This document shows positions 1 through 64,000 of a stretch of 64,000 nucleotides of DNA, one piece after another. Location: assembly GCF_001570525.1 (NCBI RefSeq), contig NZ_BBXC01000008.1:585841-649840 (forward strand). Direction: 5' to 3'. The stretch comes from Herbidospora sakaeratensis. GTDB taxonomy: Bacteria; Actinomycetota; Actinomycetes; Streptosporangiales; Streptosporangiaceae. Made by a program: the position numbers and the translations under genes. Under the pieces are notes generated by a model that saw nothing but the letters and a program-made list of their open reading frames with translations, made no database searches and was not told where the DNA came from. The stretch's first letter is position 1. Each line of letters begins with the position of its first letter.

Positions 1-1043
1 CACTCCGCCGCGACCAGCCGCAGGCCGGGGGCGAGCGGGCCGCCCAGCACGACCGCCTGGGTCTCCAGGGTGGCGGCGCTCTCGCGCAGGGCGCGGGCCA
101 GCCTCTTCGCGGCGGCGGTGAGGGCCCACCGGCAGTCGGGGTCGCCGTCGCGGGCCCGGTCGATCAGGGCGCCGACGGAGGCGGGCGGCTCCTCCCCTCG
201 GGCCCGGAGGCTCACGTACACCCCCTCGAGCACCGCCGGAACACTGATGTAACGTTCCAAACACCCCCTCTTTCCACACCAGCAGTCGAGCCCGCCGGGC
301 TCGACCACCTGGTGCCCCACGCTGCCCGCCCGGCCGAGCGCGCCCCGCACCATGCGCGGCCCGACGACCAGCCCGCCGAGCACGTGCTCGGCGATCTCGA
401 CGTAGAGCAGGGTCTCGTACGGATGGTGGTAGGTCTGCTCGTTCAGCGCGCCCAGCCGGGCGTCGGCGTCGACGACCACCTTGACCTCCCCGAAGACCTC
501 GCCGAAGACCTCGCCGAACCGCGCCGAGAGCCGCCGGTGCAGGTCGGGCGCGGCGAACCAGGGCGACGGAGGCGAGGGCGACAGGTCGCGCGGGTCGACC
601 GGCCACGGCACGGCCAGCCCGACCGTCGCCAGGTCGGCGGGTCCCCGCCCGATCGAACCGGCGAGCCCGGCCACCGCGTCGGCGGCGGCGTCGATCCAGG
701 CGGCTCCGTCGCGCAGCCCCTGCCCGAGCGACACGAGCCGCACCTGCTCACGCGGCCAGTGGGGCAACCGGGCGGCCACGGTGACGTGGCGCGCGCCGAC
801 CTGAATCCCGACGGCGACCCCGGTCACCGGCCGCAGGGCGACGGCCTCCTTCTTGCCGCCGTGGGCGATGCCGTCGTCGAGCAGCCGCTGCACCGCCGTG
901 CTGACCGACGCGATCGACAGGCCGGTGCGCCTGGCGAGCTCGGTGCGCAGGCCGGAACGGCACATCAGCGCCCTGATGACCTGGAGGACGCTGTCGCTCC
1001 TGGCCTCCGGGTCGAGTAGGTCACGTGTCTCGTGCACGGGCAC
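1..1043 (-). CDS. ROK family transcriptional regulator (3' end off the window)
   Basis: About 347 codons are visible and the reading frame is still open at base 1. The N-terminal 60 residues form a winged-helix segment with the helix-turn-helix text RTELARRTGLSIASVSTAV. The rest is a ROK sugar-kinase-like domain with the zinc motif CWCGKRGCLE and the downstream VVLGGPLAPGL strand. This domain order is that of NagC/XylR-type regulators, cytoplasmic repressors that sense a sugar or sugar phosphate. The GTG at 1043 is chosen because it is the first start before the winged helix; a GTG at 1037 is also possible and the ribosome-binding site is weak. The regulated genes are not evident from the neighbours. 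The family is secure, the ligand unknown. Confidence 0.85.
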   Translation of the reverse strand, partial: MPVHETRDLLDPEARSDSVLQVIRALMCRSGLRTELARRTGLSIASVSTAVQRLLDDGIAHGGKKEAVALRPVTGVAVGIQVGARHVTVAARLPHWPREQVRLVSLGQGLRDGAAWIDAAADAVAGLAGSIGRGPADLATVGLAVPWPVDPRDLSPSPPSPWFAAPDLHRRLSARFGEVFGEVFGEVKVVVDADARLGALNEQTYHHPYETLLYVEIAEHVLGGLVVGPRMVRGALGRAGSVGHQVVEPGGLDCWCGKRGCLERYISVPAVLEGVYVSLRARGEEPPASVGALIDRARDGDPDCRWALTAAAKRLARALRESAATLETQAVVLGGPLAPGLRLVAAE

Positions 1044-1276
1044 CCCGCCGCCGAATTCGAATTACGAGTCGTGCCGCCTCGATCGTGACACAGCGAATTC
1101 ACCTCGAAAAGCGATCACACGGTGACATGTCGCCACATCACGGCCTACCTGGGGAGAGGTGGGGCGGTCGCTGGAGGTGACCACTGAAACTTGAAATTCC
1201 GTGATATCCATGGCCGAGCCGCCGCGACTCACAGTAGGTTCCCGGTTACGATTCGAGGTCAACCGGGGGAAATGTC

Positions 1277-3691
1277 ATGCAGAATCCTTTTTTGCCGCGT
1301 GGCGTCCATCATCTGGCGATGCAGCTCGACGCGGTCATCGCCACCCGGCCGCGCCGGTCCGCCCTGCCCGCCCTGCTGCTCGGCGGACCGGCCGCCGGCG
1401 CGATCGTCGCCGGTTACCGCGACCGGCTGGTCGACCCCCGGTTCGCCCGCCGGAACGTCAGCCTCGTCCCCCACGCCTTCCTGACCGACGACGTGGCCGG
1501 CGCGCCGGAGCCGCACGTCCGGATCGTGCTCGACCTGGCCGGCCGCCTCGACCAGACGATGCCCCAGGGCAGCGGCGCCCTGCGGCTGCCGCTGCTGCGG
1601 ACCTGCGAGGCCGTGCTGGGCGCGGCGGCGACCGGCGGCGACCCGTCGGCCCGGCGCAGGGCCCTGCGTGACCGGCTCTACGAGGAGCTGACGCTCCGGC
1701 GTCCGTGGCTCGGCCACGCGCAGCGGGCCGCCGCGCACACCGGACAGGGCGTCTCCCTCGCCGCCGTCGCGCAGGCGATCCTGCAGGTGGTCGTGGTGGT
1801 GTTCCCCCGCTGGGTGTACGGCCTCTGGTTGTCACGACGGGCGCTGCACTGGGCCGGGGAACTGCTGGAGGCGCCCGACCGCAGGTTCCCGCACGCCGCG
1901 CTGGAGCTCACCGAGGGCGGCGGGCTGCGCGGCAACGCGGCGCTGGTCCAGGAGTTGCTGGTGACGGCGCTGCTCCGGGATCTCGACCGGGCCGCGCGGC
2001 CGTCGCGGTGGTGGGTGCGCCGGGTGCGGCGGCGCTGGTCGTTCGTCGCGCTGCTCGGCACGGTCGGGGGCGCCGACTCACCGTGCAAGGTCCTCCTCGA
2101 CACCTACGAGCGGGCCGTGGCCAAGGGGGCGCCCTCGCCGCTGCTGGTGCTGGGGGCGCTCACCGGCGAACCGCCGTCGGTCGCGGTCGCGCTCCCGGCG
2201 GCCGACGTCGCGGCGTTCTTCCACCGTCCCGGCGGGCGCGTGTACGCCCTCAAGCTGTCCGAAGAGGCGGACGACGGCGCCGCGCGCCAGTGGTTCGAGA
2301 CCAACCTCCGGATCCGCCCCCGGGCGGCCGCCAGGGCCGACTACGCGCGGGCGGTGGCCCCGGTGGCCGCGCTGCTGCTGGCGGCGGCCGCAGTGCCCCT
2401 CTACGTGTGGGGTCCCGACGGGTGCCGGGCCGTCGAGGGCGGCGAGACCATCGGCGTGACCGACGGCGCGGAGTGCAGCCTGGCCCCGCCCGGCCCCGAG
2501 GGCGACCAGTTGAGGGAGCTGGAGCGGCTGGCGGCGGCCCACAACGCCGCGGTCGACCTGAGCGAGCCCCACCGGACCATGGTCTTCTTCGCCCCTCTCA
2601 CGGTGCGGGACGGTTCGGGCAACACCACGCTGAACGGGATCCAGAGCCTGCGCGGGGTGCTCGTCGCATTAGCCGAGGTCAACGCGAGTCCCGGCGTGAA
2701 CCACATGCGCCAGCGCCTCCTCGTCGCCAACCCGGGCGACGCGTTCGCCCACGGGACCGAGGTCGCCCGGATGATCGTCGAGCGGGCGGCCCGCGACCGG
2801 GTCTCGGCCGTGGTGGGCATCACCCAGAGTCGCCCGGCCGCGCTGGCGGCCGTGACGGCGCTCAGCGACGGCAAGATCCCGGTGATCGGCAGCTCCGTCA
2901 CGGGCAGCGCGATGGTGGAGGGCCCGGACGCGCCCGCCCGCTACCTCCAGGTGTCGCCGTCGAACGCCCAGGTCGCCGAGGTGATGACCGAGTTCGTCCG
3001 GGGCCGGGGCGCCACCTCGGTGGTCCTCGTGGTCCATCCCGACGACGAGGTCTTCAGCGTCGACCTGGCCGACAAGCTGGCGGCCCGCTTCACGCCGGCC
3101 CGCACGGTCCGCGTCGACTACTCGGAGTTCGGCCAGGACCACACCGCCGACGACGCGGCCCGGCAGATCTGCGCCAAGGCCGGTTTCGTCGTGTACGCGG
3201 GCCGTTCGGCCCGGTTGGCCGAGCTGCTCAACGCCATGCGCGGCCGGTCGGGCTGCGCCCGCGGCGACGGCGGCCGCATCGGCTTCCTGGCCGAGGCCCT
3301 GCCGAGCGAGTACCTCGACGACCCGGCCAAGCTCACCACGGGCTATCCCTTCGCGGAGTTCTCCCACGTCTCGTTCTCGCCCGACGTGCGCGGGCCCCGG
3401 CCGCACCACTTCGTCCGGAGCTTCCCGGCCTACTTCACCGGCCGGGGCCTGCCCGCGCACGTCCCGAACAGCGACGCGGCGGGCGCCTACGACGCGGTGA
3501 TCGTGGCCGCCAAGGCCACCGACGGCGCGTTCGCCGACGAGGCCCCCGACGAGGACTTCCCCGCCAACGCCGTCTACGGCCGCCTCATGGAGCCGGGCGT
3601 GCGGGACGTCAACGGCGCGACCGGCGCCATCACGCTGAACCGCGAGCACCGCTATCCGGTCGGCCGGACCCTGTACGTCCTCGGCGTCTGA
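1277..3691 (+). CDS. Membrane-anchored protein with extracellular type-I periplasmic-binding fold
   Basis: This 804-residue protein has three parts. Residues 1-350 are a soluble, probably cytoplasmic domain; its start (LLLGGPAAGAIVAGYRDRL) looks like a P-loop NTPase strand but lacks the GKS/T of a Walker A motif. A single hydrophobic helix lies near residues 357-376. Residues 430-804 resemble the Leu/Ile/Val-binding type of ABC solute-binding proteins, with the GTEVARMIVERA and VPNSDAAGAYDAV regions typical of that fold. The start has a GGGGGA ribosome-binding site. No transporter genes adjoin it, so it is more likely a transmembrane sensor or effector than an ABC receptor; this role is inference. 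The N-terminal domain is not one I can name. Confidence 0.7.
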   Translation: MQNPFLPRGVHHLAMQLDAVIATRPRRSALPALLLGGPAAGAIVAGYRDRLVDPRFARRNVSLVPHAFLTDDVAGAPEPHVRIVLDLAGRLDQTMPQGSGALRLPLLRTCEAVLGAAATGGDPSARRRALRDRLYEELTLRRPWLGHAQRAAAHTGQGVSLAAVAQAILQVVVVVFPRWVYGLWLSRRALHWAGELLEAPDRRFPHAALELTEGGGLRGNAALVQELLVTALLRDLDRAARPSRWWVRRVRRRWSFVALLGTVGGADSPCKVLLDTYERAVAKGAPSPLLVLGALTGEPPSVAVALPAADVAAFFHRPGGRVYALKLSEEADDGAARQWFETNLRIRPRAAARADYARAVAPVAALLLAAAAVPLYVWGPDGCRAVEGGETIGVTDGAECSLAPPGPEGDQLRELERLAAAHNAAVDLSEPHRTMVFFAPLTVRDGSGNTTLNGIQSLRGVLVALAEVNASPGVNHMRQRLLVANPGDAFAHGTEVARMIVERAARDRVSAVVGITQSRPAALAAVTALSDGKIPVIGSSVTGSAMVEGPDAPARYLQVSPSNAQVAEVMTEFVRGRGATSVVLVVHPDDEVFSVDLADKLAARFTPARTVRVDYSEFGQDHTADDAARQICAKAGFVVYAGRSARLAELLNAMRGRSGCARGDGGRIGFLAEALPSEYLDDPAKLTTGYPFAEFSHVSFSPDVRGPRPHHFVRSFPAYFTGRGLPAHVPNSDAAGAYDAVIVAAKATDGAFADEAPDEDFPANAVYGRLMEPGVRDVNGATGAITLNREHRYPVGRTLYVLGV

Positions 3692-3694
3692 GGC

Positions 3695-3720
3695 GTTTCG
3701 CTTGGTTTCGTATTGGTTTC
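3695..3720 (+). promoter_or_regulatory. Helically phased GTTTC repeats, candidate DeoR operator
   Basis: GTTTC occurs at 3695, 3705 and 3716, and TTGGTTTC is repeated exactly at 3702-3709 and 3713-3720. The 10-11 bp spacing places the copies on one face of the helix. An inverted copy, GAAACCAA, lies at 3781-3788 between the ribosome-binding site and the start of the deoR-type gene. DeoR-family repressors commonly bind direct repeats, so autoregulation is a reasonable inference. Confidence 0.5.
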
Positions 3721-3725
3721 AGCTC

Positions 3726-3753
3726 TTGACCGTCCAGGTAAAACGGGTGTAAT
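3726..3753 (+). promoter_or_regulatory. Sigma-70-type promoter of the PTS operon
   Basis: TTGACC (3726-3731) and TGTAAT (3748-3753) are separated by 16 bp, a good housekeeping promoter for a GC-rich genome. It lies between the GTTTC repeats and the inverted GAAACCAA copy, about 40 bp upstream of the first gene, so a bound repressor could cover it. Confidence 0.6.
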
Positions 3754-3792
3754 CACAGATAAAACAACACACCCAAGGACGAAACCAACATC

Positions 3793-4554
3793 ATGTACGC
3801 CGAGGAGCGACAGCAGGAGATCCTGCGCCGGGCCCGCGCCGCCGGTCGGGTCGACGTGGTGACCCTGGCCGAGGAGTTCGCCGTCACCACCGAGACCGTG
3901 CGCCGTGACCTGACCGTCCTCGAGAAGGCCGGGGTGCTGCGGCGGGTGCACGGCGGGGCCATCCCCGTCGAGCGGCTCGGCTTCGAGCCCGCGCTGGCGG
4001 CCCGCGACGAGGTCATGACGTCCGAGAAGGAACGCATCGCCAAGGCCGCCCTCGCCGAGCTGCCGCAGGACGGCGCGATCATCATCGACGCCGGGTCGAC
4101 GACCCGGCGGCTGGCCCAGGAGCTGCCCGCCGACCGCGAGCTGACGGTCATCGTGAACTCCCCGCCGCTGGCCACGATCCTGGCCGCGCGGGCCAACCTG
4201 AACGTCATCATGCTCGGCGGCCGGGTGCGCGGCCGGACCCTCGCCACCGTCGACGACTGGGCGCTGCGGCCGCTGGCCGACATCCACGTCGACGTGGCGT
4301 TCATGGGCACCAACGGCATCTCCGTGGCCAAGGGCCTGACCACGCCCGACCCGGCCGAGGCCGCGATCAAGCGGGCGATGATCGCCTCGGCTCAGCGCAG
4401 CGTGCTGCTGGCCGACCACACCAAGTTCAGCGACACCTTCCTGGCCCGCTTCGCCACCCTGGCCGAGATCGACGTCGTGATCACCGACACCGTCCTGGAC
4501 CCCCAGGTGGCCGCCGACCTGGCCCTGCACGGCCCGGAGGTGGTCCGCGCATGA
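3793..4554 (+). CDS. DeoR family transcriptional regulator of the hexitol PTS operon
   Basis: The 253-residue length is standard for the family. An N-terminal HTH (residues 1-60, with VTTETVRRDLTVLEKAG and the RVHGGA hallmark) is followed by the DeoR sensor domain with its sugar-phosphate pocket signatures DAGSTT and LGGRVRG. Such repressors release DNA when a phosphorylated sugar binds. The gene opens an operon with a PfkB kinase and PTS genes, so a hexitol or ketose phosphate is the likely inducer. A ribosome-binding site, AAGGA, is at 3775-3779. Phased repeats upstream suggest autoregulation. Confidence 0.93.
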   Translation: MYAEERQQEILRRARAAGRVDVVTLAEEFAVTTETVRRDLTVLEKAGVLRRVHGGAIPVERLGFEPALAARDEVMTSEKERIAKAALAELPQDGAIIIDAGSTTRRLAQELPADRELTVIVNSPPLATILAARANLNVIMLGGRVRGRTLATVDDWALRPLADIHVDVAFMGTNGISVAKGLTTPDPAEAAIKRAMIASAQRSVLLADHTKFSDTFLARFATLAEIDVVITDTVLDPQVAADLALHGPEVVRA

Positions 4555-4600
4555 CTCCCCCGCTCGACCCCGCGCCGCACGAACCCGAGGTGACGCGCGC

Positions 4601-5539
4601 ATGATCCTCACGCTGACCCTCAACCCCAGCCTCGACCGCACCGTCGACATCCCCTCGCTGGCGCGCGGTGAGGTCATCCGGGCCGCCGCCGCCCACCTCG
4701 ACCCCGGCGGCAAGGGCGTCAACGTCTCCCGCGCGCTGCTCGCCAACCACGTGCGCTCGTGCGCCGTCGTCCCCTACGGCGGCGAGGAGGGCCGGCGGCT
4801 CATCGAGCTGCTCGACCTCGAGGGCATCGACATGATCATGGTCCCGGTCGCCGGGACCACCCGGTCCAACATCACCCTCGCCGAGCCCGACGGCACCGTC
4901 ACCAAGGTCAACGAGCCCGGCGCCACGCTCAGCGCGCGCGAGCTGGAGGAGATCGCCACCGCCGTCCTGGGCGCCGCGCACAGCGCGGACTGGGTGGTCG
5001 CCTCGGGCAGCCTGCCGCCCCAGGTCCCCTCCGACGTGTACGCCACCCTCTGCCGCCGCTTCCGCCAGGCCGGCATCAACGTGGCCGTCGACACCAGCGG
5101 CCCGGCCCTGCTGGCCGCGGTGCAGGCCGGGCCCCGGCTGATCAAGCCCAACCGCGAGGAACTCGCCGAGGCCACCGGCTCCCCCATCGACACGGTCGGC
5201 GACGCCCTGGAGGCCGCCGCGAAACTGCGCGCGATGGGGGCGGAGACCGTACTGGCGAGCCTCGGACGTGACGGCGCCCTGCTGGTCGACGACGGAACCG
5301 TGTGGCACGGCGAGTGCGCGGCGGAGGAGCCGCGCAGTTCCGTCGGGGCCGGCGACGCCTTACTGGCCGGGTTCCTCGCCGCCGGAGCGCGCGGGAAGGC
5401 GGCCCTCGTCGAGGGGCTGGCCTGGGCGACCGCGGCGGTGCAGCTGCCGGGCAGCCGCATGCCGGGGCCCGGCGACATCAGACGTGACCGGGTGACCGTC
5501 AGCGAACCCGATCCGACGAGGCCGCTTTCGGGGGGCTGA
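4601..5539 (+). CDS. fruK: PfkB family 1-phosphofructokinase (FruK/LacC type)
   Basis: This 312-residue PfkB kinase phosphorylates a ketohexose monophosphate with ATP to give a bisphosphate. The substrate signature GGKGVNVSRAL (about residues 36-46) is typical of 1-phosphofructokinases and tagatose-6-phosphate kinases, and GAGDALLAGF (about 250-260) carries the catalytic aspartate and anion hole. It follows the DeoR gene after 46 bp with a GAGGTGA ribosome-binding site. In this operon it would act after the dehydrogenase, so the real substrate may be fructose-1-phosphate, fructose-6-phosphate or tagatose-6-phosphate; sequence alone cannot separate FruK from LacC. Confidence 0.88.
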   Translation: MILTLTLNPSLDRTVDIPSLARGEVIRAAAAHLDPGGKGVNVSRALLANHVRSCAVVPYGGEEGRRLIELLDLEGIDMIMVPVAGTTRSNITLAEPDGTVTKVNEPGATLSARELEEIATAVLGAAHSADWVVASGSLPPQVPSDVYATLCRRFRQAGINVAVDTSGPALLAAVQAGPRLIKPNREELAEATGSPIDTVGDALEAAAKLRAMGAETVLASLGRDGALLVDDGTVWHGECAAEEPRSSVGAGDALLAGFLAAGARGKAALVEGLAWATAAVQLPGSRMPGPGDIRRDRVTVSEPDPTRPLSGG

Positions 5540-5597
5540 TCGCGGCCTGAAAACTCCCCCCTTTCCACCCCCCGAGCTCCCCGGAAAGGAGCAAAGA

Positions 5598-6701
5598 ATG
5601 ACCACCGACTACACCCCGCCCGTCCAGGGCACCGGGATAAAGGCCACGATCCAGAGGTTCGGCGGCTACCTGGCCGGGATGATCATGCCGAACATCGGCG
5701 CGTTCATCGCGTGGGGCCTGATCACCGCCCTGTTCATCCCGACCGGCTGGATCCCGAACGAGATGTTCGCGGCCCTGGTCGGACCGATGATCACGGTGCT
5801 GCTGCCGGTCCTGATCGGCTACACCGGCGGGCGCATGGTCCACGGCCAGCGCGGCGCCGTGGTCGGCGCGGTCGCCACGATGGGCGTCGTGGTCGGCGCC
5901 GAGGTGCCGATGTTCCTCGGCGCGATGATCGTCGGACCGCTGGCCGCGTTCCTGCTGAAGCTGTTCGACGACGCGGTCAAGGACCGCATCAAGGCCGGCT
6001 TCGAGATGCTCGTCGACAACTTCTCGGCGGGCATCATCGGCGGCGCGGTCGCGCTGCTGGGCGTGTGGGGCATCGGCCCGATCATCGAGGCCGTCACCAA
6101 GGTCGCCGGCGACGCCGCCGGCTGGCTGGTCGACAACAGGGTGCTGCCGCTGGCCTCGATCATCATCGAGCCCGCCAAGGTGCTGTTCCTGAACAACGCG
6201 ATCAACCACGGCGTGCTCACCCCGCTCGGCGCCGCCGACGTGGCCGCGGCCGGCAAGTCGATCCTGTTCATGCTGGAGACCAACCCCGGCCCGGGGCTGG
6301 GCCTGCTGCTGGCGTACTTCTTCTTCGGCCCGCGCGCCCTGCGGCCGAGCGCCCCGGCGGCCATCATCATCCACTTCCTGGGCGGCATCCACGAGATCTA
6401 CTTCCCGTACGTCCTGATGAAGCCCCGCCTGATCCTCGCCATGATCGCCGGTGGCGCCTCCGGCATCCTCGTGTTCATCGCGACGGGATCGGGCCTGGTG
6501 GCCTCCCCGGCCCCGGGAAGCATCTTCGCCTATCTGGCCGTTACCCCGGCGGGCGGCTACTTCGGCGTGCTCGCGGGCATCCTGGTCGCCACCGGCGTCA
6601 CCTTCGTGGTCGCCTCGGCCCTTCTCGGCTTCGGGCGGGGCGAGAAGGAGGCCCCGGCGGAGGAGACCGAGCAGCCCACCACCACTCCCCAGGAGGCGTG
6701 A
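5598..6701 (+). CDS. mtlA: PTS mannitol-type transporter subunit EIIC
   Basis: This integral membrane permease translocates and presents a hexitol for phosphorylation. The 367-residue protein has about eight hydrophobic segments and the mannitol EIIC signatures NNAINHGVLTPLG and GGIHEIYFPYV, the latter carrying the family's conserved substrate-site glutamate. The charged C-terminal tail (EEAPAEETEQPTTT region) replaces the EIIB domain fused here in E. coli MtlA; EIIB is the next gene. The AGGAG-type site just before ATG 5598 supports the start. Mannitol is the family's usual substrate, but the dehydrogenase and kinase beside it leave other hexitols open. Confidence 0.93.
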   Translation: MTTDYTPPVQGTGIKATIQRFGGYLAGMIMPNIGAFIAWGLITALFIPTGWIPNEMFAALVGPMITVLLPVLIGYTGGRMVHGQRGAVVGAVATMGVVVGAEVPMFLGAMIVGPLAAFLLKLFDDAVKDRIKAGFEMLVDNFSAGIIGGAVALLGVWGIGPIIEAVTKVAGDAAGWLVDNRVLPLASIIIEPAKVLFLNNAINHGVLTPLGAADVAAAGKSILFMLETNPGPGLGLLLAYFFFGPRALRPSAPAAIIIHFLGGIHEIYFPYVLMKPRLILAMIAGGASGILVFIATGSGLVASPAPGSIFAYLAVTPAGGYFGVLAGILVATGVTFVVASALLGFGRGEKEAPAEETEQPTTTPQEA

Positions 6702-6706
6702 TCCCC

Positions 6707-7018
6707 ATGGCCGGCATCGACAGCACGGCAGTCAAGAAGATCGTCATCGCCTGCGACGCGGGGATGGGCAGCAGCGTGATGCTGGCCTCCACGCTCCGCA
6801 AGCAGCTCAAGGGCAACGGCGTCGAGGTCGTCCACTCACCGGTCGACCAGATCCCGGCCGACGCGAACGTCGTCGTCACGCACGCGGGCCTCGCGGCCCG
6901 CGCCCGAAAGTCGACGCCCGAGGGCGCGGTGCTCATCCCGTTCCAGGTGTTCATCGGCGACCCGGCGGTGACCAAGCTGGTGAACGCCATCAAGAACGGC
7001 GGCGTGGTCGGTGGCTGA
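6707..7018 (+). CDS. PTS mannitol-type EIIB subunit
   Basis: This 103-residue cytosolic protein carries the phosphoryl group from EIIA to the incoming hexitol. The phosphocysteine loop CDAGMGSS (Cys16) and the second motif VVVTHAGLAARAR identify a mannitol-type EIIB. It starts 5 bp after the EIIC stop and overlaps the EIIA start by 8 bp, so the three subunits should be made in step. It appears to be a freestanding version of a domain often fused to EIIC. Confidence 0.93.
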   Translation: MAGIDSTAVKKIVIACDAGMGSSVMLASTLRKQLKGNGVEVVHSPVDQIPADANVVVTHAGLAARARKSTPEGAVLIPFQVFIGDPAVTKLVNAIKNGGVVGG

Positions 7019-7448
7019 CATCCCGCTCGACCCGGCCGCCATCAAACTCGACTGCGTGGCCGCCGATCGCGACGACGCGATCCGCCAGTGCGGCGAGACG
7101 CTCGTGGCGGTCGGGGCGGCGGCGGAGCCGTACATCGCGGCGATGCTCGAACGCGAGCGCACGCTCTCGACCTACGTGGGCGAGGGCGTCGCGATCCCAC
7201 ACGGCACGCTGCAGGCCAAGGAGGTCGTGCACCGCGACGCGGTGTGCGTGCTGCGTTTCCCCGGCGGCGTCGACTGGGACGGCGAACAGGTCAAGCTGTG
7301 CGTCGGCATCGCCGCCAAGGGCGACGGCCACGTCCGCCTGCTGGCCGAACTGGCCGAAATACTCATGGACCCCGACGCCGCCGAGGCTCTGCGCGAGACG
7401 GCCGACGAGGCGGAGGTCCGAAGGCTTCTCATGGAGGGAACAGAATGA
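7011..7448 (+). CDS. mtlF: PTS EIIA subunit, mannitol/fructose type
   Basis: This 145-residue EIIA receives phosphate from HPr and passes it to EIIB. The active-site histidine is His64 in GEGVAIPHGTL, the PTS_EIIA_2 signature, and LAELAEILMDPD matches the domain's C-terminal helix. The GTG start at 7011 lies inside the end of the EIIB gene (8 bp overlap). Its own stop overlaps the next ATG by 4 bp (ATGA), which indicates translational coupling throughout the operon. Confidence 0.93.
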   Translation: MADIPLDPAAIKLDCVAADRDDAIRQCGETLVAVGAAAEPYIAAMLERERTLSTYVGEGVAIPHGTLQAKEVVHRDAVCVLRFPGGVDWDGEQVKLCVGIAAKGDGHVRLLAELAEILMDPDAAEALRETADEAEVRRLLMEGTE

Positions 7449-8470
7449 AGGTCGCGCGTTTCCACGCGCCCGGCGACATCCGGGTCGAAGACGCCCCGGA
7501 GCCGGTGGCGGGTCCGGGCGAACTGCTGATCCGGGTGCGCAACTGCTCCACCTGCGGCACCGACGCCAAGATCCTGAAGTTCGGGCACCACCACATCCGG
7601 CCTCCGCGCGTCATGGGCCACGAGATCGCCGGTGAGGTCGTGACCGGGACCGGCGCGTTCGAGCCCGGCGACCGGGTGCAGGTGATCGCGGCGATCCCGT
7701 GCGGGACCTGCGGCGAGTGCACGCGGGGCCGGATGACCGTCTGCCCGAACCAGGAGTCGATGGGCTACCACTACGACGGCGGCTTCGCCGAGTACATGGT
7801 CGTGCCCGCGAAGGTCCTGGCCGTCGACGGCGTCAACCGCATCCCCGCCGGGGTCGGCTTCGCCGAGGCGTCGGTCGCCGAACCGCTGGCCTGCGTGCTG
7901 AACGGCCAGGAACTCGCCCGCGTCGGCCCCGGCGACGACGTGGTCGTGATCGGCTCGGGCCCGATCGGCTGCCTGCACGTCCGCCTGGCCCGCGCCCGGG
8001 GAGCCCGGCGGGTGATCCTCGCCGACCTGAACCCCGACCGCCTGGAGATGGCGGCCGTCCTGGTCAACCCCGACGCCGCCCTGCACGGCGACGACGTGAC
8101 CGAGGCGGTCCTGAAGCTGACCGAGGGCCGCGGGGCCGACGTGGTCATCACCGCGGCGGCCTCGGGCGTGGCCCAGGAACAGGCCCTCGGCATGGTCGCC
8201 CGCCAGGGCCGGATCAGTTTCTTCGGCGGCCTGCCGAAGGACAACCCGATCATCCGCCTCGACTCGAACCTCGTCCACTACCGCGAACTGACCATCGTCG
8301 GCGCGAACGGTTCGAGCCCCGCCCACAACAAGCAGGCCCTGGAACTCATCGCGACGGGCGCGGTCCCGGTCGCCGACCTGATCACCCACCGCCTGCCGCT
8401 CACCGACGTCCTGGAGGGCATCGACATCGTCATGCGCGGCGAGGCCATCAAAGTCACCGTGGAGCCGTGA
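7445..8470 (+). CDS. Zinc-dependent MDR polyol-phosphate dehydrogenase
   Basis: This 341-residue medium-chain dehydrogenase probably oxidises the hexitol phosphate delivered by the PTS to a ketose phosphate. The catalytic-zinc region NCSTCGTDAK plus GHEIAGEV, the structural-zinc cluster PCGTCGECTRGRMTVC and the Rossmann turn VVIGSGPIGC are all intact. Classical mannitol-1-phosphate dehydrogenase (MtlD) belongs to a different, long-chain family, so this enzyme is closer in type to galactitol-1-phosphate (GatD), arabitol-phosphate or sorbitol dehydrogenases. It is coupled to its neighbours by ATGA and TGATG overlaps. Substrate assignment is inference from the operon. Confidence 0.85.
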   Translation: MKVARFHAPGDIRVEDAPEPVAGPGELLIRVRNCSTCGTDAKILKFGHHHIRPPRVMGHEIAGEVVTGTGAFEPGDRVQVIAAIPCGTCGECTRGRMTVCPNQESMGYHYDGGFAEYMVVPAKVLAVDGVNRIPAGVGFAEASVAEPLACVLNGQELARVGPGDDVVVIGSGPIGCLHVRLARARGARRVILADLNPDRLEMAAVLVNPDAALHGDDVTEAVLKLTEGRGADVVITAAASGVAQEQALGMVARQGRISFFGGLPKDNPIIRLDSNLVHYRELTIVGANGSSPAHNKQALELIATGAVPVADLITHRLPLTDVLEGIDIVMRGEAIKVTVEP

Positions 8471-8739
8471 TGCCAGAGAGAACAGTGACCGTGGCCTCCT
8501 CGACGGGCCTGCACGCCCGCCCGGCCAAACTATTCGTCCAGGCCGCGGCCGGCACGGGCGTACCGGTGAAGATCCGCGTCGGCGAGGGGAAGGCGGTGCG
8601 GGCCGACAGCATGCTCGCGGTCCTGTCCCTGGGCGCGACCCACGGAACCGAGGTGACCCTGTCGGCGGAGGGCGAGGGTGCGGAAGCCGCCCTGACGACG
8701 CTGGCGGAACTGCTGGAACGCGACCTCGACGCGGAGTAG
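8470..8739 (+). CDS. ptsH: Phosphocarrier protein HPr
   Basis: This 89-residue protein is the PTS phosphocarrier between Enzyme I and EIIA. The active-site His15 lies in SSTGLHARPAKLF, and RADSMLAVLSLGA contains the serine equivalent to regulatory Ser46. The ATG overlaps the dehydrogenase stop by one base (TGATG). A pathway-embedded HPr at the end of a specific PTS operon could be a dedicated carrier or the cell's only HPr. Enzyme I is not encoded in this window. Confidence 0.95.
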   Translation: MPERTVTVASSTGLHARPAKLFVQAAAGTGVPVKIRVGEGKAVRADSMLAVLSLGATHGTEVTLSAEGEGAEAALTTLAELLERDLDAE

Positions 8740-8748
8740 GACGACGGG

Positions 8749-8785
8749 GACGGCCGGGCACCCATTCGGGGGGCGCCCGGCCGTC
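8749..8785 (+). terminator. Terminator hairpin after ptsH
   Basis: GACGGCCGGGC (8749-8759) pairs perfectly with GCCCGGCCGTC (8775-8785) around a 15-base loop, 10 bp after the HPr stop. There is no long T-run, as is common in high-GC actinobacteria. It also faces the 3' end of the convergent ATPase gene. Confidence 0.75.
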
Positions 8786-8804
8786 TTCCGCATTGTCTCG
8801 CCGA

Positions 8805-10067
8805 TCAGGGTGAGGTTTCCCAGAGACAAGACATCGGCAGGGCCTTCATGCCGTCGCCGAAGGGGAGCACGTCTCTGCCCGCGTACATCACGAACCCGGC
8901 CAGGAACCGGTCACCCGCCTTCCTGGAGAGGCTGCGGAGACCCCGGAAATCCTCCGCCCGCACCGTCTCCGCCGCCTTGACCTCGATGCCGACGATCTCG
9001 CCGGAGGCCCGTTCGAGGACGCCGTCGACCTCGACGCCGTCGCGGTCGCGGTAGTGGTGGAGCCGGACGGGCTCCTCGCTCCAGGTCAGCTGGCGGGCCA
9101 GTTCTCCGAGGACGAAGTTCTCCATGAGAGGCCCGACGGGCGCGGTGACGTCGGTGACCCTCGACGGCGTCAGGCCGGCCAGACGGGCGCCCAGCCCGGA
9201 GTCGACGACGAGCAGCTTCGGCACGGCCACCGCCCTGGTGGTGGCGTTCGACGACCAGGCCGGGATCCGCCGGACGAGATAGACCAGGTCGAGCAGGTCG
9301 ACGTAGCGCTTGACCGTGCTTCGCGGGAGCCCCAGGTCGCGGGCGATGTTGTCGAGCACGAGCAGGCCGCCCATACGCCCGCACATGACGTTGAGCAGGC
9401 GCCGCATGTCGAGCGGCCGCTCGATGTCGGAGATCTGCTTCACGTCGCGGGTGATGAGGTCGGAGACGTAGGACTCCAGGAACCGGGCCCGCCGGCGGTG
9501 ATTCGGCCGGTGGACGGCCTCCGGATATCCGCCGCGCATCGCCCGGTCGAGGTAGTCGGCCCGGCGCAACGACGACGACGCGAAGGCGGTCTCGGCCCCG
9601 GAGCGGAAGACCACGTCGACGAATCCGTCAGGGCGGCCGTCGATCTCTCCCTGCGAGAGCGGCCACAACTCGATGGTCTCCGACCTGCCGGGCAGCGCGT
9701 CGGGCAGGTCGTGCAGTCCCGACAACCGGGCGGAACCCGTGAGGAGGAACCGGCCGGGGCGCGGATCGGCGTCGACCTCACGTTTGATCGACAGCAGGAG
9801 ATCAGGCACCCGCTGGACCTCGTCGATGACCAGCAACCCGTCATGGTGGACGAGCCCGTCGGGATCCTGACGCGCGGCCGCCCGGACGGCGGCCTGATCG
9901 AGATAGATCTCCCGCGAGCCCGGAGTACGCCGGGCGACCGAGCGGGCGAGAGTGCTCTTGCCGACCTGCCGCGCCCCGTTGATCACCACGACCCGGGTGT
10001 CGGCCATGGCCTCCCACACCATCGCTTCGGCCCGCCGCGGATAGAGGGCCAGTCCATCGGTGTCCAC
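8805..10067 (-). CDS. DUF4143-type AAA+ ATPase
   Basis: The protein has an N-terminal AAA_14 ATPase (Walker A NGARQVGKST, Walker B GLLVIDEVQRV, sensor RFLLTGSARL) and a C-terminal DUF4143 domain with GIEVKAAETVRAED, a restriction-endonuclease-like nucleic-acid-binding fold feature. The biological role of this family is not established. The GTG at 10067 is preferred: TATCAT about 8 bp upstream looks like a -10 element for a leaderless start, and the alternative ATG at 10100 lies inside the 23-bp repeat array. Length is then 420 residues, normal for the family. It converges on the PTS operon and stands alone. Confidence 0.85.
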   Translation of the reverse strand: MDTDGLALYPRRAEAMVWEAMADTRVVVINGARQVGKSTLARSVARRTPGSREIYLDQAAVRAAARQDPDGLVHHDGLLVIDEVQRVPDLLLSIKREVDADPRPGRFLLTGSARLSGLHDLPDALPGRSETIELWPLSQGEIDGRPDGFVDVVFRSGAETAFASSSLRRADYLDRAMRGGYPEAVHRPNHRRRARFLESYVSDLITRDVKQISDIERPLDMRRLLNVMCGRMGGLLVLDNIARDLGLPRSTVKRYVDLLDLVYLVRRIPAWSSNATTRAVAVPKLLVVDSGLGARLAGLTPSRVTDVTAPVGPLMENFVLGELARQLTWSEEPVRLHHYRDRDGVEVDGVLERASGEIVGIEVKAAETVRAEDFRGLRSLSRKAGDRFLAGFVMYAGRDVLPFGDGMKALPMSCLWETSP

Positions 10068-10099
10068 ACAGCCGATGATAAGGCCGAACGCCCGCCTCA

Positions 10100-10260
10100 T
10101 GGCGGATGTGCCGAGGACCTCATGGTCACTCTGCCGGAAACCGAGTGGCCATTCTGCCGCTGATGGTGTGGTCGATCTGCCGCACTTTCCATGGTGGATC
10201 TGCCGCATGGTCCGTAGTCGGCGTGCCGAACCTCCAATGGTGGATCTGCCGCGTGATGCA
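10100..10260. repeat. Seven-unit 23-bp tandem array upstream of the DUF4143 ATPase
   Basis: Units start at 10100, 10123, 10146, 10169, 10192, 10215 and 10238, each exactly 23 bp. A conserved 15-bp core (consensus TGGTSGATCTGCCGC) is followed by 8 variable bases. Four units (10146-10214 and 10238) are near-identical in the core; those at 10100, 10123 and 10215 are degenerate. Because 23 is not a multiple of three the array has no protein periodicity. It ends about 20-30 bp upstream of the likely ATPase promoter, so iterated operators are the simplest reading. Confidence 0.85.
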
Positions 10261-10319
10261 TGATGGCGGCGGAACGGCGGATCCGACCACCGGCGGGAGC
10301 TGCGCGCTCTCTGCCGGCG

Positions 10320-10994
10320 CTAGGTCGTCGCGCGCTGGGAGATGAGCTGGTCGAGGTTCCAGATCGTGATCTCGTATTGGTCGACCGCGCCCTCCCACAT
10401 CGCGACGACCGCCTCGTTCAGCGTCTGCGGGCAATAGGCCAGATCGTCGGAGGCGGTGTCGGAGAACGCCTCCAGGTGCGCCAGCACCGCCCGCTCGTCG
10501 GGCTCCTCCGACGGAGGGATGAGGCTCTGGGGCGAGTCGCCGACGGCAGTGGCGGCCCTGAGCGCGCCGAGCAGGGTGCCGTCGGAGGCGATGCGCGCCT
10601 GCCACAACTGCCAGCCGGGCTCGCCGGGGTGCCCGTCGAGCAGCGCGGCCAGGTCGGACCCGCGCACGATCCCCGGCTTGGCGAACACCGACACCGATGC
10701 GACCTGGCCGTCGGCGAAGTCGCCGGGGTCGACCTCGAACAGCGAGCCGCTCGCGTCGAACACCAGGTCGGCGTAGCCGTCGAGCAGGATCAGCACCTGC
10801 GGGAAAGCAACCGTCTCCTGCCCGGACAGCGCCTCCCGGCGCACCCACCCGGGGTCACGGTCGAGGCCGGTCTCGTAGAGCCAGTTGCCGCCGTAGAACG
10901 CCCCGTAGGTCGCGGTGGCGTCGTGGTCGGCGAGCGGCCGGCCGAGCAGCTGCCCGAAGGCGTGCGTCAGCGCGGATTCCCAGGCGGAGGGCAC
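10320..10994 (-). CDS. Hypothetical cytosolic protein
   Basis: This 224-residue acidic protein has no signal peptide, membrane segment or motif that I recognise. Tryptophan-rich stretches (GGNWLYETGL, EPGWQLWQAR) and the C-terminal YEITIWNLDQLISQ suggest a folded globular protein. It is the last gene of a four-gene run (MarR, YjbR, small ORF, this gene), 12 bp after the preceding stop, so it is probably co-transcribed. The GTG at 10994 is the only upstream start after that stop. Confidence 0.7.
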   Translation of the reverse strand: MPSAWESALTHAFGQLLGRPLADHDATATYGAFYGGNWLYETGLDRDPGWVRREALSGQETVAFPQVLILLDGYADLVFDASGSLFEVDPGDFADGQVASVSVFAKPGIVRGSDLAALLDGHPGEPGWQLWQARIASDGTLLGALRAATAVGDSPQSLIPPSEEPDERAVLAHLEAFSDTASDDLAYCPQTLNEAVVAMWEGAVDQYEITIWNLDQLISQRATT

Positions 10995-11006
10995 AGTCAG
11001 AGGTTC

Positions 11007-11216
11007 CTATTCGTCGTCGCGGAGGCGGTCGTCAATGTGGGAGAGCACATGCCGGGAGCAGGCCGCCCACTTTCGGCCCGCCCGGTCGATCACCGTGTAG
11101 GCGGGCGGCCCAGGACACGGGGTCACGCCGTCGCCGCCCCAGGTGCACTGGCGGCGACTGGCCGCGCCGGCGGAGAAATCCTCCGGCCGCCAGCGCCGGA
11201 TGTCGAACGTCGCCAC
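11007..11216 (-). CDS. Small hypothetical protein, 69 aa
   Basis: The frame is open further upstream, but the GTG at 11216 is preferred because it lies 10 bp after the stop of the YjbR gene with GAAAGG ahead of it. The product contains an early FDIRRWRPED segment and two cysteines (TPCPGP, WAACSRH). The C-terminal SRHVLSHIDDRL could bind metal through Cys/His, but no family is recognised. Confidence 0.55.
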   Translation of the reverse strand: MATFDIRRWRPEDFSAGAASRRQCTWGGDGVTPCPGPPAYTVIDRAGRKWAACSRHVLSHIDDRLRDDE

Positions 11217-11226
11217 GGCGGGCCTT

Positions 11227-11595
11227 TCAGGTCGAGGGGTAGAGCTGCGGCCACAACACGATCTCATGGCTGTCGACCAGGGACTTCGGGGCCGTCATGC
11301 ACCACGCCTCGGTCACCAGTTCGAACAGCTCGTCGGCCTCGATCCGGTCGAGGTGGACCACCACCCACCCGGTCGACTCGGTCGTGAACTGCACCTCGAA
11401 GACGTCGGGACGCTCCCCCACCAGGGCCGCCTGCTCTTCGACGGTCGTCTTCAGGCCGACCGTCTGGGTGCGTTCCCACAGGTAGGCGAAGCCCTTGCCG
11501 CGCACCTTCAGCGACACCCAGTCGCCGCCGAAGCCCTGCTTCACCTCGGGCAGATGGTCAAGCATCTTCAGGAACTCGTCCACGCTCACCGCCAT
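11227..11595 (-). CDS. MmcQ/YjbR family protein
   Basis: This 122-residue protein matches the MmcQ/YjbR fold (CyaY-like, putative DNA-binding): FLKMLDHLPEVKQ at the N terminus, the central GWVVVHLDRIEADELFELV and the late AWCMTAPKSL. It begins 31 bp after the MarR stop on the same strand, which makes a MarR-YjbR operon likely. The cellular role of the family is unknown. Confidence 0.85.
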   Translation of the reverse strand: MAVSVDEFLKMLDHLPEVKQGFGGDWVSLKVRGKGFAYLWERTQTVGLKTTVEEQAALVGERPDVFEVQFTTESTGWVVVHLDRIEADELFELVTEAWCMTAPKSLVDSHEIVLWPQLYPST

Positions 11596-11626
11596 GCCCT
11601 AGGGCTACCAGACCCCACCGACATTT

Positions 11627-12088
11627 TCAGCCGTCGAGCAGACGCAGCAGGTCGGACAACTGCCGGCGCTGTTCGTCCGAAAGAACCGAGAAGACCTCCG
11701 CCGCGGCCTCCCTGCGGGCCACCCGCGCCCGTTCGTGGACGGCCAGCCCGGCGGGGGTGACGGAGACGAGGGTGGAGCGCCGGTTGGTGGGGTCGACGGT
11801 CCGGGCGACGAGGCCGGACGTCTCCAGGGCGTCCACGACCGAGGTCAGGGAACGGGGGACGATGCCGAGCAGTTCGGCGAGGCGGGCCATGCGCAGCGGC
11901 TCGCCGGCGGAGACCAGAGCGCGCAGGGCGCGCGACTGGCCCGGGTTGACGCCCAGGGGTTCGAGGCGTTCGCGGTAGCCCCGCCGGATGCGGTGGTCGA
12001 CCCGGTGGACCAGCTCGAACAGTTCTCCGTCGGACAACGCACTCGCCTCAAGGAATGAATGTGAGCTAACCTCCGTTTGAGTGTACAT
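11627..12088 (-). CDS. MarR family transcriptional regulator
   Basis: This is a winged-helix regulator of about 153 residues. The HTH (LAELLGIVPRSLTSVVDALE) is followed by the wing RTVDPTNRRSTLVSVTPAG and a C-terminal dimerisation helix. It lies head-to-head with an ABC multidrug-type exporter, a common arrangement in which MarR represses the pump. ATG 12088 is separated by a single base from the exporter's ATG 12090. Either both mRNAs are leaderless or one annotated start is too far upstream; a TTG before SDGELFELVH is the alternative. Confidence 0.9.
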   Translation of the reverse strand: MYTQTEVSSHSFLEASALSDGELFELVHRVDHRIRRGYRERLEPLGVNPGQSRALRALVSAGEPLRMARLAELLGIVPRSLTSVVDALETSGLVARTVDPTNRRSTLVSVTPAGLAVHERARVARREAAAEVFSVLSDEQRRQLSDLLRLLDG

Positions 12089-12089
12089 C

Positions 12090-13838
12090 ATGGACAATGA
12101 ACCCCGAGCGCCCTTGCGGCGCGTCATCCGCCTTTTCAGGCCCTACCGCCGCAGGCTGGGCGCGGTCGGGGCGCTGATCGTGTTGTCGTCGGTGGTGTCG
12201 CTGGCCTCGCCGTTCCTGCTGCGGGAGATCCTCGACGTCGCCCTGCCCAACCGCGACGCGCGGCTGCTGTCGATGCTGGCCCTCGGCATGATCGTGATCG
12301 CCGTGACGACCAGCGTCCTCGACGTGCTGCAGACGTTCATCTCGACGACGGTCGGCCAGCGGGTCATGCACGACCTGCGCAAGTCGGTCTACAACCACCT
12401 CCAGCGCATGTCGCTGGCCTTCTTCACCCGGACCAAGACCGGTGAGGTCCAGTCGCGCATCGCCAACGACATCGGGGCCATGCAGGCCGTGGTGACGACC
12501 ACGGCGACCTCGTTCATCTCCTACCTGACCTCGGTGATCGCCACGGTCGTGGCCATGGTGGCGCTCGACTGGCGGCTGACGCTGATCTCCCTCGGGCTGC
12601 TGCCGGTGTTCGTGTGGATCAGCCGGAAGGTCGGCAAGGAGCGGCGGCGGATCACCACGCAGCGCCAGGTCAAGATGGCGTCGATGGCCTCGATGGTGCA
12701 GGAGTCGCTGTCGATCAGCGGCATCCTGCTGGGGCGCACGATGGGGCGTACCGGGACCCTCACCGAGCGGTTCGCCGCGTCCTCCGACGACCTCGCCGAA
12801 CTGGAGGTCCGGTCGTCGATGGCGGGGCGGTGGCGGCAGTCGTCGATCCAGATCGTGATGGCGGCCATGCCGGCGGTCGTCTACTGGGCCGTCGGGTGGA
12901 CGGGCGCGGTCTCGGTCGGCACGCTGGTGGCGTTCACCACCCTGCAGACCTCGATGTTCCGGCCGTCGGTGCAGCTGCTCGCGCTCGGGGTCGAGGTGCA
13001 GAGCTCGATGTCGCTGTTCGGGCGGATCTTCGAGTACCTCGACCTGAAGGTCGACATCCATCCCGGCGAGCGCGTGCTCGACCGGGTCAAGGGCGACGTG
13101 CGGTTCGAGCACGTCGACTTCTCCTACGGCGCGGGCCCCACCCTCACCGGCGTCGACGTCGCGGTGCCGCCCGGCAGCCGCCTCGCCATCGTGGGCGAGA
13201 CCGGGTCGGGCAAGACCACCCTCAGCTACCTGCTCCCCCGCCTCTACGACGTCACCGGCGGCCGGGTCACCATCGACGGCGTCGACGTGCGGGACCTGAC
13301 CTTCGAGTCGCTCGCCGAGACGGTCGGCGTGGTCTCCCAGGAGACCTACCTCTTCCACGCCTCGGTGGCCGACAACCTGCGCTTCGCCAAGCCCGACGCG
13401 ACCGACGAGGAACTGCACGCGGCGGCGCGGGCGGCCCGCATCCACGACCACCTCATCTCGCTGCCCGAGGGCTACGACACCCTCGTCGGCGAGCGCGGCT
13501 ACCGCTTCTCCGGCGGCGAGAAGCAGCGCCTGGCCATCGCCCGGACCTTGCTCCGCAACCCCCCGGTGCTGATCCTCGACGAGGCCACCAGCTCCCTCGA
13601 CACCCAGACCGAGCACGCCGTCCAGGAGGCTCTGGACGAACTGGCCGAAGGCCGCACCACCCTGACGATCGCCCACCGGTTGTCCACGGTCCGCGACGCC
13701 GACCAGATCATCGTCCTGGACGCCGGCCGCATCGTCGAACGCGGCACCCACGACGAACTGCTCGCCCTGGGCGGCCACTACGCGACACTGGTCAACCGCG
13801 ACGAACTCACCCTGACAACGACTGAAGCGGCAGGCTGA
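12090..13838 (+). CDS. ABC exporter, fused permease and ATPase
   Basis: This 582-residue half-transporter has a six-helix membrane domain (about residues 20-310) and an ATPase domain with Walker A GETGSGKTT, Q-loop VVSQETYLF, signature FSGGEKQRLAIAR, Walker B VLILDEATSSLD and H-loop TIAHRLSTV. All catalytic motifs are intact. It should work as a homodimer exporting lipophilic compounds or drugs. A GTG at 12081 could add three residues. Divergent MarR control is likely. Confidence 0.93.
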   Translation: MDNEPRAPLRRVIRLFRPYRRRLGAVGALIVLSSVVSLASPFLLREILDVALPNRDARLLSMLALGMIVIAVTTSVLDVLQTFISTTVGQRVMHDLRKSVYNHLQRMSLAFFTRTKTGEVQSRIANDIGAMQAVVTTTATSFISYLTSVIATVVAMVALDWRLTLISLGLLPVFVWISRKVGKERRRITTQRQVKMASMASMVQESLSISGILLGRTMGRTGTLTERFAASSDDLAELEVRSSMAGRWRQSSIQIVMAAMPAVVYWAVGWTGAVSVGTLVAFTTLQTSMFRPSVQLLALGVEVQSSMSLFGRIFEYLDLKVDIHPGERVLDRVKGDVRFEHVDFSYGAGPTLTGVDVAVPPGSRLAIVGETGSGKTTLSYLLPRLYDVTGGRVTIDGVDVRDLTFESLAETVGVVSQETYLFHASVADNLRFAKPDATDEELHAAARAARIHDHLISLPEGYDTLVGERGYRFSGGEKQRLAIARTLLRNPPVLILDEATSSLDTQTEHAVQEALDELAEGRTTLTIAHRLSTVRDADQIIVLDAGRIVERGTHDELLALGGHYATLVNRDELTLTTTEAAG

Positions 13839-14125
13839 CGACCAGACAGGCGAGGCCGGCCAGCGGCACCGCCGCCGGCAGCGTCAGCCCGATCTCCCGC
13901 ACCGAACGGGCCAGGAACGGCACGAGCAGGAACACCGCCAGGCACGCCCACGCCTGGGGGCGTATCCCAGCACGAACGCGTAGTGGGCGCGCTCCATCCC
14001 GAAGACCCCCGCCGGCGCGGCGAAGCCGCCGACCCGCCGCCACCACAACCCCGCGACAGGTTGGTCAGCACCCCGAAGACGAGCCCGGCCCCCAGGGCGA
14101 GCGTCGTCGTCTGCCAGATCCGCAT
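13807..14125 (-). pseudogene. Frameshifted small membrane protein
   Basis: The start MRIWQTTTLALGAGLVFGVL is membrane-protein-like, but its frame then becomes low-complexity. Natural-looking sequence continues in a second frame (VGGFAAPAGVFGMERAHYAF) and then in a third (ACLAVFLLVPFLARSVREIG through LVVSLPLQSL). Two indels therefore interrupt a protein of about 105 residues with about three membrane segments. Its end overlaps the 3' end of the exporter by 32 bp. Sequencing error cannot be excluded. Confidence 0.6.
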
Positions 14126-14205
14126 CGTGTCCCCGTCGCTCACCAGGCCGGAACGGTAGCCCGGACATCTGCTCATTCGCCCCGCAAAATGGGATAATTC
14201 GGCTG

Positions 14206-14865
14206 GTGAAGTTACGACACGCTCTAGTCGTCCGAGGCGGCTGGGAGGGCCATGAGCCCGTCGCCGCCACCGATCTCTTCCTCCCCTTCCTCTCCCACGA
14301 GGGCTTCACCCTCACGGTCGAGGACTCCCCCGCCCCCTACGCCGACCCCGAGTTCATGGCGGGGGTCGATCTGGTCGTCCAGTGCTTCACGATGGGCACG
14401 ATCACCCGCGAGCAGAGCACCGGCCTGTCCCGGGCGGTCGCGGCGGGCACCGGGTTCGCGGGCTGGCACGGCGGCATCGTCGACTCCTTCCGCGCCGAGC
14501 CCGACTACCTCCACCTGACCGGCGGGCAGTTCGCCTGCCACCCCGAGGCGGGCGGGGAGACCTTCGTGCCCCACCGGATCGAGATCACCGACCCCGACCA
14601 CCCGATCACCAAGGGGATCGCCGACTTCGACCTGGTCACCGAGCAGTACTGGATGCTGACCGACCCGTACAGCACCGTTCTCGCCACCACCACCCACGCC
14701 GCGCAGGGGCCATGGAAACGGCCGGTCACGGTGCCGGCCGTCTGGACCCGCGAGTGGGGCGAGGGCCGCGTCTTCGTCGCCACGCCGGGCCACGACCTGG
14801 CCACCCTCGAGAACGCGAACGTGCGGACCCTGGTCGAGAGGGGGCTGGCATGGGCGAGCCGGTGA
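14206..14865 (+). CDS. ThuA-like glutamine-amidotransferase-fold protein
   Basis: This 219-residue ThuA-domain protein shows the family features LVVRGGWEGHEP, GFAGWHGGIVDSF, and DPDHPITKGIADF followed by TPGHDLATLEN. ThuA proteins act in sugar or disaccharide metabolism and often sit beside Gfo/Idh/MocA oxidoreductases, as here. It overlaps the next gene by 16 bp. A GATAAT box at about 14191 just upstream of the GTG suggests a leaderless mRNA. Confidence 0.88.
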   Translation: MKLRHALVVRGGWEGHEPVAATDLFLPFLSHEGFTLTVEDSPAPYADPEFMAGVDLVVQCFTMGTITREQSTGLSRAVAAGTGFAGWHGGIVDSFRAEPDYLHLTGGQFACHPEAGGETFVPHRIEITDPDHPITKGIADFDLVTEQYWMLTDPYSTVLATTTHAAQGPWKRPVTVPAVWTREWGEGRVFVATPGHDLATLENANVRTLVERGLAWASR

Positions 14866-15911
14866 AGGTCGGGATCGTCGGCTGCGGCAAGATCTCCGAG
14901 CAGTACACCGCGACCCTCACGAAGCTGCCTGGTCTGGTCCTGTACGCCGTCGCGGACCTCGACCCGGCCCGCGCCCTGGCCATCGCCACCGAAACGGGCG
15001 CGACCTCGATGGGCGTCGACGACCTCGTCGACGCCTGCGACCTGGTCGTCAACCTCACCATCCCGGCGGCGCACACCGAGATCGCGCTCCGGGCCATCGC
15101 CGCGGGCAAGGACGTCTACGGCGAGAAGCCCCTCGCCGCGACGCTCGACGAGGCGAAGACGATCGTCGCCAAGGGCCAGGGGGTGCGGCTCGGCTGCGCC
15201 CCCGACACCGTCCTCGGCACCGGCTTCCAGACCGCCCGCCACCACCTCGACGCCGGGCTCGTCGGCCGCCCGGCGGCGGCCGTGGCGACCATGGTCACCG
15301 GGGGCCCGGAGCCGTGGCACCCCGACCCCGACTTCTACTACCGGCCGGGCGGCGGCCCGCTGCTCGACATGGGCCCCTACTACGTGACGGCCCTGGTGAC
15401 GCTGCTCGGGCCGGTCGTGTCGGCGATGGGGGCGGCCAGCCGGACCCGGGACGAACGCGTCATCGGCAGCGGCCACCGGCAGGGCGAACGGCTGCCGGTC
15501 AGCACCGACACGCACGTCACCGGGGTGCTCACGCACGCCTCCGGCGCGTTGTCGACGCTGATCATGTCGTTCGACGGGGTGACCTCCCGCGCGCCCAACA
15601 TCGAGGTGCACGGCGAGCTCGGCACGATGATCGTCCCCGACCCCAACCGCTTCGACGGCGACGTGCTGCTGCACCGGCCCGGCGGGGCGTGGGAGACGCT
15701 CCCCGTCGCCGCCGGCTACCGCGACACCGGCCGCGGCATCGGCGTGTACGACCTGGTCACCGCCCCCCGCCCGCGCGCCTCCGGGGAACTGGCCCTGCAC
15801 GTGCTCGACGTGATGGAGTCGCTGCTCCGGTCGGCCGCCACCGGACGGGTGGAGACGGTGGAGAGCACCTGCGAGCGGCCCGACCCGGTCGCGCTTCAGT
15901 CTCTCGTGTGA
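14850..15911 (+). CDS. Gfo/Idh/MocA family oxidoreductase
   Basis: This 353-residue NAD(P)-dependent oxidoreductase has the N-terminal Rossmann motif VGIVGCGKIS, the conserved GEKPLAATLDEA lysine segment (catalytic Lys in EKP) and a GGGPLLDMGPYY substrate-domain motif. Together with the ThuA protein it probably modifies a sugar or polyol in the cytosol; the substrate cannot be read. ATG 14850 overlaps the ThuA stop. It converges on the LuxR regulator with overlapping 3' ends (15896-15911). Confidence 0.9.
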   Translation: MGEPVKVGIVGCGKISEQYTATLTKLPGLVLYAVADLDPARALAIATETGATSMGVDDLVDACDLVVNLTIPAAHTEIALRAIAAGKDVYGEKPLAATLDEAKTIVAKGQGVRLGCAPDTVLGTGFQTARHHLDAGLVGRPAAAVATMVTGGPEPWHPDPDFYYRPGGGPLLDMGPYYVTALVTLLGPVVSAMGAASRTRDERVIGSGHRQGERLPVSTDTHVTGVLTHASGALSTLIMSFDGVTSRAPNIEVHGELGTMIVPDPNRFDGDVLLHRPGGAWETLPVAAGYRDTGRGIGVYDLVTAPRPRASGELALHVLDVMESLLRSAATGRVETVESTCERPDPVALQSLV

Positions 15912-16609
15912 TGGTCGGCGGCGAGTGACTGGTATTCGATGATGTCGTCGGCCGTGATCAGGCCGTCTTGGATGGCGCGGGCCAGCAGGGTCGTCTTGGT
16001 CGGGGCGGCCCTGCCGGTGCTGGCGTACTTCACCCGCGCGCGTTCGATGTACTGCTTCACGGTCGCCTCGGAGATGCCCATGCGCAGCGCGACGGACTGC
16101 TTGTTCATGCCCTGGAACCACAGGAGCAGCGCCTCGCGCTCGCGCGCCGACAACATCGGCCGCGACGTCTGCCCGTCGGCGGCCACCAGCGCCCCGGCCA
16201 TCACCGGCGGCACGTAGGGCCGGTCGCGGGCGACGGCCACGATCGTGTCGACGCAGTGCTCCTTGGTCTCGTTCTTGGCGATGAACGTGGAGGCGCCCGC
16301 CTGGAGCACCGCCATCACGGTCGCGTCGTCCTCGTGCACCGAGTAGACGACCACCCGCCGCCCGGCCGCGACCAGCTCGGGGATGCGCGGCAGCGAGTTG
16401 ACGCCGTTGTCGAGCTCCAGGTCGAGCAGCAGCACGTCGGCGTGCGCGCCCGCGCCGTCGAGGACCGAGTCGACCGTGTTGCCGCTGGCCACGATCTCGA
16501 CCCGTCTGCCGGGGTCGGCGGCCACCCACGACCGGATGCCCTCCAGCACGACCGGGGTGTCCTCCACCACGGCGAGGGTCACGGGGCGGTCCAGCGGCTC
16601 TCTATCCAC
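15896..16609 (-). CDS. NarL/LuxR family response regulator
   Basis: The protein has an N-terminal receiver domain with the phosphoacceptor Asp in VLLLDLELDNG and a C-terminal LuxR HTH (LSAREREALLLWFQG, then GISEATVKQYIERARVKY). GTG 16609 is chosen because GGAGG lies 9 bp upstream; it overlaps the preceding kinase-like gene by 31 bp. It forms a three-gene signalling unit with two kinase-type proteins. Confidence 0.92.
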   Translation of the reverse strand: MDREPLDRPVTLAVVEDTPVVLEGIRSWVAADPGRRVEIVASGNTVDSVLDGAGAHADVLLLDLELDNGVNSLPRIPELVAAGRRVVVYSVHEDDATVMAVLQAGASTFIAKNETKEHCVDTIVAVARDRPYVPPVMAGALVAADGQTSRPMLSAREREALLLWFQGMNKQSVALRMGISEATVKQYIERARVKYASTGRAAPTKTTLLARAIQDGLITADDIIEYQSLAADHHTRD

Positions 16610-17694
16610 AGTTGGTTTCCTCCGTTCTCGGCTTCGACGCGGGTGGCGACCCCGGCGGCGCGGAACCCGTCGGCCGAGGGCGGCGACGGGGCGTCGGTCA
16701 GGACGCTGACGATGACCTCGCGCGGGGTCGCGACCAGGGTGACCCTGGCCTGGCGGCGGGCCCGCGCCATGCCCTCGATGGGGGCCTCGACGAGCGCGCG
16801 GCGCACCTCCAGCGGCAGCGGCGGCACCGTGCCGGCGGTCAGGAAGAGCACCACGACGCCGCGCCGTTCGACGTCGAAGGCGCAGGCCCGCAGGGTGTGC
16901 AGGAGCGGGTCGGGGGCGTCGTCGGTCTCGGCGATCAGGCGGCGCAGCCGGGCCGCGCCGACGGCGCTCTCGTGCCGCACGTCGGGGTCGGCCGGGTCGG
17001 CTCCCCCGGCCAGCAGGTTCAGCACGGGCGCGACGGCCGAGCGCACCTCGGCGTAGCGGGCCAGCCGGTCGGCGTGGACCTGGTCGGCGGCCTTCCTGGC
17101 GGCCTCGGCGCTGGCGGTCCGGTTGGAGTTCTCCACCGCCCACCGGGCGGCCAGGTCGAGGGCGTGGCCCCCGGCGCTCGCGCCCGCCTGGAGGGTGATC
17201 GCGCCGACGCTGACGACGAGGAACTTGCTCAGCGAGCGTGCGTCGAGGGTGCCGGCCAGCGCCAGCCCGGCCAGCGTGACGACCACGTTGGCCAGCAGGA
17301 ACACGCTCAGGTCGCGCAACCAGGTCGGCCGGGGCCAGAACAGGATCATGGCCAGCCAGCCGACCGAGCCCCACCCCCAGTCGGCGGCGTTCACGACGTC
17401 GCCCGGCTGGCAGGCGGCCATCACCATCGCCGACACGGCCAGCGCGCCGACGGCGTAGGGCCACACCGTGAAGCGGAGCGGCAGCTCCTTCAGCAGGGCG
17501 ACGGCGGCGAGCACGCCGATCGCGGCGTAGAGCACCCAGGCGAACCCGGCCAGCCACGGGAGCCGGTAGGAGTCCCAGGTGCCGACGGTGCCGACGAGGT
17601 CGAAGCCGAGATGCCAGGCGGCCACGACCGACACGGCGGCCCGGCGCGCGCCCAGGCTGTAGTTGCGGCGCACGCTCGTCTCGGAGGCGGTCAC
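16579..17694 (-). CDS. Degenerate histidine-kinase-like membrane protein
   Basis: This 371-residue protein has about five N-terminal membrane helices (residues 10-170), a coiled region (SAEAARKAADQVHADRLARY) and a C-terminal domain that resembles a HATPase only in outline. The EAPIEGMARARRQARVTLVA stretch corresponds to a kinase N-box region but lacks the conserved Asn, and no phosphoacceptor His or glycine-rich ATP lid is seen. It starts at GTG 17694, overlapping the true kinase gene by 4 bp. It may sense a signal or hetero-oligomerise with that kinase; this is inference. Confidence 0.75.
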   Translation of the reverse strand: MTASETSVRRNYSLGARRAAVSVVAAWHLGFDLVGTVGTWDSYRLPWLAGFAWVLYAAIGVLAAVALLKELPLRFTVWPYAVGALAVSAMVMAACQPGDVVNAADWGWGSVGWLAMILFWPRPTWLRDLSVFLLANVVVTLAGLALAGTLDARSLSKFLVVSVGAITLQAGASAGGHALDLAARWAVENSNRTASAEAARKAADQVHADRLARYAEVRSAVAPVLNLLAGGADPADPDVRHESAVGAARLRRLIAETDDAPDPLLHTLRACAFDVERRGVVVLFLTAGTVPPLPLEVRRALVEAPIEGMARARRQARVTLVATPREVIVSVLTDAPSPPSADGFRAAGVATRVEAENGGNQLWIESRWTAP

Positions 17695-18827
17695 GGCGTC
17701 CACCTGAGGGTGATCTTGGTGCCCTGCGGGCCCGACTCGACCACGCCCCGGCCGCCGACCATCTCCATGCGGGCCAGGATCGACACCCGCAGGCCGTAGC
17801 GGTGGTCGGGCACCCGGGCCACGTCGAAGCCCAGGCCCCGGTCGCGCACCTCGACGACGACCTCGCCGTCGTCGGCCAGGGTCAGCGTGACGGCGGCGAC
17901 GGTGACGTTGGCGTGCCGCACGACGTTCGCGATCGCCTCGGCGACCGCTTCGAGGAACGCCTCGGCGACCTCCCACGGCACCGACACCGGCGTCAGCCGG
18001 GTGTGCACGGTCAGCCCCGACCGGGCCGCCCCGGCGGCCAGCCGCTCGTGCAGCGGCACGTGGTCGGGCCCGGTGCCGCCGCCCTCGGACATGCGGTCGA
18101 GGTCGGCCAAGTGGCGGGCCGCGGTCTCGCGCAGCATGGGCGAGGTCGCGCCGATGCCGCCCGCGCCGATCATCATGAGGGTGGCCAGCACGCTGCCGTG
18201 CATGCGGCTGTTCTGGGCGCGTTCGTCGCGGCGGCGTTCACGTTCGACGGTGGCCTGCTCCTCGGCGTCGCGGGCCGCCGCGAGCTCGCGGTCGGCGTCG
18301 GCCGCGCCCTTGCGGAGCAGGCTCATCAGCACGGCCGTCGCGCCGACCTGCAGCACGTGGATCCCGGCCACGGCGTACGCGCCGGAGCCGACGAGGTGGG
18401 CGGCGACCACCACGAGCCCGGCCGGGACCGCCGGACCGGCCCGCCAGGCCAGGTTGACCGCCACGATCGTCATGGTCACCAGCCCGCCGACCCAGCTGGC
18501 GCTGTCGCCGATCAGGGTGCCCGCGACGAGTTCCCGCTGGAAGACGCACAGGGCCGAGGTGATGAGCACCTCGACGGTGATCACCCAGGGCAGCAGGCCG
18601 TAGGTCCAGCCCGTCCAGGTGAAGAAGACGCTCCAGCACAGCAGCCCGGCCATGACCGGGACCAGCACGGTCGGGTCGACCGGCGGGGCGAGCCCCAGCA
18701 GCGCCGCCGTGACCGCGACGACCCCGGCGACGCCCCGCATGACGGCTCCGCAGCGGGCGGTCACCCGGTCGAGCGCGGCGGTCGCGGGCATGCGTCCACC
18801 CGCGTCGAGCCGAACACCCAATGCCAT
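17691..18827 (-). CDS. Sensor histidine kinase (NarL-type partner)
   Basis: This 378-residue kinase has N-terminal membrane helices, a coiled coil rich in charged residues (REREAATVE-like region) and an HATPase domain with N-box EAIANVVRHA, G1 VRDRGLGFD and a G2-like GRGVVESGPQGTKI. The phosphoacceptor is probably the His in MHGSVLATLMM. ATG 18827 has a GAGTGGGG site; a GTG at 18839 is the alternative. It should phosphorylate the LuxR regulator two genes downstream. Confidence 0.88.
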   Translation of the reverse strand: MALGVRLDAGGRMPATAALDRVTARCGAVMRGVAGVVAVTAALLGLAPPVDPTVLVPVMAGLLCWSVFFTWTGWTYGLLPWVITVEVLITSALCVFQRELVAGTLIGDSASWVGGLVTMTIVAVNLAWRAGPAVPAGLVVVAAHLVGSGAYAVAGIHVLQVGATAVLMSLLRKGAADADRELAAARDAEEQATVERERRRDERAQNSRMHGSVLATLMMIGAGGIGATSPMLRETAARHLADLDRMSEGGGTGPDHVPLHERLAAGAARSGLTVHTRLTPVSVPWEVAEAFLEAVAEAIANVVRHANVTVAAVTLTLADDGEVVVEVRDRGLGFDVARVPDHRYGLRVSILARMEMVGGRGVVESGPQGTKITLRWTP

Positions 18828-18977
18828 CAGACGCCCCACTCGGAAGGCCGGATCATGACCGCGCCCTGAGAGTGTAGAGCCGTTTGTCCGGCTGTCGGCC
18901 GAACGGCCGTCATAGGTACGCGTCTGTAACCCGGTCTAATTGAGACGATATTCGTCACGGGTGGAGGGCCGGGCAAC

Positions 18978-19193
18978 ATGCAGTACGCGACGGAGAGCGA
19001 GATCCGCTCGACGATCACCTCGGCGCGCGTCACGGATCCGGGGATCGCGATCCAGTTCGACGACCGGGTGAGCCGCGGCGACCTGCCCGCCCTGGTCAGC
19101 CTGATCGCCAGCATCGTCCGGTTGTTCCTGGGGCTGGCCAAGAAGATCGACGACGAGACGGCCTCCCGGGTGGCGCGCTCCTACCTGGCCTGA
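18978..19193 (+). CDS. Small conserved-looking protein, 71 aa
   Basis: This 71-residue protein begins MQYATESEIRSTITSARV and has an amphipathic or hydrophobic central stretch (VSLIASIVRLFLGLAKKI) without a signal peptide. It lies alone between the divergent kinase operon and the esterase gene, with a GGAGG-like site (GGTGGAGGG) upstream. It could be a small membrane-associated or regulatory protein. No family is recognised. Confidence 0.6.
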   Translation: MQYATESEIRSTITSARVTDPGIAIQFDDRVSRGDLPALVSLIASIVRLFLGLAKKIDDETASRVARSYLA

Positions 19194-19206
19194 TACGCAT
19201 GGGTTC

Positions 19207-20139
19207 ATGACGCTTCACCCCCATCTCGACCCCGATCTGCGCGCCGCCCTGGAAGCGGCCCCGCCGCTCTCGTACGACCTGAGCACCGCCGACCTGGCTG
19301 AGGTCCGCCGGGCGCGCGCCGACGCGTGCCTGCCGCCGGGGCCCGGGACCAAGGTGACCGACGTCGACGCCGACGGCCTGCGGCTGCGCGTCTACCGCCC
19401 GGCCGGCGCGGGCGACGAGCCGCTCCCGTGCCTCTACTGGATCCACGGCGGCGGCATGGTGCTCGGCCTGCCGGAGATGGACGACTCCCGGATCTCCCGG
19501 TTCGTCGAGGCGCTCGGCTGCGCGGCGGTCTCGGTCGACTACCGGCTGGCGCCCGAGCACCCCTACCCGATCCCCTTCGACGACTGTTACCGGGGTCTGG
19601 TGTGGACGGCCGAGAACGCCGCCACGCTGGGAGTGGACGCCGACCGGCTGGCCGTCGGCGGCAACTCGGCCGGCGGCGGCCTGGCCGCCGGGCTGGCCCT
19701 CATGGCCAGAGACCGGGGCGGCCCGCGCCTGTGCTTCCAGCTGCTGCTGTGCCCCATGCTCGACGACCGCGACGACACGGCGTCGGCGGCCCAGTTCGAG
19801 CAGGCCGTGTCGTGGCCGCGCGGCAACAACCGGTTCGCCTGGCGCGCCTACCTGGGCGACCTCACCGACGCGCCGGTCTACGCCGCCCCCGCCCGCGCCA
19901 CCGACCTGTCGGGCCTGCCGCCCGCCTACCTCGACGTCGGCGACCTGGAGGTCTTCCGCGACGAGGACGCCCACTACGCGCTGCGCCTGGCGGCGGCCGG
20001 GGTGCCGGTCGAGTTCCACCTGTGGCCGGGCGCCTTCCACGGCTTCGCCGGCGCGCAACCCGACACCCCGATCGGGCGGCGCTCCACGGCCGAGCAGATC
20101 GAGGCGCTGCGGCGCGGTTTTGTCGGTGGGGGTATCTAG
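19207..20139 (+). CDS. Alpha/beta hydrolase-3 (HSL-type esterase)
   Basis: This 310-residue cytosolic esterase of the hormone-sensitive-lipase family has the oxyanion-hole HGGG at 80-83, the nucleophile Ser154 in GGNSAGGGLA, the acid in DVGDLEVF and the base in GAFHGF. It hydrolyses short-chain carboxylic esters as a family; the physiological substrate is unknown. It follows the 71-aa gene after 13 bp. Confidence 0.92.
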   Translation: MTLHPHLDPDLRAALEAAPPLSYDLSTADLAEVRRARADACLPPGPGTKVTDVDADGLRLRVYRPAGAGDEPLPCLYWIHGGGMVLGLPEMDDSRISRFVEALGCAAVSVDYRLAPEHPYPIPFDDCYRGLVWTAENAATLGVDADRLAVGGNSAGGGLAAGLALMARDRGGPRLCFQLLLCPMLDDRDDTASAAQFEQAVSWPRGNNRFAWRAYLGDLTDAPVYAAPARATDLSGLPPAYLDVGDLEVFRDEDAHYALRLAAAGVPVEFHLWPGAFHGFAGAQPDTPIGRRSTAEQIEALRRGFVGGGI

Positions 20140-20149
20140 GCTGCCGCCT

Positions 20150-20839
20150 GTGAACCGTACGGATCGGCTTTACGCCCTCGTCGAGGAACTGCGGGCCGTC
20201 TCGCCCCGGCCCCGGTCGGCCCGCGAGCTGGCCGAGAGGTTCGAAGTGAGCGTGCGCACCATCGAGCGCGACGTCGCCGCGCTCCAGGAGGCCCGCGTGC
20301 CCATCTACGCCGAGTTCGGCCGCCGCGGCGGCTACGTGCTCGACCGGCGCATGTCGCTGCCGCCCCTCAACTTCACCCCCGAAGAGGCGGTGGCCATCGC
20401 CGTCGCCCTCAGCCACGAGGAACTCCCCTTCGCCGAACAGGCCAGAAGCGCCCTGCGCAAGGTCATGGACGCCATGCCCGACGGCGAGGGCGAACGCGCG
20501 CGGGCCCTGGCCGAACGCGTGCAGCTGGTCCGCGACGACGACCGCCCCGCCGACCCGATCGCCACCGTCATCGACCAGGCCGTCCTGGACGGCGGCGTCC
20601 TCCGCATCGGCTACGCCGACGCCAAGGGCGTGCCGACCGAACGCGAGGTGGAGCCGGGTGTCTTCGTCGGCAACCGCCGCGGCGAGTGGTATCTGGTGGG
20701 CTGGTGCCGCTTACGCGAGGCGGTCCGCGTCTTCCGCCTCGACCGCATCGCGGGCGCCGAGGCCACGGGAGAACGTGCCCCCATGCGGCCGGCGGCGACC
20801 TTCGCCTCGGAAACGGGCCTCCTGCGCCAGCCCGCCTGA
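20150..20839 (+). CDS. WYL-domain HTH transcriptional regulator
   Basis: The N-terminal HTH (ARELAERFEVSVRTIERDV) and a C-terminal WYL domain (LRIGYADAKGVPTEREVEP and RGEWYLVGWCRLREAVRVFRLD in order) define a YafY-type regulator of 229 residues. WYL domains bind nucleic acid or small ligands. GTG 20150, 10 bp after the esterase stop, gives the standard N terminus NRTDRLYALVEEL. The esterase may be a target. Confidence 0.92.
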   Translation: MNRTDRLYALVEELRAVSPRPRSARELAERFEVSVRTIERDVAALQEARVPIYAEFGRRGGYVLDRRMSLPPLNFTPEEAVAIAVALSHEELPFAEQARSALRKVMDAMPDGEGERARALAERVQLVRDDDRPADPIATVIDQAVLDGGVLRIGYADAKGVPTEREVEPGVFVGNRRGEWYLVGWCRLREAVRVFRLDRIAGAEATGERAPMRPAATFASETGLLRQPA

Positions 20840-21002
20840 CCCGGCCCGCCGAAGCCGATCGCGAGCGCCTGCTGACGTGTGGCCGGCGTGGATTGCGGGC
20901 GCTTGCCGGCCGCCCAATTCCGCGGTCGACTGCGGATAATGTTGAAACAATCGGCCATAAGTCGGCGCACCCGCTGAACAACCCGTGAGTTAGCCTTCGG
21001 CC

Positions 21003-21215
21003 ATGAGAAAGCTGGTCGAGATACTGGGCTTCTTATTCCTCATTCAGGGCGTCGGCGGGCTCGTCTATGAATGGATCGGCTGGTTCCGGCTCTGGGTCGT
21101 GGTGCGATTCCTCGATTTCCTCCAGGGTTATGAGATAGCGGCGAACATCGGCCTGATCGTGATCGGCCTGCTGATGCTGGTGCTGGCCTGGAGCGGCAGC
21201 GGCGAGAAGGCCTGA
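21003..21215 (+). CDS. Small two-helix membrane protein, 70 aa
   Basis: There are two hydrophobic helices (LVEILGFLFLIQGVGGLVYE and IGLIVIGLLMLVLAW) separated by a short WFRLW-containing loop. The charged tail GSGEKA ends the protein. TAGCCT about 8 bp upstream of the ATG suggests leaderless transcription. Stand-alone gene of unknown role; base composition is less GC-rich than its neighbours. Confidence 0.65.
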   Translation: MRKLVEILGFLFLIQGVGGLVYEWIGWFRLWVVVRFLDFLQGYEIAANIGLIVIGLLMLVLAWSGSGEKA

Positions 21216-21327
21216 GATGACATCGCCCGACCGTTTCGGGGCGCGGCTCTGAAGGCGGCTGCGTGGAGGGGCACGTCGGCGTGTTCCTGCTGCGAAGGGC
21301 GCCGCGACGACGGGGAGAAGCGACGTC

Positions 21328-22446
21328 TCAGACCGTGGCGGGTTCCGCGAGGAGGGGTAGCCGGACCGTCACGATCAGCCCGCCGCCCTCCCTCGGCCGG
21401 GCCTCCGCCGTCCCCCCGTGCGCCCGCGCGATGGCGCGCACGATCGACAGGCCCAGCCCGGCGCCGCCGGCCGATCCGGTCCGGTCGGGGTCGAGGCGGA
21501 TGAAGGGGTCGAACAGCCGGGCGGCCTGGGCGGGGGCGATCTCGCGGCCGGTGTTCTCCACGGTCACGTACGAGTGGCCGGCGCCGTTGCCGGTGCGGAC
21601 CGTCACCTGGGCGCGGTCGTCGTTGTAGCTCACCGCGTTGTCGACCAGGTTGCGGATCATGCGTTCCAGCAGCACCCCGTCGCCCATCACCGGGGCCGGG
21701 AACTGGCGCGACACCGTCAAGCCGTGGGCGAGCAGCGACGGGCGGGCCAGGTCGGCCAGGTCGCCGTTCTCGCGGCCCGACAGGTCGCGTTCGCTCAGCG
21801 CCAGGGTGAGCAGGCCCTCGATGAGGCGTTCCTGCCGGGAGTTCGACTCCAGCAGTTCGTCGCGGACCGGCCGGAGCGACGCGGGGATCAGGCCGTCGGA
21901 CATGGAGACCTGGAGCAGCGCGCGGTTGATGGCCAGCGGGGTGCGCAGTTCGTGGGAGGCGTTGGCGACGAAGCGGCGCTGGCCGTCGAAGGCGTTGTCG
22001 AGGCGTTCGAGCATCGAGTCGAAGGTGTCGGCCAGGTCCTTGATCTCGTCGTGCGGGCCGGTCATCGAGATGCGCCGGTGCAGGGTGTCGGTCGACAGGC
22101 GGCGGGCCGTGTCGGTGACGTGCTGGAGGGGGTCGAGGGCGCGTTTGGCGACGTACCAGCCGACGGCGAGGCCGACCAGGCCGACCAGCACGGCGGCCAG
22201 CGCCGACCACCAGACCAGGGCGCCGAGCACCGTCTCGTGGTAGTCCTCGACCTGCTTGTTGAAGAAGAACAGCTGCTTGTCGCCGGTGAGCGGCGGCAGG
22301 TCGTCGAGCGGGAGGCGGATCGTCACGCGCCGCGTGAGCTGCCGGCTGACGACGATGTAGTTGATCATCACGAGGATCAGCGCCGCCGCGAAGAACAGGC
22401 TCCCGTAGACGAGGGTGAGCCGGGCCCTGATCGGCATGCGGTTCAC
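21328..22446 (-). CDS. Sensor histidine kinase (HisKA type)
   Basis: This 372-residue membrane kinase has TM1 near residues 10-30, an extracytoplasmic loop, TM2 near 75-95, HAMP, H-box FVANASHELRTPL, N-box MIRNLVDNAVSYNDD and G2 GAGLGLSIVRAIARAHGG. It forms a GTGA overlap with its response regulator. It is the last gene of a six-gene lipoprotein/ABC/two-component unit, so it may sense the substrate or damage handled by that ABC system. Confidence 0.93.
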   Translation of the reverse strand: MNRMPIRARLTLVYGSLFFAAALILVMINYIVVSRQLTRRVTIRLPLDDLPPLTGDKQLFFFNKQVEDYHETVLGALVWWSALAAVLVGLVGLAVGWYVAKRALDPLQHVTDTARRLSTDTLHRRISMTGPHDEIKDLADTFDSMLERLDNAFDGQRRFVANASHELRTPLAINRALLQVSMSDGLIPASLRPVRDELLESNSRQERLIEGLLTLALSERDLSGRENGDLADLARPSLLAHGLTVSRQFPAPVMGDGVLLERMIRNLVDNAVSYNDDRAQVTVRTGNGAGHSYVTVENTGREIAPAQAARLFDPFIRLDPDRTGSAGGAGLGLSIVRAIARAHGGTAEARPREGGGLIVTVRLPLLAEPATV

Positions 22447-23096
22447 AGGCGGTATCCGGCGCCGGTGACGGTCTCGATGACGGGCGGGTCGCCGAGCTTC
22501 TTGCGCAGGGTCATGACGGTGACCCGCACCGAGTTGGTGAAGTAGCTGATGTTCTCGTCCCACGCCTTCTCCAGCAGGTCCTCCGCGCTGACCACGGCGC
22601 CGTCGGCCCGCAGCAGGATCTCCAGCACGGCGAACTCCTTGGGGCTGAGGGCGACGTACCGGCCGTCGCGGAAGACCTCACGGCGGGCCGGGTCGAGCCG
22701 CACCCCGGCCCGCGCCAGCACCGGCGGGTGCGCGAGCGGCACCCGCCGGGCCAGCGCCCGCAGCCGGGCGACCAGCTCGGGGAAGTCGAACGGCTTGGCG
22801 AGGTAGTCGTCGGCGCCGATCGACAGCCCTTCGACCTTCGACCGCAGGTCGCCGGCGGCGGTCAGCATGATGATGCGCGCCGGGATCCGCCGGGCGACCA
22901 GCTGGCGGCACACGTCGTCGCCGTGCACCGCCGGCAGGTCGCGGTCGAGCACGATGACGTCGTAGTCGTTGGTCAGCGCGCGTTCCAGGGCGGCGTCGCC
23001 GTCGTGCACGACGTCCACCGCCATCGTCTCCCGGCGCAGCCCGGCCGCCACGACCCGGGCCAGCACCTGCTCGTCTTCGGCCACCAGCACCCGCAT
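22443..23096 (-). CDS. OmpR/PhoB family response regulator
   Basis: This 217-residue regulator has a receiver domain with Asp in YDVIVLDRDLP, a lysine switch in DDYLAKPFDFPE and a C-terminal winged helix (LSPKEFAVLEILLRADG, SVRVTVMTLRKKLG). ATG 23096 has CAGGA about 9 bp upstream; ATG 23105 would add three residues. It lies 35 bp downstream of the ABC permease gene and overlaps the kinase by 4 bp. Confidence 0.93.
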   Translation of the reverse strand: MRVLVAEDEQVLARVVAAGLRRETMAVDVVHDGDAALERALTNDYDVIVLDRDLPAVHGDDVCRQLVARRIPARIIMLTAAGDLRSKVEGLSIGADDYLAKPFDFPELVARLRALARRVPLAHPPVLARAGVRLDPARREVFRDGRYVALSPKEFAVLEILLRADGAVVSAEDLLEKAWDENISYFTNSVRVTVMTLRKKLGDPPVIETVTGAGYRL

Positions 23097-23131
23097 GGTC
23101 CGCATCCTGCCGGTCCGGGGGTAAACACGGC

Positions 23132-24311
23132 TTAAGCGCTCAGGGCCAGGGTCGGCGACATGCGCGCCGCCCGCATGGCCGGGTAGAGCCCGGCGACCGT
23201 CCCGACGAGCAGGGTCGCCGTCAGCGCCCCGCCCGGCGCCCAGGCCGGCACCGTCGGGGGCAGGCCCATCCAGGTCGCGTACGCCACCGTCACCGCCGCG
23301 CCCAGCACCGCCCCGGCCACCCCGCCGAGGCCTGAGAGCAGCAGCGACTCGGCGAGGAACTGGCCGCGCACCTGGCCCCGGGTCGCCCCGAGTGAGCGGC
23401 GCAGGCCGATCTCCCTGCGCCGTTCCAGCACCGAGATGACCATCGTGTTGGCCACCCCCACCCCGCCGACGAGCAGCGCGACCGCGCCGATGCCCAGCAG
23501 CAGGCCGGTGAACGCCGAGTCGGCGGCGGCGCGGGCCGCCAGCGCGTCGGACGGGCGGCTGACCTCCACCTCCTCCGGGCTCTCCGGCGAGGCGGTGGCC
23601 GGCAGGACCGCGCGCACGGCGTCGACCTGCGAGGGGTCGGTCCGGGTGTAGATCGTGGTCGGGTGGCCGTCGAAGTTCAGGTACGTCCCGGCCGCCCCGA
23701 ACCCGACCAGCGCCGACCGGTCGACCTCTGGCGCCAGCGGCGAGGCCGCCAGGATGCCGACGACGGTCCACCACCGGCCGCCGATCCACAACTGCTCCCC
23801 CACGTCGCGCACCCCGAGCCGGTCGGCCGCCACCGCGCCGAGCACGACGGCCCGGAGCGCGTCCGTGGCGTCGTTCAGCCAGACGCCCTCGGCGACCGGC
23901 GTCTGCAACGCCCGTAGCAGTTCCGGCGAGGCGGCCCGGGTGGTCAGCCCGCCGGTCGACTGGGGGTCGATCCGGTCGGTGCGGTAGACGGGCGTCCCGG
24001 TGTCGCCGGTCGCGCCCGCCACCTCGACCGGGCCGACCGCGCCGACCATCGCGAGCGCGGTCTCCGGCAGCGTGGTCGGCTGCCCGAACAGGCTCTGGCC
24101 GGGGGTGACCCGCAGCAGGTTGGTGCCGAGCCGGTCGAGCTCGGCCAGCAGCTGGGCCTTGGACGACGACGAGATGCCGACGACGGCGACCATGGTCGCG
24201 ATGCCGATGGCGATGCCGAGCGCCGAGAGCACCGCCCGCGCGGGCCGCACCCGCAGCCCGGCCGCGCCCACCCTGACCAGGTCGCCCCACGAGAGCCGGG
24301 CCGGACGCAAC

Positions 24312-24319
<8 letters not shown>
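23132..24319 (-). CDS. MacB/FtsX-type ABC permease
   Basis: This 395-residue permease has an N-terminal helix ([20 protein letters not shown]), a large extracytoplasmic MacB-type domain and three C-terminal helices around [20 protein letters not shown], the conserved FtsX coupling segment. It functions with the ATPase gene it overlaps by 8 bp. Such systems transmit force across the membrane to the adaptor rather than acting as a channel; the exported molecule is unknown. Confidence 0.92.
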
Positions 24320-24976
<657 letters not shown>

Positions 24977-24980
<4 letters not shown>

Positions 24981-25990
24981 TCGGCCGGCACCTCGACCTT
25001 CATGCCCTCGGCCAGCCCGGCGCCCTCGATCTCGACCCGCCCGGCCGCGAACAGCCCGGTCGTGACCTTCGTGACCGTACCGGCGATCCGCACGCCGTAG
25101 CCGCCTTCTCGCAGCGCCAGCAGCGCCTCGACCGGCACCGACAACACGCCCTTCCGGGTCTCGCCGGTCAGCGCGACGTCCACGGGGGCCTGGTCGAACC
25201 GGCCGAGCCGCCCGTCGGCGGTGATCTCGACGTCGATCGTGGCCTCCCCGCCCTCCTGCGCGGGCGGGCGGGCGACCGTGCCGATCGAGGTGATGCGCCC
25301 CTTCCCGGTCCGCCCGTCGGGCGTCTCCAGCGTCACCGCCGCGCCGAGGCGGGCGAGCTCCTGGTCGGAGGCGGCGAGGTCGACGTGGACGACCCGCTTG
25401 GTGCCGGTCGTGGCGATGACCGACCGCCCGGCGGGCATGCCCGGCTCGGCCGTCACCTGCGCGACCCGCACCGCGCCGGAGGCGACCACCACCTCCTCGG
25501 GCCCGACCGTGCCGGTCTCGTCGAGGTTCAGGTCCTCCTGCCAGTCCTGTACGGCCTCCCGGGTCGACCAGGTGAAGTCGTCGTCGACCGTGCCGGGGTC
25601 GTAGCCGAGCGCCTTCAGGTTGCGCTCCAGCTGCCGGACGTCGCGCCCCGACGTGCCGGTGTCGAGACGGCGGTACATGGGCGTGGCGCCGTACAGGAGG
25701 GTGACGGGTTTGCCGGAGACGGCGTAGAGCCGTTTGCCGCGCCGGATGACGGCGCCCTCCTCGGGCGTCCAGGTGACGGTGCCCCGGGCGGAGTTGGGCA
25801 GGTCGCGCCGGTTCTCGTAGCCGAGGGTGCCGCCGACCGTCTCGGCGTCGGCCAGGTCGCCGCGGGTGATCTCGGCCGTGGCCACCGCGACGGGCGCGGG
25901 CGGCGGGGGCTCGTCGAGCGTGGCCGCCGCGACGCCGCCCCCGGCCAGCGCGGCGACCGCCACCCCGCCAGCGAGCAGCCCCTTCCTCAC
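24977..25990 (-). CDS. Membrane-anchored periplasmic adaptor with peptidoglycan-binding domain
   Basis: This 337-residue protein starts at GTG 25990 (GTGA overlap with the lipoprotein gene). It has an N-terminal membrane anchor ([16 protein letters not shown]), an inserted peptidoglycan-binding repeat ([20 protein letters not shown] to [10 protein letters not shown]) and HlyD-like beta domains in the C-terminal half. Such proteins accompany MacB-like ABC systems in actinobacteria and probably link them to the cell wall. Confidence 0.85.
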
Positions 25991-26493
25991 TTCGGGCCCC
26001 CGCCGGGCAGGTGCTTCTCGCACGCGGCCTGCGCCTTCTTCGCCTCCGGCGAGTCCATTTCGCCCTTCGGCCCCCGGATCATCACCCGCCCGCCATCGAC
26101 CTGCGGGTCGGGCAGGTCGACGCCGTTCTCGCGCATGCAGTCGGTGTATTTCTGGACGGCGTCCGCGAATTCCGCGTCGCCCATTCCCGGCCCGCCGCCG
26201 ATCGGCCGGTACTGCGCGCACGCCTCGTTGGCCTTCTCGACGGTCGCGGGGTCGACCCCCTCCTTGATCCGCACCCTGACGGCGTTGCCGCCGGGCTCGG
26301 GGTCGGGCACGTCGATGCCGTGCTCACGCATGCACTGGGCGAACTTCACGGCGTCTCCGGACGCCGCCGGGCTGGGCGCCGGGGCCGAGGCGGACACGCC
26401 TCCGGCGGTCGCGACGCCGCTCTGCTGGGCGGTTCCGCAGGCGGCCAGGAACAGCGGCACCGCCGCGATCAAAGCCATTCTGATTCGGGTCAT
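25987..26493 (-). CDS. Lipoprotein with duplicated cysteine-containing repeat
   Basis: A lipobox FLAAC near residue 19 predicts a membrane-linked lipoprotein. After a Ser/Ala/Pro linker come two homologous units of about 48 residues: [15 protein letters not shown]...ACAQY and [15 protein letters not shown]...ACEKH. Each has two cysteines, so each can hold one disulfide. ATG 26493 is chosen; a TTG six bases upstream is also possible. It is the first gene of the ABC/two-component run and may be its substrate-binding or sensory component; this is inference. Confidence 0.85.
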
Positions 26494-26565
26494 GCGCAAT
26501 TTCTAGCGAGAACCCGTTAAACACCCATTAAACGAATTCGCTTATCTCATGTTTATGCGAACAGA

Positions 26566-26592
26566 AAAGGCCCGCGGGGAAGGCGGGCCTTT
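26566..26592. terminator. Bidirectional terminator hairpin
   Basis: AAAGGCCCGC (26566-26575) pairs perfectly with GCGGGCCTTT (26583-26592) around a 7-base loop. The A and T tracts at the ends allow termination on either strand. It follows the serine-protease gene on the minus strand by about 60 bp. Confidence 0.85.
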
Positions 26593-26651
26593 CTCGGTTC
26601 CGGCCGGGGACAGCCACCGGGCCTCCTGCCGAGGCAGCGGCCGATGCCGGG

Positions 26652-28415
26652 CTACTGCGGCGGCCGGTTGCCGAGCTGGCGGCGAAGCTCCTCCAGCTCC
26701 CGCTCCAGGTCGGCCACGTTCCGGTCCTGCGGCTGCTGCGGCTGGGCCTGCGGCTGGTGGCCGTAGGGCTGGTGCTGCGGGACCGGTCCACCACCCTGGG
26801 ACTGCCCATAGGACTGCCCGTGGGACTGCCCGTGGGACTGCCCGTGAGCCTGCCCGTGAGCCTGCTGGTAGGCCTGGTAGGGCTGCGACGGCGGGCGGTA
26901 GCGGGTCGTGCTCTCGGCCGGGGGCAGCGAGTGGGCCGGCGGCGGCTGGTAGGCCGGGATCTGCTGGGCCTGCGCCTGGTAGGGCGGGGCGCCGTTGTAG
27001 ACCGGGATCTGCGGCCGCTTGTTGCGCTTGGCCCGCTTGACCAGCAGGCGGAGCAGCACCAGGCCGAGCAGGATCGCGACGATCACTCCCGCGCCGACGA
27101 GCAGCCAGAAGCTCGACGACTGCGGCGACTCGTCCTTGCCGGCCGTGATGGCCTGCTGCGAGTTGGTGATGTACTCGGCGACCCACGGGTGGGTCGGGTG
27201 CAGCGCCTGGACCTCGCGGAAGACGGGCAGTGCGACGGAGTAGTGCTTCAGGAAGAAGGCGTCCAGCGCGGTGTTCCAGCGCGTCGTGGTGGCCGACGCG
27301 GTCGGCTTGATGCCCTTCTCGTTGAGCTTCTCCTTGATCACCGAGATCGGGAGCACGAACGACTCGTTCTCCGACGCCTCCCCGCCCTCGGAGACGGTGC
27401 CCGCGATCAGCATGCCGATGACGTCGCCGTCCTTGGAGAACACCGGCCCGCCGGAGTTGCCGTGGTAGGAGGGCGCCTGCGTCTGGATGTACGGAACGCC
27501 CTTGTCGGTCGTCCGCAGCGCGTTGTACGGCCCCTCGGTCAGCGCCGGGTCGAGCTTGGACTCCAGGCTGAAGAACGGGGTGTTGGTGACCAGCCCGGGG
27601 AAGCCGCTGATGTACAGCGTCGACCCGACCTGCACGTCGGCGTCGTCGCCCAGCGGCACGGTCGGCAGGTTCTGCTGCCCGTTGACCTTGAGCAGCGCGT
27701 AGTCCTTGCCGGGGTAGCTCTCGCCGACGTCCACGAGCTCGGCCACGATCGGCTTGGCGGTCTTGTCGACGCCGCCGCCCGGGTGGGCCTGCAGCACCGC
27801 GATCTCCTTCTTGAGACCGTCGATCCGCATGTTGGCCGCGTTAAAGTTGATGAACAGGTTCTCGGCGAGCTTGATCATCTCTTCGTCGGGCGAGAGGTCC
27901 TTGACCATCTCCAGGATCCCCTGGGCGTCCTCCTCGTAGAACTTGGAGAGCGCCTGCTGGGCGAAGACGTCGTTGAGCTGCTTGTCGCCCATCTCGACGC
28001 AGTGCGCGCCGGTGACCATGTACCCGTCGGGGGTGACCCACCAGCCGGTGCACATGCCGCCGACCTCGGCGTCCACGACCCGGTTCGGGCTGCCCGGCAC
28101 GAGGTAGGCGCCCACGTTGGCGTTCATCTGCTCGAACATGTACTTGGCGATGGTCCGCTGGTCGGAGGCGACCTTGCCGGCCACGACGTCGGCGGTGATC
28201 TTGTCGACGAGCGCGTAGAGGTTGGCCTCGTTGACGGCGGGGGTGGGCACGCTGACCTGGCCCGTGTAGGTCAGGCTGGTGAGCTGGACGGCGGGGTGGG
28301 TCTGCGCGGCGAGCCGGGTCCCGATCGGGACGTCCGGCGTCTCGTCCGCGTACGCGGGAGAGGCGGCGAGCACCGACACCGCGGCGGCGGCGACGACGAT
28401 TCTTCTGAGGTTCAC
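26652..28415 (-). CDS. Membrane-anchored trypsin-like serine protease with cytoplasmic Gln/Pro/His tail
   Basis: From GTG 28415 the 587-residue protein has a signal peptide ending near ASPAYA (residue 23). An extracytoplasmic trypsin-like domain follows with His138 (VTGAHCV), Asp238 (GKDYALL) and Ser321 (YHGNSGGPV). A TPR-like stretch is near 380-425, and a membrane helix spans 436-459 with a KRAKRNKR stop-transfer. The cytoplasmic tail is low-complexity, with GQSHGQSHG-type repeats and a final coiled coil (DLERELEELRRQLG). The triad is complete. It is divergent from the papain/hydrolase gene, which suggests a functional pair. Confidence 0.88.
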   Translation of the reverse strand: MNLRRIVVAAAAVSVLAASPAYADETPDVPIGTRLAAQTHPAVQLTSLTYTGQVSVPTPAVNEANLYALVDKITADVVAGKVASDQRTIAKYMFEQMNANVGAYLVPGSPNRVVDAEVGGMCTGWWVTPDGYMVTGAHCVEMGDKQLNDVFAQQALSKFYEEDAQGILEMVKDLSPDEEMIKLAENLFINFNAANMRIDGLKKEIAVLQAHPGGGVDKTAKPIVAELVDVGESYPGKDYALLKVNGQQNLPTVPLGDDADVQVGSTLYISGFPGLVTNTPFFSLESKLDPALTEGPYNALRTTDKGVPYIQTQAPSYHGNSGGPVFSKDGDVIGMLIAGTVSEGGEASENESFVLPISVIKEKLNEKGIKPTASATTTRWNTALDAFFLKHYSVALPVFREVQALHPTHPWVAEYITNSQQAITAGKDESPQSSSFWLLVGAGVIVAILLGLVLLRLLVKRAKRNKRPQIPVYNGAPPYQAQAQQIPAYQPPPAHSLPPAESTTRYRPPSQPYQAYQQAHGQAHGQSHGQSHGQSYGQSQGGGPVPQHQPYGHQPQAQPQQPQDRNVADLERELEELRRQLGNRPPQ

Positions 28416-28541
28416 GGCACTGATCGTCGGCCAGCGGCCTTGTCCGCCACTTGTGAGTGACTTGGGGTTTCCATTACCCGAGGGAAAACCCCAGGGCAGA
28501 CCCGGTGGTGCCCGCTCCGGCCCGTTCCTACCGTTGCGGAC

Positions 28542-30386
28542 ATGGCCAGAGCCGTCCCTCCCGGGACCATCAGCGTCGACGGCCGCCCCTTCGTCGCGGC
28601 GGTGCTCCCCGACGTGTACGACGCCCGCGACCTCCCCTACCGCCCCCTCCTGCGGCCGCTGCCCGACGTGGTCGACAACCGCGCCGGCCGGCGGGTCCTC
28701 ACCCAGGAGGGGGCCTCCTGCACCGGCCACGCCCTGGCCGCCGTCATCGCCTCGGCGCGCGGCGGCCTGGCGGTGAGCCCGTACATGCTCTACCGCCTCG
28801 GCCGCCGCTACGACGAGTTCGCCGGCGAGGAGGACATCGGCTCCTCGCTCCGGGGCGTGCTGAAGGGCTGGTACCACCACGGCGTGCTCCCCGAGGACGC
28901 CTGGACCGACCCCGAACCCGACCTCAACGACCCGCTGGTCGCGGCCGAGGCCGCCCGCATCCCGATGGGCGCCTACTACCGGGTGACCCCGGGCAACGTC
29001 GACGACCTGCAGTCGGCCATCGCCGAGGCGGGCGCGGTGTGCGTGTCGGCGCTCGTCCACGAGGGCTGGCGGGAGCCGTGCCCGGAGAACGGCGCCCACG
29101 TCATCCGCCGCCTGGGCGGCCACGCGGCCCTGGGCGGCCACGCCTTCGCCCTGGTCGGCTACGACGAGACGGGCTTCCTGGTGCAGAACTCGTGGGGCCC
29201 GTCGTGGGCCGGCGGGGGCTTCGCCACCCTCCCGTACGACGAGTGGCTGGCCACCGCCTACGACGCCTTCGCGGTCCGACCCGGCGTCCGGGGCACCCCG
29301 TTGAGCGCCCGCTCGCGACCGGCCCCGGAGGTCGCCGCCGCGGCCTCGGGCGTGGACCTGGCCCCCCACGTGGTGAACCTGGGCAACGACGGCCGCCTGG
29401 CCCGGATCGGGACCTTCGAGAGCTCCCCCCGCCAGATCGAGGCGGCCCTCACCCAGATGGACGCCGCGCACGCCAAGTGGGGCGGCCGGGAACGCCACGT
29501 GGTCCTCTACGCCCACGGCGGCCTGACCAGCGGCGGCCGGGGCCAGGACATCGCCCGGCGGGACCTCGGCTGGTGGCTGGCCAACCGGATCTACCCGATC
29601 ACCTTCGCCTGGCAGACGGGCGCGATCGAGACCCTCCTCGACCAGCTGGCCGACCTGACCCGCCGCTTCCTGCCCGCCGGCGGCCCGGCGGAGTGGCTGA
29701 CCGAGCAGGCCGACCGCGCCGTCGAGGTGCTGGCCCGCGGCAGCCTGGCGTGGGCCTGGGACCAGATGAAGCAGAACGCCCGCGCGGCCTCGGAGCCGGT
29801 GGCGGGCGAGGTCGACTGGGCCGCCACCCGGTCGCCGCACCCCGGCGCCACCCTGACCGCGCTGGCGCTGCGCAACCACCTGCACCCGGGCACCCGCGTC
29901 CACCTGGTGGGCCACAGCGCCGGCTCGATCTTCCTGACCGCTCTCGCGGAACGCCTGGTGGCGGCGCAGGTCCCGATCGCGTCCACCACGTTCCTGGCCC
30001 CCGCGATCACCGTGGACGACTACCGGCGCACCCTCGCGCCGCTGCTCCCCCGCATCGGCCGGTTCACCACCTTCGCCCTGACCGACGACCTGGAGCTCGG
30101 CGACGCGTGCGGCGCCGTCTACCGCAAGTCGATCCTCTACCTGGTCTCCCGCGCCTTCGAACGGCCCGCCCAGGCGGGCGGCGAGGTGCCGATCCTCGGC
30201 ATGGCCAAGCACCTGGCGGGCCTGGACGTCCCGGTCGTGCTGGCCGGCACGATGACCCCGATCACCGACCACTGCGCCGCGCGCGGCCACTCCGACTTCG
30301 ACACCGACCGGGCCACCATGACCTCGGCCCTCCTCCGCATCCTGAACCGCACGGCCCTGGACACGACGCTGACCCCGTACCGCTGA
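28542..30386 (+). CDS. Papain-like (C1) peptidase fused to an alpha/beta-hydrolase
   Basis: This 614-residue protein has no signal peptide, so it is probably cytosolic. Residues 1-235 are a papain-like domain with Cys60 (EGASCTGHALA), His200 (GGHAFALVGYD) and Asn216 (NSWGPSWAGGGF). Residues 315-610 are an alpha/beta hydrolase with an oxyanion-type VLYAHGGL and nucleophile Ser459 in LVGHSAGSIF. Both active sites look intact. The only gene nearby is the divergent anchored trypsin, 126 bp away. A two-enzyme processing or effector protein is plausible, but the substrate is unknown. TACCGT just before the ATG hints at a leaderless mRNA. Confidence 0.85.
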   Translation: MARAVPPGTISVDGRPFVAAVLPDVYDARDLPYRPLLRPLPDVVDNRAGRRVLTQEGASCTGHALAAVIASARGGLAVSPYMLYRLGRRYDEFAGEEDIGSSLRGVLKGWYHHGVLPEDAWTDPEPDLNDPLVAAEAARIPMGAYYRVTPGNVDDLQSAIAEAGAVCVSALVHEGWREPCPENGAHVIRRLGGHAALGGHAFALVGYDETGFLVQNSWGPSWAGGGFATLPYDEWLATAYDAFAVRPGVRGTPLSARSRPAPEVAAAASGVDLAPHVVNLGNDGRLARIGTFESSPRQIEAALTQMDAAHAKWGGRERHVVLYAHGGLTSGGRGQDIARRDLGWWLANRIYPITFAWQTGAIETLLDQLADLTRRFLPAGGPAEWLTEQADRAVEVLARGSLAWAWDQMKQNARAASEPVAGEVDWAATRSPHPGATLTALALRNHLHPGTRVHLVGHSAGSIFLTALAERLVAAQVPIASTTFLAPAITVDDYRRTLAPLLPRIGRFTTFALTDDLELGDACGAVYRKSILYLVSRAFERPAQAGGEVPILGMAKHLAGLDVPVVLAGTMTPITDHCAARGHSDFDTDRATMTSALLRILNRTALDTTLTPYR

Positions 30387-30395
30387 GAAGACGGG

Positions 30396-30424
30396 AAAGG
30401 CCCCCGAGAACCTCGGGGGCCTTT
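30396..30424. terminator. Bidirectional terminator between the fusion gene and aceE
   Basis: AAAGGCCCCCGAG (30396-30408) pairs with CTCGGGGGCCTTT (30412-30424), a perfect 13-bp stem with a 3-base loop. It separates two convergent genes and can stop transcription from both sides. Confidence 0.92.
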
Positions 30425-30441
30425 CTGCGAGACGCCTGGGC

Positions 30442-33189
30442 TCAGACGCCCATCGCCTCGGTGTCGTTCGACTCGGCGGTGGTGCCGATCTCGGTGACGC
30501 CGTTCTTGAGGTGGTAGCGGGCGATCGCGTCCTTCAGCGTCTCCGGCTTCACCTCGCCGCGCTTGGCGAGCTGGGTCAGCACCGCCAGGGTGATCGAGGC
30601 CGCGTCGACGTGGAAGTGCCGCCGCAGCGCCGAACGGGTGTCGGACAGGCCGAAGCCGTCGGTGCCCAGCGACGTCCAGTCGCCCGGCACCCACTGCGCG
30701 ATCTGGTCCTGTACGGCCCGCATGTAGTCGCTGACGCCCACGAAGGGCCCGGGTACGTTCGACAGCTTGGTCGTGACGTAGGGGACCTTCTGCTCGGCCT
30801 CAGGGTTGAGCAGGTTGTGCTCGTCGCACGCGAGGGCCTCGCGGCGCAGCTCCGACCACGAGGTGGCCGACCACACCGAGGCCGCCACGCCCCACTCGTC
30901 GGCCAGCATGCGCTGCGCCTCCAGGGCCCACGGCCCGGCGACGCCCGACACCAGGATGTTGGCCTTGGGGCCGTCACCCTGCGCGGGGGCGAACAGGTAG
31001 AGGCCCTTGAGCAGGCCCTCGACGTCGAGGTTCGCCGGCTCGGCGGGCTGCTGGTAGGGCTCGTTGTAGACGGTCAGGTAGTAGAAGACGTCTTCGGCGT
31101 TCTCGCCGTACATCCTCCGCAGGCCGTCGCGCACGATGTGGGCCACCTCGTAGGCCCACGACGGGTCGTAGGAGACCGCCGCGGGGTTGGTCGAGGCGAT
31201 GAGCGGCGTGTGGCCGTCTTCGTGCTGGAGGCCCTCGCCGTTCAGGGTGGTGCGGCCGGCGGTGGCGCCGAGCAGGAAGCCGCGGCCCATCTGGTCGGCC
31301 AGCTGCCACATCTGGTCGGCCGTCCGCTGCCACCCGAACATCGAGTAGAAGATGTAGATCGGGATCATGTGCTCGCCGTGCGTGGCGTACGCCGAGCCGA
31401 CCGCGATCGTGGAGGCCATCGAGCCCGACTCGGTGATGCCCTCGTGGAGGATCTGACCCTCGGTCGACTCCTTGTAGGACAGCAGCAGGTCGCGGTCGAC
31501 CGCCTCGTAGGTCTGCCCGTAGGGCGAGTAGATCTTGGCGGTCGGGAACATGGCGTCGATGCCGAAGGTGCGGGCCTCGTCGGGGATGATCGGCACGAAG
31601 CGCTTGCCGATCTCCTTGTCGCGCATGAGGTCTTTCAGCAGGCGGACGAACGCCATGGTGGTGGCGACGTTCTGCTTGCCCGACCCCTTCGACAGCTGCT
31701 TGTAGGCGTCGTCGCCCGGCAGCGTGAGGCTCTTGGCGCGCACGACCCGCTTGGGCAGGAAACCGCCCAGCGCGTGGCGGCGCTCCTTCATGTAGGCGAT
31801 CTCGTCGCTGTCGGGACCCGGGTGGTAGTAGGGCGGCAGGTCGCCCTCGAGGTCCTTGTCGGGGATCGGAAGGTAGAGCCGGTCGCGGAACTCCTTGAGC
31901 TCCGCCTTGCTCAGCTTCTTCATCTGGTGGGTGGCGTTGCGGGCCTCGAAGTCCTTGCCCAGCGTCCAGCCCTTGATCGTCTGCGCCAGGATGACCGTCG
32001 GCTGGCCGACGTGGTCGCGGGCCGACTTGAAGGCCGCGTAGACCTTGCGGTAGTCGTGGCCGCCGCGCGAGAGCTTGCGGATCTCGTCGTCGGACAGGTG
32101 CTCGACCATCTTGCGCAGGCGCGGGTCGCCGCCGAAGAAGTGGTCCCGGATGTAGCCGCCGTTCTCGACCGAGTAGGTCTGGAACTGGCCGTCAGGCGTG
32201 GTGTTCATCTGGTTGACCAGCACGCCGTCGACGTCGGCCGCCAGCAGCGGATCCCAGTCACGGCCCCAGACGACCTTGATGACGTTCCACCCGGCGCCCC
32301 GGAAGTACGACTCGAGCTCCTGGATGATCTTGCCGTTGCCCCGGACCGGGCCGTCCAACCGCTGAAGGTTGCAGTTGATGACGAAGGTCAGGTTGTCGAG
32401 CTCCTCGCGGGCCGCGAGGCCGATGGCGCCGAGCGACTCGGGCTCGTCCATCTCGCCGTCGCCGAGGAAGGCCCACACGTGGCTGCGCGAGGTGTCCTTG
32501 ATCTTGCGGTCGTGCAGGTAGCGGTTGAACCGCGCCTGGTAGATCGCGCCGATCGGGCCCAGGCCCATGGAGACCGTGGGGAACTCCCAGAAGTCGGGCA
32601 TCAGGCGCGGGTGGGGGTAGGACGGCAGCCCCTTGAACCCGTGGGACAACTCCTGCCGGAAGGCGTCGAGCTGGGTCTCGGTGAGGCGGCCCTCGAGGAA
32701 GGCGCGCGCGTAGATTCCGGGGGCCGCGTGGCCCTGGAAGAACACCTGGTCGCCCGACTCGCCGTGGTCCTTGCCGCGGAAGAAGTGGTTGAAGCCCACT
32801 TCGTAGAGGGACGCGGCGGAGGCGTAGGTGGCGATGTGGCCGCCCACGTTGGTGCGGGCGTTGGCCCTGGTCACCATGATCGCGGCGTTCCACCTGCTGT
32901 AGGCGCGGATCCGCCGCTCGACGTATTCGTCGCCGGGGAACCACGGCTCGCGCTCGGGGGCGATCGTGTTGATGTAGTCGGTGCTGCGCAGACCCGGGAC
33001 GCCGACCTGATGCTCACGCGCCCGTTCGAGCAGGCGGAGCATCAGATAGCGCGCTCGGGTTCGCCCCTCCGTCCTGACGACGTTGTCGAGCGACTCAAGC
33101 CACTCCTGGGTCTCGCTTGGATCGACATCAGGGAACTGGCTGGGTAGGCCGTCACTGATGATCGAGAAACGCTGGCGTCCGGAAGCCAC
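30442..33189 (-). CDS. aceE: Pyruvate dehydrogenase E1 component, homodimeric
   Basis: This 915-residue thiamine-diphosphate enzyme decarboxylates pyruvate and acetylates the lipoyl group of E2. The ThDP motif ([10 protein letters not shown] through NCNLQRLDG), the RWNAAIMV and [12 protein letters not shown] segments, and the C-terminal transketolase region ([28 protein letters not shown]) match AceE at full length. GTG 33189 has AAGG about 9 bases upstream. E2 and E3 genes are not adjacent, which is usual in actinobacteria, where the complex can be mixed with 2-oxoglutarate dehydrogenase. Confidence 0.97.
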
Positions 33190-33457
33190 TGGGTCTCGCC
33201 TTCCGAGAATGGACTTTTGTCGGTCTAGGGTTCGGGTTCCATCCTGGCTGCTCCCTGCGGAAGATGCATCTCTACCGCGGGGTAACCGGGTGGTCTTTGG
33301 CCTAGACCACCGATGGTAGGACGATTTTCGCCCAAGCTTGCACATCCCGCCACCACCGGGTGTGCTCACTTCGTCAGCGTAACGTTTTGACCTAGGTTGT
33401 CCCTCACCTGGTCGCACGGCCCCGATTTGCGGGCAGGCCGCACCTTAGTATCCCGAT

Positions 33458-33868
33458 GTGAGATCTCAGGTCATCGAGGTGCGGACGGGCTCCCGGGAAC
33501 GGGTGCACGACATCACCGCGGAGTGCGCGAGGTTCGTCGGAGACGCCGGAGGCGACGGTCTTCTCAACGTCTTCGTCCCTCACGCGACGGCGGGCGTGGC
33601 GCTGATCGAACTGGGCGCCGGCAGCGACGACGACCTGCTGGCAGCGCTGGGCGACCTGCTCCCGGCCGACGACCGCTGGCGGCACGCCCACGGCTCTCGG
33701 GGCCACGGGCGGTCTCACGTGATGCCGGCCCTGATTCCGCCCTATGCGACGGTGCCCGTCATCGGGGGGCGACTGGCGCTGGGCACCTGGCAGTCGATCG
33801 CCATCGTGGATCTCAACGTGGACAACATGGAACGTCGTGTTCGTTTGTCCTATTTGTCCGAATCGTAG
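33458..33868 (+). CDS. YjbQ/UPF0047 family protein
   Basis: This 136-residue protein matches the secondary thiamine-phosphate synthase-like YjbQ family: VFVPHATAGVALIE, HGSRGHGRSHVMPALI with its clustered histidines, and GTWQSIAIVDLN. The cellular role is uncertain. TTAGTAT about 10 bp before GTG 33458 suggests leaderless transcription. It is divergent from aceE, the gene of a thiamine-diphosphate enzyme, which is suggestive but may be coincidental. Confidence 0.9.
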   Translation: MRSQVIEVRTGSRERVHDITAECARFVGDAGGDGLLNVFVPHATAGVALIELGAGSDDDLLAALGDLLPADDRWRHAHGSRGHGRSHVMPALIPPYATVPVIGGRLALGTWQSIAIVDLNVDNMERRVRLSYLSES

Positions 33869-33990
33869 ATAACGGTGCGGGTCACTGACCGTGGCGACCG
33901 TTGACGACGATGGGTCACAGCGTGTGGACTGTGCCGAACGATACCCGCAGCGGTTTCCGAGCGGGGTCGATCCGAGCAGGAGGGATGAGA

Positions 33991-34416
33991 GTGAGCGCGA
34001 CCGCGGGTCAGGCGCAGGGCGAGCGCGGCCTGGCCGAACGACTCGGCCTCAAGCCGGGTCAGGTGGTGCAGGAGGTCGGCTGGGACGAGGACAGCGACGA
34101 GGCGCTTCGTCAGTCCATCGAGGAGCTGACCGGCAACGAGATGGTCGACGAGGACTATGAAGAGGTCGTCGACGTGGTGCTCCTGTGGTACCGCGACGGG
34201 GATGACGATCTGTTCGACATCCTGAGCGGTGTGACCACGGCGCTGGCGGACGGCGGCCAGATCTGGCTGCTGACCCCCAAGGCGGGCCGTGACGGCCACG
34301 TCGAGCCGAGCGACATCGGCGAGGATGCCACGACCGCCGGCCTCGCGCAGACCAGCAGCATCAGCGCGGCCAGAGACTGGTCGGGCACGAGACTCGTCTT
34401 CAAGGGCCGCCGCTAG
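33991..34416 (+). CDS. DUF3052 family protein
   Basis: This 141-residue acidic protein has the DUF3052 core: LAERLGLKPGQVVQEVGWDE, DEDYEEVVDVVLLWYRDGD, then GGQIWLLTPKAGR and SAARDWSGTRLVF. GTG 33991 is preferred to ATG 33985 because AGGAGG lies 7-8 bp before it. DUF3052 next to aceE is a recurring actinobacterial neighbourhood; function is unknown. Confidence 0.9.
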   Translation: MSATAGQAQGERGLAERLGLKPGQVVQEVGWDEDSDEALRQSIEELTGNEMVDEDYEEVVDVVLLWYRDGDDDLFDILSGVTTALADGGQIWLLTPKAGRDGHVEPSDIGEDATTAGLAQTSSISAARDWSGTRLVFKGRR

Positions 34417-34431
34417 CCGGCCGGGCCCCGT

Positions 34432-34461
34432 CCTGCCGTACGGCCGCCGCCGTACGGCAGG
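34432..34461 (+). terminator. Strong hairpin between DUF3052 and peroxiredoxin genes
   Basis: CCTGCCGTACGGC (34432-34444) pairs perfectly with GCCGTACGGCAGG (34449-34461) around a 4-base loop. It starts 15 bp after the DUF3052 stop and ends 21 bp before the next ATG. There is no T-run, so it may be a terminator, attenuator or RNA-stability element. Confidence 0.7.
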
Positions 34462-34482
34462 CTCACTACGGGCGGAGCGATC

Positions 34483-34923
34483 ATGGACATGCCGGCCGCC
34501 GGGTCTCCCGCGCCCGACTTCGAGCTGACCGACCAGCACGGCACGCCGGTCCGCCTGTCGGGTCTGCGCGGCCGCAAGGTGCTGCTGGTCTTCTTCCCGT
34601 TCGCCTTCACCGGCGTCTGCCAGGGCGAACTCCACGATCTGCACGGGTTCGGCGAGGCGGTCGTGCTGGCCGTCTCGGTCGACTCGATGTTCGCGCAACG
34701 GACCTGGGCCGACCGCGAGGGCTGGGACCTCACCCTGCTCTCGGATTTCTGGCCCCACGGTCAGGTCGCGCGTCTTTATGGTGTTTTCGATGAGGTGAAG
34801 GGGGTCGCCTCCCGGGGGACCTTCGTCATCGACGCCGAGGGCGTGGTGCGCTGGACGGTCGCGACCGCGATGGGGCAGCCGCGCGACGTCGCCGAATATC
34901 GGAAAGTCCTCAGCGAGCTGTAG
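34483..34923 (+). CDS. 1-Cys peroxiredoxin (AhpE-like)
   Basis: This 146-residue thioredoxin-fold peroxidase reduces peroxides. The peroxidatic residue is Cys46 in FPFAFTGVCQGEL, and there is no other cysteine in the protein, as in 1-Cys AhpE enzymes that rely on mycoredoxin or another thiol. RGTFVIDAEGVVRW is the family's C-terminal strand pair. A GGAG site precedes ATG 34483. It lies directly upstream of a zinc-ribbon gene. Confidence 0.92.
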   Translation: MDMPAAGSPAPDFELTDQHGTPVRLSGLRGRKVLLVFFPFAFTGVCQGELHDLHGFGEAVVLAVSVDSMFAQRTWADREGWDLTLLSDFWPHGQVARLYGVFDEVKGVASRGTFVIDAEGVVRWTVATAMGQPRDVAEYRKVLSEL

Positions 34924-34934
34924 GGGAGGCCGAC

Positions 34935-35243
34935 ATGCCCTGCTACCGATGCGGGGCCCGGCAGACCGACCCGGTTCGTGGCGCGAGCCCGTGGAGGCGC
35001 GGGGTGCGCTCTGACGCCCAGGTCCTGATCTGCCCGGACTGCCAGCGAGCCCATGACCTCGAACTCGACGCCTGCTCCTCGTGCGGCTCGACCACCCTGG
35101 TCTGCCGCCTGGGCGAGGTCGAGTGCCGCTCCTGCGGCCACGTGCGCAGCGCCGGCGACGGCGACCCGGGGCGGCCCCCGGTGCCGGCCGATCTCGCGGC
35201 GGAGGTGGAGGCGGCCCTGTCTCGCGTACTCGGGCGGTCGTGA
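34935..35243 (+). CDS. Zinc-ribbon protein
   Basis: This 102-residue protein contains nine cysteines, including CxxC pairs at 3/6 (CYRC), 33/36 (CPDC), 47/50 (CSSC) and 64/67 (CRSC). Two zinc ribbons are likely. A short helical tail (LAAEVEAALSRVLG) follows. It is 11 bp downstream of the peroxiredoxin gene, so the two are probably co-transcribed. Redox sensing or nucleic-acid binding are possible; no closer assignment is justified. Confidence 0.75.
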   Translation: MPCYRCGARQTDPVRGASPWRRGVRSDAQVLICPDCQRAHDLELDACSSCGSTTLVCRLGEVECRSCGHVRSAGDGDPGRPPVPADLAAEVEAALSRVLGRS

Positions 35244-35257
35244 GATTAGATGTCCGG

Positions 35258-36172
35258 ATGAGTTACGTGGTCGCCCTGGATGTGGGCGGGACATCGATGA
35301 AGGGCGGCCTCGTCAGTGAATCGGGCGAGGTGACCGGTTTTCCCGGACGTCCGACCGGGCGGGAGGACGGGCCCGAGGCCGTGGTCGCCAACATCCGGGC
35401 CTACGTGGCCGAACTCGCCGCGTCCGGCGACGGGCCGCCGAGCGGCGTGGGCCTGGCGGTGCCCGGGATCGTCGACGGCGACACCGCCCTGTTCTCGGCC
35501 AACATCGGCTGGCGCGACGTCCCGGCCGGCGCGTTCGTGCCCGAGGGGCTGCCGGTGAGCCTGGGCCACGACGTGCAGACGGCCGGTCTGGCCGAGAGCG
35601 TCTTCGGGGCCGGGCGCGACGTGACCGACTTCCTCTTTCTTCCGATCGGTACGGGGATCGCCGGCGCCCTGATCATCAAGGGCGAGCCCTACGGGGGCGT
35701 CAACGGCTGGGGCGGCGAGATCGGGCACACGCCCGTGTGGCCCGACGGCGAGCGGTGCGCCTGCGGCCAGACCGGCTGCCTGGAGACCTACGCCTCGGCG
35801 GCCTCCCTGGGCCGCCGCTACACCGAGCGCACCGGGAAGCCGGCCACGGCGGTCGACGTCATGGCGAACGCGGCCACCGACCCCCACGCCTACGCCGTGC
35901 TGGCCGACGCCGTCGAGGCGCTGGCGATCTCGCTGGCGTCGTACACGCTGCTCATGGACCCGGCGATGATCGTCATCGGCGGCGGCCTCGGCGAGGCCGG
36001 CGAGGCCCTGCTGATGCCGCTCAGAGACCGCATGACCGAGCGCCTGAGCTTCCGCAAACCCCCGCCGCTGCGCCAGACGGCGCTCGGCGTGCGCGCGGGG
36101 ATGCTGGGAGCGGGCATCCTCGGCTGGCGCGCGGCGGGGATCCGCGGCTGGGCCCCTCAGCTCGACCTGTAG
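35258..36172 (+). CDS. glk: ROK family glucokinase
   Basis: This 304-residue sugar kinase phosphorylates glucose, or a related hexose, at O6 with ATP. The phosphate-binding loop LDVGGTSMKGG, the substrate loop GEIGHTPVW and the zinc cluster CACGQTGCLETY are intact. There is no HTH, unlike the ROK regulator at the left edge. ATG 35258 is chosen; a GTG at 35240 overlapping the preceding stop would add six residues. The last residues (PQLDL) are encoded by the first unit of the 69-bp repeat. Confidence 0.87.
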   Translation: MSYVVALDVGGTSMKGGLVSESGEVTGFPGRPTGREDGPEAVVANIRAYVAELAASGDGPPSGVGLAVPGIVDGDTALFSANIGWRDVPAGAFVPEGLPVSLGHDVQTAGLAESVFGAGRDVTDFLFLPIGTGIAGALIIKGEPYGGVNGWGGEIGHTPVWPDGERCACGQTGCLETYASAASLGRRYTERTGKPATAVDVMANAATDPHAYAVLADAVEALAISLASYTLLMDPAMIVIGGGLGEAGEALLMPLRDRMTERLSFRKPPPLRQTALGVRAGMLGAGILGWRAAGIRGWAPQLDL

Positions 36173-36334
36173 TCCGTGCACATGCACAGCGGGGTTGTCG
36201 AGAAAAGGCGGCCCGGTTCGGCGGCTCAGCTCGACCTGTAGTCGGTGCACATGCACAGCGGGGTTGTCGAGAAAAGACGGCCCGGTTCGGCGGCTCAGCT
36301 CGACCTGTAGTCGGTGTACATGTAGGGGTTGTCG
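36158..36334. repeat. 69-bp tandem repeat, two full units plus a diverged third
   Basis: Unit 1 (36158-36226) and unit 2 (36227-36295) are 69 bp each and differ at about two positions. A partial third copy begins at 36296 and is the authentic 3' end of the amidohydrolase gene, from which it differs by substitutions and a 3-bp gap. The repeat supplies the last five codons and stop of the glucokinase gene and then fills the convergent intergenic space. Confidence 0.9.
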
Positions 36335-37686
36335 AGGATCTTGGTCTCCGGGATGTCGGGGTTCATTCCGGAGAGCCAGGCGTCGCCCAGTTCGCTCATG
36401 AGGTGGTCGACCGTCTGCGTCACGGCGGCGCGGGCGGCGTCGACGCCGTCGACCCTGCCGTCGCGCTTGACCACCACGCCGTTCACCAGGACCGTGTGGA
36501 CGTCGCCGCGCTGGGCCTGGAAGGCGATGTGGCCGTAGGGGTTGAGGATCGGGAACATGACCGGCGAGGCGTCGTTCTTGATCAGCACGATGTCGGCCTT
36601 CTTGCCGGGCTCCAGGCTGCCGATCTTGTCCGACAGGCCCAGAGCCGCCGCGCCGCCCCGGGTGGCCCACTCGACGACCTGCTCGGCCCGCAGGTGGCAG
36701 TGGGTCACTGTCTCCGACTTGAGGTGGGCCTCCAGGTGCTCGCGCGACCGGTCGGCGCCCAGGGTGGCCCGCATCGCCGAGAACAGGTCGCCGCTCCACC
36801 ACACGCTGGTGTCCATCGACAACGACACCGGGATGCCGTGGTGCCGCAATTGCCACGTGGGCGGGTAGCCCTGCCCGGCGCTCTGCTCGCTCTCGGTCGA
36901 GACCGACACCGAACCGCCGGTGGCGGCGATCCGGTGGTAGGAGTCGGCGCTGAGCGTGGCGGCGTGGACATAGGTGGTCTCCGCCGTCATGAAGCCGTTC
37001 TCGTACATGAGCCGGATGCCCTCGTCGTTGGTCGCGCCCCACACGCCCGCGTGGGTGGTGACGGGGAGCCCGAGGTCGCGGGCGGCCTCGAAGGCGGCCT
37101 TCTCGGGGAAGGCGGGGTCGCCGGTGACGTCGAAGGCCAGCTGGAGCCCCAGCATGTCGCCCCATGACCGCCGCCCGATGAAGTCGCGCAGGTCGGCGGA
37201 GGGCGCCCAGTCCCAGGGGGCCTGCTGAATGTTGCCGTACGCGAGCACGAACCGCCCCGGCACCGCCTCCAGCGCGTCGACGGCCGCCTCGGCGTGGTCG
37301 ACGGTCTGCAGCCCGTGCGACCAGTCGACAGTGGTGGTCACCCCGGCGTCGAGCGCCTCGACGGCGCCCAGCAGGTTGCCGGCGTAGACGTCCTGGGGAC
37401 GGAACTTCTTGCCCCATTCGAGGTAGTACCAGACGAAGTACTGGGTGAGGGTCCAGTCGGCGCCGTAGCCGCGCATCGCGGTCTGCCACAGGTGACGGTG
37501 CGTGTCGATCATGCCGGGCATGACGATGCCGCCGGACGCGTCGATCTCCTCGGTGCCCTCGGGCACCTCCAGGTCGGGCCCGACGGCGACGATGAGCTCC
37601 CCGTCGGCCAGCACGTCGCCGCGCGCCAGCACGGTTCGCCGGTCGTCCATGGTCAGCACGAGTCCGTTGCGGAGGACGATGGGCAT
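36295..37686 (-). CDS. Metal-dependent amidohydrolase
   Basis: This 463-residue cytosolic hydrolase is of the TrzN/AtzB/SsnA-like amidohydrolase group. The metal ligands are His63 and His65 (MIDTHRHLWQT), a His in VTTHAGVWG, a His in YVHAATL and an Asp in LSMDTSVWW; the C-terminal LGLSDKIGSLEPGKKADIVL is the family hallmark. ATG 37686 has GGGAGG 8 bp upstream. It is divergent from the IclR gene and carries the same 16-bp palindrome in its leader as the CoA-transferase operon, so it probably feeds that pathway. Confidence 0.9.
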   Translation of the reverse strand: MPIVLRNGLVLTMDDRRTVLARGDVLADGELIVAVGPDLEVPEGTEEIDASGGIVMPGMIDTHRHLWQTAMRGYGADWTLTQYFVWYYLEWGKKFRPQDVYAGNLLGAVEALDAGVTTTVDWSHGLQTVDHAEAAVDALEAVPGRFVLAYGNIQQAPWDWAPSADLRDFIGRRSWGDMLGLQLAFDVTGDPAFPEKAAFEAARDLGLPVTTHAGVWGATNDEGIRLMYENGFMTAETTYVHAATLSADSYHRIAATGGSVSVSTESEQSAGQGYPPTWQLRHHGIPVSLSMDTSVWWSGDLFSAMRATLGADRSREHLEAHLKSETVTHCHLRAEQVVEWATRGGAAALGLSDKIGSLEPGKKADIVLIKNDASPVMFPILNPYGHIAFQAQRGDVHTVLVNGVVVKRDGRVDGVDAARAAVTQTVDHLMSELGDAWLSGMNPDIPETKILDNPYMYTDYRSS

Positions 37687-37705
37687 AGAGCTGCCTCCCA
37701 GAGTC

Positions 37706-37721
37706 GCGGACCAACGTCCGC
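37706..37721. promoter_or_regulatory. IclR-regulon palindrome upstream of the amidohydrolase gene
   Basis: GCGGAC-CAAC-GTCCGC lies 19 bp from the amidohydrolase ATG. The two 6-bp arms are identical to those of the palindrome at 38648-38663, and the spacer is 4 bp in both. Being next to the start codon, it is suited to repression. Confidence 0.75.
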
Positions 37722-37804
37722 CTGGCGGTCGCAGAAAGGTGAATGCAACAATGCGAGCCCCCTCCGCCGATGTCAAGACACTCCGGGCCGTCTAAAGTCG
37801 ACCC

Positions 37805-38614
37805 ATGCCACGCAAGGACACCGGACCCGACTTCATCGAGGCGCTGGCCAGGGGGCTCGATGTGATCAAGGCGTTCGGCCCGCGCCAGCGCGCGATGACC
37901 CTCACCGAGGTCGCCACGGCGGCCCAACTGGCCCGCCCGACCGCCCGCCGCATCCTGCTGACCCTGGAGGAGCTCGGCTACGTCAGGGCCGCCGAGGGCG
38001 GGTTCGCGCTCACGCCGCGGGTGCTGGAGCTGGGGGTGGCCTACGTCCACTCGATGGGCCTGTGGGAGATCGCCCGGCCGCACCTGGAGCAGCTCTCGGC
38101 GCTGACGCGCGAGTCGTGCTCGATCGCGCAGCTCGACGGCTCCGACATCGTGTACGTCGCCCGCGTCGCGGTGCCCAAGATCGTCACCCTGTCGGTCAGC
38201 ATAGGGACCCGGTTCCCGGCGCTCCAGACCTCGCTGGGCAAGGTCCTGCTGGCCGCGCTGCCGTCCGCCGAGGCCGACGCGGTGCTCGAGACGCCGAGCC
38301 AGTCGGGCATCACGCCGCGCTGGCGGCCGTCCGCCGAGGAGCGCCACGCGGCGCTGCGGGCGGTCCGGGCCAGCGGCTGGGCGGTCACCGACGAGCAGCT
38401 CGCGCCGGGCATCCGCTCGGTGGCCGCGCCGCTGCGCGACGGCCACGGGAAGGTGATCGCGGCCATCAACGTGAACGCCCACTCGGCCGAGACCTCGATG
38501 GAGCGGCTGACCGAGGAGTTCCTGCCCGCCCTGCTCCGCACGGCCGGCGCTATCGGCGCCGACGTCGCCCTGCACGAGTCGATCCCCCAGTCGACCTCCC
38601 AGGTCCCCGCTTGA
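37805..38614 (+). CDS. IclR family transcriptional regulator (PcaR-like)
   Basis: This 269-residue regulator has an N-terminal winged helix (LTEVATAAQLARPTARRIL) and the IclR effector domain (SCSIAQLDGSDIVYVARV, SIGTRFPALQTSLGKVLLA, then RSVAAPLRDGHGKVIAAINV). The FIEALARGLDVIKAF start matches the PcaR/PobR branch that controls aromatic catabolism. It sits between the two transcription units that carry the shared palindrome, so it is the likely binding protein. Confidence 0.93.
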   Translation: MPRKDTGPDFIEALARGLDVIKAFGPRQRAMTLTEVATAAQLARPTARRILLTLEELGYVRAAEGGFALTPRVLELGVAYVHSMGLWEIARPHLEQLSALTRESCSIAQLDGSDIVYVARVAVPKIVTLSVSIGTRFPALQTSLGKVLLAALPSAEADAVLETPSQSGITPRWRPSAEERHAALRAVRASGWAVTDEQLAPGIRSVAAPLRDGHGKVIAAINVNAHSAETSMERLTEEFLPALLRTAGAIGADVALHESIPQSTSQVPA

Positions 38615-38647
38615 CATCGCCTTCGCCGCCCGACCAGACTCGGGATC

Positions 38648-38663
38648 GCGGACATATGTCCGC
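38648..38663. promoter_or_regulatory. IclR-regulon palindrome upstream of the CoA-transferase operon
   Basis: GCGGAC-ATAT-GTCCGC, extended to a perfect 18-bp palindrome (38647-38664), ends 20 bp before ATG 38684. It is the same element and the same distance from the start as the site before the amidohydrolase gene. Confidence 0.8.
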
Positions 38664-38683
38664 GTGACGGACGAAGGGAACTC

Positions 38684-39790
38684 ATGGGCGCACTCGACGG
38701 CATCCTCGTGGCCGATTTCTCCCGGGTGCTCGCCGGGCCCTACGCCACGATGCTGCTGGCCGACATGGGCGCCGACGTCATCAAGGTCGAGGCGCCCGGC
38801 GGCGACGACACCCGCAACTGGCTGCCGCCGGAGCGCGACGGCGTCTCGACGTACTACCTGGGCGTCAACCGGGGCAAGCGCTCGGTCGCCCTCGACCTGA
38901 AGGACCCCGCCGACCGGGCGCTCGCCCACGAGCTCTCGGCCCGCGCCGACGTCTTCATCGAGAACTTCAAGCCCGGCGGCCTGTCCGCCTACGCGCTCGA
39001 CTATCCGGCGGTCCGGGAGCGCAACCCCAAGGTGGTGTACGCCTCCATCACCGGCTTCGGTGCGGAGGGAGGCGCCCATCTGCCCGGGTATGACCTGATC
39101 GTGCAGGCGGTCTCGGGGCTGATGAGCCTCACCGGTTCGGCCGACGGCCCTCCCTACCGGGCGGGCATGTCGGTCTTCGACGTGATCACCGGCCTGCACG
39201 CGGTGTCGGGCATCCTCGCCGCGCTCTACGCCGGCGGCGGCCAGCGCGTCGAGGTCAACCTGATGTCGTCGGCCCTGTCGGCGCTGGTGAACCATTCGAG
39301 CGCCGTGGTGGCCGGAGAGGTCACCCCCCACCGGATGGGCAACGCCCACCCGTCGCTCTTTCCCTACGAGCCGCTGGAGTGCGCCGACGGGGAGCTGGTC
39401 GTCGCGGCCGGCAACGACGGGCAGTTCCGGAAGTTGTGCGAGGTGCTCGGGGTGCCCGAGTTGGCCGATGACGCGCGCTTCGCGCGTACCCGGGATCGGA
39501 CCGCGAACCGGGCCGAGCTCAAGCCGCTGCTGGTCGCGGAGCTGAGGAAGCGGACGCGGGCCGAGCTGTTCGCGGCGCTCAGCGCGGCGGGGGTGGCCTG
39601 CGGCCCCATCAACACGGTGACCGAGGGGGTCGCGCTGGCCGAGGACCTGGGCCTGGAACCGGTGGTGGAGCCGGGCGGCGTGCCGTCGGTGCGCCACCCC
39701 ATCCGCTTCTCCGGCACCCCCGCGGGCTACCGGCTGCCGCCGCCGGCCTTGGACGAACACGGGGACGAGATCAGGAAGTGGCTGCGATGA
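38684..39790 (+). CDS. CaiB/BaiF family III CoA-transferase
   Basis: This 368-residue enzyme moves CoA between carboxylic acids. The N-terminal VADFSRVLAGPYATMLLADM and MGADVIKVEAPGGDD motifs and the catalytic Asp region (RAGMSVFDVITGLHAVSGI) fit family III. A GAAGGGA site precedes the ATG. It opens a five-gene operon with a citryl-CoA-lyase-like enzyme and ring-cleavage-type proteins, so it probably activates a dicarboxylic or hydroxy-acid intermediate. Confidence 0.93.
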   Translation: MGALDGILVADFSRVLAGPYATMLLADMGADVIKVEAPGGDDTRNWLPPERDGVSTYYLGVNRGKRSVALDLKDPADRALAHELSARADVFIENFKPGGLSAYALDYPAVRERNPKVVYASITGFGAEGGAHLPGYDLIVQAVSGLMSLTGSADGPPYRAGMSVFDVITGLHAVSGILAALYAGGGQRVEVNLMSSALSALVNHSSAVVAGEVTPHRMGNAHPSLFPYEPLECADGELVVAAGNDGQFRKLCEVLGVPELADDARFARTRDRTANRAELKPLLVAELRKRTRAELFAALSAAGVACGPINTVTEGVALAEDLGLEPVVEPGGVPSVRHPIRFSGTPAGYRLPPPALDEHGDEIRKWLR

Positions 39791-40545
39791 ACTATCCCAC
39801 CGGCATCGGCACGTCCGACGCCGACTCGATCAGCCTGCTCGGGCAGGACCTGGCCCACGACCTGATGGGCAAGGTCGGCTTCGGCGAACTGGCGTTCTGG
39901 CTGGTGGCCGGCCGCCGCCCCACTCCCGGGGAGACCCGGGTGTTCGAGGCGGTCCTGGTCGCCCTGGCCGACCACGGGTTCACCCCGACGGCCATCGCGG
40001 CCCGGCTGACGCTGCTGAGCGCCCCCGAGAGCGTCCAGGGGGCGCTGGCGGCCGGGCTGCTGGGCGGCGGTTCCCGCTTCCTGGGCGTGACCGAGGACGC
40101 GGGGCGCTTCCTCCACGAACTCGTGGAGTTCGCCAACGGAGACGACTGCTGGGACAACGTGGCACTGGAGGCCGTGCGCGAGGCGAGGGCCGAGAAGCGC
40201 CTGATCCCGGGCCTGGGCCACCCCGTCCACAAGGTCGAGGACCCGCGCACCCCGGTGCTGTTCGCCATCGCGCGGGAGGAGGGCGTCTTCGGCCCTCACC
40301 TGGCGCTGTTCGAGGCCATCGGGCGGGTGCACCCCGAGGTGCTGGGCCGCCGGCTGCCGCTCAACGGCGCCGGGGTCTGCGGAGCCGCACTGGCCGACCT
40401 GGGGCTCCCGGTCGACCTGCTGCGCGGCTTCGCCCTGCTGGCCCGCGCCGCCGGCCTGCTCGGCCATCTGGCCGAGGAGCGCCGCCGCCCCATCGGCATG
40501 GACGTCTACCTGACCGTCGACCGGAACGCGACGTACGAACCCTAG
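39787..40545 (+). CDS. Citryl-CoA lyase-like protein (citrate synthase family)
   Basis: This 252-residue protein is a short citrate-synthase-fold enzyme. LIPGLGHPVHKVEDPR contains the conserved active-site His region, and RPIGMDVYLTVDRN the C-terminal catalytic segment. Length and the missing N-terminal domain match the citryl-CoA-lyase-type proteins that cleave citryl-CoA-like thioesters to acetyl-CoA and a 2-oxoacid. It overlaps the CoA-transferase stop by 4 bp (ATGA), so a CoA-ester made by that enzyme is the likely substrate. Confidence 0.83.
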   Translation: MNYPTGIGTSDADSISLLGQDLAHDLMGKVGFGELAFWLVAGRRPTPGETRVFEAVLVALADHGFTPTAIAARLTLLSAPESVQGALAAGLLGGGSRFLGVTEDAGRFLHELVEFANGDDCWDNVALEAVREARAEKRLIPGLGHPVHKVEDPRTPVLFAIAREEGVFGPHLALFEAIGRVHPEVLGRRLPLNGAGVCGAALADLGLPVDLLRGFALLARAAGLLGHLAEERRRPIGMDVYLTVDRNATYEP

Positions 40546-40558
40546 AGAAGGTGTCCGC

Positions 40559-41422
40559 ATGGCAACACTGGCCGCCGTGATCGCGTCCACGCACCACCCG
40601 TTCTACTACAAGGCCAGCACCGCGCCCCCGGAGGAACGCCCGCCGTTCGCCGACGAGTGGGTCGCGAAGATCACGGCCTTCCGCGAGACCCTGACCCGGG
40701 CCCGCCCCGACGTGCTGGTCATGGTCGGCTCCGACCACTTCCACCAGTTGTGGCTCGACAACATGCCGCAGTTCCTGGTGGGCAAGGCGCCCTTCTACGA
40801 CGCCAACTGGTACAACGAGGAGCGCGAGTTCGGCCTGCCCCGCATGCTGCTGCGCGGCCACGAGGAGCTGTCGTCCCACATCCTGCGCGGCGGCCTCGAC
40901 GAGGGCTTCGACCTGGCCTTCTCCAACGAGCTGCGGATCGACCACAGCATCACGTGCCCGATCATCACGCTGCGCCCCGAGGCCGACCTGCCGATCGTGC
41001 CGATCTACACCAACATCTTCGCCCCGCCGCTTCCCCGGCCGGGGCGATTCGTCGAGCTGGGCCACGCGATCAGGCGCCTGATCGACACCTGGCCCTCCGA
41101 CCTGCGCGTCGCCGTGATCGGCACCGGCCACCTGTCGCTCGAACTGGGCGGCCCGAGGCAGTTCGGCCCGCACGGCCCCGACCCGGAGTTCGACCGCAAG
41201 GCGGTCGAGTGGATCGCCTCCGGCGACATCGAACGCGCCCTGGCCGAGGTCACCCTCGACTCGTTGTGGACGCCCGGCAACGCCACCCACGGGTTCATGG
41301 ACTTCATGCTCATGATGGGCGTGGCCGGAGAGGGCGCCAAGGCCGACTACGCCGACTCCCTCGACCTGTTCCACACGATGGAGGCCTACTTCACCTGGTA
41401 TCCGAACGGGGTCCCGGCATGA
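40559..41422 (+). CDS. LigB-type extradiol dioxygenase family protein
   Basis: This 287-residue protein of the protocatechuate 4,5-dioxygenase beta/DODA class has the iron-ligand region ASTHHPFYYK (His12/His13), GSDHFHQLW and the acid-base ELRIDHSITCPI. Family members cleave catechol-type rings next to the hydroxyls using Fe(II). An alpha-subunit-like protein is encoded immediately after it with a 4-bp overlap. Substrate is unknown. Confidence 0.9.
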   Translation: MATLAAVIASTHHPFYYKASTAPPEERPPFADEWVAKITAFRETLTRARPDVLVMVGSDHFHQLWLDNMPQFLVGKAPFYDANWYNEEREFGLPRMLLRGHEELSSHILRGGLDEGFDLAFSNELRIDHSITCPIITLRPEADLPIVPIYTNIFAPPLPRPGRFVELGHAIRRLIDTWPSDLRVAVIGTGHLSLELGGPRQFGPHGPDPEFDRKAVEWIASGDIERALAEVTLDSLWTPGNATHGFMDFMLMMGVAGEGAKADYADSLDLFHTMEAYFTWYPNGVPA

Positions 41423-41781
41423 GCAAGTACCTGCTGAACAAGTTCCTGTTCACCGTCGACCGCGACCCCGACCTGGTCGAGCGCTACCGCGCCGCCCCCC
41501 ACGAGACGGTGGCGTGGTGGGAGTCGACCATCGCCAACGAGATCCTGAACTGCCACGGCGGGGAGGCCAGCACGTGGTTGTCCTTCTCCCCGGGGGAGCG
41601 TGAAGCGCTGACCTCCCACGACTACGTTCGCCTGTTCGAACTGGGCGCCCACCCGTTCCTGACGCTGACGCTGTTCATCGCGATGTTCGAGCGCGACTAC
41701 GAGGAGCCGCTGGCGTTCCAGAAGGAGTACGCCGCCCGGTTGTCGCACTTCAGCCTGCCCTACCCGGACATCGCCACATGA
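41419..41781 (+). CDS. LigA-like dioxygenase alpha-subunit family protein
   Basis: This 120-residue all-helical protein resembles the protocatechuate 4,5-dioxygenase alpha subunit: LLNKFLFTVDRDPDLVERYR, then LTSHDYVRLFELGAHPFLTL. It starts within the LigB-like gene's stop and ends overlapping the next start, so the AB pair is translationally coupled. It probably caps the LigB active site. Confidence 0.85.
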   Translation: MSKYLLNKFLFTVDRDPDLVERYRAAPHETVAWWESTIANEILNCHGGEASTWLSFSPGEREALTSHDYVRLFELGAHPFLTLTLFIAMFERDYEEPLAFQKEYAARLSHFSLPYPDIAT

Positions 41782-42725
41782 GCTCACCGATGCGCGCGGC
41801 CCTGATCGAATCGTGCGGCCGCCCACCGGTGACAGGGAGCGTCCCCCGGCCTCTTGCGGGGGCCGGGGACGTTCTCCTCTCCGTCACCTGCGCGCCGATC
41901 ACCCCGCTCGACCTGCTGTGCGCGTCGGGCGTGTCCTACTTCGGCGAACCGGCGCTGCCGTACGTACCGGGCGTGCAGGGCGTCGGGATCACCCCCGACG
42001 GAGAGCGGGTGTGGTTTCCCACGTCGGCCGGGATGGCCCCCGGAAACGGGAGCATGGCCGAGTTCTGCGCCGTGCCCACGTCCGATCTGGTACGCCTCCC
42101 CGACGACTGCGACGACGTCGCGGCGGCCTCTCTGGGGTTGTCGGCGGTGGCGGCGTGGCTGGCTCTGACGTGGCGCGCCCGGCTGACCCGCGGCGAGAAG
42201 GTCGTGGTCCTGGGGGCCGGCGGGACGGTGGGACAGGTGGCGCTCCGGGCGGCGTGGCTGCTGGGCGCCGGTGACGTGGTCGGCGTCTCCCGGGCTCCCC
42301 GGCCGGGCTGCATCCCCCTGGAGCCGGTGGCGACCCTGGCCGCCCGGCTGCGCGAGACGATCGGGACCGCCGACGTGGTGATCGACCCCGTGTTCGGCGA
42401 GCCGGCCGAGGCGGCGCTGCGGGTGCTGGGGCCCGGCGGGCGGCTGGTCAATCTGGGCGGCTCGGCGTCCGACTCGGCGGTGTTGTCGTCCGCCCTGCTG
42501 CGGAGCGGGGCCGTGTCCGTGCTGGGGTACTCGAACAACGCGGTCAGCCGGGAGCAGCGGGGGGCGGCGCTGTCGACGATCTTCGGGCATGCGGCCCGAG
42601 GGGAGCTGTCGGTTGATCACCATGTGGTGGGGCTCGACGAGGTCGGGGCGGCTTGGGACGGTACGGGAGGTGGGCGCGCGGTCGTGCGGGTTACCGAGGT
42701 GCCTTCGGGCTTGGGAGTGCCGTAA
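41778..42725 (+). CDS. Zinc-free MDR oxidoreductase (quinone reductase-like)
   Basis: This 315-residue medium-chain reductase has an N-terminal GroES-like domain and the Rossmann motif VVLGAGGTVGQVALRAAW. Structural-zinc cysteines are absent, as in quinone reductases. It would use NADPH to reduce an enal, enone or quinone. The ATGA overlap with the LigA-like gene makes it the last enzyme of the IclR-controlled operon. Confidence 0.87.
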   Translation: MSSPMRAALIESCGRPPVTGSVPRPLAGAGDVLLSVTCAPITPLDLLCASGVSYFGEPALPYVPGVQGVGITPDGERVWFPTSAGMAPGNGSMAEFCAVPTSDLVRLPDDCDDVAAASLGLSAVAAWLALTWRARLTRGEKVVVLGAGGTVGQVALRAAWLLGAGDVVGVSRAPRPGCIPLEPVATLAARLRETIGTADVVIDPVFGEPAEAALRVLGPGGRLVNLGGSASDSAVLSSALLRSGAVSVLGYSNNAVSREQRGAALSTIFGHAARGELSVDHHVVGLDEVGAAWDGTGGGRAVVRVTEVPSGLGVP

Positions 42726-42740
42726 GGTGTAAGCGGTCCG

Positions 42741-42812
42741 GGGCGGTTAGCTCAGCGGTAGAGCACTCGCCTTACAAGCGAGGGGTCACTGGTTCGAACC
42801 CAGTACCGCCCA
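42741..42812 (+). tRNA. tRNA-Val (anticodon TAC)
   Basis: The cloverleaf is complete: acceptor GGGCGGT/ACCGCCC with discriminator A, D-arm with AGCTCAGCGGTAGAGC, anticodon stem CTCGC/GCGAG with loop CTTACAA (TAC at 42773-42775), and T-loop GGTTCGAACCC. CCA is not encoded. Its 3' end is duplicated at 43664-43680. Confidence 0.97.
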
Positions 42813-42813
42813 C
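42797..42813 (+). repeat. Candidate attachment site in the tRNA-Val 3' end
   Basis: The 17-bp sequence AACCCAGTACCGCCCAC at the tRNA 3' end recurs with one mismatch 867 bp downstream next to an integrase pseudogene. tRNA 3' ends are classic integration targets. Confidence 0.65.
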
Positions 42814-42817
42814 TTTG

Positions 42818-42857
42818 AGCCTCTTACCTGCGGAAACGGGTGAGGGGCTTTCGTTTT
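42818..42857 (+). terminator. Terminator of tRNA-Val
   Basis: AGCCTCTTACC (42818-42828) pairs, with a few G-U pairs, to GGTGAGGGGCT (42839-42849), and TTCGTTTT follows. It begins 6 bp after the tRNA. Confidence 0.75.
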
Positions 42858-43257
42858 CAGCCGAGCTGCACAGCTCAGCGAGCCCTCGCCTTCGAACTCT
42901 TCCGAGCCGATCTGGGGTCTGCTGTGGCCGCGCACGTTCGCGGACGCCACGATGGCGGCCAGGCCCATGACGCCAGCACTGCACGACCGGCCTCCCCGAG
43001 ACGGGCGAACGTGGTGCTCCACCACTGCGGTCACGACTATCTCGGCGTGCAGTGCGGGATCGCATAGAGGTCAGGGTTCGCGCGACTCCGGTCTCCGGAA
43101 ACGCCCACGAAAAAGGGCATCCTGTCAACGACGTGGCGCCTTTTACGTCTGTGACCTGCGTCTGCATTGGGGCTCAAGCGCCCACCAAGTCGCGTGGAAG
43201 TGATCCCCAAGGGCCCCCCTGTCTACTGAGATCCGTCAACAACGACACCTCGACAAC
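42858..43257. other. Gene-poor stretch between tRNA-Val and the secreted-peptide gene
   Basis: About 400 bp with no frame that I can support on either strand. It holds the promoter and leader of the small gene at 43269, but no clear -35/-10 pair stands out. It lies between the two tRNA-derived repeats, so it is probably part of an integrated segment. Confidence 0.5.
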
Positions 43258-43268
43258 AGGAGATCCCC

Positions 43269-43421
43269 ATGCGCACGCTCAAGCGCGCCGCCGCCCTCGC
43301 CGCCACCGCCGCCGTCACCATCACCACCTTCGCCGTCCTCGCGGCCCCCGCCAACGCCCAGCGCGGCGAGTGGTACCCCTGCACGATCGACGGCAAGCCC
43401 ATGTGGTGCATGGACGTCTAA
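43269..43421 (+). CDS. Secreted mini-peptide precursor, 50 aa with a 20-aa two-cysteine core
   Basis: The frame encodes a 30-residue signal peptide (positive MRTLKR, hydrophobic alanine/valine core, cleavage after APANA) and a 20-residue mature peptide, QRGEWYPCTIDGKPMWCMDV. The two cysteines are eight residues apart and can form one disulfide. An AGGAG ribosome-binding site (43258-43262) precedes the ATG by 6 bp, and a canonical terminator follows at 43494. This complete set of expression signals argues for a real gene, although nothing known to me matches the product. It is flanked by tRNA-Val and an integrase remnant, so it may be element cargo. Confidence 0.75.
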   Translation: MRTLKRAAALAATAAVTITTFAVLAAPANAQRGEWYPCTIDGKPMWCMDV

Positions 43422-43493
43422 ACGGCCGAGCCTCCGGCGATCCGGGCGAACCCGCGTTTCGCCACGTGAACCGATTGTCGGTCAGCTGCAGAC

Positions 43494-43536
43494 ACGAGCC
43501 CCCGTCCCAACTCGCTTGGGTCGGGGCTCGTTTTTT
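43494..43536 (+). terminator. Rho-independent terminator after the secreted-peptide gene
   Basis: ACGAGCCCC (43494-43502) pairs with GGGGCTCGT (43523-43531), and an inner CCCAA/TTGGG helix extends the stem. Six T residues follow (43531-43536). It is the most classical intrinsic terminator in the window. Confidence 0.93.
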
Positions 43537-43663
43537 GTACTCTGCCGCGACCAGGGAGCTCCCGCGAATCGCGGGGAGTTCGATGCGAGGCCGGCCAGCC
43601 GGCGTCCGCACAAGAGCAGGGGAACCATGCCTCGCTCGAAGGCTTCACTCAAGATGGTCGAAG

Positions 43664-43680
43664 AACCCAGTACCGTCCAC
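43664..43680 (+). repeat. Second copy of the tRNA-Val 3' end (att-like)
   Basis: AACCCAGTACCGTCCAC matches the tRNA-Val 3' end in 16 of 17 positions. It lies about 50 bp beyond the 3' end of a decayed tyrosine integrase gene, the normal place for an attachment site. Confidence 0.65.
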
Positions 43681-43732
43681 CTGCACGAAGACCTGGTTGC
43701 TGATCTTGGAAATCGGGTCTGGGTGAGCAACC

Positions 43733-44090
43733 CCCGAAGATGTCGTCCATGGCCTCGGCACCTTCCAGGAGGACCGGGCGGTCTCCGTGACGACCGTCGT
43801 GCGATGGCCCACCAGGCGGGAGATGTCCTTGATCGGGACTCCCGATCCGGAGAGCGGCGAGACGAAGCTGTGCCACCTCGCGCGGCGGCCAGTCGCGTTC
43901 CGGGAGAGCGATGACCTCGCGGAAGTCGCGCCTCACGTTGTGCGCGGTGAGGGCGTTTCCCGTCTTCGTGCGGAAGACGAGATCCGAGGCCGGCCTGTTC
44001 CTCGTGGAGAGCCTTGAGGGCTTCCACGCACCGGCGCGGCGGCTTGAGCGACCGACGAGACTTGACGGTCCTGGTGTCTCCTTCTGCCGG
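43733..44090 (-). pseudogene. Tyrosine recombinase (phage integrase) C-terminal remnant
   Basis: Reading across three frames gives integrase catalytic-domain sequence in the right order: VKSRRSLKPPRRCVEALKAL, then DLVFRTKTGNALTAHNVRRD, then SFVSPLSGSGVPIKDISRLV with GHRTTVVTET, then VLLEGAEAMDDIFG. At least three frameshifts interrupt it. The RHSF catalytic segment reads RWHSF, and the N-terminal half is missing. It cannot encode an active recombinase. It adjoins an att-like copy of the tRNA-Val end, marking an old integration event. Confidence 0.8.
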
Positions 44091-44125
44091 ACGGACCGCC
44101 AGCACGACGACCGTCGGATGCGAAC

Positions 44126-44155
44126 GCGGCCCTCGCCCGACGAGGCGAGGGCCGC
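44126..44155 (-). terminator. Terminator of the LVIVD-repeat gene
   Basis: GCGGCCCTCGCC (44126-44137) pairs perfectly with GGCGAGGGCCGC (44144-44155) around a 6-base loop, 13 bp beyond the stop of the minus-strand gene. Confidence 0.85.
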
Positions 44156-44168
44156 GAATCGGGGCTGG

Positions 44169-45560
44169 CTAGTGCTTCTTGTCCTTGTAGGACGGCTGCG
44201 TCTGCGCGTTGAAGTCGTTCATCTTCACGCTGTTGGCCTGGTTCGTACGGGGGTCGTTGATCTTGAGCACATCGAAGCCCCGGGTGAACTCGGAGCCGTA
44301 GATGTAACCGTTGTAGTAGTAGGCCGACCAGTAACCGTCACCGAGGTTCTCACCGGGACCGCGCTCGAAGTAGCCGATCTCGTGCGGGTTGGCGGAGTCG
44401 GTGAAGTCCCAGATCGAGACGCCTCCCTGGTACCAGGCCTGGACCATGATGTCGCGGCCCTTGACCGGGATCAGCGAGCCGTTGTGGGCCACGCAGTTCT
44501 CGGTGTCGGCCTGGTGGCGGGCGATCTTGTAGTAGCTGCGGAAGGTCATCTGACCGTCCGCGATGTCGAAGATGGCGTTCGCACCGCGGTTCGGTCCGAT
44601 CGCCTCGTTGCAGGTGGCGGCGCTGCCGCCGCCCAGCTCGTCGGTGAAGATGACCTTGTCGCCCTCGTTGTTGAACGTGGCGGAGTGCCAGAAGGCGAAG
44701 TTCTCGTCGTCACGAACGACGTCGAGAACGGCGGGGGCCTCCGGGTTGCGGATGTCCAGCAGGATGCCCTCGCCCATGCACGCGCCCGCCGCGACGCCCT
44801 TCTCCGGGTACGCGGTGATGTCGTGGCAGCCGCTGGTGGCCGACGTGCGGAAGGGGTAGGGGAGGCTCTCGCCCGGGTTGCCACCGTCCGGGAACAGGTT
44901 CGGCGTGGCGACGACCGAGGCGGCGGCCGGGTCCTTCAGCGGCACCTTGACGATCGAGATCAGGTCATGGGGCGGCTGGCAGTCCGGGAACGACGCCGAC
45001 GGGCTGTAGGAGGAGATGTACAGGTAGACGCTCGCCTTGTCCGTGCCGGGGACGAGCGTGTGGGTGTGCGAACCGCAGTTGGTCTCGATCGACTTGACGT
45101 AGCGCGGGTTGGCCTTGTCGCTGATGTCGAAGACCCGGATGCCCTCCCACGACGACTTGATCGCGGCCGACTGGGCCACGCTGGTGCAGGAGTCGTCGCT
45201 GCGGGAGGAGTCGACGGAACCGAACAGCAGGTTGCCGTAGACGGAGATGTCCATCTGCGACCCGGGACACAGCACCGAGCTGACCAGCTTCGGCTTCTTC
45301 GGGTGCTTGATGTCGTAGACGGAGAAGCCGCCGTAGTTGCCGACGTAGGCATAGTCGCCCTGGAAGGCGATGTCGGTGTTGATGGTGGTGAGCAGGGAGT
45401 CGGGCCGCGGCAGGTTCGCGACGTGCTGGACGTTGTCGCTCATGTCGATGGCGCCGGGGGGCAGGATGTCAGCGGCCTGAGCCGGTGTCGTGGAGAGCGC
45501 CAGCGCTCCGGCGGCACCGAGCACGGCGAGTAAACGCCCAACTCTGCGGAGGGGGGACAT
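44169..45560 (-). CDS. Secreted LVIVD-repeat beta-propeller protein
   Basis: The 463-residue precursor has a signal peptide ending near STTPAQA and then LVIVD-type blades such as FSVYDIKHPKKPKLVSSV, IRVFDISDKANPRYVKSI and VSIWDFTDSANPHEIGYF. Several cysteines (VLCPGS, DDSCTS, TNCGSH, FPDCQ) suggest disulfides in the exported protein. ATG 45560 has GGAGG 8 bp upstream. It faces a DUF305 lipoprotein gene across a shared promoter region; the pair may act together at the cell surface. Function is unknown. Confidence 0.88.
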   Translation of the reverse strand: MSPLRRVGRLLAVLGAAGALALSTTPAQAADILPPGAIDMSDNVQHVANLPRPDSLLTTINTDIAFQGDYAYVGNYGGFSVYDIKHPKKPKLVSSVLCPGSQMDISVYGNLLFGSVDSSRSDDSCTSVAQSAAIKSSWEGIRVFDISDKANPRYVKSIETNCGSHTHTLVPGTDKASVYLYISSYSPSASFPDCQPPHDLISIVKVPLKDPAAASVVATPNLFPDGGNPGESLPYPFRTSATSGCHDITAYPEKGVAAGACMGEGILLDIRNPEAPAVLDVVRDDENFAFWHSATFNNEGDKVIFTDELGGGSAATCNEAIGPNRGANAIFDIADGQMTFRSYYKIARHQADTENCVAHNGSLIPVKGRDIMVQAWYQGGVSIWDFTDSANPHEIGYFERGPGENLGDGYWSAYYYNGYIYGSEFTRGFDVLKINDPRTNQANSVKMNDFNAQTQPSYKDKKH

Positions 45561-45633
45561 TGAGGGAACCTCCGGGTAAAAGGTGGCAAACACCCCTTAT
45601 GGTTTCTTTACTCAGGCCCTCAAGCAAGTCGTC

Positions 45634-45648
45634 AATATGTCACATATT
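45634..45648. promoter_or_regulatory. AT-rich palindrome between the LVIVD and DUF305 genes
   Basis: AATATGT-C-ACATATT is a perfect 15-bp inverted repeat in the divergent intergenic region (45561-45787). Its AT content is striking in this genome, which marks it as a probable operator for a regulator encoded elsewhere. Confidence 0.5.
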
Positions 45649-45787
45649 TCCTACGATCCGTCTCCTTTACTGTCACAAGCCCAGGCCATTAGGTTCCTCA
45701 GGAGGACCGAAATGGGGACGGGTGCGCGCATCTCCCCCCATCATGACCAGGCACAATCGCTCCGCGACCACAGCCGAAAGGACCGAA

Positions 45788-46510
45788 ATGCGCAGAGCTC
45801 CCGCCGTCATCACGAGCCGCGTTCCCGCCCCGAGCGCCGAGCCCCATGTGCTCAGAACCCTCCCGCTCCGCCAGGCCGGGACCACCGCGGTCAAAGCTCT
45901 CCTGAGCATCGCGGCGGCCACTCTGCTCTTGACCGCCTGCTCGTCTCCCACCGACCCGCCCGAGGTCATCACCGACGCCCCGGTCATCGTCCCCGGCAAA
46001 CCGGGCGAGGTCGCCGCCACCCTCACCCCCGGCCAGACCTTCGCCCCCCTGCCCTCCCCCACGATCAACGCCACCGACGTCCGCTACGTCCAGGACATGA
46101 TCGTGCACCACCGCCAAGCCCTCGAAATGGCCGCGCTGGCCCCCGACCGCGCCCAATCCCCCCGCCTGAAGTCCCTGGCCGACCGCATCTACGACGCCCA
46201 GGGCCCCGAGATCAATGCCATGACCACCTGGCTCGAAGAAGAGGGTCTGCGCGAACCCGACCACCACGCCGACCACGCCACGATGCCCGGCATGGCCACC
46301 CCCGCCCAGCTCACCGACCTCCGCAACGCCAAGGGGGAATCCTTCGACACCCTCTTCCTCACCCTGATGATCGCCCACCACAAGGGCGCCATCACCATGG
46401 CCGAAACCCAATTGATCAACGGCTCCCACGACCGCGTCCTCACCTGGGCCCAGGACGTCGTCGCCGAGCAAAGCGCCGAAATCACCCGCCTCCAACGCCT
46501 ACTCGGCTAG
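45788..46510 (+). CDS. DUF305 lipoprotein
   Basis: This 240-residue protein has a lipobox LLLTACSS about 53 residues from the chosen start and a ferritin-like DUF305 domain with two HH motifs, DMIVHHRQALEMA and MIAHHKGAITMAE. These histidines, together with the HHADHATMPGMAT segment, suggest metal binding outside the membrane. The ATG is chosen for its AAAGGA site; GTG 45848 would give a shorter and more typical signal sequence. Confidence 0.88.
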   Translation: MRRAPAVITSRVPAPSAEPHVLRTLPLRQAGTTAVKALLSIAAATLLLTACSSPTDPPEVITDAPVIVPGKPGEVAATLTPGQTFAPLPSPTINATDVRYVQDMIVHHRQALEMAALAPDRAQSPRLKSLADRIYDAQGPEINAMTTWLEEEGLREPDHHADHATMPGMATPAQLTDLRNAKGESFDTLFLTLMIAHHKGAITMAETQLINGSHDRVLTWAQDVVAEQSAEITRLQRLLG

Positions 46511-46590
46511 CAGGCCGCTGAGGATCTTGCTGGCGTGTGGCGCCCTGCACCTGTGCTGACCTCGGTTCCTCAGACGGGTGCGGAGACCGC

Positions 46591-46672
46591 AGGTTGGGCG
46601 CGGCGGCGCGGGTGTGGAGCCAGGCGTTGTTCTTGACGGTGCCGATGTAACGTGATCGCCGGTTGCCCCGTG
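46591..46672 (-). pseudogene. Transposase C-terminal fragment
   Basis: A short minus-strand stretch reads RRSRYIGTVKNNAWLHTRAA followed by APNLR, which resembles the C-terminal end of IS1182-like actinobacterial transposases. No start, inverted repeats or catalytic region remain. It lies in the 249-bp gap between the DUF305 gene and the Asp23 operon. The family assignment rests on memory of similar sequences. Confidence 0.45.
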
Positions 46673-46759
46673 CGTGATGCGGTCGTCATCACGATCGCCG
46701 AACGCCTCGGGCTGGGGGAGGTCGGCGTAGACAGCCCAGCCGTCCGGCTCCGCGCCGTT

Positions 46760-47353
46760 TCAGTGGACCTGGCGGGTCCGCCGGCTCGGGTCGAAGCGGA
46801 GCCGTATCAGGACCGGCAGGTGTTCCAGCCCCAACGCGGTCCGCAGGTCGGGGAGCGCCTCGTCGTGCAGCCGGGTGATCAGGGCGTCCGGGTGCGCCGG
46901 ATCTTGTGAGGTCACCCGCAGGTCGAGGGCGGGCGCGTCCGGCTTGCCGCGTACGGAGGCCCGCGCGCGCCGCACGCCCTCGTAGGCGCTCACCTGGTCG
47001 GCCAGGGTTTCGCCGGCCTGCCTGGCGCCGATCTCGGTCACCCCGGACGGGCCGGACTCCAGCCGCATACGATCCAGCCGGTCGAGCCGGAACTGGGCGA
47101 GCAGCCAGCCCAGCCCGATGGCGCCCAGCACGAAGCCCCCGGCGGCGACGGCGGGCCAGAACCAGGAGGTGGAGCCGGCGAAGGTGGAGACGGCACTGGG
47201 CAGCAGGGGCGTCCGGGCCGCGTTCGAGCCGAAGACCCCCAGGCCGAGCGCCAAGGCGGCGGCGCCCGCCGCGAGAAGGATCAGGCCGAGCACCACCAGG
47301 CCGGTTCGGTTGCCCCACGCGATGCCCCGGCCGAAGGCCCTACCTCGTGTCAT
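46760..47353 (-). CDS. AmaP-like membrane anchor of the Asp23 operon
   Basis: This 197-residue protein has two N-terminal hydrophobic helices (GLVVLGLILLAAGAAALALG and WPAVAAGGFVLGAIGLGWLL) and a cytosolic alpha-beta domain (VSAYEGVRRARASVRGKP, LDLRVTSQDPA). This is the layout of AmaP, which tethers Asp23 to the membrane in Staphylococcus. It is the last gene of six, overlapping the previous one by 4 bp. Confidence 0.8.
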   Translation of the reverse strand: MTRGRAFGRGIAWGNRTGLVVLGLILLAAGAAALALGLGVFGSNAARTPLLPSAVSTFAGSTSWFWPAVAAGGFVLGAIGLGWLLAQFRLDRLDRMRLESGPSGVTEIGARQAGETLADQVSAYEGVRRARASVRGKPDAPALDLRVTSQDPAHPDALITRLHDEALPDLRTALGLEHLPVLIRLRFDPSRRTRQVH

Positions 47354-47964
47354 GGCGCACCCCTCACCTTGGTGTTGACCGTGTAGCGGCCGACCGGTGC
47401 GAGCTTGGTCAGCTCGTCCTCCACGGCGTCCCGCACGCGCTCGCGCACCGCGGCCGTGTCGCGCAGGTCGGTGCCCGCGTGGACGGTCACCTGCCGCCCG
47501 CGTATCCGGGCCCGCGCCCGGCGTACACCGTCGACCTGAGCCGCGACCGTGCCGAGCACCCGGGCCAGCATGCGCCGGGGCGTGCTGATGATCATGTCGG
47601 GGTCGCCGCTGCGCAGCGCCACCAGCCGGGTTCGCCCGGGGACCGCCCCGATCAGGATGAGCAACGCCCCCACGATCCCTACGGCCCCGGCGGCCGCCAT
47701 GACCGCATTGTCCTGCCAGGTCGTGGCGCTGGCCCAGGCCACCACCCGGTCGTACGGCACGATCCGCACCGGGTGGCCGAACAGCGCCGAGATCGTTCCC
47801 ACCGCGATCAGCAGCCCGGCGGCGAACAGGACGAGCGCGGCGATCGCCGCGGGCACCTTCCGCCTGGGGCGCAGGAAGCGCGTCGTGCCCTTCGCTCTCG
47901 TGGACGCGCGGGAGACCGGTTCAGGGGTCTCCGGGAATTCAGCTCCCGTGTGGAGAGTCGTCAT
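47350..47964 (-). CDS. DUF6286-type membrane protein of the Asp23 operon
   Basis: This 204-residue protein has two membrane helices (AAIAALVLFAAGLLIAVG and VMAAAGAVGIVGALLILIGA) and a soluble C-terminal domain (VDGVRRARARIRGRQVTVHA). That domain is related to the one in the following AmaP-like protein, which suggests an ancient duplication. It overlaps both neighbours by 4 bp. Probably a second membrane anchor. Confidence 0.8.
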   Translation of the reverse strand: MTTLHTGAEFPETPEPVSRASTRAKGTTRFLRPRRKVPAAIAALVLFAAGLLIAVGTISALFGHPVRIVPYDRVVAWASATTWQDNAVMAAAGAVGIVGALLILIGAVPGRTRLVALRSGDPDMIISTPRRMLARVLGTVAAQVDGVRRARARIRGRQVTVHAGTDLRDTAAVRERVRDAVEDELTKLAPVGRYTVNTKVRGAP

Positions 47965-48266
47965 AGCCCGCTCCTCCGTTTCGGCACGAGCCGGACGACG
48001 TCGACGTCGACGTTCTCGACGGCGATGCCGGTCAGGTCGCGTACCCGGCTCATGAGCCGCTCGCGCGCCTCCGCCGCGACCTGACGCACGGGCGCCGGGT
48101 AGCGGACGGCGATGCCGAGACGCACGGCGGCGACGGCTCCGCTGACAGACGCCGTTACTTGCGGCTGTTCCGCGAGCCGGTCGTCGGCCCCGGCCACCTC
48201 CGTGGCGATCTTCACGAACGCACGCTCCGAGACCGTGGTCGCGCCGTGCCCGGCCGTGGTGGTCAC
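47961..48266 (-). CDS. Asp23/Gls24 family protein (short)
   Basis: This 101-residue protein has the Asp23 core: VSERAFVKIATEVAGADD, AAVRLGIAVRYPAPV, and RVRDLTGIAVENVDVDVVRL. GTG 48266 overlaps the preceding stop (GTGA). It lacks the longer N terminus of the operon's other Asp23 protein. Confidence 0.85.
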   Translation of the reverse strand: MTTTAGHGATTVSERAFVKIATEVAGADDRLAEQPQVTASVSGAVAAVRLGIAVRYPAPVRQVAAEARERLMSRVRDLTGIAVENVDVDVVRLVPKRRSGL

Positions 48267-48448
48267 TGCCGCCTTACCCGAAGTTTGGGCATCTGGACGC
48301 CGCCTTCGAGGATGAGCCCGACGAAGAAGCCGACGACCCCCAGGACCAGCACGATGAGGAAGGCGTTGAGGCCGCCGAAGGCGCCCACGATTCCGAGGAT
48401 CGTGCCGAACGTGAGCCCGACGATGGTCCAAACTGGGAACTGGTTCAT
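48263..48448 (-). CDS. Small two-helix membrane protein of the Asp23 operon
   Basis: This 61-residue protein has two glycine-rich hydrophobic helices (VWTIVGLTFGTILGIVGAFG and AFLIVLVLGVVGFFVGLILE) and a basic end (KLRVRR). Its size and position match the DUF2273-like proteins found in Asp23 operons. It overlaps both flanking genes by 4 bp. Confidence 0.85.
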   Translation of the reverse strand: MNQFPVWTIVGLTFGTILGIVGAFGGLNAFLIVLVLGVVGFFVGLILEGGVQMPKLRVRRQ

Positions 48449-48819
48449 GATCGTCCTACCTTCCTGGCTTCTTCGGTGTCGGTGACGTCTTCGACCATCA
48501 CGTCCACACGCCTGTCGCCGGACAGCGGGCTCACGACTTCGCGAACCCCGGCCACGATCTCGGGAATCGGCCTGCCGTACCGGACGGCCACATGGATCTC
48601 GACCGCCTCGTCGCGCAGGCACACCCCCGGCACGGATCCGCCGGGAAGGTAGGTGGCAGCCGTCCCGTACGGACCGCGGGTGAGCGCGGACACGCCGGGA
48701 CACGAGGCCGCCTTCTCGGCGATCCGCCTTGCGTCCGGAGCGGTCCGGGGCGTGGCCCCCGGGTTCGGCGGAGCCGCCGAATCGAACCGGGGGGCCGTAC
48801 GGCCCCTGCGCCTGGTCAT
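48445..48819 (-). CDS. Asp23/Gls24-related protein
   Basis: This 124-residue protein has a disordered, Pro/Arg-rich N terminus and a C-terminal Asp23-like domain (ARRIAEKAASCPGVSALTRG, VEIHVAVRYGRPIPEIVAGV, VDVMVEDV). It belongs to the same coupled operon, with a 4-bp overlap on each side. Confidence 0.8.
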   Translation of the reverse strand: MTRRRGRTAPRFDSAAPPNPGATPRTAPDARRIAEKAASCPGVSALTRGPYGTAATYLPGGSVPGVCLRDEAVEIHVAVRYGRPIPEIVAGVREVVSPLSGDRRVDVMVEDVTDTEEARKVGRS

Positions 48820-49262
48820 TGGACCCGCGCGCCTTCCCTGGCCCCCGAGGACTGGTCCTGGCCCGGCAGGTAGACGTCATCCACCGCGACGTTCACCTCG
48901 GTCACCTCAAGCCCGCACATCTGCCCGACGGCCGTGATCACGTGGTCTCGGACGGCTGCGGCGAGGTCCGGAATGGCCACGCCGTAGTCGACGACCAGAT
49001 CGATGTCCACGGCTGCCTGGCGCTCCCCTACCTCGACGGCGATGCCGCGGGTGACGCCGTCCTCGGCGCCGAGTCTGCCCTTGAACGCGCCGAACGCGCG
49101 GGCCGGGCCGGTGCCGAAGTCGTGGACGCCGGAGATCTCCCGGGCGGCCACGCCGGCGATCTTCGCGACGACGTCCCCCGCGATGGTGGTGTGGCCGTGG
49201 TCGTGGGCGCGCTCTCGCGGGACTGGCATGCCCTGGGCCGATGGCGTACTGGTTTCCGTCAT
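48816..49262 (-). CDS. Asp23/Gls24 family envelope stress protein
   Basis: This 148-residue protein is the most canonical Asp23 member here: TTIAGDVVAKIAGVAAREIS, GVHDFGTGPARAF, IAVEVGERQAAVDIDLVVDY, GLEVTEVNVAVDDVYLP. It opens the six-gene operon, with a GGGGGA site 5 bp before ATG 49262. In Firmicutes such proteins coat the inner membrane face and respond to envelope stress; the same role is inferred. Confidence 0.9.
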   Translation of the reverse strand: MTETSTPSAQGMPVPRERAHDHGHTTIAGDVVAKIAGVAAREISGVHDFGTGPARAFGAFKGRLGAEDGVTRGIAVEVGERQAAVDIDLVVDYGVAIPDLAAAVRDHVITAVGQMCGLEVTEVNVAVDDVYLPGQDQSSGAREGARVQ

Positions 49263-49323
49263 ACGAATCCCCCGCTTTGACCTTTTGACAGCCTTGTTGG
49301 TGTTTGGCCGCCTTCCTCACTTA

Positions 49324-49329
49324 GTACCC
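49324..49329 (-). promoter_or_regulatory. GGGTAC stress-sigma-like -10 box before the Asp23 operon
   Basis: Read on the minus strand, GGGGTACTAAG lies about 60 bp upstream of the first Asp23 gene. GGGTAC is the -10 of SigB/SigF-type promoters, but no matching -35 was found at the proper distance, so the call is weak. Confidence 0.3.
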
Positions 49330-49672
49330 CTTTTGATGAAGGAAGGGATGAAAGTCAGGGTTAGGTTGCGTCACGTACCCGCCTCGACTTGCCCAAGCGT
49401 CTTTTCTCGGATGTCCATGCGGCCAAAGGCCATCTCTCTCTGCACGTGAGGCGAACCGCGCAGACACGTTTTCCCCGGCTCGGTGAAACCCCTGAGGGCG
49501 GTTCCACGGGCGATGGACGTCGAGGGGCTGATCGTCGAGCAGCACCAGCCGGCGGCGGCTACCGCCGGATGCGATCCCGCCGGCAGACAGACCACGTGTT
49601 CGGCTGCCGCCCTCCGGCCTTCATGCCTATCCGCGTAGTCGGGGCACTGGTCACAGCGCCGTCCCGCAGCGC
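49330..49672. other. Gene-poor stretch upstream of the Asp23 operon
   Basis: About 340 bp without a convincing reading frame or known motif. The short frames present have compositions typical of antisense or noncoding GC-rich DNA. It separates the Asp23 promoter from a WD40 gene remnant. Confidence 0.5.
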
Positions 49673-49895
49673 TCAGCCGACGTTCCACAGCCGCACCCTC
49701 TCGTCGCGGCTGATGGTGGCGAGTAGGTGATCATCGCATGGGCCGGTGTGGCCGGTGAGGGGTTGGCCGATCTACTGGCTGGCCCAGGGTCCCACCGCCG
49801 CACCGGGTTGCCGGTGCCGGTGGCGGCGAACAGGTGTGCGCCGGGTGCCATGACTGATGTGGTCACCGGTCACGATCGCCTGTGCGGGGTTCCGT
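49673..49895 (-). pseudogene. WD40-repeat protein C-terminal remnant
   Basis: The 3' end reads IGQPLTGHTGPCDDHLLATI then SRDERVRLWNVG and a stop at 49673. The preceding blade, VTTSVMAPGAHLFAATGTGN then PVRRWDP, is in another frame. Two consecutive WD40 blades separated by a frameshift and lacking any upstream gene body show a truncated relic. Confidence 0.7.
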
Positions 49896-49917
49896 TCTGC
49901 CCACGGTACGCGGGGCC

Positions 49918-50406
49918 TCAGAAGGTGCCGAAGTAGCGGTCCCACCAGGTGGGGCGCCGCGAACACACGGCGGTCGGCCCGTCGTAGTCGCTCGTGAGGA
50001 GTTCCTCCGGGACGACCACGTAGCCCAGTTCGGTGAGCGCCCGTTCGACCTTCGCCAGATCCCCGGCGTCGAGCGCCCCCTCGTCGTGTGCCTCCCACGT
50101 ACCGAGGAAGGCGCCGGGGTTGTCGGCCGCCACGAAGGCCAGGGAGCCGAACGTGCTGACCGAGACGACGATCCGCTCCCCGCACACCGTCGCGTGCGCG
50201 GGGACTTCGACCCGTCCGTACTCGCTGGAGTCCTGGGTGTCCCGCTCGGCCGGGCAGGAGGCGCCGAAGCCGGCCTCCAGCCTGGCCACCAGGTGCTCGA
50301 ACAGCGCGCCGGTTCCGTGACGGTCGTAGCCCTTCGGCCATTCGGGCCGTTCGGGATCGTCGAGCCGGCGCAGCAGCTCTGTCAGATGATCATTTGGGGA
50401 GGTCAC
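49918..50406 (-). CDS. Hypothetical protein, 162 aa
   Basis: This acidic cytosolic protein begins MTSPNDHLTELLRRLDDPER and includes IVVSVSTFGSLAFVAADNPG and the C-terminal RPTWWDRYFGTF. No motif or family is recognised. Its start overlaps the 3' end of the upstream secreted-protein gene by 17 bp, so it is probably translated with it. Confidence 0.65.
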   Translation of the reverse strand: MTSPNDHLTELLRRLDDPERPEWPKGYDRHGTGALFEHLVARLEAGFGASCPAERDTQDSSEYGRVEVPAHATVCGERIVVSVSTFGSLAFVAADNPGAFLGTWEAHDEGALDAGDLAKVERALTELGYVVVPEELLTSDYDGPTAVCSRRPTWWDRYFGTF

Positions 50407-51166
50407 GTTCGTCGATCACCTGATCGGCGGGCGGAGCGGTGACGACCAGCGGGAACCCCCAGTCGCGGAATCGGGTGTCCAGCGTCGTATCGGAATCCAG
50501 GTCGCCAGGCGCGATGATCGTGGTCCGCAGCCGGGTGGGCAGGCCCTTGGCGTCGGTCCAGAGCCGCCAGCTGATCTTGTTCTTCGCCCAGCGCCCCTTG
50601 GCCGTGCCCAGTTGTCCGTGAGTCACGACGCCCTGGTAGGCGTACCCACCGGAAACGGCCTTGCCGGTGACACCGCGCAGCACAGTGCGCAACATCCGCG
50701 CGTCGAACACGTCGATGGGCTGGCTGCTGAAAGCGTCGTCATAGAAGCGGTCCGGCTTCAACCGGATCCACGCCTTGCCGTCGGGGAGGTAACCGGGCAG
50801 GGCGTGGAGATAGGTGACCCCGCCGACATGGGTGATGTCGTCCCAGTCCATCTCGGCGAGCGAGTTGTGCATCGCGGTCTCGGGCGCGTCCGGAATCAGA
50901 TCCGACAACACCAGGTAATGGGTGAAGGAGTCGTAGGCGACCGGTCCGGAGGGACTCAGCTGCACCTGGCTGCGCGTGCGCCCGAAGGGCTTGTTGCGGT
51001 AGCTCGACACGATGAGCTCGGAGAGCCGCACCCCGTGTCCGTGGCGCAACTGCTTCTGCACGGCGCGCACCGGATCGGGCGGCGCGGCCTTCCCGATGGC
51101 AGGGGCGGGCACCGCCACCGCCCCGGCCAGCATCGCGACCACGATCAGGGTTGACCATCGCCTCAT
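50390..51166 (-). CDS. Secreted hypothetical protein, 258 aa
   Basis: ATG 51166 gives a signal peptide (MRRWSTLIVVAMLAGAVAVP, cleavage near APAIGKA). The mature part has an extended beta-rich look (LSELIVSSYRNKPFGRTRSQ, GGYAYQGVVTHGQLG, WRLWTDAKGLPTRLRTTII), reminiscent of LppX/LprG-like lipid-carrier folds but without a lipobox cysteine. That similarity is only impressionistic. It is linked to the 162-aa gene by an overlap. Confidence 0.65.
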   Translation of the reverse strand: MRRWSTLIVVAMLAGAVAVPAPAIGKAAPPDPVRAVQKQLRHGHGVRLSELIVSSYRNKPFGRTRSQVQLSPSGPVAYDSFTHYLVLSDLIPDAPETAMHNSLAEMDWDDITHVGGVTYLHALPGYLPDGKAWIRLKPDRFYDDAFSSQPIDVFDARMLRTVLRGVTGKAVSGGYAYQGVVTHGQLGTAKGRWAKNKISWRLWTDAKGLPTRLRTTIIAPGDLDSDTTLDTRFRDWGFPLVVTAPPADQVIDERDLPK

Positions 51167-51531
51167 GGAGCCACTGCCCTTCGGAAACGGCGAACTTGCG
51201 GAGCGCTCATCATCACAGACACCGGCAAACAAATTGATTACCATTTGTCGACGATTGCGAGCCGAGGCGTAGCGCTCGGGGCAACTTCGAGCCGCTCCGC
51301 TGACCGCGCGGGTTGTTGACGACGCACATGACGTCGCCTCCGGTCCAGGTTTCGGCGGTCGACATGACGAACCCGCAGGTCAGAAATCTGCGGAGTCACA
51401 GGTCAGAAGACCGCAGAGTTCATCACGCTTCTCTACTCGACAGAATAAACAGGCTTATGATGGGCCAATAACCGAATTATGGGCGGGCGCCCACGGGCCG
51501 TCTTGAGGCCCAGCTGCGGGCTTGTCGGACT
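51167..51531. other. Intergenic stretch with two direct repeats
   Basis: About 365 bp without a supported gene. CAGGTCAGAAATCTGCGGAGTCA (51376-51398) is followed at once by the related 24-mer at 51399-51422, and a lower-GC patch (51425-51480) follows. No transposase or tRNA is present. Confidence 0.5.
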
Positions 51532-52011
51532 TCACCAAACGTGGCCCTGTTCTCCGCGGTCTTCAGCCGTCATCCCGCCGACCAAATTGGCGTCGGGCCG
51601 AAGGTCGCCCTGTAGCTGGACTTCCCCGGTGAAGGTCGCCGCGCTGAACTCCGCGACCTTGGTGAAGGCCGCCGCGCCGAACTCCGCGACCTTGGTGAAG
51701 GCCGGCGCTGAACTCCGCGTCCCTGGTGAAGGTGCAGCGCTGAACTCCGCGTCCTCGGTAAAGGTCACCGCGCCGAACTCCGCGCCCCTGGTGAAGGCCG
51801 CCGCGCTGAACTCCGCGACCTTGGTGAAGGCCGCCGCGCTAAACTTCGCGTCCCTGGTGAAGGTCACCGCGCTGAACTCCGCGTCCTCGGTAAAGGTCGC
51901 GGCGCTGAACTTTGCGACCTTGGGGAAGGTCGCCCTGTCGAACCAGGCGGTCTTAGTAAAGGTCGCCATTCGAACTGGGCGTCGCCGGTGAAGGTTGCCT
52001 CGGGCCCACAC
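51532..52011 (-). pseudogene. Pentapeptide-repeat protein, frameshifted at both ends of the array
   Basis: An 11-residue repeat of type FSAATFTKVAE recurs about ten times, encoded by 33-bp DNA repeats; this is the Pentapeptide_3 pattern that folds as a beta-helix. One unit (SAAPSPGTRSSAPAF) is garbled by indels that together delete 3 bp and restore the frame. Upstream, another repeat (EATFTGDAQFEW) continues in a different frame. The gene is therefore probably broken at its 5' end. The tail LRPDANLVGG-MTAEDR ends it. Confidence 0.65.
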
Positions 52012-52212
52012 AACCCGATCCCGGCAACAGCTCGGTGCTACCCAAGCGGGCGGTCGATGCGTCGGCGGTGAGGGCGGCTCGCCCGGCTGATGCTCGCCAC
52101 CGACCCCGCCCCGGCCGTCGCAGAACCCCGCAGGCGCAGAACGACCGCCCGAGCCGGTCGCGTTCCGCTCCGCCGCCGCCCCGTCCTGCTGCGGGGGCTA
52201 CACGACGCTGGA

Positions 52213-52242
52213 CGGTTCGGCCTCTCCGTGGAGGCCGAACCG
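52213..52242. terminator. Terminator-like hairpin
   Basis: CGGTTCGGCCTC (52213-52224) pairs perfectly with GAGGCCGAACCG (52231-52242) around a 6-base loop. It lies downstream of the minus-strand secreted-protein gene ending at 52308 and could terminate it. The rest of 52012-52307 has no supported gene. Confidence 0.6.
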
Positions 52243-52307
52243 CTTCTCCGATCGCCTCCTGCGCGCCTGGGTAATCGCTGCTTAGGCCGGCGCGGACCAG
52301 ACAGGCT

Positions 52308-52937
52308 CTACAACCCGTGCTTACTCCACAGGAACAGTGCTGCGCCGTGAAGTTTCACGAACTGCCACTCGCTTGACGTCAGACCGGCTTTGACGTCTTT
52401 CAGGATCGGCGTGACATTGGCTTTGGTGAGATATCCGGCCACCATAACGTGCACCTGTTTGGCGCATTCCGACTGGGACTTCCCGCTTTTCTTCATCGCG
52501 AGAATCTTCTGGCTGATGTTCTTGTAATATGGTTCGAAGTGGCGGAGCAGGACCGCGTTGACCTTCGTCAGCGGGGCGCCGGAGGTCGAGCCGCTCGCCA
52601 GCTTCGCCAGGACCGTGATTTGACTTGCGGTGAGACCACTCGAGGTGATGAGAGTGGCGGATGATTCTTTTAATGTCTTGTTCGCGTAGATGTCCGCCGC
52701 CAGCTTGTCCAGGATTCTGGACAGTTGCTGATCGGTGAAGAACGTCGTCAGCAGCGCCTTGGTCTTGTCAATGACCGTCTGCTTGGGCGTGACAAGCGTT
52801 TGCGACCCCTGCAGCAGGCCCGATGGGGCTGACATCGATGCGTAGGCCGGTGAGGAAGAAGCTGCGCTTACCGCTGAGGCATTCGCAATACAGGCCGACA
52901 CCGTGAGGGCGGCGACCAGAAGAGAGGTTCGTGGCAC
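52308..52937 (-). CDS. Secreted hypothetical protein, 209 aa, lower GC
   Basis: GTG 52937 gives a signal peptide (TSLLVAALTVSACIANASAV, then SAASSSPAYA). The mature part is lysine- and threonine-rich and probably helical (QTVIDKTKALLTTFFTDQQL, LTKVNAVLLRHFEPYYKN, KKSGKSQSECAKQVHVMV). Base composition is clearly less GC-rich than its neighbours, consistent with acquisition. A lipoprotein reading with Cys in VSACIA is possible. No family is recognised. Confidence 0.65.
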   Translation of the reverse strand: MPRTSLLVAALTVSACIANASAVSAASSSPAYASMSAPSGLLQGSQTLVTPKQTVIDKTKALLTTFFTDQQLSRILDKLAADIYANKTLKESSATLITSSGLTASQITVLAKLASGSTSGAPLTKVNAVLLRHFEPYYKNISQKILAMKKSGKSQSECAKQVHVMVAGYLTKANVTPILKDVKAGLTSSEWQFVKLHGAALFLWSKHGL

Positions 52938-53733
52938 CGGCGTCAGGTTACTGATTTCCCCGGTGCCCGTCCACGCGACCTCGCGGCGCGGAGTTTTGGC
53001 GAGCAGACCGCCAATGCCGAGGTCGGCCGCGTCGAGCGTGCGTCCGCAGTACCGCGGATGACATGGGCGGCGCGAACCCGGTGCACTCTCTGTACAAGCA
53101 CACGCACAGGTCGATTCCCATCGCGCCATCCGCCGTGCCATTTCGCCCCGCGGGAAGCCTTCCTCTGCGGCCAGACCTGGTCAATGAGATTCGCTTGGGC
53201 CACGGCTGTCCCCCGGTCACCCATCGGTCATCAGCAGGGCGCCACGGCTTCCAGCCGAGTGCTCGCCACCCAGAATCCCCGGGCCGGTCTACGCAGTGAG
53301 CTGAGGCGTTCGAGCCGTAGGGCCGCCTGGCAGATGATCCATCCGGTCGTCATCGATCACCGTGAGAGTGCCGTCGCCGCACGATTCGAGGGTCGCGCAC
53401 CAGGTAGTCGACGAGGTTGGTCTACTCCGGACCGGGAAGTGCGCCCGCTCTGTGGTGACAGCCACCACCGGACAGGTCCACTCTGCTCGACCGGGAGGAA
53501 ACCATGGTCCAGCTTGACCCGGGCCTACTTCGAGTTTCTCGTCTGCGAAAGCAGATCCGGCTTGCGCCGCCGAGAAGAAATCACCGAATGCAAAGTCCGG
53601 CACACCACATTCGTGGCGATTATTGGATCAGCCTCATAAAGGTCACATACCCGACGAAAAACCCTCTGCGAAGTAACGCCGAACGCCTCCGCGTGCGATG
53701 TCAGAGCACACCTGAATTCACCCGGAGCCAGCG
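52938..53733. other. 800-bp stretch without a supported gene
   Basis: Several frames are open but none has a protein-like composition and a start signal together. A frame beginning at 53504 has a good GGAGG site but overlaps the next real gene for 180 bp and looks noncoding. The region is likely degraded accessory DNA. Confidence 0.5.
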
Positions 53734-54444
53734 ATGTCGAATCCGTACGGGCAGCAAGGACAACCTCCGCATTACGGGCCGCCCGTCTATGGGCCGCCTC
53801 CCGGACACGGGTATCCGCCACCTCCGCCGCCTCCCAAGCGGACCAACACCCTCGCCGTCCTCATGGTCACCGCGGTGGTCTTCCTGTTTCTCGTGGGGGG
53901 CTGCTTCGCGTTGATCCTCAACGTCGACGACGGCTCCGCCGACCGGGAGACGCTGGGCTCCCCCAGCCGCGGCCCGGTCACGAGCGAGCCCACCTCCCCC
54001 GCGACCGAGGAGCAGCCCGCCGGTGACGGCCCGGTGGCCGTCGGCGCCGCGATCACCCTGCACGGGATGGATTCCGACCTGCGGGTGGACGTCACCGTGA
54101 CCCGGGTCTTCGATCCGGCCACGCCGGCGAACGACTTCCTGAAGCCGGACGCGGGTTCCCGGTGGGTGGCGGTCGAACTGCGGCTGAAGAACACCGGGAC
54201 GGCCGTCTACAGCGACGCGCCCGGCAACGGTCTCAAGCTGATCGACACAGAAGGCCAGCAGTACAACCAGACCTTCGGGGAGGTGAAGGAGGGTGTGATC
54301 CTCTCGTCGATCACGGCCAACCCCGGTGACTCGCGTAAGGGCGTCATCCTGTTCGAGGTGGCTCAGGACGCCGGACTCGCGACCCTTCAAATGGCTCTGA
54401 ACAGCGGTTTCGCCGACGAAAAGGGCGAGTGGAAGCTCCCGTGA
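53734..54444 (+). CDS. DUF4352 membrane protein
   Basis: This 236-residue protein has a Pro/Gly/Tyr-rich N terminus (GPPVYGPPPGHGYPPPPPPP), one membrane helix (LAVLMVTAVVFLFLVGGCFA), a flexible linker and an extracytoplasmic DUF4352 immunoglobulin-like domain (SRWVAVELRLKNTGTAVYSD, GVILFEVAQDAGLATLQM). Such proteins are exported, membrane-anchored and of unknown function. It ends 2 bp from a convergent gene. Confidence 0.85.
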   Translation: MSNPYGQQGQPPHYGPPVYGPPPGHGYPPPPPPPKRTNTLAVLMVTAVVFLFLVGGCFALILNVDDGSADRETLGSPSRGPVTSEPTSPATEEQPAGDGPVAVGAAITLHGMDSDLRVDVTVTRVFDPATPANDFLKPDAGSRWVAVELRLKNTGTAVYSDAPGNGLKLIDTEGQQYNQTFGEVKEGVILSSITANPGDSRKGVILFEVAQDAGLATLQMALNSGFADEKGEWKLP

Positions 54445-54446
54445 CG

Positions 54447-55175
54447 TCAGCGGGGCCGGTTGCCCTTCTTCTTGCGCGCCGCCGGGGCGGCCCGGCGGCC
54501 GGAGCCGTTCTGGGCCGGTTTGCGGGGCTGCCGCTGGGCCGGTTTCTCCGCCGGGGTGTCGGCCGCGCGCCCGCGTGAGCTGTTGACCGTCCGGCCGCGG
54601 ACGACGCCGATGAAGTCTTCCACCAGGTCGGTGGTCGCGTCGGTCGGCCAGGCCAGGCCGATCTGGGACTGGGGGGCGTCCGGCATCGGCCGGTAGGTGA
54701 GATCCCTGCGGTGGTGGAGGCGGGCCAGCGACTGCGGGACCACGAGCAGGCCGCTGCCGGCCGCCACCAGTTCGACCGCGTCGGCCGTCGTGGCGGGGCG
54801 GGTGAACGCCGGGAGCCCGGGGCGGACCGCCCAGTCGATGGTGTCGTCGAGGGGGTGGAAGACCTCGTCGTCGGCCAGGTCGGCGACGGTCACCTCGTCG
54901 GCGGCGGTGGCCTCGTGATCTTTGGGGACCATGACCACCGTGATCTCCACGTAGAGGGGGATCACGCTGAGGCCCTCCCGGTCGACGGGGAGCCGCACGA
55001 ACGCCGCGTCGGCGGCGCCATCGCGCAGGAGGCCGACCGCCTCGGCCGCGGGCACCGCGAGGAGGGTGATCGGTACGTCCGGCATCCTCTCGGTCCAGAC
55101 GTTGACCCATTTCGCGGGGGTCACCCCGGGCACGTACGCCAGCCGGAACACCCTGCCGGTCTCCCCATCAGTCAC
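54447..55175 (-). CDS. LysR substrate-binding-domain protein lacking the HTH
   Basis: This 242-residue protein starts directly in a LysR-type effector domain (FRLAYVPGVTPAKWVNVWTE, GLLRDGAADAAFVRLPVD, AGSGLLVVPQSLARLH). It has no N-terminal DNA-binding domain. A basic, alanine/proline-rich tail (RRAAPAARKKKGNRPR) could contact nucleic acid. It is divergent from a DUF5997 gene, a pairing I recall from other actinobacteria; they may regulate together. Confidence 0.88.
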   Translation of the reverse strand: MTDGETGRVFRLAYVPGVTPAKWVNVWTERMPDVPITLLAVPAAEAVGLLRDGAADAAFVRLPVDREGLSVIPLYVEITVVMVPKDHEATAADEVTVADLADDEVFHPLDDTIDWAVRPGLPAFTRPATTADAVELVAAGSGLLVVPQSLARLHHRRDLTYRPMPDAPQSQIGLAWPTDATTDLVEDFIGVVRGRTVNSSRGRAADTPAEKPAQRQPRKPAQNGSGRRAAPAARKKKGNRPR

Positions 55176-55229
55176 CGCCCCAGGGTATCGACGTCAGGAA
55201 ACCCGTTCCGACTGACTATTCTCGACGCC

Positions 55230-55601
55230 ATGACCTCGTCCAAACCGAAGACCGTCCAGACGATGAAGCCCGAGACCGCGGCCAAGAAGCTGGACGTCCT
55301 GTTGTCGGCCACGCCCGCCGAGTTCCAGGAGGGTGTCGTCTCCCGGGACGAGCTGAACGAGCTGCAGTCGGCGCCGCCCGCCTGGCTCGTCGACCTGCGC
55401 CGCAACGGGCCGCATCCCAAGCAGGTCGTCGCCGCGAAGCTCGGCGTCTCGATCTCCGGCCTGATCAGGGGCGGGATCACCGAACCGCTCACCACCGCCG
55501 AGATCGACGCGCTGAAGGCCGAGAACCCGGCGTGGCTGGAGCGCGAGCGGTCCGTCCAGAAGGAGACCCGCAAAGAGGCGCTCCGCCTCAAGCAGCGATA
55601 G
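55230..55601 (+). CDS. DUF5997 family protein
   Basis: This 123-residue basic protein contains ETAAKKLDVLLSATPAEFQE, APPAWLVDLRRNGPHPKQVV and AAKLGVSISGLIRGGITEPL, which looks like a small HTH-like nucleic-acid-binding domain. TATTCT about 10 bp before the ATG indicates a leaderless transcript. It is divergent from the HTH-less LysR-domain gene and could supply its DNA-binding function; this is inference. Confidence 0.82.
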   Translation: MTSSKPKTVQTMKPETAAKKLDVLLSATPAEFQEGVVSRDELNELQSAPPAWLVDLRRNGPHPKQVVAAKLGVSISGLIRGGITEPLTTAEIDALKAENPAWLERERSVQKETRKEALRLKQR

Positions 55602-55665
55602 AGCCGCAAGCGGCGATGGACGTGACGGCGGTCAACGCGGAGCCCATCCGGCGCGTCCTTCCCAC

Positions 55666-56082
55666 GTGTCCACTTCTCGGCTTGAGATCTTCGCCCTGAC
55701 CATGGGCGTGATCGGCCTTGTCGCCCTCGTGGTCCTCGTGATTCAGGGGATCGGGCTTTTCGTCCACGTCATGTCCACGCCCGACGGGCAGCCCGCCGAG
55801 GTCCGGCTCGCGGTCTCCGGAAGCGGGGCCCGGCAGACCGGCCCGTTCACCACGTCGGGCCCCTGGGAGCTCCACTACACGCTGGACTGCGCGAACACCG
55901 AAGTCCGGGAGGGCGCCGGCGGCATCGAGATCGCCCTCTTCGAGGACGAGAACCGCAAGGCCGCCGTGGTCGACGACCACGGCGACCACCTCGACAAGCG
56001 GGTGCGCCGCACCGAGGCCGGCACGTTCACCCTCGCCGTTCGGGCGCCGTGCCCGTGGACGATCCAGGTGACCGGGCCGTGA
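55666..56082 (+). CDS. Membrane-anchored hypothetical protein, 138 aa
   Basis: There is one N-terminal helix (FALTMGVIGLVALVVLVIQG) and an extracytoplasmic beta-rich domain with two cysteines (TLDCANTEV, RAPCPWTIQV). The final strands resemble a small sandwich fold. The GTG start gives the shortest n-region (STSRLEI). Not recognised. Confidence 0.65.
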   Translation: MSTSRLEIFALTMGVIGLVALVVLVIQGIGLFVHVMSTPDGQPAEVRLAVSGSGARQTGPFTTSGPWELHYTLDCANTEVREGAGGIEIALFEDENRKAAVVDDHGDHLDKRVRRTEAGTFTLAVRAPCPWTIQVTGP

Positions 56083-56148
56083 CACGCCGATGTCCCGCGT
56101 CTTCCGTTCCCGTGGGGCGACGATCCGTCGCCGAAGGGCACTGACCCC

Positions 56149-56345
56149 ATGGGCAAGCTGGTAGACGACCGCATCCCCGCCATCATCCGCGAAAGCGGCG
56201 GGAACCCGAGGAACTCGCCGACCTCCTCGAAGTGCTGAAAGCCGTCGCCGCCCGCCACGGCCACTCCTGGGAACACGTCGAGCACGTCGCCGAAGACAGA
56301 AGCGCTCGACGCGGCGCCTTCACCGCACGGCTCTACCTGCACTGA
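56149..56345 (+). pseudogene. Nucleoside-triphosphate pyrophosphohydrolase remnant
   Basis: The 5' part reads MGKLVDDRIPAIIRESGGN, the hallmark start of MazG-like/phosphoribosyl-ATP pyrophosphohydrolase proteins. A second frame then gives EELADLLEVLKAVAARHGHS and ARRGAFTARLYLH with a stop. The conserved middle segment is deleted and the frame is shifted, so the gene is dead. Confidence 0.75.
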
Positions 56346-56925
56346 CGAACGCGACGATCGCCCCGACGAACTCCTCCGGCTGTTCGAGGTGCCCCATGTG
56401 CCCGCTCTCATCGAGCACCGTCAGGCGCGCCCCCGGGATGAGCTCCTCGGCCTCCCGGCGGCGGGCCCTGGTCAGCGCGGCGCGTCGTCGTGGGCCAGGT
56501 CGGCCGTGCTCACCAGGGATTCCGCGAGTTCCAGCGGGCCTCGCTGAGGCGGCCGCGGACGGTGCCGACGGGCAGCTCGCACAGTGCGGCGATCTGGTCG
56601 TAGGAGGTGACGTCGCTGAAGTAGCGCAGACGAGCTCGGAGAGGTCGTTCAGCACGTGCCAGACCCAGTCGCGCAGCGCCCGGCGCTCCAGCAGCTCCTC
56701 CGGAGTGGGGCCGGGCGCGGGGAGTTCGGCGGCGGGGAGGGGGACGGCGGCGGCGGTCCGCAACCGGGCCCGGCAGGCGTTGCGGACGATCGCCCGCAAC
56801 CACGGCCCCGCGGCGTCGGGGTCGCGCAGGTCGTCGATCCGCCGGACGGCGACGAGCATGGCGTCCTGGACGGCGTCCTCGGCGTCGGCACGGTGGCCCA
56901 GGAGCGCGAGCGCCACGGCGTGCAT
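56320..56925 (-). pseudogene. ECF sigma factor joined to an alpha/beta-hydrolase tail
   Basis: The upstream half encodes sigma region 2 (LGHRADAEDAVQDAMLVAVR, GPWLRAIVRNACRARLR). Region 4 continues in a second frame (VTSYDQIAALCELPVGTVRG then RLSEAR), and a last piece (AESLVSTADLAHDDAPR) is in a third. After that, the original frame ends with an alpha/beta-hydrolase C terminus (LIPGARLTVLDESGHMGHLE). Frameshifts and a deletion have fused two broken genes. Confidence 0.75.
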
Positions 56926-57066
56926 GCCGGCCCGGTGCCGGGAGAGCAGCAGGCCGAGGCCCCCTCAGGTCTGTGACCTGGGCAAGCTTGGGCGAGGAAA
57001 GCGGGAGAGCTAGCAAGCCAGAGTTGAGAAGGAAGCGTCTCCCATGGCCTCGCGACGACGACCGTA

Positions 57067-59172
57067 TCAGCCGGGAATCAGCTCGTGCAGCGTCGCGGCG
57101 GTGATCACCCTCGCGCCGGGCGGCGGGTCGGCGGGCGCGGCCAGGCCGACGAAGGTCACGCGGTCGGTCACCGCCGATCTGGCCCGGAGCAGGTCGACGA
57201 GGTAGCCGACGCGCAGATACTCGCGTTCGACGATCGAGCGCACCAGCAGGCTCGTGGTCAGCCGGTGCGACTCCACCTGGTTGAAGGCCGGATGGCCCTT
57301 CAGGTAGAGGTGCAGCCACTTCGCCCGCCATCCGCCGGCCTCGTCGCGGAGGAAGGCCAGCGGGAGGGCGACCCGGCCGGCGCCGCGCAGGTCCGACTTG
57401 GCCCGTACCGTCCGGGCCTCGAACGGCCTGCCCAGTTGGTCCTCCGACCGGATCATGAAGCCGAAGAACGCCTCGGCCGCGTCGTCGAACCTCTCTCCGC
57501 TGAAGACGTCGACCTGCGGGATGATGATCGGCCGGGTCGCCTGCGCGAGGCGGACGTCGACGAACTCCGACGCGCCGTGGGGCGCTTCGGTGAGGTCGCC
57601 GGAGTACTGGGCGAAGCCGGTGCGGTAGTTGGTCCACGACACGTGCCGGGCGTCGCCGTAGTCGGCGTCGAGCATGAGGGCCGACAGGTCGTAGTCGGTG
57701 GTGCGCTCGTTCTCGCGCCAGTGGACGAAGAAGCGCAGCAGCTCCCCGTCGATCGATGAGACCGAGCCGCGCGGCAGCAGGCCGAGCCCCGGGGCGACCG
57801 CCTTGCCCGACAGGGGCAGGGCGACGTCGAGCACGTCGTCGTCCACGACCAGCACGCCCGGGTCGGGGAGGCGGCGGCCGATCTCCTCGTCGAGGAGGGC
57901 CAGCGCCTCGGCGACGACCCCGCCGTCGAGCGGGGGCCGCGTGTCGGGGGTGACCCAGGCGCGGCCGTGCCGGTTGGCGAACACCCTGGGCGCGGAGGCG
58001 GCGGCGCGGTTCTGGAGGTGCTCGCGCAGTGACAGCAGCACCCGGCCCGAGGTGCTCGCGGCGGCCTGACGGGCGGCGTACAGGACCGAAGAAGGGGACT
58101 CCCCCGCCCGCAGCAGGTGGTCGAGGCGGCGCAGCAGCGCGCCGGGGCTGTCGCCCAGCAGCCGCAGGGCCTCGCTGACGCGGCCCGCCGCCAGGGCGGT
58201 CTCGACCCGGCCGGGCAGGCTCACGGCCGGGCGTTCGCCCCGGGCGACCTCGAAGACGTGGGCGGCGCGCGGGAACCTGGGGTGTTCGTGGGCGTGCAGC
58301 CGCTCGCCGAGGCGTTTCCACTGTTCGCGGTGGCGGGGCACGTCGCCCAGCTTGGCGGTGGTCGCGACGCCGTCGAGGGCGGCCAGCAGGGCGCGCCGCT
58401 CGGCCCGGGTGAACGATCGGAAGCGGGTCGGGCCGAGCAGCGTGACGTCGCCGCCCGAGAGGCCGCAGGCCAGCCGCAGCACGTCGGTGACGGTGTCGAC
58501 CAGCGGCGGTCGCCCGGCGGCGAACCTGGCCTCGTTGAGCACGGCTCGGTTCTCCCGTACGGGGATGCGTCCCGGCTCCCCCACGCACACCGCGGCCAGG
58601 TCGCGGAGCAGCGTCACGTCCTCGGGCGACAGGGGGACCTGCGACCCGGCCAGCGAGGCGAACAGCGCCTCGGCCTCGGCGGCGAGGGGGCCGCCCAGGT
58701 CGAGCACGGTCACCCGGTCGCCAGCGAGCGGCACGAGCTCGGCGTGCGCCGCCAGCAGGTCGGCGTAGCTGTGGCGGTAGACGCCGTAGCCGGGCAGCGT
58801 CAGCAGGTTGCCGGGCGACACCCGCCCGGCGGCGACGGGGTCGCGCAGCGCCTCGGCCAGCAGACCGGCCCAGAACTCGACCGTGTCGGGCACGTTCCTG
58901 GGAAAGTCGACGAAGTAGGCGTTGTGCCGCACGTGGTCGCCGACCAGCGTCCGGACGGCGGCCAGCACACGGACGCCCAGGTCGACGACCTCACCGGCGG
59001 GCAGCCGGCCCAGGCGGTCGAGCAGCGCCGGGGAGCAGGCGAAGCCGACGCTGAGCAGGGCGGCGTCGAGCTGGCGGGCGGCGGGCGCGCCGGGCGTGCC
59101 CTCCACGGGCTCCGGCGAGGGGTCCATGGGCACCCTGAGACGGCGCGTGATGACGAGGCTCTCCAGTGCCAT
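57067..59172 (-). CDS. Large TerD-domain-like protein (MXAN_6230/SCO0854-type)
   Basis: From ATG 59172 the protein has 701 residues. The N terminus (MALESLVITRRLRVPMD) and helical middle (DVTLLGPTRFRSFTRAERRA) match my recollection of the MXAN_6230/SCO0854 family. The C-terminal third has a TerD-like strand-rich domain with acidic motifs (LSALMLDADYGDARHVSWTN, EFVDVRLAQATRPIIIPQVD). No RING-type cysteines are seen, although that family name mentions them. TerD domains bind calcium and occur in stress and phage-defence-linked gene sets. Function is unknown. Confidence 0.7.
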   Translation of the reverse strand: MALESLVITRRLRVPMDPSPEPVEGTPGAPAARQLDAALLSVGFACSPALLDRLGRLPAGEVVDLGVRVLAAVRTLVGDHVRHNAYFVDFPRNVPDTVEFWAGLLAEALRDPVAAGRVSPGNLLTLPGYGVYRHSYADLLAAHAELVPLAGDRVTVLDLGGPLAAEAEALFASLAGSQVPLSPEDVTLLRDLAAVCVGEPGRIPVRENRAVLNEARFAAGRPPLVDTVTDVLRLACGLSGGDVTLLGPTRFRSFTRAERRALLAALDGVATTAKLGDVPRHREQWKRLGERLHAHEHPRFPRAAHVFEVARGERPAVSLPGRVETALAAGRVSEALRLLGDSPGALLRRLDHLLRAGESPSSVLYAARQAAASTSGRVLLSLREHLQNRAAASAPRVFANRHGRAWVTPDTRPPLDGGVVAEALALLDEEIGRRLPDPGVLVVDDDVLDVALPLSGKAVAPGLGLLPRGSVSSIDGELLRFFVHWRENERTTDYDLSALMLDADYGDARHVSWTNYRTGFAQYSGDLTEAPHGASEFVDVRLAQATRPIIIPQVDVFSGERFDDAAEAFFGFMIRSEDQLGRPFEARTVRAKSDLRGAGRVALPLAFLRDEAGGWRAKWLHLYLKGHPAFNQVESHRLTTSLLVRSIVEREYLRVGYLVDLLRARSAVTDRVTFVGLAAPADPPPGARVITAATLHELIPG

Positions 59173-59294
59173 CGGCACAGCATCACACAAGAGGTGCATT
59201 CTGCGGCAACGCGAAATTGGCCTGGGGTTCAGGTGAGCCTCCAAAGCTCTTCAGGTCGGGGACACACCGCCTGGCCGTACCGCAGGAGTTACGA

Positions 59295-60791
59295 ATGAGC
59301 ATTTCTCGCCGCCAGATCTTTTCCGGAAGCGCCGCCACCGCCGTCGGCCTCGCCGTCGGGGGCGTGCTGCCCACCCTTGGCGCGACCCCGGCCTCGGCCG
59401 CCTCCAGCACGGGCGCCGCCGGGCGGCCGCTGCGTCCGTTCCCGCCGCTGAAGGACGACCCCAACGGCATCCTCGCGCTGCCCGAGGGCTTCTCGTACAA
59501 GATCGTCACCCGTGAGGGCCTGACCGACATGTCGTTCGGCCAGGGCAAGACGCCCGGCATGCACGACGGCACCGGTGTCGTGGGCATGAAGCACTCCGGC
59601 CTGACCTTCATCTTGAACCACGAGTCGGCGCCGCACGCGGTCACGCACGGCGTCCCGCACATCCCCGGCACCGTCTACGACCCGGGCGCGCCGAACGCCG
59701 GCGGCTGCACGGTCGTCACCACCGACCCCAACGGCAACCTCACCGGCCAGTGGGTCGGCATCTCCGGCACGGTCCGCAACTGCGCCGGCGGCGTCACCCC
59801 GTGGGGCACCTGGCTGACCTGCGAGGAGTCGTCGAACCGCGCCGGCAGCAGCTGGTCGGGCGGCGGCCAGACCGGCACCTACCAGAAGGACCACGGCTAC
59901 GTCTTCGAGGTCTACCCCGACCCGTCGAACCAGCAGCTGCCCAAGCCGATCAAGGCGTTCGGCCGCTTCGACCACGAGGCCCTCGCCGTCGAGCCCAAGC
60001 AGCGCCGCGTCTACCTCTCCGAGGACGCCAGCGGCCCCAACGGCCTGTTCTACCGGTGGACGGCCAGCCAGGGCCGCCTGGAGAAGGGCATCGCCGACCA
60101 GCTCGGCGACACCGAGGGCACCCTTGAGGCGATGCAGATCCGCCTGGACGACGGCAGCATCGTCCCCGACGTCGCCTACATCACCTCGGCGCAGCTCGGC
60201 CGCCCCTTCAACGTGACCTGGGCGCCGGTCCCCGACCGTGACGCCAAGACCACGCCGACGCGCCTCCAGTTCGCCGACGGCACCGTCACCCGCGGCAAGA
60301 AGTTCGAGGGCGTGTGGAGCAACGGCGACGGCTGCTACATCGTCAACAGCTACGCCTTCGCCACCGCCGACCTGCCCCCGGACGCCGCCAAGCACGACGG
60401 CATGGTCTGGTTCTACGACTACAAGGACGAGACCATCACGCTGGTCACGTACTTCCCGCACAACCCCTTCTCCGAGGGCGAGGGCGTGAACCCGAAGTAC
60501 GCCGACATGACCTTCGACGGCCCCGACAACGTGACCGTCACCCCGTGGGGCACGCTGGTCCTGGCCGAGGACGGCGCCCGCGCCTCCCACGTGCTCAGCT
60601 CGGTCCCGGGCGGCCCGACCTACGCCATCGCCCGCAACCAGCTCCAGATCGGCACCAGCAACGGCCAGCCGACCTACTCGGAGTTCACCGGCCCGACCTT
60701 CTCCCCTGACGGCAAGGTCCTGTTCGTGAACATCCAGACCCCGGGCATCACCCTGGCCATCACCGGCCCGTGGCAGGACTACCTGCGCTGA
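59295..60791 (+). CDS. Tat-exported PhoX/DUF839 family phosphatase-like protein
   Basis: This 498-residue precursor has a twin-arginine signal (SRRQIFSGSAATAVG) ending near ATPASA. The DUF839 propeller shows HDGTGVVGMKHSGLTFILNH, TPWGTWLTCEES, FGRFDHEALAVEP and YLSEDASGPNGLFYR, residues used in PhoX-type enzymes to bind Ca and Fe. An AGGAG site precedes the ATG by 7 bp. Phosphate-ester hydrolysis outside the cell is the family's best-known activity. Its 3' end overlaps a convergent gene by 13 bp. Confidence 0.88.
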   Translation: MSISRRQIFSGSAATAVGLAVGGVLPTLGATPASAASSTGAAGRPLRPFPPLKDDPNGILALPEGFSYKIVTREGLTDMSFGQGKTPGMHDGTGVVGMKHSGLTFILNHESAPHAVTHGVPHIPGTVYDPGAPNAGGCTVVTTDPNGNLTGQWVGISGTVRNCAGGVTPWGTWLTCEESSNRAGSSWSGGGQTGTYQKDHGYVFEVYPDPSNQQLPKPIKAFGRFDHEALAVEPKQRRVYLSEDASGPNGLFYRWTASQGRLEKGIADQLGDTEGTLEAMQIRLDDGSIVPDVAYITSAQLGRPFNVTWAPVPDRDAKTTPTRLQFADGTVTRGKKFEGVWSNGDGCYIVNSYAFATADLPPDAAKHDGMVWFYDYKDETITLVTYFPHNPFSEGEGVNPKYADMTFDGPDNVTVTPWGTLVLAEDGARASHVLSSVPGGPTYAIARNQLQIGTSNGQPTYSEFTGPTFSPDGKVLFVNIQTPGITLAITGPWQDYLR

Positions 60792-61363
60792 CGCGCGGCG
60801 AGATAACGCTCGAACTCCTCGGCGGTGCGGACGCCGGACGCCATGACGGCGTCGTAGACGTCCGTGCCGCCGACGACGTTGGGGTACTCCGGCCGGGTGT
60901 GCCAGAGGTGCTTCAACCGCAGGATCGCCAGCCGCTGCTCGGGGGTGACCTCCCGCGCGAGCCGCTCGGCCTCGGCCCGGGTGGGCCGGTCGACGGTGTG
61001 CAGCCAGACGGTGAGGTCGACCTTCCAGACGCCGCCGGGCCCCTGGTGGCGGCAGACGGCGTAGTGGCGTTCGTCGACGGGACTCGGCGTGGGCCGGCGG
61101 TCGCCGCGTTCGTCGCGGTAGTCGACCGCGATCAGGCCGGGGAGCGCCGCCAGGGCGGTGAGCACGCCGGCGGTGGTGGCGTGGGGTGCGGTGAGGACCA
61201 CGTCCAGATCCCGCCAGACCATCAGCCCCGAGACGACGCTCCCGACGGCCTCCGCCGGGCCGAACCCGGCGAACGCCCGATCCAGGCGCAGTGACTCCAG
61301 CACCTCGCGGCCCTCGGCCTGGAGCGCGTCGGCGGTGGCGAGAAGTTCGTCGTCACTGATCAC
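60779..61363 (-). CDS. Nucleotidyltransferase-like protein
   Basis: This 194-residue protein resembles the minimal nucleotidyltransferase fold: VGSVVSGLMVWRDLDVVLTA stands where GS and a DxD-like acidic pair are expected, with a later acidic residue in WKVDLTVWL. C-terminal helices (AILRLKHLWHTRPEYP) follow. Catalytic residues are only partly conserved. Substrate is unknown. Confidence 0.72.
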   Translation of the reverse strand: MISDDELLATADALQAEGREVLESLRLDRAFAGFGPAEAVGSVVSGLMVWRDLDVVLTAPHATTAGVLTALAALPGLIAVDYRDERGDRRPTPSPVDERHYAVCRHQGPGGVWKVDLTVWLHTVDRPTRAEAERLAREVTPEQRLAILRLKHLWHTRPEYPNVVGGTDVYDAVMASGVRTAEEFERYLAARQRR

Positions 61364-61415
61364 ATGAGCAGTTATAACGGCCGGCCGGTCGGACAGCCTC
61401 CTTATGCGCGCTTAA

Positions 61416-61444
61416 CAACTAGTTTCCTAAAGTACTAGGAGACT
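61416..61444 (+). promoter_or_regulatory. Three ACTAG repeats, candidate YtrA-type operator
   Basis: ACTAGT at 61416, ACTAG at 61432 and ACTAG at 61440 are spaced 16 and 8 bp apart in a locally AT-rich patch, 20-48 bp upstream of the GntR start. ACTAGT (61416) and ACTAG (61432) form an inverted arrangement. Autoregulation is likely. Confidence 0.55.
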
Positions 61445-61463
61445 AGATAAATGGAGCGCTACC

Positions 61464-61859
61464 GTGATCGAGTTCCACCTGGACGGCAGGTCCGGCGTCT
61501 CGTCCTACCTGCAGCTCGTCCATCAGGTCCGTCAGGCCATGCGCCTCGGCCTGCTGCGGGAGGGCGACCAGCTCCCCACCGTCAAAGAGGTCGTCGCCCA
61601 GCTCGCCATCAACCCCAACACCGTCCTGAAGGCCTACCGCGAGCTCGAACACGAGGGTCTCGCCGCGGCCCGGCCGGGCGTCGGCACGTTCATCACCCGG
61701 ACCCTCACCGACGCCTCCAGCCGGGCCGCGCAGGCGCCGCTGCGGCAGGAGCTGCGGCGCTGGCTCGGCGAGGCCCGCAAGGCGGGGCTCGACGACGAGT
61801 CGATCGAGGCCCTGTTCATGACCACGTTCCGTTCGGCGGCCCAGGAGGACATCGCGTGA
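61464..61859 (+). CDS. GntR family regulator, YtrA subfamily
   Basis: This 131-residue regulator has a GntR winged helix (YLQLVHQVRQAMRLGLLREG, PTVKEVVAQLAINPNTVLKA, GLAAARPGVGTFI) and only a short C-terminal helical tail, as in YtrA proteins that control their own ABC transporters. The GTG start has a GGAG site. It overlaps the ABC ATPase gene by 4 bp. Confidence 0.93.
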   Translation: MIEFHLDGRSGVSSYLQLVHQVRQAMRLGLLREGDQLPTVKEVVAQLAINPNTVLKAYRELEHEGLAAARPGVGTFITRTLTDASSRAAQAPLRQELRRWLGEARKAGLDDESIEALFMTTFRSAAQEDIA

Positions 61860-62737
61860 CCCCCGTCCTGCAGGCCCGGCAATTAGGCAGGAGATACGGC
61901 CGGCGCTGGGCCCTCCGCGACTGCACGCTGGAGATCCCGAAAGGCCACGTCACCGGCCTGGTCGGCCCCAACGGGGCGGGCAAGACGACGCTCCTGAAGC
62001 TGGCCAGCGGGCAGCTCGCCCCCTCCGAAGGCGAGCTTCGGGTCCTCGGCGAGCGGCCGGGGACGGTCCTGCCCAAGGTCGGCTTCGTCGCCCAGGACAC
62101 CCCCGTCTACGCCGGGCTGTCCGTCGGCGACCACCTCACGCTCGGCGCGCGGCTCAACCCGACCTGGGACGCCCGGCTGGCCGCCGACCGCATCGCCGAG
62201 CTGGGGCTTGATCCGAGGCAGAAGGCCCGGCGGTTGTCGGGCGGCGAGCGGGCCCAGCTGGCCCTCACGCTGGGCCTGGCCAAGCGGCCGGAGCTGCTCA
62301 TCCTCGACGAGCCGGTGGCCTCGCTCGACCCGTTGGCCCGCCGCGAGTTCCTCCAGGGGCTCATGGAGGCGACGGCGGCCGACGAGTTCGGCGTCGTGTT
62401 GTCGTCGCACCTGATCGCCGACCTGGAACGGGTCTGCGACTTCGTCATCGTGCTGGTCGACTCGCGCGTGCTGGTGGCGGGCGAGGTGGACGTGCTCCTC
62501 GGCAGCCACCACCGGCTGACCGGGCCGCGCCGCGACCCCGACCGGCTGCCCTCGGGCCAGTACGTCGTCTCCGCGCGGCACACCGACCGGCAGAGCACCT
62601 ACGTCATCCGGACCGACGAGCCGATCCTCGATCCGGCCTGGGTCGTCACCCCCCTCACGCTGGAGGACCTCGTGCTCGCCTACATGGAACGGCGTCCCGC
62701 CGCCGGCCGCCGCGCCGGGCTGGAGGTGCTGCGATGA
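61856..62737 (+). CDS. ABC transporter ATPase (YtrA-operon type)
   Basis: This 293-residue ATPase has Walker A GLVGPNGAGKTT, Q-loop GFVAQDTPV, signature LSGGERAQLALTL, Walker B LLILDEPVASLD and H-loop VLSSHLIADLE. GTG 61856 overlaps the GntR stop. It drives the downstream ABC-2 permease; such operons respond to cell-wall-active compounds in Bacillus, and the role here is inferred. Confidence 0.93.
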   Translation: MTPVLQARQLGRRYGRRWALRDCTLEIPKGHVTGLVGPNGAGKTTLLKLASGQLAPSEGELRVLGERPGTVLPKVGFVAQDTPVYAGLSVGDHLTLGARLNPTWDARLAADRIAELGLDPRQKARRLSGGERAQLALTLGLAKRPELLILDEPVASLDPLARREFLQGLMEATAADEFGVVLSSHLIADLERVCDFVIVLVDSRVLVAGEVDVLLGSHHRLTGPRRDPDRLPSGQYVVSARHTDRQSTYVIRTDEPILDPAWVVTPLTLEDLVLAYMERRPAAGRRAGLEVLR

Positions 62738-63783
62738 TCTGGCTGACCTGGCGGCAGTTCCGCGGCTCGGCCGTGTTGACGGCGGCGCTGGTCGCCGTGT
62801 GCGCCACGGTCCTGGCGATGACCGGGCCGGGCCTGGCCGACCGCTACGCGCGGGGCGTCGCGGCGTGTGTGGCCGACGGGACCTGCGACCGGTTCTTCGA
62901 CCGCTTCTTCGACGAATACCAGCTGCTCTTCGTGCTCGTCGGCTTCGTGCTGCTGGCGCTGCCGGCGTTCATCGGGCTGTTCTGGGGGGCGCCGCTGATC
63001 ACCCGGGAGCTGGAGGCGGGCACCCATCTGCTGGTGTGGAACCAGGGGGTCAGCCGGGTGCGGTGGCTGGCCGTCAAGCTGGGCCTCATCGGGCTGATCG
63101 CGGTGGCCATGGCGTGCGTGGCGGGGCTCGTCGTCACCTGGTGGTCGCGGCCGCTCGACGGGTCGGCCGTGCCGGAGCTCGCGCAGATGACGCCGGTCGT
63201 CTTCGGGGCGCGGGGCGTGGTGCCGATGGGGTACGCCGCGTTCGCGTTCGTGCTCGGGGTGACCGTCGGCATGCTGGTGCGGCGCACGCTGCCCGCCATG
63301 GCGCTCACCCTGGTCGTCTTCGTGGCCGTGCAGGTGGCGATGCCAACGCTGGTCCGGCCCCACTTCATGGCGCCGGTCTCGGCGACCCACGAGCTCGGCC
63401 GCGTCAACGTGGGCGGGCTGCACGTCCAGCAGGGCGGCGGCGAGGTGCGGGTCGCCATCCAGCCGGCCGTGCCCGGCGAGGCCGGCGCGTGGGTGCTCTC
63501 GACGGAGCTGGTCGACGGGTCCGGGAAGGCGGTGGCGGGCGACGGCCAGGACGCGCCGGTCGCGGTGTCGGGCACGTCGGGGCCGTGTTCGCCGCAGGGC
63601 GCCGGCGCGGGTCTCGACGCCTGCTGGGCCGAGATCAACGCGCTGGGCTACCGGCAGCGGGCGCTCTACCATCCGATCGACCGGTTCTGGCCGTTCCAGT
63701 GGATCGAGACCGGCCTCTACGCCGGGCTCACCCTGGGTCTGACCTGGTTGTCCTTCTGGCTGATCCGGAGACGGCTGTCATGA
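62734..63783 (+). CDS. ABC-2 type permease
   Basis: This 349-residue membrane protein has about six hydrophobic segments, beginning MIWLTWRQFRGSAVLTAALV. A signature LELEAGTHLLVWNQGVSRVR-like region (ITRELEAGTHLLVWNQG) and a large extracytoplasmic loop with cysteines near residues 270-295 precede the last helix. It overlaps the ATPase gene and the next gene by 4 bp each. Confidence 0.92.
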   Translation: MIWLTWRQFRGSAVLTAALVAVCATVLAMTGPGLADRYARGVAACVADGTCDRFFDRFFDEYQLLFVLVGFVLLALPAFIGLFWGAPLITRELEAGTHLLVWNQGVSRVRWLAVKLGLIGLIAVAMACVAGLVVTWWSRPLDGSAVPELAQMTPVVFGARGVVPMGYAAFAFVLGVTVGMLVRRTLPAMALTLVVFVAVQVAMPTLVRPHFMAPVSATHELGRVNVGGLHVQQGGGEVRVAIQPAVPGEAGAWVLSTELVDGSGKAVAGDGQDAPVAVSGTSGPCSPQGAGAGLDACWAEINALGYRQRALYHPIDRFWPFQWIETGLYAGLTLGLTWLSFWLIRRRLS

Positions 63784-64000
63784 CCCGGGCCGTGGCGGCG
63801 GGGCTGCTGCTCCTGCTGGCGGTCGCCTGTACGACCCCCGAACCGCCCCGAGCCCAGGCGGGCGCACCGGAGAACACCGCCTGCGGGCCGCCCCAGGGGC
63901 CGCCGCGCGAGCGCACCCCCGCCACGATCGACGTCGTCGAGCAGGCCTACTTCTGCATCCTCGCCAAGTACTGGCGCGCGCCCGCCATGGACCACCGCGA
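63780..64000 (+). CDS. Lipoprotein, possible S41-type peptidase (3' end off the window)
   Basis: Only 73 codons are visible. A lipobox (LLLLLAVACTT) is followed by a Pro-rich linker and TIDVVEQAYFCILAKYW, which resembles the N-terminal helix of tail-specific (S41) proteases. The ATGA overlap with the permease puts it in the YtrA-type operon. The peptidase suggestion is tentative. Confidence 0.6.
   Translation, partial: MTRAVAAGLLLLLAVACTTPEPPRAQAGAPENTACGPPQGPPRERTPATIDVVEQAYFCILAKYWRAPAMDHR

What the first reader, a model, noticed from the sequence alone, without database searches (positions are those of the whole stretch)
43269..43421. Secreted 20-residue disulfide-type peptide with full expression signals
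A 50-codon gene has an AGGAG site, a clean signal peptide, a mature QRGEWYPCTIDGKPMWCMDV and a strong terminator. It is far shorter than usual annotation limits. Size, paired cysteines and aromatic/charged core suit a signalling peptide, bacteriocin or inhibitor, and it lies in a tRNA-linked mobile segment.
Basis: seen in the sequence. Interest (0 to 1): 0.72.

Follow-up and report, generated by a model that had tools for sequence, protein, structure and literature searches.

The report
Secreted mini-peptide with antibiotic-type operator
A tiny, so far unnamed gene family in Herbidospora and related soil bacteria encodes exported peptides of about 20-26 residues with two cysteines, each behind a DNA repeat of the kind that antibiotic-regulating activators bind, which suggests an overlooked class of ribosomally made bioactive peptides.

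Summary
The 50-codon gene at 43269-43421 is real: 44 matches in 43 of 345 genomes of its order, all in one taxonomic family. In the 43 members read, a signal peptide precedes a C-terminal core WYxC-x8/9/12-C-x-D. AlphaFold models the core as a beta-hairpin, with modest confidence.

Upstream lie (C)CAAG direct repeats with an 11-bp period (lag-11 count 38 against a shuffle mean of 2.2). That is the layout of SARP operators; PimR binds CGGCAAG repeats with 4-bp spacers. Promoter profiles find weaker copies beside SARP-LAL genes and before peptide genes with PCAT exporters, lanthipeptide synthetases and a graspetide-type pair, among other genes without such links.

The tRNA-linked segment is confirmed: 42814-43680 follows tRNA-Val and ends in an 18-bp copy of the tRNA 3' end; a sister species has the unoccupied site.

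Best reading: a stand-alone, SARP-type-controlled, exported disulfide-hairpin peptide acting outside the cell, more likely antagonist or inhibitor than pheromone. Expression, export, disulfide, regulator and activity are untested.

The parts
42741..42813 (+). tRNA-Val (tac); its last 18 bases (42796-42813) are the left copy of the direct repeat
42814..43680 (.). 867-bp inserted segment carrying the peptide gene; absent from the matching site of Herbidospora G003
   Evidence: no Pfam match (E <= 0.01) for five ORFs of 96-224 aa overlapping it
43175..43211 (+). four units at 11-bp steps: CAAG 43175, CAAG 43186, GAAG 43197, CAAG 43208; proposed SARP-type operator
   Evidence: sequence
43222..43227 (+). 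TCTACT, proposed -10 hexamer, 10 nt after the last AAG
   Evidence: pattern TNNNNT in 39 of 43 members
43258..43262 (+). AGGAG ribosome-binding site
43269..43421 (+). 50-codon gene with stop: signal peptide 43269-43358, predicted mature peptide 43359-43418
43494..43537 (+). intrinsic terminator (stem-loop plus T-run)
43663..43680 (+). right copy of the tRNA-Val 3' end repeat (17 of 18 identical), attR-like

Best explanation
A stand-alone gene for an exported ribosomal peptide. Inferred order of events: a SARP-type activator (BTAD protein) binds the 11-bp-phased CAAG repeats beside the -10 element and recruits RNA polymerase; the precursor is exported by its signal peptide and cut after AxA; outside the cell the two cysteines close a 20-26-residue beta-hairpin rich in W, Y, M and D. 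The peptide then acts outside the cell as part of the programme that also switches on RiPP genes, most likely as an antagonist or inhibitor of other cells or their enzymes. Shown by sequence: the family, the conserved signal and core, the phased repeats, their recurrence beside SARP and RiPP genes, the tRNA-bounded segment. Inferred: SARP binding, export, disulfide, activity.
For: Family with intact frames; AxA signal and core conserved. AAG lag-11 count 38 in 41 promoters against shuffle mean 2.18, max 6 of 300; CAAG 29 against 0.28, max 4; CTT 0. SARP operators are heptameric repeats in 11-bp units, CGGCAAG for PimR, same consensus for SanG and PolR (passages). Six profile hits lie within about 460 bp of, or overlap the end of, a SARP-LAL gene. 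Other hits precede GG-leader peptides beside C39 ABC exporters, RamC-type synthetases, a GG-leader peptide with a TIGR04187-like ATP-grasp, and TIGR04500-like genes. Hairpin model.
Against: No expression, binding or activity data. The SARP-LAL beside one operator does not track the peptide: counterparts of 52% identity or more in 14 of 25 carriers and 7 of 13 non-carriers; Microbispora has only about 42% relatives. Many weaker profile hits have no RiPP or secreted link, and only 42 of 149 non-family hits were inspected. No shared immunity, receptor or enzyme gene beside the peptide, which is unusual for a bacteriocin. OmpR-type response regulators also use 11-bp direct repeats (recalled). Structure confidence is modest (pTM 0.34).
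Confidence: 0.55

Rival explanations
1. A peptide pheromone: secreted by the producer and sensed by kin to coordinate specialised metabolism or development.
For: Small, exported, stand-alone, with an elaborate conserved promoter; the same operator type stands beside regulators.
Against: No receptor or sensor gene shared by the 20 neighbourhoods compared; patchy within genera (3 of 7 Herbidospora); core positions vary in Microbispora (core dN/dS 0.81).
Confidence: 0.2
2. A cell-surface or spore-envelope microprotein of aerial growth, functionally like SapB or chaplins.
For: Found only in a family of sporulating, sporangium-forming actinomycetes (lifestyle recalled); in G208 a RamC-type synthetase lies within 4 kb.
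Against: Present in 43 of 345 genomes only and absent from 4 of 7 Herbidospora; mobile; no chaplin or rodlin match beyond E 0.12.
Confidence: 0.13
3. A precursor modified in trans by unlinked RiPP enzymes under the same operator (for example the TIGR04500-like protein), then exported.
For: The own genome has a TIGR04500-like gene behind a similar operator (169.9 bits, cut-off 180); a TIGR04500 partner is needed for rosaritide (passages of PMC13097080).
Against: Sec-type signal instead of a RiPP leader; no modifying enzyme shared among neighbours; operators before TIGR04500-like genes were seen only in Herbidospora among the hits inspected.
Confidence: 0.1
4. A chance ORF, or a leader/attenuator peptide without a function of its own.
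For: Only 50 codons, in an intergenic insert.
Against: Frame and core kept in 44 matches over 9 genus groups; promoter and start conserved with it; a terminator follows at once.
Confidence: 0.02

Closest known systems
SARP and SARP-LAL operators (PimR, SanG, PolR)
   Same: CAAG-ending direct repeats in 11-bp units, two to four per promoter
   Different: Consensus here is (C)CAAG, not CGGCAAG; repeats abut the -10, whereas PimR's lie farther upstream; the target is a lone secreted peptide gene; binding untested
Sec-dependent bacteriocins without modification (recalled)
   Same: Signal peptide, short mature peptide, two cysteines
   Different: No immunity gene seen beside it; no sequence match to a curated family; activity unknown
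tRNA-integrated genomic islands
   Same: Insert starts at the tRNA 3' end, direct repeat at the far end, unoccupied site in a sister species
   Different: Only 867 bp and no recognisable integrase: a remnant or a cassette moved in trans
Graspetide systems of the rosaritide type (TIGR04187 synthetase, TIGR04500 partner, TIGR03796 PCAT; PMC13097080, passages)
   Same: Relatives of all three components occur singly behind this operator type in different genomes, all below NCBIfam cut-offs
   Different: The window peptide has a Sec-type signal and none of these genes beside it

Membership tests
SARP-regulated promoter | Direct repeats in 11-bp units next to the promoter | tested here: met
SARP-regulated promoter | Repeat sequence like a known SARP heptamer | tested here: inconclusive
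   CAAG shared with CGGCAAG; the preceding bases differ
SARP-regulated promoter | Binding and activation by a SARP protein | not testable with these tools
   needs EMSA or footprinting; adjacency of related operators to SARP-LAL genes only
Sec-exported bacteriocin | Signal peptide with AxA site | tested here: met
   by eye on the alignment of 43 members; helix 2-25 in the model
Sec-exported bacteriocin | Immunity gene beside the structural gene | tested here: not met
   no neighbour shared by all 20 loci compared, crude gene calls
Sec-exported bacteriocin | Antimicrobial activity | not testable with these tools
   none
RiPP precursor | Leader peptide and a modifying enzyme nearby | tested here: not met
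   Sec-type signal; no shared enzyme among neighbours; one of 20 loci (G208) has a RamC-type enzyme
tRNA-integrated element | Direct repeat of the tRNA 3' end and an unoccupied site in a relative | tested here: met
tRNA-integrated element | Integrase gene | tested here: not met
   no Pfam match for five overlapping ORFs
Curated protein families (Pfam, NCBIfam, PHROGs) | Score above the curated cut-off or a convincing E-value | tested here: not met
   best DUF3551 E 0.0069, 16.9 bits against 26.5; NCBIfam none for the window peptide; PHROG 3892 E 0.02; no PDB sequence match

The most novel reading that the evidence does not exclude
Bacteria of this family share a SARP-read CAAG/11-bp operator that wires unlinked exported and modified peptides into one ribosomal-peptide regulon. 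The window gene is its most strongly marked target: a promoter-gene-terminator cassette that moves, in part through tRNA att sites, and plugs into the resident SARP network on arrival, delivering a new class of enzyme-free, Sec-exported antagonistic hairpin peptides.
Probability: 0.35. Interest if true: 0.78.

Novelty: new variant of a known kind. Interest (0 to 1): 0.62.

Why it matters
Genome miners find ribosomal peptides by their enzymes and skip ORFs of about 50 codons, so enzyme-free exported peptides are hard to see. This family becomes visible through its operator. If the operator is SARP-read, it gives a sequence handle for listing ribosomal peptides in Nonomuraea, Microbispora and relatives, and a simple synthetic 20-mer to test.

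Tried and rejected
Single-query back-translation in genome contigs found no relatives; a DNA pattern then gave 23 hits: 22 are members and L070 (Actinomadura) I judge a chance match, no signal and not C-terminal. Weak full-length-profile hits outside the family in 394 class genomes mainly cover the signal peptide. A mature-only profile gave 12 of 396 phylum genomes at E <= 0.05, only the own genome convincing (7.1e-11; next 0.011). Plasmid and phage tblastn: no match. First own-genome operator pattern: 0 hits, because the third unit here is GAAG. Pattern TCCAAG-N5-TCCAAG: 8 hits in 6 genomes, 4 of them family promoters, against 4 for the reversed control: no enrichment by itself. First dN/dS script misaligned indels; one search replaces it. 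One alignment row was out of frame, mended by the right coordinates. In one search AAG also has a smaller peak at lag 9 (14). The signal/GG enrichment (17 of 31 hits with a downstream ORF against 121 of 470 control genes, Fisher p 8.5e-4) counts orthologues apart, uses a lax predictor (118 of 470 controls positive), drops 6 of 37 hits without an ORF and has false positives. An ECF sigma -35 was rejected on spacing, by eye. A terminator test on L009 used a badly placed stretch (z -2.3).

Full report
Observation. The ORF 43269-43421 codes for MRTLKRAAALAATAAVTITTFAVLAAPANAQRGEWYPCTIDGKPMWCMDV. AGGAG stands 6 nt before ATG; a stem-loop with T-run follows (z -4.58). The genome is probably a Herbidospora: genus-mate G005 contig C12 has the length of a named H. 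solisilvae contig with the same gene. Other genus names here rest on the same kind of contig-length match; g49 (G208) and g58 (G313) are unnamed.

Family. A profile search of the order gave 44 matches at E <= 2.7e-12 in 43 of 345 genomes (9 genus groups); the next is 3.5e-5, and such matches mainly cover the signal peptide. Reading 43 (L118, at a contig end, was dropped) shows signal, AxA, then WYxC-x8/9/12-C-x-D at or near the C terminus. By eye W is kept in 42 of 43, the next Y in 41, D in 41, both Cys in 43; the collecting regex demanded the two Cys, though the profile found the members without it. Outside the family nothing convincing appeared in the class sample (394 genomes) or the phylum sample with a mature-only profile (396); both include the own genome. 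Clade dN/dS: whole gene 0.47, 0.39, 0.26, 0.52; mature core 0.81, 0.60, 0.25, 0.58. So the gene is under purifying selection, weakest in the Microbispora core. AlphaFold on 20 rows: helix 2-25, strands 36-40 and 43-47, mean pLDDT 75, pTM 0.34.

Promoter. Upstream lie sense-strand (C)CAAG repeats with an 11-bp period. In 41 non-redundant promoters AAG pairs at lag 11 number 38, against a shuffle mean of 2.18 (max 6 of 300), with peaks at 22 (28) and 33 (17), a lesser one at 9 (14), and none for CTT. The window has units at 43175, 43186, 43197 (GAAG) and 43208, then TCTACT at 43222. When each promoter is put in its best register, 43 of 43 hold at least two near-CAAG units, 39 of 43 TNNNNT ten nt after the last AAG, and 13 of 43 an ATG 7 nt after that hexamer, which predicts leaderless mRNA. 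The register chooser rewarded CAAG and those T's, so these counts lean upwards; one search is the unbiased test. This is SARP layout: PimR protects three CGGCAAG heptamers with 4-bp spacers, SanG and PolR share the consensus, and 11 bp is the classical unit (passages: PMC5930380, PMC3367932, PMC10972967). PimR's sites, unlike those of other SARPs, do not overlap the -35.

Regulon. Sequence-only profiles from 18 and 17 family promoters were run on 14 and 12 genomes. Family promoters come first: 37-52 bits in the 10 carriers for R1 (three of them, G005, G073 and G077, not in training) and 27-41 bits for 13 promoters for R2 (all in training). Of 172 matches at E <= 10, 149 are not family promoters; I inspected 42 of these (37, five own-genome sites). 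They include GG-leader peptides beside C39 ABC exporters in Herbidospora G004 and G001 and Sphaerisporangium G221 (for G004 and G221 TIGR03796 at 614.8 and 564.9 bits, cut-off 853.3); RamC_N-kinase proteins in Nonomuraea G151 and Sphaerisporangium G216; a GG-leader peptide followed by an ATP-grasp maturase-like ORF in Nonomuraea G143 (TIGR04187 E 1.8e-75, below cut-off); TIGR04500-like genes in six of seven Herbidospora (profile tested for G000 only); and secreted proteins of about 136 aa in Herbidospora, with like proteins in Nonomuraea. Many of these hits are weak singly (E 5e-4 to about 1 per genome). Others have no such link: acetyltransferases, a response regulator, hits without an ORF.

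Link to SARP genes. Six of the 149 lie within about 460 bp of a SARP-LAL gene or overlap its end: G000:C15, G001:C6, G005:C21 and G008:C53 (one orthologous place; an MMPL gene follows in G000 and G008), G221:C1:6374473 and G079:C58. They are at most three independent cases. Counterparts of that SARP-LAL with 52% identity or more exist in 21 of 38 genomes: 14 of 25 peptide carriers and 7 of 13 non-carriers. So it does not track the peptide and is not its regulator everywhere. The regulator is unknown.

Mobility. Segment 42814-43680 is bounded by the tRNA-Val 3' end and an 18-bp copy (17 of 18); Herbidospora G003 has the plain site. G005 has the gene at the same tRNA with extra DNA including a DDE-endonuclease ORF. 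In G001 a block matching 42995-43617 (91.5%) sits in unrelated surroundings with no tRNA in the 19.9-kb stretch. In Nonomuraea G172 the gene is 1.7 kb downstream of the same tRNA-Val; in G208 it is 345 bp before tRNA-Thr. Two Acrocarpospora, Planotetraspora and three Microbispora share one locus. So the cassette has moved, sometimes at tRNAs.

Function. No neighbour is shared by all 20 loci compared (crude gene calls). The unit is promoter, gene and terminator. From the operator's company I infer an extracellular bioactive peptide of the specialised-metabolism programme, antagonist or inhibitor first, pheromone second. This last step rests on co-regulation and shape only.

Novelty. Seven paper searches were seen as listings, plus passages of five papers. 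None listed describes this peptide family or this operator in Streptosporangiaceae. The library lacks most subscription papers, so this is weak evidence of absence.

Noticed in passing
L190:9978-12346 and L191:7538-10148 (Herbidospora G004, G001): GG-leader peptides with W/Y/D-rich 21-residue tails (two in tandem in G004) beside a C39 peptidase ABC exporter; no modifying enzyme recognised nearby.
   Followed up: partly
L188:1241-1399 (-) and the following ORF (Nonomuraea G143): GG-leader peptide followed by a TIGR04187-like ATP-grasp peptide maturase, a likely graspetide pair.
   Followed up: partly
L234:1408-6967 (own genome G000:C15): SARP-LAL gene, operator with three CAAG units at 11-bp steps, then an MMPL transporter; a hemerythrin-like ORF diverges upstream. 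Similar order in Acrocarpospora L196.
   Followed up: partly
L218, L149, L143, L154, L155 (Herbidospora), L183, L173, L175 (Nonomuraea): Secreted proteins of about 133-144 aa behind CAAG repeats; no Pfam match for the two tested.
   Followed up: partly
L208, L210, L211 (Herbidospora G001, G002): Second partial copies of the tRNA-Val 3' end near the site; in G001 it lies about 25 kb away in opposite orientation beside the LVIVD gene, which suggests rearrangement at this hotspot.
   Followed up: no
window 44169-45593 (-): Secreted 474-aa LVIVD / choice-of-anchor-B-like protein beside the segment.
   Followed up: no
L111:9966-13781 (G208): Family member, tRNA-Thr, a 78-aa ORF, then a RamC-type lanthipeptide synthetase within 4 kb.
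   Followed up: partly
window 45485-46510 (+): DUF305-containing protein (E 1.1e-47) next to the LVIVD gene.
   Followed up: no
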